Positions 1 to 20,049 of a stretch of DNA of 20,049 bases are shown in pieces. This stretch comes from a virus: IMG/VR virus record IMGVR_UViG_3300034684_000123, positions 1 through 20,049 of that record, one strand, 5' to 3'. Both the position numbers and the translations under genes were made by a program. The stretch's first letter is position 1; every line of letters begins with the position of its first letter. Below the pieces are notes generated by a model. That model was not told where the DNA came from, ran no database searches, and saw only the letters and a program-made list of their open reading frames with translations.

Positions 1-40
1 GGAGGTGATTGTCTCCTTCATCCTGGAGAGAAGATCACCT
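1..40. other. Imperfect stem-loop at window edge
   Basis: AGGTGAT (3-9) pairs with ATCACCT (34-40), and TCTCC with GGAGA closes an inner stem around an 8-nt loop. No T-run follows it. A plus-strand reading frame is open from base 1 to a TAA near 130, but its translation is not recognisable. This may be host sequence beyond the prophage end or part of the phage intergenic region; the sequence alone does not decide. Confidence 0.3.
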
Positions 41-84
41 GGGTTACTGTCATATCACTTGGCATGAATGGATATACACAAATC

Positions 85-102
85 TACGTATATTTATACG
101 TA
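85..102. repeat. Perfect 8-bp inverted repeat with 2-bp spacer
   Basis: TACGTATA-TT-TATACGTA is an exact palindrome of 8-bp arms around TT. It lies about 120 bp beyond the stop codon of the last recombinase, where a phage attachment junction is expected for integrase-proximal ends. Serine recombinases act on short imperfectly symmetric sites with a central dinucleotide, so it is a candidate recombinase-binding site. It could equally be an operator or an unrelated AT-rich palindrome. Confidence 0.45.
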
Positions 103-192
103 TTGCTTAGCATTTTGAAATTTGCTCGATAATATTTTTTGACCAGTTTGTCAACAACTAAAATGATAACCACTAGTTCCCTTTAGCTAAGT

Positions 193-222
193 AAAACGGG
201 TCAATTCTATAATCCGTTTTTT
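193..222. terminator. Hairpin after recombinase stop
   Basis: AAAACGG (193-199) pairs with CCGTTTT (214-220) around a 14-nt loop, directly abutting the stop codon (221-223) of the recombinase remnant. It is followed by T's on the plus strand and by TTTTAC on the minus strand. It could end minus-strand recombinase transcription or plus-strand transcription entering from the left. The stem is short and AT-rich, so it is weak. Confidence 0.4.
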
Positions 223-949
223 ATACTTCAATCTCAATGCCAGATTTAAAGCTTATCACAAAATGCTCTTCGTACACGGTGACGTTTTGGATGAGCTTCC
301 TTACAAGCGTGTCGTCATATAGTAGGGTGCGATATTTGTTTTTGCGGATAATTTCTACCAGTTCGTTGATCCGCTCATTCTCACCACTTAATGATGCATC
401 TTCCACAAGGAGGCTCTGTCGCTCTTCACGGAGCTTATCAATCTCATCGGCTAAGAATTCGTAATCCTTTCCTTTGTTGGCGAGGCTGATTACTTCTTTC
501 TGCTTTTCCTCTAGTAGTTTGTTAATTTCTGAAATCTTATATTCTGTGGTGTCACCAATTACCGCATGGATGTTTTCTTCTAGTGTTCTTATCATGTTAT
601 CTCCACCGGCAAGGAGTCTATTAATGGCAGTCATAACCGCATCATATAAATCTCCTTCTTTTACCGTCCGGTTCTTACACGTTTCAGGACCTTGCTCGAT
701 TCTCGTAACGCATCGCCATACAAACTCTTTTCTACCGCGTATATTCCAATACACCCGTCTGTAAATGTCCCCGCAATCCCCACAGAAGGTTATGGTGCTC
801 AAAGCATATTTACTGCTATAGAGTCTTTTGTTTTTATCTGTTCCTGTGTAAATATTATTCCTGCGATGAAGTTCTTCCTGAGCCTGTAAAAATAGTTCCT
901 TTGGTATGATCGCCTCATGGCTATTTTCAACATAATACTGTGGGACATG
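221..949 (-). pseudogene. C-terminal fragment of IS-split large serine recombinase
   Basis: This is the 3' part of the recombinase whose 5' part lies at 2278-3123. Read in frame from the CAT codon at 949-947, it gives HVPQYYVENSHEAIIPKE, the end of the recombinase DNA-binding domain. A zinc-ribbon follows (CGDCG, then two later Cys near the end of the ribbon), then a long charged coiled coil (repeated E/K-rich heptads), then a beta-strand tail ending IEIEV. These are the usual C-terminal parts of large serine recombinases and govern DNA contact and synapsis control. The catalytic domain is absent here. A TTG at 802 could nominally start a 193-aa product, but it has no convincing ribosome binding site and falls inside the zinc-ribbon, so I call it a remnant. 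Removing the IS plus one copy of the duplicated target restores one 520-aa frame, almost the size of the neighbouring 519-aa recombinase. Confidence 0.9.
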
Positions 950-998
950 GAGCTAAGCCCTCTGTCAAGACAAAGATCTAGAAATATAAAGAATATTT

Positions 999-1988
999 CT
1001 AAGCTACCTGAATATCCTTTTCCCTTATAGGGAAACATCCTTGTTCATATACTTCATTTGGTGTTTGGTAATCCAAGCCTTGATGAAGTCTCTCGTCGTT
1101 GAAGAATGCTATGAAAGCATCCAAACCATTTGAAAGCTGGGTCATCGTATTGTAGTCGTGGAGGAAGATACATTCATACTTCAAGGTCCGCCAAGTCCGC
1201 TCTACGAAAATGTTGTCTAAACATCTTCCAATGCCATCCATGCTAATCCGGATCCCATATCCCTCCAGCATTGCAATGAACTCTTTACTTGTGTACTGAG
1301 ATCCACAATCTGTGTTAAAGATGGCAGGCATTCCATATTTAGCTATGGCTTCCTGAACGCAATCCATACAGAATTGGGTATCCATTGTGTTGCTCAGGCT
1401 CCAGGAGAGGATTTTCCTGCTGTAGAGATCAATGACAGCCGTAAAGTACACCATGCCTCCAGGAAGCTTGATATAGGTAATATCTGTTGCCCAAACCTCA
1501 TTCACAAAGCTGATCTTTCGGTTCCTGAGCAGGTAAGGGAACTTTTTCTCCTTTCTCTTGCTGTTCCTGGTCGTCTTGAATACCGGGGCTAGTCCCTGCA
1601 GACCCAACATCTTGTAAATACGTCTCACACGCTTCTCAGTGGCCTCTGGATGCTTCTTTCGCTGGAGATAGAATGACATCTTCCTATAACCATAGGTCGG
1701 GTATTCTACCCAGGCATCCATGACAATCTCTGCAAAAGCCTTCTCTTCAGCAAAGAATTCCATCCTGAGCCGTTCCTGTTCCTCGTGATGGTTTCTCCAG
1801 TAGTAAAAAGAAGATCGAGGTATGCCCAACAACGTGCACTGCTTGTAGACTGGCAAAGTAAAGGGCCTTTTTGGGCCTTCTGGCTTCGCCAGCTCAAAAT
1901 CTACCAGATAACAGAGGTCAGATCCTATAAATTCATCTTTTTTTTTAGGAATGCTAGCTCCATCTGGGTTTTTCCAAGTTCTGTACAA
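999..1988 (-). CDS. IS3-family transposase OrfB (DDE integrase domain)
   Basis: This is the catalytic half of the IS3 transposase, which cuts and joins the element ends in the cytoplasm. An HTH_21-like N-terminal segment (SSFYYW... YPTYGYRKM...RRIYKMLGL) precedes an rve/RNase H-fold domain. The DDE triad is visible: D in WATDITYI, D in NTDCGSQY, and E in DNIFVERTW, with exactly 35 residues between the second D and the E, the classic D(35)E spacing. The annotated start at 1988 is only the open-frame start. The frame overlaps orfA by about 64 bp and has no ribosome binding site of its own, so the functional product is expected to be the OrfAB fusion made by frameshifting on the A-run at 1938-1946 (about 403 aa from 2209 to 999). 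No internal damage is seen, so the transposase looks intact. Confidence 0.93.
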   Translation of the reverse strand: MYRTWKNPDGASIPKKKDEFIGSDLCYLVDFELAKPEGPKRPFTLPVYKQCTLLGIPRSSFYYWRNHHEEQERLRMEFFAEEKAFAEIVMDAWVEYPTYGYRKMSFYLQRKKHPEATEKRVRRIYKMLGLQGLAPVFKTTRNSKRKEKKFPYLLRNRKISFVNEVWATDITYIKLPGGMVYFTAVIDLYSRKILSWSLSNTMDTQFCMDCVQEAIAKYGMPAIFNTDCGSQYTSKEFIAMLEGYGIRISMDGIGRCLDNIFVERTWRTLKYECIFLHDYNTMTQLSNGLDAFIAFFNDERLHQGLDYQTPNEVYEQGCFPIREKDIQVA

Positions 1989-2209
1989 GTTTCTTCATTA
2001 ACCTGCTTCAGCTCTGCATTCTCTTTCTTGAGCTGTTTGACTTCCTTGGAAAAGCCTCCTGATAGAAATGCTTTTTTCCAGTTTGATACCATACTTCCAG
2101 AAATCCCATGCTTTGCTGCAATCTCATTTACAGTGTTTTTTTCTTTGATAGCTTCTATAGCTACCTCTTTCTTGAAAGTGTCTGTAAAAGTCTTTCTGTT
2201 CCTACCCAT
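1925..2209 (-). CDS. IS3-family transposase OrfA (helix-turn-helix)
   Basis: A 94-residue protein of the HTH_Tnp_1/OrfA type that binds the IS ends. The N-terminal half has the helix-turn-helix (residues about 10-50: VAIEAIKEKNTVNEIAAKHG then SMVSNWKKAF), and the rest is a leucine/glutamate-rich coiled coil (KQLKKENAELKQVNEE) used for multimerisation. An AAGGAG ribosome binding site precedes the ATG at 2209 at normal spacing. The gene ends just past the A9 slip site. In IS3 elements OrfA alone is a regulator, and OrfAB, made by -1 frameshifting, is the transposase. Confidence 0.92.
   Translation of the reverse strand: MGRNRKTFTDTFKKEVAIEAIKEKNTVNEIAAKHGISGSMVSNWKKAFLSGGFSKEVKQLKKENAELKQVNEETCTELGKTQMELAFLKKKMNL
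1938..1946 (-). promoter_or_regulatory. Programmed -1 frameshift site (A9 run)
   Basis: On the minus strand the sequence is CCT followed by nine A's and GATG. The orfA frame reads CTA AAA AAA AAG ATG and the orfB frame reads CCT AAA AAA AAA GAT, so a one-base backward slip on the A-run joins the two frames. This is the usual arrangement for IS3-family OrfAB expression. Frameshifting efficiency cannot be judged here, and no clear stimulatory structure was identified. Confidence 0.85.
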
Positions 2210-2277
2210 ACTGTTTCTCCTTGTTGTAAGGTAGCAAACATTCCTTATTTATTTAAGATACTGTCCAAAACCTGGTC

Positions 2278-3123
2278 TTAGTATACATGGCCTTCATTCT
2301 TAACTCTTTTCTTTGTAAGGAAATCCACGGTGAAGGTCTTCTGTAAAAGGGCATCCCCGATGTACTTTTCGTTCAAGAGAATCTTCTTTATGGTCTCCGG
2401 TCGCCATCTTGGTTTTCCTGCAGCTGTTAAAATACCGTCCTTCTCAAGATCCCTACCAATGCCTACTAGGCTCTTGCCCTCAAGATACTCTCTATAAATG
2501 CGTTTAATGATTTCAGCCTCTTCAGGAACAATAATTAAGTTTCCTTCTTCATCTTTTGTGTACCCCATAAATCGATTGTGGTTGACCTGGACTTTCCCTT
2601 GCTGATATCGATACTGAAGTCCAAGTTTAACATTCTGAGAAAGGCTCTGACTCTCTTGCTGCGCGAGGGATGCCATAATGGTCAGAAGCACCTCTCCCTT
2701 GGCATCCATTGTGTTGATGTTCTCTTTCTCGAAAAATACGGATATGTTCTTATCCTTGAGCTGCCTAATATACTTTAAGCAGTCCAGAGTATTCCTGGCA
2801 AATCGACTAATGGATTTTGTAATAACCAGATCGATGTTTCCCTCCATGCACTCGTCGATCATGCGGTTGAACTCTTCTCTCTTTTTCGTGTTCGTGCCTG
2901 AAATACCATCATCTGCAAATATGCCTGCGAACTCCCATTCATTATTTTTCTTTATAAACTCAGTGTAATGAGCAACCTGCACCTCATAGCTGGAATTCTG
3001 CTCTTCAGTTTCTGTAGAAACACGGCAATAAGCAGCTACACGAAGTTTTTTTACTTTTTCTTTTGCAGCTGTACTTCCTACCCTTTTTCGTGCTGGAATT
3101 ACAGTTATGTTTTTCTCTGCCAA
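2278..3123 (-). pseudogene. N-terminal part of IS-split large serine recombinase
   Basis: The frame contains the resolvase catalytic domain and most of the recombinase domain of a phage-integrase-type large serine recombinase. The nucleophile is Ser36 in [12 protein letters not shown]; the conserved arginine region is [16 protein letters not shown], and YADDGISG-type sequence ([13 protein letters not shown]) is present. The recombinase domain includes [11 protein letters not shown]... and [23 protein letters not shown]. The start is TTG at 3123 with GAGG upstream; it lies one base after the previous gene's stop. The frame stops early (VKNEGHVY-stop) because the IS supplies the TAA. The zinc-ribbon and coiled coil now lie beyond the IS at 221-949. 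A 281-aa product with the catalytic core could still be made, but proteins of this family lacking the C-terminal domain are not expected to integrate normally. Confidence 0.92.
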
Positions 3124-3124
3124 T

Positions 3125-3541
3125 TTAAACCTCGCTTTCTATCAGACTATACAGGTACTCCGCTCGCCCTACTGGATCATCTGGAAGCTTACCTTCTGAT
3201 TTTTTCATTTTAAATCTTTCTATAGGTGGGGGAGCACTGAAAGCTGCAAGCTCTGCAATCCTCCCTAGATCCTTCGCACGTTTACTTCTAACTTCTTCAG
3301 CCTTATCAAACGTCTCTTTATCAATGATTGCGGGGTATACGTCATTTCCAAGATAGTTGACGTTTTTCAAAATAAGGCCCATTGATGAATGAGTCTTCTG
3401 AATACCAGCCTGCTCACCGGCCACAGCTAGAGAAAGTCCTGAAATGTACTTTTCAAAGAAATCCCTTACTTGATCCGCAGCCCTTTCATCAACGGTAACA
3501 ACTCCATCCGTAATTGCATATCCGTATGGCACATAGGCCAT
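3125..3541 (-). CDS. Small recombinase-domain protein lacking the catalytic domain
   Basis: A 138-residue protein matching only the 'Recombinase' DNA-binding domain of large serine recombinases. It opens with [22 protein letters not shown] and continues through [23 protein letters not shown], parallel to the YGYAN.NGEMVIVPEEAEVVKRIF and EKYKGDALFQKT regions of its neighbours. There is no resolvase domain (no ARVS serine motif) and no zinc-ribbon. Its ATG is immediately after the upstream recombinase's TAA, and the downstream recombinase starts one base after its stop, so it is translationally embedded between two full-size recombinases. Small genes of this type recur between paired recombinases in clostridial phages and elements, which argues against decay. 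A role as accessory or directionality factor is inference. Confidence 0.8.
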
Positions 3542-5101
3542 TTACCTCACCACCCTTTCTTTAAGAGAAAGCCCACATTTTAATTTAAATGTCAGTTCAT
3601 CCCTTGAATTTACAATGATGTTTTCTACAAACTTTTCAAATACCTCGTCTGTATAGTTTCCATCAAACTTATCTTTCGACACATGCTCAAGAATCGCCTT
3701 TACCTCATCTGCCTGTGATGTTCCACTTGTAAATGACATGACCAGGTTTGTCTTCTCAGTGGTTAGATTTTTTATTTCGCTATCCAGAACATTTCGTTCC
3801 TTGCTAAAAAGTGCTGATTCAAGAAACCCTTTTGTCATAAGGCCAATAAGCGTATTGCGCTCTTCGGTCAATTGCTCCATTCGCTTATCGATGGCATCAA
3901 TTCTTTCAAGGTCGCACTCTTCTTGGTTTTTACTTATGGAATCATAAAGTGGCCCAAGGATAATCTTTCTGCTGTAGGCAAGCTTATTCATCATGGTGGC
4001 AAAGGTTGCCTTTATCTCTCCATCCCGAATAAATAGCATGGAGCAGCTGTTCTTGTTTTCAATATGCCCTATGCAGCTCCAGGCGATATAACTTCTGCCA
4101 GCAGAGTAGTTTGTTTTTCTCCTAAATGTGGACCCACACTCTCCACAGATGATTTTGCCGCTTAATACATATCTATTTTGATAAGCCTTTTTGTTAACAG
4201 TCTTACTCTTCGCTCTTTGTGTGATCAGCTTTTGTGCCTTAGAAAAAACTTCTTTGCTGACGATAGGCTCATGATGATTCTTGCAGTAAAATTGGTCTTT
4301 CTCACCTTTATTAGGTCGTCGATTGAAGTTGTTATCCGTGTAAGTCTTTTGGAAAAGCGCATCCCCTTTGTATTTTTCATTTCGGAGCATATCAATCACT
4401 GTTCCTGTGCTCCAATGATAACCTCTTCTCGCAGGAATCTTGTCCCTGTTAAGGCCCTTTGCAATCACACTTCCACCTTTACCTGAAAGGCACTCTGAAA
4501 AAATGCGCTTAACAACTTCTGCTTCTTCTGGAACGATGACCATCTCACCATTCACATTGGCATAACCATAAGGGGGACTGCCAATAATGAAACTGCCATT
4601 TTGAAATTTTTTGCTGATTGACCATGTCATGTTCTGCGAAATGGATGCGGACTCTTCAGCAGCAAACCCAGATAAAATTGAGAGCATCAATTCACTTTCC
4701 ATGTCGCCTGTGTTCAGATTTTCTTTCTCAAAATAAATAAATACACCGATATTTAAGAGTTTTCTTACCAGCTCTAAGCAATCCGTGGTATTACGTGCAA
4801 AACGACTTATGGATTTGGTGATAATAAAATCAACTCGATTACTTTCACAATCACGAATCATACGAAGAAGCTCAGGACGTTTTTCCTTCTTGGTACCTGA
4901 TATGCCTTCGTCATAATAAAGCCCTGCAAACTCCCATTCTGGATTGGATTTGATGTAGTTTTCATAGTGCTCCCGCTGAGCTTTAAGGCTTTCTAACTGT
5001 TCATCGCTATCTGTTGAAACCCGAGCATAAGCGGCCACTCGAAGTTTAATATTTGATGACTGTGTTTTATTCAGTTCATCGATCTTCGTTATCTTTTTCA
5101 T
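3542..5101 (-). CDS. Large serine recombinase (phage integrase type)
   Basis: A 519-residue site-specific recombinase of the large serine family, expected to cut and exchange attP/attB through a phosphoserine link. Domains in order: resolvase catalytic domain (about 20-165, nucleophile Ser29 in AYARVSTDSDEQ, conserved [16 protein letters not shown]), recombinase domain (about 180-290, PPYGYANVNGEMVIV and NEKYKGDALFQKTYTD), zinc-ribbon (CGECG near 320 with later Cys in SCIGH..NSC), then a C-terminal coiled coil (about 390-460) and tail. It is full-length and shows no damage. The start ATG at 5101 has GAGGTGA upstream. It leads a three-gene recombinase block whose third member is broken by the IS. 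Whether this protein can act alone on the att sites cannot be told from sequence. Confidence 0.95.
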   Translation of the reverse strand: MKKITKIDELNKTQSSNIKLRVAAYARVSTDSDEQLESLKAQREHYENYIKSNPEWEFAGLYYDEGISGTKKEKRPELLRMIRDCESNRVDFIITKSISRFARNTTDCLELVRKLLNIGVFIYFEKENLNTGDMESELMLSILSGFAAEESASISQNMTWSISKKFQNGSFIIGSPPYGYANVNGEMVIVPEEAEVVKRIFSECLSGKGGSVIAKGLNRDKIPARRGYHWSTGTVIDMLRNEKYKGDALFQKTYTDNNFNRRPNKGEKDQFYCKNHHEPIVSKEVFSKAQKLITQRAKSKTVNKKAYQNRYVLSGKIICGECGSTFRRKTNYSAGRSYIAWSCIGHIENKNSCSMLFIRDGEIKATFATMMNKLAYSRKIILGPLYDSISKNQEECDLERIDAIDKRMEQLTEERNTLIGLMTKGFLESALFSKERNVLDSEIKNLTTEKTNLVMSFTSGTSQADEVKAILEHVSKDKFDGNYTDEVFEKFVENIIVNSRDELTFKLKCGLSLKERVVR

Positions 5102-5162
5102 TGTCTCACCTCGCTTTCTTTCATTACATATATCACTCTAAAAGCCACTAATAGCAAGTGAT

Positions 5163-5378
5163 TTAGGACATAATCTCGGCTAGCTTTGGTAAGAATTTCT
5201 GTCGGTTTAATGCAGATATTTTGTGTCGTTCATTCTCTGTAATCTTGCCTTCTTTATGGAGCATTCCGATAATGCTTTCTGCTATATAAAAGTCATACTC
5301 TCTCTGCAACTGTTCTTCTGTCATTGGTTCTGTCTCACCCTTGATCGGGCTGCCATCTTTCACTTCAATAATCTTCAT
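5163..5378 (-). CDS. SHOCT-like small protein upstream of recombinases
   Basis: A 71-residue acidic-to-neutral protein beginning MKIIEVKDGSPIKGETEPM, followed by TEEQLQREYDFYIAESIIGMLHKEGKITENERHKISALNRQKF. This resembles the SHOCT-type short helical module (E-x-L-x-x-x-G-x-I-T-x-x-E). Small proteins of this kind are commonly found directly upstream of serine recombinases in clostridial phages; their role is unknown, and regulation of recombination is only a guess. It starts at ATG 5378 with an AGGAGGTG ribosome binding site 8 T's upstream. That ribosome binding site is itself inside a terminator-like hairpin (5379-5418), so its expression may be conditional. A 61-bp gap separates it from the recombinase at 5101. 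Confidence 0.75.
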   Translation of the reverse strand: MKIIEVKDGSPIKGETEPMTEEQLQREYDFYIAESIIGMLHKEGKITENERHKISALNRQKFLPKLAEIMS

Positions 5379-5418
5379 AAAAAAAACACCTCCTACCTGG
5401 TAGCCACGGCAAGAGGTG
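5379..5418 (-). terminator. Terminator-like hairpin enclosing a Shine-Dalgarno
   Basis: On the minus strand CACCTCTTGCC (5418-5408) pairs with GGTAGGAGGTG (5397-5387) as an 11-bp stem with two G-T wobbles and a 10-nt loop, followed directly by eight T's (5386-5379) and then the ATG of the SHOCT-like gene. The stem's 3' arm contains AGGAGGTG, the only ribosome binding site for that gene. The structure thus resembles a rho-independent terminator of the polymerase operon and, if read through, would mask translation initiation. Confidence 0.72.
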
Positions 5419-5434
5419 AAATCTGATTGTTTAA
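5393..5434 (-). repeat. Leader element copy 1 (GGCTACCAGGTAG box)
   Basis: A 42-nt element starting right after the polymerase stop codon. On the minus strand it reads TTAAAC-2 nt-TCAGATTT-13 nt-GGCTACCAGGTAG. A second copy with the same blocks and identical spacing lies at 9686-9727. The two copies are identical in the 13-nt, 8-nt and 6-nt blocks and diverge in between. Conserved blocks at fixed spacing upstream of small genes suggest a structured RNA leader or a protein-binding site. Confidence 0.7.
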
Positions 5435-7375
5435 CTAATCTTTCTTATAAAATTCGCATTCATAACCATCGGTATCAAGAAGCAATCCCTTTGCCCAGGG
5501 AGGGACTCTACTCATCTGCTGGCACACCCTATCAAGTGACATGCTAGGATTCGCCTCAATAATAACTTCATCATGCACATGAGCCACAATGCGGTAAGAG
5601 CTTAGAGTCTTTATGGCATGCATCAAAATATCACGAGAGATTGCTTGGACAATGTTTTCTACAAACTTAGGCCCATAGCTTTCAAGTCGATCCCATTTCT
5701 TTGTAGCACCAACACCTTCGTAAGTGACCGATTCACCACCGAAGATATTCTCACCAATCTTTGGTTTAACATAGGCAAGCTGCCTACCAGAAGGAAGAAC
5801 AATAAAGAGCATTCCACTCCTGTAATGAAACTTAATATTTTGTTTTTCTTGAGACTGCTTTTCCTTAATACACTTCTTAGCTGCTCTATCCACATCCCAC
5901 CAGAATTTTACGATGTACGGGTTAGCCTGCCTCCAGGCATTAACTAGGGGTTTTAATTCTTCCTCCTCAAGGCCCATATCCAGTGCGCCCATAGCCTTTA
6001 AAGCTCCCACTGATCCACCGTATCCCAGGGCCAGTTCTGCGATCTTGCCTTTCTGCCTTAAATGCCCATTCACACCATGCTTTTCTACCGGGACATTAAA
6101 CATCTGTGATGCGGATGCACAATAAATGTCACCGCCGCTTGCAAATACTTCACTTCTCCAATCTTCACCTGCAAGCCATGATAGCACACGAGCCTCAATG
6201 GCAGAAAAGTCGGCAACTATAAACTTACAGCCTTTCTTTGGCACAAAAGCTGTCCGAATAAGCTGTGAAAGAGTATCTGGTATATCTTCATAGAGCATTT
6301 CAAGGGTTTCATGATCACCGCTCTTTACTATGCCTCGTGCCTCTTTTAAATCCGGCATATGGTTTTGCGGCAGGTTCTGCAGCTGGACTATTTTTGAGCT
6401 GAAGCGTCCAGTCCGATTGGCACCCAGAAAAGTAAACATACCACGAATCCTGCCATCACTGCAGACTGCATTTTCCATTGCCGTATATTTCTTTACGGAT
6501 GACTTTGCCAGTTGCTGACGGAGTTTAAGAACTTCAGCCAAATGCTCTGGTGCGTCCTTCAATAACTCTGCCACAGCCTTTTTACCGAGGGTATCTGTTT
6601 CTAGACCATTATCAGCCAGCCAGTCTTTCATCTGCTGTACTGAATTGGGGTTATCAAGTTCTGTTATTTCCTGCATCTGATCCATTAGCTTGGTGTGTGA
6701 AATCTCATTCATAGCGATAGCTTGCTTTACGAAGTCCATGTCTACCTTGATGCCTCGATCATTGATTTCCTGATCAAGATGGTACTCATGCCATATTTCA
6801 TCCGGGACAGGAAACTTACTAAGCCTCTTTTGTATCTCAATTTCCGTTTCAACATCTCGCTTGTTATAGTCTTTAAACCTCTGCCACTTTTCTTCATCGT
6901 CACTTGGTAGATTACGAGTTCTTCCACCGTTTGTTTTGGTAGGCATACACGGTACACAAAAATATCTAATAAGATCTTTACCTTCTGTCAGCTTCTGCTT
7001 TTCAAGACCAAGGACTGCACCCACACCTACTAAGGATAACGGAAGCCCCATATAGGCAGACCATACCATTGAGCATTTCCATGCGGATGGATTTAGATAT
7101 TCTCCACAAGGGTGTCCAAGATATCTGGATAGACAGACACGCTCAAACTGAGCATTAAAAGCCCACTTGGTTACTTTTTCATCGGTCAAGGCATCCAGTA
7201 TGATCTGTGGTATCTTTTCATCTTTCGCAAGGTCAACCACCATCACCTCTCCACCGTCAACAGAATAACCAAAGAGCAGTATTTCAAAATCATCCGCCTC
7301 CACATAGCGATAAACTCCACTCTTTTGTAGGTTGATAGATGAGTAGGTTTCGATATCAATTTCAAGACTTCTCAT
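5435..7375 (-). CDS. Phage family A DNA polymerase (3'-5' exo + pol)
   Basis: A 646-residue DNA polymerase I-type enzyme of the short phage class that replicates phage DNA. The N-terminal third is a DEDDy proofreading exonuclease: Exo I is DIET (Asp7, Glu9), Exo II is in FNAQFE, Exo III is in YNKRDVETE. The polymerase domain has motif A DFSAIEARVLSW (about 388-399), motif B RQKGKIAELALGYGG, and motif C HVHDEV (about 599). All key residues are present, so it should be active. There is no 5'-3' exonuclease domain, as expected for phage forms. The ATG at 7375 has GGAGG seven bases upstream. It is last in an operon with DUF2800 and DUF2815 genes, a common clostridial phage neighbourhood, but here the usual primase/helicase genes do not follow; the integration genes do. 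Confidence 0.96.
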   Translation of the reverse strand: MRSLEIDIETYSSINLQKSGVYRYVEADDFEILLFGYSVDGGEVMVVDLAKDEKIPQIILDALTDEKVTKWAFNAQFERVCLSRYLGHPCGEYLNPSAWKCSMVWSAYMGLPLSLVGVGAVLGLEKQKLTEGKDLIRYFCVPCMPTKTNGGRTRNLPSDDEEKWQRFKDYNKRDVETEIEIQKRLSKFPVPDEIWHEYHLDQEINDRGIKVDMDFVKQAIAMNEISHTKLMDQMQEITELDNPNSVQQMKDWLADNGLETDTLGKKAVAELLKDAPEHLAEVLKLRQQLAKSSVKKYTAMENAVCSDGRIRGMFTFLGANRTGRFSSKIVQLQNLPQNHMPDLKEARGIVKSGDHETLEMLYEDIPDTLSQLIRTAFVPKKGCKFIVADFSAIEARVLSWLAGEDWRSEVFASGGDIYCASASQMFNVPVEKHGVNGHLRQKGKIAELALGYGGSVGALKAMGALDMGLEEEELKPLVNAWRQANPYIVKFWWDVDRAAKKCIKEKQSQEKQNIKFHYRSGMLFIVLPSGRQLAYVKPKIGENIFGGESVTYEGVGATKKWDRLESYGPKFVENIVQAISRDILMHAIKTLSSYRIVAHVHDEVIIEANPSMSLDRVCQQMSRVPPWAKGLLLDTDGYECEFYKKD

Positions 7376-7392
7376 AATATACCTCCGTTCCT

Positions 7393-7425
7393 AAAAAAGC
7401 AGGTGGCAGAGGAAATACCCCCACC
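7393..7425 (-). terminator. Weak hairpin between DUF2815 and polymerase genes
   Basis: On the minus strand GGTGG (7425-7421) pairs with CCACC (7406-7402) and is followed by TGC and six T's. The stem is only about 5 bp with a long loop, so any termination would be partial. It lies in the 71-bp gap between the DUF2815 stop and the polymerase start and could moderate polymerase levels, or be incidental. Confidence 0.3.
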
Positions 7426-7446
7426 ACCGTCAATTGGCCTTTTCTA

Positions 7447-7998
7447 TTAGGCAAGGAAGTCATCTTCTGCAAGAGTTGTAAAATCATCTGCTGCAGAACT
7501 CTTTCCACCAAGAGGCTCGCCATCTTTAATCTTTTGAATGTTGCCAAGTCCGCAAGCCACACCTTTATTTCCGTTGGAATTGAATGCGAAAAAATTCAGA
7601 GAAACCCTAGCAAAGCATCCGCTGTACACCTCACCACGATCCATGATTGGCTTTACGCTCTTGTCCACAATCTGTGGTGGGGTTTTGCTGTTAGCATTGA
7701 TAAAATAATGCCCTTTATATGCCTCGTCATCGCGCTCCACATCCCCATCACGCAGAGGAATTTTTATAGCAGCCTTGTTGGGCTTCTTTCCACCAAACTT
7801 AGCGATGCCTTCTTCAATAGCAGCATCAATAGCAGCATTTACTGCGTTAATGGTTTCTGTATCGTCCTTTGGAATGAGTACGGATACGCTGTATTTTTCA
7901 GCACCACCGTTGACGGAAACCGGCTCCCAGCCGTGGAAGTAAGAAAGTCTTGTGTTCACACCTGTAATAACCTTAGTTCTATTCGTATAGTTTTTCAT
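7447..7998 (-). CDS. DUF2815 family protein (likely ssDNA-binding)
   Basis: A 183-residue phage protein matching DUF2815 by its start (NRTKVITGVNTRLSYFHGWEP), its central KYSVSVLIPKDD and GKKPNKAAIKIPLRDGD, and its end with YSGCFARVSLNFFAFN and GVACGLGNIQKI. The family is proposed to be OB-fold single-stranded DNA-binding, similar in role to T7 gp2.5. The acidic C-terminal tail seen here (AADDFTTLAEDDFLA) fits that role, since phage SSBs use acidic tails to contact partners. The track-style start at TTG 8007 is too close to the ribosome binding site; ATG 7998 lies about 10 nt after GGAGG and is preferred. It follows the DUF2800 gene by only a few bases and precedes the polymerase, consistent with a replication/recombination operon. 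The biochemical role is family-based inference. Confidence 0.85.
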   Translation of the reverse strand: MKNYTNRTKVITGVNTRLSYFHGWEPVSVNGGAEKYSVSVLIPKDDTETINAVNAAIDAAIEEGIAKFGGKKPNKAAIKIPLRDGDVERDDEAYKGHYFINANSKTPPQIVDKSVKPIMDRGEVYSGCFARVSLNFFAFNSNGNKGVACGLGNIQKIKDGEPLGGKSSAADDFTTLAEDDFLA

Positions 7999-8003
7999 AA
8001 TGA

Positions 8004-9140
8004 TCAATCCTCCATAATTTCATTAAATTCGTTTTTTGCGTTCGTTACGTTCATAGCCACTCTTTTATCTGTTTTAGGAACAAGCGTTGGCTTTCCCGGT
8101 GGTTTTACTATGAGGCTTCCTAAGATTTCCTCAAATTTGGTTTTGCCCATCAGTTTCTGCATCTCTGTCAAAGGAATAAGGCTCTTACGGTAAATATCTT
8201 TATATCCACTCTCTACAGCTTTTTGTGCTACAGCATCTTCATCTTTGTACTTACGAACTGAGCGACCTTCCACAACTTTAAAACCACTCCACTCTTTCCC
8301 ATGGTTAACTGCTGCATCTGTGGCATAAGAAGTTATTTCACCCGCCCACTTCGTGAGATCAGGAATAATGTTTAGAATTTCTTCAATCTCACTATCTGTA
8401 AGCAGTGGTGGCATCTTAAACTCCTTCTGGGCCAGTTTGAGTTTTTCATCAGCCCTTGCACGGCATCTTATGGATGCTCTGCAGAAAGTACACCACGGGC
8501 CAGGGATATATTCACCTTCTCCTTGATAGGCTTTTGCTGCCTTAGGTTTTAGTTCTTCTTCTGCCCAGGCTTTAAGTTCTTCTACCGGAACAGTCCAGGT
8601 GCTGATATTTTCTCTTCGCGGCTGAAATATTGTCATTGATACTTCTTTGATGTCGTAGAGACTGTCATAGATTTCAAGAGCCCCTAATGCATACAGTTTC
8701 ATCTGTGGATTGTCCTCTGCATCCACTAGCACGCCCATACCATATTTGAAATCTACGATGTGAAGTCTATCATCTGAGATGATCACACAATCTCCTGTCC
8801 CAAAACCATCTGGAACATAACAAGAGAAATCAAGACGTTGTTCAATAAGAACGATAGGATCTGTGCAAGACTTTCTTGCAAGTTCTACCTGCTCCATGAT
8901 GAAGTCAACGTAGCCATCCGTGCATTCTTCCATTTCATCTGAATCATACTCTGATGTAGGCCTCTTACTTCTGATTCGAAGTGCCTTTTTTAGCTTGTGT
9001 TCAGAGAGGGCATGGGCTGCTGTACCTTCTTTTGCTGCTTCTCCATTTGTGTTTTCAAACTCAAGTTCAAGCCTTGCAGACGGTAAACAATGAAGCCATC
9101 TGTGTGATGAAGATGCAGATAATATTGCATGATTACCCAT
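8004..9140 (-). CDS. DUF2800 protein, Cas4/AddB-like Fe-S nuclease
   Basis: A 378-residue protein of the DUF2800 family, a PD-(D/E)XK nuclease relative. The core motif is seen as GTGDCVI followed by LHIVDFKYG (around residues 110-132), which supplies the D...D-x-K catalytic set. An Fe-S cluster arrangement like that of AddB/Cas4 is present: one Cys near the N-terminus (Cys18 in RWLHCLPSARLE) and a distal CxxC-x5-C (WCTFCRASIRC, about residues 216-226). The likely role is end-processing in phage recombination or replication. An upstream in-frame ATG exists at 9158, but ATG 9140 has GGAGG at proper spacing and gives the family-like N-terminus MGNHAILSASSSHRW. It overlaps the end of the preceding gene by 8 bp, so the two are translationally coupled. 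Confidence 0.88.
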   Translation of the reverse strand: MGNHAILSASSSHRWLHCLPSARLELEFENTNGEAAKEGTAAHALSEHKLKKALRIRSKRPTSEYDSDEMEECTDGYVDFIMEQVELARKSCTDPIVLIEQRLDFSCYVPDGFGTGDCVIISDDRLHIVDFKYGMGVLVDAEDNPQMKLYALGALEIYDSLYDIKEVSMTIFQPRRENISTWTVPVEELKAWAEEELKPKAAKAYQGEGEYIPGPWCTFCRASIRCRARADEKLKLAQKEFKMPPLLTDSEIEEILNIIPDLTKWAGEITSYATDAAVNHGKEWSGFKVVEGRSVRKYKDEDAVAQKAVESGYKDIYRKSLIPLTEMQKLMGKTKFEEILGSLIVKPPGKPTLVPKTDKRVAMNVTNAKNEFNEIMED

Positions 9141-9456
9141 TCCCAAGAACCTCCGCATCTTTCAAGATGTCAGCATAATAAGCTTTATCAACAGCACTTA
9201 ACTTGTCAGCACCATACTTCCCAATGATGCCCCGCACTTCAGTGGTAAAGCCAAGCTGACTTTTTTCGGCGAGTACCATTCTCACTTTTTCCAGCGAAAT
9301 ATCCGGCTCATTTGCTTTTTCTGTCTTTGTGGTAGGTGTTTCTTTTGGATCAGAATCGCTATCTACCATTGCCTCACAAACCGCTTGTATGCTATCAGCA
9401 AGACTTCGCATATCATTTACCACATCAAGCAGTAACTTTATTTTGCTCAAGGTCAT
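9133..9456 (-). CDS. Small phage protein of the early operon, unknown function
   Basis: A 107-residue (or 105-residue) protein. Residues about 1-30 form a helix (KIKLLLDVVNDMRSLADSIQAV), residues 31-53 are a polar Asp/Thr/Lys linker, and the C-terminal 50 residues (SLEKVRMVLAEKSQLGFTTEVRGIIGKYGADKLSAVD) form a compact helical module. Similar phage proteins next to DUF2800 are sometimes labelled 'rRNA biogenesis protein rrp5', a name without functional support. The ribosome binding site AAAGGAGG lies only two bases from ATG 9456 but eight bases from the in-frame TTG at 9450, so TTG may be the real start. It overlaps the upstream gene by about 30 bp and the downstream DUF2800 gene by 8 bp, which implies coupled translation. 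The function is unknown; an accessory role to the nuclease is a guess from position. Confidence 0.7.
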   Translation of the reverse strand: MTLSKIKLLLDVVNDMRSLADSIQAVCEAMVDSDSDPKETPTTKTEKANEPDISLEKVRMVLAEKSQLGFTTEVRGIIGKYGADKLSAVDKAYYADILKDAEVLGNG

Positions 9457-9643
9457 TTCCTCCTTTCGTCATCTCACAGATAGAGAGTTCCTCGATGCTG
9501 TCTCCGGGGATTACAATCGTTACACGCTGTTTTCCCCCAAGAAGGAATCGAAGGATGCGCTCCCTCACGGAAAAGTTACGGTAAGTAACAATCCCGCCTG
9601 TCTGTGGTTTCTTTGAAACACTAATTTTTAGATTGTGCTTCAT
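9425..9643 (-). CDS. Small conserved-type phage protein, unknown function
   Basis: A 72-residue basic protein, MKHNLKISVSKKPQTGGIVTYRNFSVRERILRFLLGGKQRVTIVIPGDSIEELSICE. It looks like a small beta-rich domain with an R/K-rich central segment (VRERILRFLLGGKQR). No catalytic motif is visible. I recognise it as a type of short protein common in clostridial phages and mobile elements, without a known role. Upstream in-frame starts exist at 9652 (GTG) and 9649 (ATG), but ATG 9643 sits 8 nt from AGAGG and is preferred. It is the first gene of the DUF2800-polymerase operon and lies directly downstream of leader element copy 2. Confidence 0.65.
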   Translation of the reverse strand: MKHNLKISVSKKPQTGGIVTYRNFSVRERILRFLLGGKQRVTIVIPGDSIEELSICEMTKGGNDLEQNKVTA

Positions 9644-9685
9644 ATCCATCACCTCTTTCTGAAGGGCGCTTTTATTTGTTGCCCT

Positions 9686-9727
9686 CTACCTGGTAGCCTC
9701 AGGAGATACATAAATCTGACGGTTTAA
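9686..9727 (-). repeat. Leader element copy 2, candidate structured RNA
   Basis: This copy shares TTAAAC, TCAGATTT and GGCTACCAGGTAG blocks with 5393-5434 at identical spacing. On the minus strand TCTCCTG can pair with CAGG(T)AGA, placing GGCTAC in the loop, and AGGGC/GCCCT can form a second stem just downstream. It lies at the head of the operon containing DUF2800 and DUF2815. Structured RNA motifs named after those two families have been described upstream of such phage genes, so it may belong to one of them. No covariance test was possible here. Confidence 0.55.
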
Positions 9728-9728
9728 T

Positions 9729-9768
9729 AAAAAAAATGCCCAAGGAAGTTTTAAACCTCCAAGGGCAT
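9729..9768 (-). terminator. Strong rho-independent terminator after endolysin
   Basis: On the minus strand ATGCCC pairs with GGGCAT (9768-9763 with 9741-9736). After a TT/TT mismatch an inner stem GGAGGT/ACTTCC follows, with loop TTAAA. Eight T's follow the hairpin (complement of 9736-9729). It stands five bases past the amidase stop codon and closes the lysis operon, separating it from the DUF2800-polymerase block. Confidence 0.88.
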
Positions 9769-9773
9769 CATGC

Positions 9774-10718
9774 TTAGTTAGGGATTTTCAGTTTTTGACC
9801 GGTATAAATAATCGTTGATTTTAAATTGTTCAGTTTAACAATCTCTGTGTATCTTGTGCCGCTACCGAGTAGCTTGGCTGCAATTGCCCAGAGAGAATCA
9901 CCTTTAACTACCGTATACTCTTTGTAAGTTGGTGAAGAGGCGCTACCGGTGGGATATACAATCATGCCATCGTTGTTGAAAACATAATAACCTGGGTTCT
10001 TATCAACCTGTGCCTTTGCATTGGAAAGGATACGATATGCCCCAAGCTGTGACTTTGCATCTGCCCAAGTCTTTCTAACACGGTAATAACCTGTAGTCAG
10101 CTTTTCAGGATAGGTTGTATTTTCAGAACCCCCAGTAGGTGTTTCATCTGCTGTAAGTAACTTTTTAACCTCTACACGGAAATTATCCATACTCTTGCCA
10201 TGTCTTGAAAACCAATGTCTTGGATCAGCATGATTTGATGCAATCCCTCGTTGATACCCTTCATAGTGGCCAATAATCGTACCGGTAGCCATCGGGTCGA
10301 GTTTATACTCCTTACAAAGATGTGCACATAGCTCCACCGCTTCTTTATAGACCGCATTAAAATAAGAGGTATCGGTCAAACCGTCCTCGCAGATTTCAAA
10401 GCCAATATGTGTGTTATTTGCATCGCCTCCTGCATGCCAACCTCTATGATTCCATGGTAGGGTTTGATAAGTGGCAATGGAGCCATCTTTAAGTTTCCCT
10501 ATAAAGGCATGGACACAAACCTGTCTTCCATCTGGTCTGTCTTGATTCCAGTGATTATTATATTGATTCACTCCTAACAGACCATCATCCGGTCCAACAT
10601 ATCTGCGTAAATTTGGATTGTTCGCACCAGTGCTATGAACCATGATGCCCTTTGGTGTAATCTTTCTGCCTGCCTTATAACAGGCATTTTCTGTGAAAAT
10701 AAGCTTTCTGAGATTCAT
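9774..10718 (-). CDS. N-acetylmuramoyl-L-alanine amidase endolysin with LysM
   Basis: A 314-residue endolysin that cleaves the bond between muramic acid and the stem peptide to release progeny. The N-terminal Amidase_2 domain (about 10-175) shows the zinc and catalytic residues in GIMVHST (His28), GWHAGG (His95), GHYEGYQRG (His151) and SNHADPRHWF (His163, Asp165, His168). A linker follows, then a YYRVRKTWADAKSQLGAY...GYYVFN region (about 210-256) resembling a SPOR-like module seen in clostridial amidases. The C-terminus (267-313) is a LysM repeat, YTVVKGDSLWAIAAKLL...KLNNL..IYTGQKLKIP, for wall binding. There is no signal peptide, so export depends on the holin encoded just upstream. The ATG overlaps the holin stop as TAATG. 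A strong terminator follows. Confidence 0.96.
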   Translation of the reverse strand: MNLRKLIFTENACYKAGRKITPKGIMVHSTGANNPNLRRYVGPDDGLLGVNQYNNHWNQDRPDGRQVCVHAFIGKLKDGSIATYQTLPWNHRGWHAGGDANNTHIGFEICEDGLTDTSYFNAVYKEAVELCAHLCKEYKLDPMATGTIIGHYEGYQRGIASNHADPRHWFSRHGKSMDNFRVEVKKLLTADETPTGGSENTTYPEKLTTGYYRVRKTWADAKSQLGAYRILSNAKAQVDKNPGYYVFNNDGMIVYPTGSASSPTYKEYTVVKGDSLWAIAAKLLGSGTRYTEIVKLNNLKSTIIYTGQKLKIPN

Positions 10719-11125
10719 TATTCATTTCCTCCTTTGTTATGCAGCTGAACAAGGATATCTTTTAACTTATCTGGTATTGGTAGTCCTAGACGGCCTGCAT
10801 TTTCCAACATGGAAACTCCTTCATTGGAGCAGTAGAAAAAGATGATGGCGGTTCGGAGCATGCTACCGTCTCCTATAAGGTTCGTGTCGATAATATGACC
10901 GATTCCCACCATTACAAAAATAAGCACCTTCTTGAAGATGCCCTTAAATCCGACTTCGCTGGATAGCTTTTTATCGACAATGGCGCACATGACACCGGTG
11001 ATATAATCAGCCACCATTAATGTCACTAGTGCATATAAAAACCCATCAAAGCCTCCTAAAAACCAACCTAAGAATTTACCTAGTGCAGTTAGTGCTACTT
11101 GTACCCAGTTCCAAATTTCCTTCAT
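10718..11125 (-). CDS. Phage holin, phage_holin_4-1 (TcdE/XhlA-like class) family
   Basis: A 135-residue membrane protein with the toxin-secretion/phage-lysis holin pattern. Hydrophobic segments lie at FLGWFLGGFDGFLYALVTLM and VADYITGVMCAIV, then KKVLIFVMVGIGHIID, then TAIIFFYCSNEGVSMLENAGRLGLPIP, the family hallmark. The C-terminus (DKLKDILVQLHNKGGNE) is polar and cytoplasmic. It makes pores in the inner membrane at the end of infection so that the amidase can reach the wall. An in-frame ATG exists at 11143, but the AAGGAGG ribosome binding site lies between it and ATG 11125, so the latter is the probable start. The stop overlaps the endolysin ATG by one base. Confidence 0.93.
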   Translation of the reverse strand: MKEIWNWVQVALTALGKFLGWFLGGFDGFLYALVTLMVADYITGVMCAIVDKKLSSEVGFKGIFKKVLIFVMVGIGHIIDTNLIGDGSMLRTAIIFFYCSNEGVSMLENAGRLGLPIPDKLKDILVQLHNKGGNE

Positions 11126-11158
11126 GATTTTTTCCTCCTTCATGATTTTTGAATATAT

Positions 11159-11191
11159 AAAAAGAGTGCCTGCATCTTCGCAAACACTCTT
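11159..11191 (-). terminator. Terminator between GH18 gene and holin
   Basis: On the minus strand AAGAGTG (11191-11185) pairs with CACTCTT (11168-11162), with an additional TGC/GCA pairing inside, followed by a run of five T's ending in ATATA. It lies 22 bases after the GH18 stop codon and 34 bases before the holin start. It could separate tail and lysis transcripts or set their ratio through partial read-through; no obvious promoter for the holin was recognised between it and the start codon. Confidence 0.75.
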
Positions 11192-11212
11192 GGATCGTTA
11201 TAATTGTTTCAT

Positions 11213-13684
11213 TTATATTTGTTTAGGCAGCGCCTCCCATAATCTCATGTCCTCCTGTCCTAAAGACCATATGGCAATCCCTCTGAGTTTCCACCGATAT
11301 GCCGCTTCATTTGCCCAATAGACAAGGCTGTCCACGTCCTGGTAATAAAGAATTGAAAAACCATCAGCATCTCCAAGAAATAGGCGTGAAATCCAAACAT
11401 TGATATCTTTAGGCACGACTTTCACTGAATAATCATTTCCGCAAACGAGTGGCAAAACTCCTGAGTGAAAGAAATCATAATCCATGGAGATGTCTTGGCT
11501 TCTTGTTGAAGACTCCTCCACATCACTATTTACAGCAAATACCTGGAACTCACTATCCCAAGTCACACCAGTCCTTGAAAGCCTCCCATACTCTACGGTC
11601 GTTCCTCCTGGAAATATCACATCAAACCTTTCATACGGTTCATAGACCCAAGCATCTCCCAGCCTTAAGAGTTCACAAAGAATGCGACCATCGGAACGAA
11701 CCCCTGCATAACCTCCTGAGAACCCATTAAGGGTAGCAGTAAATCGAAGAGTATTGCTTGCCCCGGAATAAACCCTTACCGAGTCACCTCTAATGCGCAT
11801 TTCAATGGTGTACATTCTCGGATTAGAGCGAAGATTTTCCTCCGTTGTTTTTATAATCTCAGTGGCAGTACTACCTAATAGGGAAGACCCCTTATAGAGT
11901 TCGATGCGTTGAGTATTAAAATTCAGACAACAAAATACGTCCCCACAAAACACCCCTGCTCGGCCATTTCCTTCCGGTGTAAAAGCTATTCTTGCTCGTA
12001 AATGAACATCTGAAAACCCTTGATAATTCCATGCCAACTCTCCTGAGCCATCAAGCTGTGAATAGGGACGACTAGTTGTTTGATTAGGATTTCTCCACAC
12101 CTGCCACTGTCCACTTAAAGCTGTCCAATAACTAGATGGTAAGGGGTTGTCATCCCTAAAGTCTTCATACCAAACAAGTGCAGAGTCTGCTTTTCGACGA
12201 AGTACCTCTGTTGTTAGTTTAAATCCTCGATCCGGTTCAGCCATCACTCCGTTAACATCTTTAAACATTCGTGGTGATAACATAAATTCTGCCTCTCCTA
12301 CAGAAGGACTCTCAGAGCAATTAGAGCATACACGAAATCCATAAAACTGCACACCTGGTACTAGCGCACTGACGCTGATCGTATGCATGCCAGCTGAAAG
12401 ATATACACCCGAAGACAAGGAAAGCCAGCAAGTTGTGCGCCAATATGGCCACCATAGTCTATTCTCACTAAAAGTAGAACTTACCCCATCCAACGCAACA
12501 TGAATACCATTCTTATCCCAAAAAGGGAAAGAGATACGGACTGCAACATCATAAACACCTGCGGTAGCTATTTCAAATTCATATTCTGCTTCGCCTCCTT
12601 CTCCAAGGGTTACCATTTGAGTAGAAATGGACACGCTCCCAGTATGGCTATCTGGACTTCCTCCAGTCCGGTCTACATAGATTGTGCCAAACTCAGTTCT
12701 TTGCTGTTTACTATAAGCTGTCAAATATCTACGGCGGTTATAGGTTTCTCCAATTAACGGATACGTTCTTGAAACCGCATCCCATCCTTCCATGTAGTCA
12801 TACACCTGAGGCAAAGCCCAAGGAACTTTATCGTAATCATCCCAATACGCAATGATGGGAATACGGGGTTGGGGAGGAGCATCATTTGTGAAGTTATAGA
12901 CTCCGGTCATCCAGTTTTGGGCTGCATAATAGGTGTTGGAAATTCCCCGGTAGGTAATACCTAAATTCGCAGGAGAATCGTGTATCCTCCAGTTCCAACC
13001 ATAAGCAGGCAGTCCAAAGAACACTTTTTCAGGAGTCATAACACGAGCCGCATAATCATAGGTCCCTTCCAGCCAATTTCTAGGGGATACAGGACCCGGT
13101 GCAGAACCCGCCCAAGCCATGCCATAACTCATGATTGCTGCTGTATCGCAGTAGGGATCTAAATCTTCATAAACACACCAGTTTTCACCACCAACGGAGC
13201 CTTGTACCCCTGTCATGCCGGGTAAGCAAATATTCACGAGTTTAGATGGATTGTATGCTTTAACCGTATTATAGATATCTCGAAAGAGAGCATTAGCCGC
13301 ATCCTTATTTTCATAACCACCACCACGCTCCAAGTCTATATCCACTCCAGCACACCAAGGGTATTTATTCATAATACGGATAATCTCAGCAAGGAATTTA
13401 TCCTTCGCACCATTTGTATTATTTCTAAGGGCTGTAAATATGGATGCTGTACCATGATTCATAATAGTAAGCAGCCACTTGATGTGTGGCCATCGGTTGA
13501 TGTAAGTAAGCATACTGGAGATGCTTGTACCTGTTTCTGTTATTGTTCCGGTAATATCCACTTCAAAGGTAAAAATTCCTACGGTATCCAAGCGATCACC
13601 ATAATCACGTAAGGCTTGGTACATACGAGCATTGCCCATGAAGCTCCAAACCATGCACCGTTTTCCTTTTAAATAATCTCTCAT
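11213..13684 (-). CDS. Tail-associated GH18 glycosidase with inserted lectin domains
   Basis: An 823-residue protein. Residues 1 to about 330 hold most of a GH18 TIM barrel (KRCMVWSFMG..; catalytic DxDxE as Asp115, Asp117, Glu119 in AGVDIDLE; Tyr187 in IMSYGMAW; FFGLPAYGWNW). The last GH18 strand, LRGIAIWSLGQED with the typical Trp (about 806), comes only at the extreme C-terminus. Between them lie a CBM6/35-like jelly-roll (about 355-455, with AGVYDVAVRIS..WWPYW..AGMHTISV) and a LamG/DUF1080-like concanavalin fold (about 505-690, EDFRDDNPLPSSYW). It probably degrades wall or capsule glycans at the tail tip during adsorption; its substrate (GlcNAc-containing polymer) is inference. The ATG overlaps the upstream stop as ATGA. 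No signal peptide is seen. All catalytic residues are present. Confidence 0.9.
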   Translation of the reverse strand: MRDYLKGKRCMVWSFMGNARMYQALRDYGDRLDTVGIFTFEVDITGTITETGTSISSMLTYINRWPHIKWLLTIMNHGTASIFTALRNNTNGAKDKFLAEIIRIMNKYPWCAGVDIDLERGGGYENKDAANALFRDIYNTVKAYNPSKLVNICLPGMTGVQGSVGGENWCVYEDLDPYCDTAAIMSYGMAWAGSAPGPVSPRNWLEGTYDYAARVMTPEKVFFGLPAYGWNWRIHDSPANLGITYRGISNTYYAAQNWMTGVYNFTNDAPPQPRIPIIAYWDDYDKVPWALPQVYDYMEGWDAVSRTYPLIGETYNRRRYLTAYSKQQRTEFGTIYVDRTGGSPDSHTGSVSISTQMVTLGEGGEAEYEFEIATAGVYDVAVRISFPFWDKNGIHVALDGVSSTFSENRLWWPYWRTTCWLSLSSGVYLSAGMHTISVSALVPGVQFYGFRVCSNCSESPSVGEAEFMLSPRMFKDVNGVMAEPDRGFKLTTEVLRRKADSALVWYEDFRDDNPLPSSYWTALSGQWQVWRNPNQTTSRPYSQLDGSGELAWNYQGFSDVHLRARIAFTPEGNGRAGVFCGDVFCCLNFNTQRIELYKGSSLLGSTATEIIKTTEENLRSNPRMYTIEMRIRGDSVRVYSGASNTLRFTATLNGFSGGYAGVRSDGRILCELLRLGDAWVYEPYERFDVIFPGGTTVEYGRLSRTGVTWDSEFQVFAVNSDVEESSTRSQDISMDYDFFHSGVLPLVCGNDYSVKVVPKDINVWISRLFLGDADGFSILYYQDVDSLVYWANEAAYRWKLRGIAIWSLGQEDMRLWEALPKQI

Positions 13685-14271
13685 GGGCGTTCACTTCCTT
13701 CCTGCATTTCTTGAAACTCAAATAATACCCTGGCAGATTTTCTATCTTCTAATTTCACCATATGCTTACTATCACTAGCTGCGGTGTATTGAAAAAAGCC
13801 CTCTTTTTCAGAAGGGCTTCCATTTTTCAAACACTGCCTGGTAGAGGCTAAAAGGGAAAGTGTGTCCTCTGGATTTATGGATTCTTTAAATTTAACCTTA
13901 TGTGCTCCAGCTCCTTGAGATAGTTCAATACTTCCTGCTTGCATACCCTGTATCGGGTAAATGTGACAATCAAGACCAGCTGAGGTTTTACCAAGATTAA
14001 AGAGAATGATTGTTTCATTACTGCGTACCACTCCGTTATAAAATCGAACAGGCACAATGTTATTATTCTGCCTAAATTTCTGGAGCATGGTTTCTGTATT
14101 GATTGTGTAACCCGTCAAGCGGTCTCCTTCTTGCGCTTGAATGTCGGTAAAATAAACCGTACCGGTGCAGTCTTCTAAAAGTAGTTTCACCGTTATGCTA
14201 ACAACACGCTTTTCTTCTTTGCAATGAATGGTCTCTGCAAATCTAGTAAAAGAAACTGACAATATCACCAC
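13681..14271 (-). CDS. Tail-tip / minor structural protein, paralog of next gene upstream
   Basis: A 196-residue protein of tail-module position. Its N-terminal third (SITVKLLLEDCTGTVYFTDIQAQEGDRLTGYT) is related to the upstream 64-residue protein (ALTIRLYVSDCTGAVYFTDMLLQGGSIATGWT). The rest is beta-rich (NIVPVRFYNGVVRSNETIILFNLGKTSAGLDCHIYP) and looks like a small structural domain. I cannot assign an enzymatic function. The start is uncertain: GTG 14271 adjoins the previous stop with no spacing for a ribosome binding site, while TTG 14262 lies five bases after AGGTGG and is plausible. It sits between Tal and GH18 and overlaps the GH18 gene by four bases, so it is likely part of the baseplate or a link to the glycosidase. 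Confidence 0.7.
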   Translation of the reverse strand: MVILSVSFTRFAETIHCKEEKRVVSITVKLLLEDCTGTVYFTDIQAQEGDRLTGYTINTETMLQKFRQNNNIVPVRFYNGVVRSNETIILFNLGKTSAGLDCHIYPIQGMQAGSIELSQGAGAHKVKFKESINPEDTLSLLASTRQCLKNGSPSEKEGFFQYTAASDSKHMVKLEDRKSARVLFEFQEMQEGSERP

Positions 14272-14466
14272 CTACCCATCTAGTGTCCATTTAATTTCTG
14301 ATACATGGGGAGTCCAGCCTGTAGCAATAGAGCCTCCTTGTAAAAGCATATCAGTAAAGTATACTGCGCCTGTGCAATCAGAAACATATAGACGGATTGT
14401 TAGAGCCTTTATCTTACTAAACCCGCGTGGTGAGATAACATGAGCTACATGGGAAAAATAAGCCAT
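14272..14466 (-). CDS. Short tail-tip protein with DCTG-VYFTD motif
   Basis: A 64-residue protein, MAYFSHVAHVISPRGFSKIKALTIRLYVSDCTGAVYFTD and so on, ending SEIKWTLDG. It has a single beta-rich domain whose second half matches the N-terminal part of the next gene's product. There is no cysteine pair beyond the one in the motif and no membrane segment. The ATG at 14466 has AAGGAG upstream, 15 bp after the Tal stop. It directly abuts the 13681-14271 gene, so the two may be the result of a tandem duplication or a split of one ancestral gene. The function is unknown; the position implies a tail structural role. Confidence 0.65.
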   Translation of the reverse strand: MAYFSHVAHVISPRGFSKIKALTIRLYVSDCTGAVYFTDMLLQGGSIATGWTPHVSEIKWTLDG

Positions 14467-14480
14467 AGCACCACTCCTTC

Positions 14481-17003
14481 CTAAAAGAGATCAATAAACC
14501 TGGTTTCGGTTGTACCATCCTCGTATTCAATCATAACTTCAATACCGACTTGTCCATTAGGTCCTTTTTGAAGATTCTCTGATGCAATCTGAGCTGAGAA
14601 TGTGTAACTCCTCCTGCTTGCTGGATAAATAGTTTGAGATAGACTTTTTGTCATGCCTAAAACCCCATCAGCTTTAAAGGAAGCATCTCCTGAGACACCA
14701 TTGTTTGGATCAACATCAAACCCTGAATTGAGCCAGTAGGTGATCCCGTCATCGGCTCTTGAATTTCTTAGATGGTTAAAGGGGACTAAATCTTTTACTT
14801 CCTGCCTGTCAAGGACATCGGCTGAGGATAAAATATCGGCAGCTTTATCCCACCCAGCAGATGCATCCCCTAATTCTCTTAAGGTGGTGGATAGCTCCAG
14901 CACTGTTTTCCATGGCTCTTGTAGATTGTACTGCCTGCGCACCACACGAGTTTTTACTGACAGATTTAAGTCTTTATCATCAACGGTAACGATATCTCCA
15001 AGATTCCAAGCTTCATGTTCATATCCCGTCAGCACAGATAAATCCATAGCTGAAAGAACATAGGAAATTCTAGGCCTTGAATACTGTGCTAATCGCATAT
15101 TAGCAAACTCGAGCATCTGATAAGGATTGCTAAAGGATGAGGCATCAAGGGTTGCCACTCTTACTTCTGATGAGTAACTGTAGTCCTCCACATATTCTTT
15201 ATTGCCACTAATAGAGGCAAATGTCATCCCATCTTTTCCATATGCATAAAGTCGAGTGATTAAGCTTCTTGTATCTACTACCCTTTGTATGCTTTTCATG
15301 TTTTTTCTATAGCAAAACAAGGCTCCACTATCAGCACCGCCAAATGTCAGAAGATGAACTAGCCGGTTAGCACTATCAAAGATCAGATCTCCACCATGAA
15401 TGTTTTGTGTGGCACGAAGAATTGATAGCGCGTTTTTCTCTGTAGATTGCCATGTTCTCCTTGTACTTACAGTGACATTCCCTAAAGCCCAACCAGTACC
15501 CAGCAAGGCATAATGCATAGGGGCCTCTGGTGTTTCAGCGACAAAATCCATCGGCTCTTTTGCCGCGCTGAAGGAAAGATCATAAAAGGAAGCTTCCGCA
15601 TATACTTGTGTAATCACTCGACCATCAGAAGTTTTCTCATCTGTCGTGGTCCGAATTCGGTACACATCATTTACAATCTGCACCTGTTTCTCATTATCCA
15701 AAGACTCTCGCTTGAGATCATGAAATGGCAACTTAAATTCCAAGATATCGGCGCCATTTACCTCACTGGTTACAATGATGTCAAAGGCATTTTCTAACAC
15801 CGCTTCCCACGCACCGTTGGTATCCAAGACAACGGGTCTTGCAAATCCCAGCCTCTCATAAGGAGGTTTCGGAATATCATGAAGCTGTATTTCTATAAGC
15901 TTAGGTGTTCTTGTTGTATCTTGAGTGGTCAAGGTAATTCGATAACGAATATAAGCTCTATTCGGTGACTGAAGTTCTCCGCTGGGTCCCACTGACTGCC
16001 ACTGTGTCCAACTGACTAAATCATCAGAGGTGGAGGTTTCAACAAGGGAGATGGCGGTTACCCCTGCTGTGTATTCGCTGGTTACGGATACTCGTCCTGT
16101 TCCTGCAAGACCACAGACAGCTGCGGTTGTATAAAGCTGACCATTTTGAGCATAAACACCACTTGTTGCCTTCAGCATAACAGTACCCGGCTCCGTTAGA
16201 GCATCTACATCAGCGGTACTGTCACCACCGTTTGCCAAGATAGAAGATTTGAAGTAGGAAATAAGCTCCTCCATGGTAAGCTCAGAATTCTTTTCATAAA
16301 ACCAATCATCAAATCCGCCCGCGTAATAATAAGTATCAGCGAGCATTCCCATGACAATATTAGCAACACAATTTTGATTCAAATCTCCCGTAAAAGTTCT
16401 AATGGGCGATTGCCAAACAGCACCATCACTTCGGTCACAGACCAAATTTTGTACTCTTTTGCTATTTACTTCAATGATGGACGCTATAAAATACCAACCA
16501 TTATTCCTAAGCGTAATACTTGGTGTTTCCGTTTGATCATAAATCAGCGAACCCGATGCATTGTAAAGCATCAGTCTTAATCTACCTTGGTATAAGGAAA
16601 CATAAAAAATCGGCTGTCCCGGTCCATGTCTGGTATTAAAAATGGGAATGAAATTTTGACCAATGGAATAAGTTGTCGGGTTAATCCATCCGCCCACTAC
16701 GATTTTTTCTCCTAAATCACTAAAAAAGCTACCGTCATTGGTAGCCACTAGATGGGTTCTTTCGCTTGTAGGATTGACAATGTTTTGCCTGAAAAATCTT
16801 CCAAGTCTACCTAAGACCAAACTAGCTGAAGTTCCTGACCATCCGGAAACAAAGAAGTTTCTGTTATTACCTGACGCATCTAAAAGCATGGTGTTTCCAT
16901 CTGGCGCTGATTCATTAAATCGCCAAAGTCCAACGGTCTGATCACTTACTGGAAGCTCGCCTGTGAAATCTGTTTGCACTGTTAAAATCGACTTAATGGC
17001 CAC
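14481..17003 (-). CDS. Tal-like tail hub/tip protein with N-terminal LamG domain
   Basis: An 840-residue tail-associated protein. The N-terminal 20-245 residues form a LamG/concanavalin-type lectin domain (VGLWRFNES..LLDASGNNRNF, VVGGWINPTTY, NNGWYFIASII, AGGFDDWFYEKNSELT). A short beta-rich link follows. Then comes the Prophage_tail/endopeptidase-tail hub (about 390-760: RPVVLDTNGAWEAVLENAFDIIVTSEVNGADILEFKLP, DVYRIRTTTDEKTSDG, VEDYSYSSEV, AWNLGDIVTVDDKDLNLSVKTRVV). The C-terminus (about 770-840) looks like a carbohydrate-binding jelly-roll (HLRNSRADDGITYWLNSGFD..YTFSAQI). It lies at the tail tip and should bind surface glycans and position the channel. The start is GTG 17003 with a near-perfect GGAGGTGAT lying over the Dit stop, so translation is coupled to Dit. 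Confidence 0.88.
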   Translation of the reverse strand: MAIKSILTVQTDFTGELPVSDQTVGLWRFNESAPDGNTMLLDASGNNRNFFVSGWSGTSASLVLGRLGRFFRQNIVNPTSERTHLVATNDGSFFSDLGEKIVVGGWINPTTYSIGQNFIPIFNTRHGPGQPIFYVSLYQGRLRLMLYNASGSLIYDQTETPSITLRNNGWYFIASIIEVNSKRVQNLVCDRSDGAVWQSPIRTFTGDLNQNCVANIVMGMLADTYYYAGGFDDWFYEKNSELTMEELISYFKSSILANGGDSTADVDALTEPGTVMLKATSGVYAQNGQLYTTAAVCGLAGTGRVSVTSEYTAGVTAISLVETSTSDDLVSWTQWQSVGPSGELQSPNRAYIRYRITLTTQDTTRTPKLIEIQLHDIPKPPYERLGFARPVVLDTNGAWEAVLENAFDIIVTSEVNGADILEFKLPFHDLKRESLDNEKQVQIVNDVYRIRTTTDEKTSDGRVITQVYAEASFYDLSFSAAKEPMDFVAETPEAPMHYALLGTGWALGNVTVSTRRTWQSTEKNALSILRATQNIHGGDLIFDSANRLVHLLTFGGADSGALFCYRKNMKSIQRVVDTRSLITRLYAYGKDGMTFASISGNKEYVEDYSYSSEVRVATLDASSFSNPYQMLEFANMRLAQYSRPRISYVLSAMDLSVLTGYEHEAWNLGDIVTVDDKDLNLSVKTRVVRRQYNLQEPWKTVLELSTTLRELGDASAGWDKAADILSSADVLDRQEVKDLVPFNHLRNSRADDGITYWLNSGFDVDPNNGVSGDASFKADGVLGMTKSLSQTIYPASRRSYTFSAQIASENLQKGPNGQVGIEVMIEYEDGTTETRFIDLF

Positions 17004-17007
17004 CTTA

Positions 17008-17781
17008 TCACCTCCATCTGCTCTTAGCCAGAATCCTTAACTCGGAAATTGTTGCTCCCGCCACAGTGATTGAAATTTCATTATCTCCCTTATGAAGAAC
17101 AGGAAAATTCAGCTCATCCAAGCCTGGTAAACCATTTCTCAATGTGTTTCCGTTTGTATCAGTTATTTTGGCTGTCACTAGTCCACTGTCAATGACAAGA
17201 ACTTCATCTGCTGTCAAAGCTCCAACAACTCGTAATTCTTCACCATTTGTTGTAATCGAGATATAGGTAGAGGATGAACTGTTAATTGTACCCTTTAGTT
17301 GATAAACGGGTTCTGAGTCAGCATTTCCGGTTAATCTTTCAATCACATGGTTGCCTTCACTGGAAATTGTAAATTGCTCATCAGTCAAAGCATAAGCATG
17401 AGGATCTGGGCAGATAAACTTAATGTCAAATGCCCCTGCCGCTCTAAGTAGCCTCTCACAATCCACCTGCTCAGTAAGACGTGCGTAAAAGTAACGGTCA
17501 GGAATATCATCCAACACAAGCTGCTTTAAACCATTCATGGGGTTTAGCCACTCAGCTAAGCCATCCAATACTTCTACTAGTTCAGCAAAACTTTTTTGTG
17601 GGTATACATTACAATTAACGATAATGATTCGCTCTGAGCTATCACAACCAAAATCAGCAACCCCCGCTTTACCTGGTACCATTTCATAGGAGTTTCTAAG
17701 GGCGGGCGATGCCTGCCAACTTGTGAGCCTTGCTTTTATCTTCATGTCCTTTGAACTAATGCCGTTATAAATAAATCCCAT
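17008..17781 (-). CDS. Distal tail protein Dit (Siphovirus tail component)
   Basis: A 257-residue protein of the Sipho_tail/Dit family, which forms the hexameric ring joining the tail tube to the tip hub. The N-terminal ring domain contains MGFIYNGISSKDMKIKARLTSWQASPALRNSYEMVPGKAG and NCNVYPQKSFAELVEVLDGLAEWLN followed by GLKQLVLDDIPDRYFYARL, the family's usual strings. The C-terminal half (about 140-257) is a galectin/carbohydrate-binding-type beta-sandwich (SEPVYQLKGTINSSSSTYISI...NFPVLHKGDNEISITVAG). It starts at ATG 17781 with AAGGAGGGCG upstream, and its stop overlaps the ribosome binding site of the Tal gene. Order TMP-Dit-Tal is the standard siphophage arrangement. Confidence 0.93.
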   Translation of the reverse strand: MGFIYNGISSKDMKIKARLTSWQASPALRNSYEMVPGKAGVADFGCDSSERIIIVNCNVYPQKSFAELVEVLDGLAEWLNPMNGLKQLVLDDIPDRYFYARLTEQVDCERLLRAAGAFDIKFICPDPHAYALTDEQFTISSEGNHVIERLTGNADSEPVYQLKGTINSSSSTYISITTNGEELRVVGALTADEVLVIDSGLVTAKITDTNGNTLRNGLPGLDELNFPVLHKGDNEISITVAGATISELRILAKSRWR

Positions 17782-17794
17782 ACATCGCCCTCCT

Positions 17795-20049
17795 TTACGT
17801 TGTAATAAATCGGCCCTGTGCTCGAGAACCGGTCTGCATTAAATTGTAGAGTTCTTGCGATATCTTTCGAATATCATCTTCACTGCGGACAATCATCTGT
17901 TGAATGGTAATTAAAGAGCCACCAAGCATTCCATATCCGCCACCTGCACCACCATTTACATTTACATCGGAGTCTAAATTAAAATCTGTGGGTATGACCT
18001 TTTGCATATCTTCACTAACATCATCCATAGCCTTCTCAAAGCCTACACCGATACCTTCACCCATGTTTTCACCAATACCTGCGAAAACTTGAGATGGAGA
18101 TCGGATGCCTAAAAGTCCCTTAACTCCTTTGACAATTCCACCAACCATATCACTGACTTTGTTTTTAAGCCAAGTCACCATGGAGGCAATACCATCCCAG
18201 AGTCCTCTGGCGATGTTTTTACCCACATCAATGATGGCCGGAATGGCTTTCCCTAAACCAGTCACTATGGCTGTAATAATCTGAGGAATTTGTGCCACTA
18301 ACTGCGGAATAGCACGAATCAATCCTGCCGCAAGCTGAATAGTAAGCTGAACACCCATCTCAATAATCTTAGGTAGATTTGTGGTGATAAAAGTAATAAT
18401 GCTACTAATAATTTGCGGTAAAGCCTGAATTAAGGTAGGCAGTGCATTTAAGATACCTTGTGCCAAACCACTGATAATTTGGAAAGCCGCTTCTAGGACC
18501 AGATCCAGATTATTAATCAATGTTTCTACAATCAAAATCACTGCTTCTACGATGGACGGAATTAGTTCCGGCAGTGCTTCACCAATGCCAGTTGCAAGGG
18601 TAACAATCATAACAAGTGCCGCCTCAACAAGGGCAGGGAGATTAGCAATGATTCCGTCCACTAAAGTTAGTACCAACTGAAGCGCCCCTTGAGTTATCTG
18701 TGGCAATGCCTCAATAAGACCTCCCACTATGGTCATAATAATATTTGTCGCTGCATCAATCAGTGTTGGTAAATTATCCAAAATACCGTTAACAAGAGCA
18801 ATGACTAGCTCAGGAGCAACTTCTGCAATGGCAGCTATCAGTCCAGTGACCACATCTAAGATTTGGGGAAGAATTACCGCTATCTGGTCTACCGTTTCTT
18901 TGGCTCCAGCTTTTAACTGTTCCCCTGCACCTTCTTGTCCTGTGATTAGTCCTGTAAGACCATCAAGGATCATGGTAAAGCCGGGGAGGAGTTGGGAAGT
19001 GATATTGTTTTTCACACCGGTAAAAGAACGGGTAAGATTATCCATGGCATCGGTATACTCGACTGCAGCATCGATGGATTTATCACTCATCACAAGCCCT
19101 AGCTCGCTGGCTTTGTTCTTTAAGTCTTCTGTGCTTTCTGCCGTTTGGTTTAAAAGAGCTGCAAGTTCCACTGATGAGTTTCCAAGGAGATCATTGGCAA
19201 TGGCCGCTTTTTCGCCTTCATCAGCAATACCCTGCAGTCCTCTCACCGTCATCTCAAAGATTTCTTCTCTTGATTTTCCTTGGAGATCTTCCATCGAGAT
19301 TCCTAATCGCCTGAATTTATCAGTGGCAGAAGTACTACCGTTGATGGCATCATCAACCGTGTTATTTAGTTTTTTCATGCCATTTTCTAAAGTAGATATG
19401 CTTGCACCATTTTGTGAAAGCACATAGTCCCACTCTTGATAGCCTTTTCTGGAAAGTCCTATGCGTTGACTTGCTTTATCAATCTCATCTCCAGCTGCAG
19501 CCGCATCATTAGCCATGTCATAAAGCTTTTTACCGGCGGCAACGGCGGCAGTTCCAATGGCGGCCATAGCCGCTCCGATTGCCACACCGATTCCTTTGAC
19601 AATACTGCCTAGTTTCTCAAATTTTCCTCCCGCATCATCTGCAACGTTGGCACTCTTTTTTATCTCATCGCCAAAATCGTCCGCTTCATTTCCCGCTTCA
19701 TCAAAACCTTCACTTGCTTCATTTAGTGCTTTGTTATTTTCACCAAGCTCCCGTTCCATCTTATTTAAATCAGCGTTGGCATTATTAAGTTGGATTTGCC
19801 AAGCCTGCGTTCTCTTATCATTTTCACCAAAGGATTCAGCGGCATTTTTAAGGGCAGCTTCCAAAGTACCGATTTTATTCTTTTGTGCATCTATTTCCTT
19901 ATTTAAAACTTCATTTCTTGCCGTTAAGGCCTGGACAGATTTATCCTGCTTATCAAACTGTGAGGATACCAGTTTCATCTCAGATCCCAGAACCTTAAAT
20001 GTCTGATTGATGTCACGAAGTGCACTTTTAAATTCCTTCTCGCCCTCAA
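17795..20049 (-). CDS. Tail tape measure protein, 5' end outside window
   Basis: The frame is open to the right edge (EGEKEFKSALRDINQTFKVLGSE precedes the first internal ATG at 19978), so the true start lies beyond the window and that ATG should not be taken as the start. About 750 residues are visible. A polar coiled-coil part (LTARNEVLNKEIDAQKNKIGTLEAAL) is followed by a Gly/Ala-rich membrane-like segment (IVKGIGVAIGAAMAAIGTAAVAAG), then globular TMP sequence (SQRIGLSRKGYQEWDYVL). A hydrophobic repeat array follows (DNA 18182-18775), then the C-terminal tail (GLLGIRSPSQVFAGIGENMGEGIGVGF, a TMP hallmark). The protein sets tail length and helps DNA pass the membrane. Its modest size suggests a fairly short siphophage tail. 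It overlaps no gene; Dit starts 14 bp after its stop. Confidence 0.94.
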   Translation of the reverse strand, partial: EGEKEFKSALRDINQTFKVLGSEMKLVSSQFDKQDKSVQALTARNEVLNKEIDAQKNKIGTLEAALKNAAESFGENDKRTQAWQIQLNNANADLNKMERELGENNKALNEASEGFDEAGNEADDFGDEIKKSANVADDAGGKFEKLGSIVKGIGVAIGAAMAAIGTAAVAAGKKLYDMANDAAAAGDEIDKASQRIGLSRKGYQEWDYVLSQNGASISTLENGMKKLNNTVDDAINGSTSATDKFRRLGISMEDLQGKSREEIFEMTVRGLQGIADEGEKAAIANDLLGNSSVELAALLNQTAESTEDLKNKASELGLVMSDKSIDAAVEYTDAMDNLTRSFTGVKNNITSQLLPGFTMILDGLTGLITGQEGAGEQLKAGAKETVDQIAVILPQILDVVTGLIAAIAEVAPELVIALVNGILDNLPTLIDAATNIIMTIVGGLIEALPQITQGALQLVLTLVDGIIANLPALVEAALVMIVTLATGIGEALPELIPSIVEAVILIVETLINNLDLVLEAAFQIISGLAQGILNALPTLIQALPQIISSIITFITTNLPKIIEMGVQLTIQLAAGLIRAIPQLVAQIPQIITAIVTGLGKAIPAIIDVGKNIARGLWDGIASMVTWLKNKVSDMVGGIVKGVKGLLGIRSPSQVFAGIGENMGEGIGVGFEKAMDDVSEDMQKVIPTDFNLDSDVNVNGGAGGGYGMLGGSLITIQQMIVRSEDDIRKISQELYNLMQTGSRAQGRFITT
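18182..18775 (-). repeat. Nine tandem 22-residue (66-bp) repeats in tape measure protein
   Basis: Nine consecutive units of exactly 22 codons, each starting N/A-L-P or A-I-P and continuing with a pattern of hydrophobics then G-(I/L). Examples are NLPTLIDAATNII..., ALPQITQGALQLV..., ALPTLIQALPQII... and AIPAIIDVGKNIA.... Units start alternately with N and A through the first eight, giving a 44-residue superperiod. No unit deviates in length. DNA identity between units is low; the periodicity is conserved at protein level. Confidence 0.85.

Follow-up and report, generated by a model that had tools for sequence, protein, structure and literature searches.

In phage T4 (e, I-TevI and segB) and phage Aeh1 (mobE), hairpins over the ribosome binding site act in a manner that depends on where transcription starts (PMC2988022, PMC3014915). 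For T4 e and I-TevI, the Shine-Dalgarno sequence (SD) is folded away in the long early RNA, while the RNA from the late promoter does not contain the 5' strand of the hairpin and is translated (PMC3014915, PMC2988022). A large hairpin in the leader of Bacillus subtilis sigG has likewise been proposed to block the translation of spoIIG read-through RNA, and this hairpin cannot form in RNA initiated at PsigG (PMC5942855).

The locus described here, on the minus strand of a 20,049-nucleotide viral stretch (the window, meaning the whole stretch of DNA that was analysed), carries a terminator-form hairpin directly before a SHOCT and recombinase operon. It is like the T4 e/I-TevI type in that the SD is hidden in long upstream RNA and in that late genes lie behind earlier operons. 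In the T4 type, however, the late promoter lies in the 5' strand of the hairpin, whereas here a promoter-like core is enclosed by the hairpin, with a putative start within it. The hairpin here also bears a U-tract, the phage is temperate and of the Firmicutes type, and the role of gp55 in T4 would fall to an ECF-like protein with a region 4. The sigG leader differs in belonging to a cellular gene with known sigma factors and a mapped start, and no U-tract terminator has been described for it. Fold-back inhibition in IS10 and the leader hairpins of IS200 protect a transposase gene against transcription entering from outside, through a masked SD, a terminator or both, but these systems lack the phage regulon and the repeated promoter element of the present case. 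ArpU, RinA and Xpf of PBSX are small HTH or sigma-like activators of Gram-positive phage operons, whereas no function is assigned to the PHROG 11138 proteins considered below, and each phage group has different presumed boxes for them. Three features are new compared with the known systems: the hairpin is fused with an intrinsic terminator, the element recurs at three operons, and it is linked to a sigma-like family that has no assignment.

The hairpin before the SHOCT gene

The SHOCT_2 protein gene (5163-5378, minus strand, 71 aa; PF20612, E 1.6e-10) is followed on the same strand by genes encoding large serine recombinase 1 (3542-5101, 519 aa), a short recombinase-domain protein (3125-3541, 138 aa) and the N-terminal part of large serine recombinase 3 (2278-3123). 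The last gene (221-3123, minus) is broken by an IS3-type element with transposase orfs at 1925-2209 and 999-1988, leaving its remainder at 221-802, and given this split the excision or integration of this phage copy may be impaired. Upstream of the SHOCT gene lies the family A DNA polymerase gene polA (5435-7375, minus), whose transcript is proposed to terminate at the hairpin, and further upstream an Enc34-type SSB and DUF2800 are encoded. Another terminator-like hairpin (7428-7402, minus; GGTGGTGGGGGTATTTCCTCTGCCACC, then TGCTTTTTT) is present between the SSB gene and polA. A literature search for SHOCT with serine recombinases in prophages returned nothing useful.

The minus strand from 5418 to 5387 reads CACCTCTTGCCGTGGCTACCAGGTAGGAGGTG and forms an 11-bp stem with a 10-nt loop (arms and loop CACCTCTTGCC-GTGGCTACCA-GGTAGGAGGTG), in which the stem contains two G-U pairs and the loop is able to add TGG/CCA. 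A T8 tract (5386-5379), matched by a T-run in nearly all homologues at this site, connects the hairpin to the ATG at 5378-5376, which opens the 71-codon SHOCT gene, and the sole SD of this gene, AGGAGG at 5394-5389, is located in the 3' arm. Folded alone, the hairpin reaches -20.5 kcal/mol (z = -4.65, with 0 of 200 shuffles as good). Two statements of the initial annotation are confirmed, namely that a terminator-form hairpin with T8 abuts the ATG and that its 3' arm provides the only SD. The plus-strand reading of the region was rejected, its fold being unremarkable (z -1.25). Perfect stems of 9-12 bp with a T-rich tract occur four times in the window, this hairpin included, and it alone carries GGAGG in the 3' arm; a generic terminator scan had passed over it because the loop limit of the scan was 8 nt.

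Among viral loci collected by means of the SHOCT protein, 30 of 32 retain the hairpin and the T-run, nearly identical letter by letter; of the remaining two, one starts within the gene and the other is the distant relative L033. A degenerate hairpin pattern matched 56 viral stretches, and wherever enough downstream sequence is available a reading frame opens at the predicted position, in nearly every case SHOCT. Hairpin and T-run precede SHOCT in more than 50 other viral contigs. One contig (L259) carries the element before a different small gene. Divergent members alter both arms jointly, as in a Ruminococcus phage (L096, TACCTCC...GGAGGTA). Covariation in homologous leaders, which the initial annotation had named as a check, was seen in an alignment of 29 distinct sequences, comprising copies from this position (site 1) and from a second position of the repeated element (site 2, see below): 92.5% of the cells pair, the closing pair is C-G in 20 sequences, G-C in 6, U-G in 2 and U-A in 1, changes on both sides were found in 9 cells versus 1.9 +/- 1.2 in shuffles, and the covariation score was 0.230 against 0.148 +/- 0.012 for shuffles (0/500 as high) and at most 0.116 for slid controls. 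The hairpin has the sequence features of an intrinsic terminator, i.e. a stable stem, a U-tract directly behind it and conservation with covariation, and the proposal that termination form and SD masking are combined in one structure upstream of the integration genes is supported by fold and conservation. No gathering-score match to the covariance models of Rfam 15 was obtained in the window or in 15 related loci; candidates in the window (E up to 5) were limited to eukaryotic and pyrrolysine models far below their gathering scores and were discarded.

A repeated bipartite element and its neighbouring sigma-like gene

The hairpin overlaps a larger bipartite element, TCAGATT-N14-GGCTA-NN-AGGTAG, of which the 5' box has the variant TCAACTT in type A/B phages. 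At site 1 the 5' box TCAGATT (5420-5426, minus) and the core GGCTA-CC-AGGTAG (5393-5405, minus) would correspond to -35-like and -10-like sequences, respectively. The window contains two copies, both exact and both on the minus strand, at 5426-5393 and 9719-9686, the latter standing at site 3 before the 75aa-107aa-DUF2800-SSB-polA operon, where the strong hairpin and the T-run are absent. A third copy would lie beyond the end of the 20,049-base sequence, which is an isolated IMG/VR record. Most completely read type A/B phages, among them Streptococcus phage Javan630, have three copies, all on the sense strand and each before an operon (site 3, 75aa-DUF2800-SSB-polA; site 2, Rha/BRO antirepressor; site 1, SHOCT-recombinase), while the type A record G031 has two instead of three. 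In genomes with this prophage, GGCTAYYAGGYAGGAGGT often recurs, equally oriented, at a distance of approximately 34-38 kb.

Phages with more distant SHOCT modules possess their own pairs of boxes with fixed spacing in similar places, and these were designated types C (ACTCAAA..TGTCCTGTGGAT), D (CCCCTCAAA..TCTCCGTAT), E (GTCCAAA..TTCCAGTGAGTT) and F (GGTTCGATT..TTTTGCATATAGG). Type F leaders (L094, L127, L204, L212 and L033) additionally display, a short distance ahead of the core, GGGTTCGATT or a similar sequence that looks like the T-arm of a tRNA; in the completely read type F phage this sequence stands 10 nt before TTTTGCATATAGG. Over 71 distinct A/B elements the information per position was 1.71 bits in the 5' box, 0.93 in the spacer, 2.0 in GGCTA and 1.75 in AGGTAG, a contrast between boxes and spacer which is partly by construction because the scan asked for the box columns. 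The element is often found directly behind a terminator, where there is no space for another promoter.

In nine of nine phages examined for it, covering types A-F, the 3' end of a gene with a sigma70 region 4 coincides with the first copy of the element or lies near it. Its product of approximately 165-200 aa matched PHROG 11138, a family without function annotation, in the four types tested, followed in rank by RNA polymerase sigma factor PHROGs including PHROG 1740. Region 4 was recognised by PF08281 or PF04545 at or near the cut-off (more weakly in type B, E 0.005), and the NCBIfam model TIGR02937 (sigma70-ECF) scored E 4e-8, below the model cut-off. Region 2 had no match in Pfam, and the structure model was poor (pLDDT 62), notably in the N-terminal half, with the exception of the C-terminal part. 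Among solved structures, this part comes closest to sigma-factor domains that bind the -35 box, although the E-values are weak. A structure-based claim on region 2 was dropped for the poor quality of the model, and a PDB sequence search matched nothing. A weak match to PHROG 79, 'anti-termination protein Q-like', was also observed (E 4e-4). Because only region 4 is recognisable and the model is poor, the protein may not be a sigma factor but an activator or an antiterminator of the Q-like kind. Five further phages were used as a check, of which three fit the pattern fully or partly: L234 has a new box type in three copies with a sigma-like gene just before the first, L221 has several copies and a sigma-like gene, and L227 has a sigma-like gene and a weak copy. 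The other two (L211 and L196) did not fit, neither a second copy nor a sigma-like gene being found.

A putative start inside the hairpin and the rival explanations

The fixed spacing, the variable middle, the position at operon starts, the adjacency to terminators and the linked sigma-like gene together make the boxes fit a -35/-10-like pair, and they may represent a promoter of the sigma-like protein or its site as an activator. With such a putative promoter in the 5' region of the hairpin, transcription would start at or just behind AGGTAG, and the mRNA of site 1 would therefore begin at the SD. The predicted probability of the SD being unpaired was 0.00 for RNA starting at 5470, 5440, 5426 or 5418 and 0.000 for starts from 5500-5900, versus 0.42-0.81 for RNA starting within 5399-5393, so that by fold prediction the exposure of the SD depends on the start site as in T4 e and I-TevI. 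Polymerase coming from the polA operon would complete the whole hairpin and be released at the U-tract, and in any RNA that reads through the SD would be paired. An RNA started inside the hairpin, in contrast, would be unable to form the terminator and would keep its SD open at the 5' end because the 5' arm is missing. On the strength of the predicted SD exposure, read-through RNA would be terminated or silent and promoter-born RNA active. For their translation the SHOCT and integration genes probably depend entirely on RNA initiated within the hairpin, and such a start would place the SHOCT and recombinase genes under the phage's own regulator instead of leakage from the replication operon. 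Our preferred reading, held with moderate confidence, is that the hairpin is an insulator around a phage-specific promoter-like element.

The initial annotation had offered an attenuator that keeps the recombination genes off until an antiterminator or a separate transcript opens it. The antiterminator half of this suggestion found no support: no competing pairing was detected, and the SD was predicted to be paired from every upstream start tested. Within the 258 nt upstream, no duplex with the 5' arm exceeded shuffles (36% as good), and upstream pairing with the 3' arm was weak, being equalled by 6% of shuffles and falling short of the stability of the hairpin. The other half, opening by a separate transcript, is favoured in a form that adds a promoter-like element inside the hairpin, recurring before two other operons, with a transcript start that we infer.

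The copies of the element differ in their pairing according to what lies upstream. A/B copies behind polA and before SHOCT have a T-run and fold into hairpins with energies from -15.6 to -24.4 kcal/mol, those with a terminator just upstream (site 3, and site 1 of type B) reach -4 to -13 with no T-run, and those at site 2, which have no upstream terminator, mostly -13 to -20, again with no T-run. A T-run is present in 75 and absent from 29 copies with no upstream terminator, versus 2 and 55 of those with one (Fisher p 5e-19, to be read as a pattern and not as a probability because the lineages are not independent). Pairing of the upstream with the central arm exceeds that of shuffled arms in three cases, site 1, site 2 and type C2, and is no better than shuffles at site 3, at site 1 of type B and in types C, D, E and F. 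Since the pairing is absent from copies behind a terminator while the boxes persist there, the hairpin is an add-on, and we read the pairing as an insulator that was acquired where one was required and not as a universal switch. The initial annotation had regarded homologues that keep the SD and lose the pairing as evidence against its proposal; they occur in one branch, type B (for example L129 and L235), in which a separate terminator is found just upstream.

These comparisons bear directly on the strongest alternative, an RNA switch in which a protein or ligand binds the 5' box and loop and the central arm pairs either upstream (OFF, SD masked) or downstream (ON). Site 2 made this attractive: AGGAGGTC can pair with upstream GACCTTCT or with downstream GACCTCC (L293-L301), GACCTCC is also able to pair with the true SD, the arms vary jointly in L304/L307, and the central-downstream pairing is supported. 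At site 2 itself these pairings may point to an RNA switch rather than a plain promoter. As a universal three-arm switch it was nevertheless rejected, because in most copies the upstream arm paired no better than shuffled arms, notably behind terminators, although boxes and spacing persist there. RNA bearing the element would moreover need read-through wherever the element lies directly behind a terminator, and no Rfam family was matched, all of which makes the switch unlikely. We regard as quite unlikely that the sigma-like protein is a Q-like antiterminator which loads at the element and takes polymerase past this and other terminators. The position of the element at operon starts beside terminators and the weak PHROG 79 match agree with it, but PHROG 1740 and the sigma models of Pfam and NCBIfam outscore PHROG 79, and passage through the terminator alone would be insufficient for translation at site 1, where upstream RNA remains SD-masked. 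That a plain intrinsic terminator overlaps the next SD by chance and SHOCT is expressed from leaky read-through accords with the good terminator form of stem and U-tract; it is very improbable in view of the SD unpaired probability of 0.00 in read-through RNA, and it leaves unexplained the conserved 5' box and loop and the hairpin-free copies at two other operons.

The insulator reading is also consistent with the surroundings of the other copies. An intrinsic terminator behind an amidase gene (9729-9768, minus) lies directly upstream of the site 3 element, and the site 3 core is followed closely by a hairpin AGGGC..GCCCT (9663-9685, minus), located a little ahead of the SD, which would form the 5' end of the proposed transcript. 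A hairpin in this place is supported in most types (own arms -7.70 versus -5.70 +/- 0.20 kcal/mol for permuted arms), site 1 of types A and B having none, and is as expected of a 5'-end hairpin on RNA starting there. Separate instances of a terminator built around the core come from four type C phages (L157, L092, L217 and L155), at -23 to -25 kcal/mol with a T-rich tail. Insulation is no rule at the B-type junction of polA and antirepressor, because neither a terminator nor a strong hairpin is found there.

Gene order in types B, C, E and F is sigma - [element] DUF2800..polA - [element] antirepressor..lysis - terminator - [element] SHOCT-recombinases, whereas type A has the DUF2800..polA block between the lysis genes and SHOCT. 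The DUF2800-SSB-polA block accordingly stands at another copy of the element in type A (G028, L313-L315) than in types B, C and F (L329-L331, L316-L318 and L326-L328) and in type E, as if gene blocks had been exchanged at the repeated elements. Because type A has the polA block before SHOCT, its site 1 stands behind polA with no other terminator, and a full terminator appears to have been gained by the A/B element only at site 1, after polA. That the three repeats are crossover sites of the serine recombinases, as their direct orientation and the displaced block might indicate, is hardly credible, since the copies differ in the middle, lack palindromic symmetry and are positioned behind terminators and where genes begin, and the move of the block is explained by ordinary recombination of similar stretches.

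Implications for the phage family

We tentatively extend this reading to PHROG 11138 and its relatives, which could form a large family of small ECF-like initiators, each with a private promoter that is present at some three operon boundaries in a phage. Six or more types of boxes would have evolved along with the initiator. Terminators would have been built around the promoters repeatedly, so that within approximately 40 bp a boundary closes one transcript, masks the translation of read-through RNA and opens the following transcript. If true, this would provide a testable function for PHROG 11138, which so far has none, as well as several factor-promoter pairs, maybe orthogonal to host sigma factors, and the compact layout of terminator, promoter and SD would be usable as a gene-circuit part.

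In Erysipelothrix phage phi1605 (L034), a close relative of the module adjoins tetM, mef(A) and msr(D) cargo. Control of the recombinases bears on the movement of such elements, because the type A relatives include prophages with resistance cargo. If the proposed arrangement is correct, it would give temperate Firmicutes phages a way to silence their integration and excision recombinases during read-through from the replication genes.
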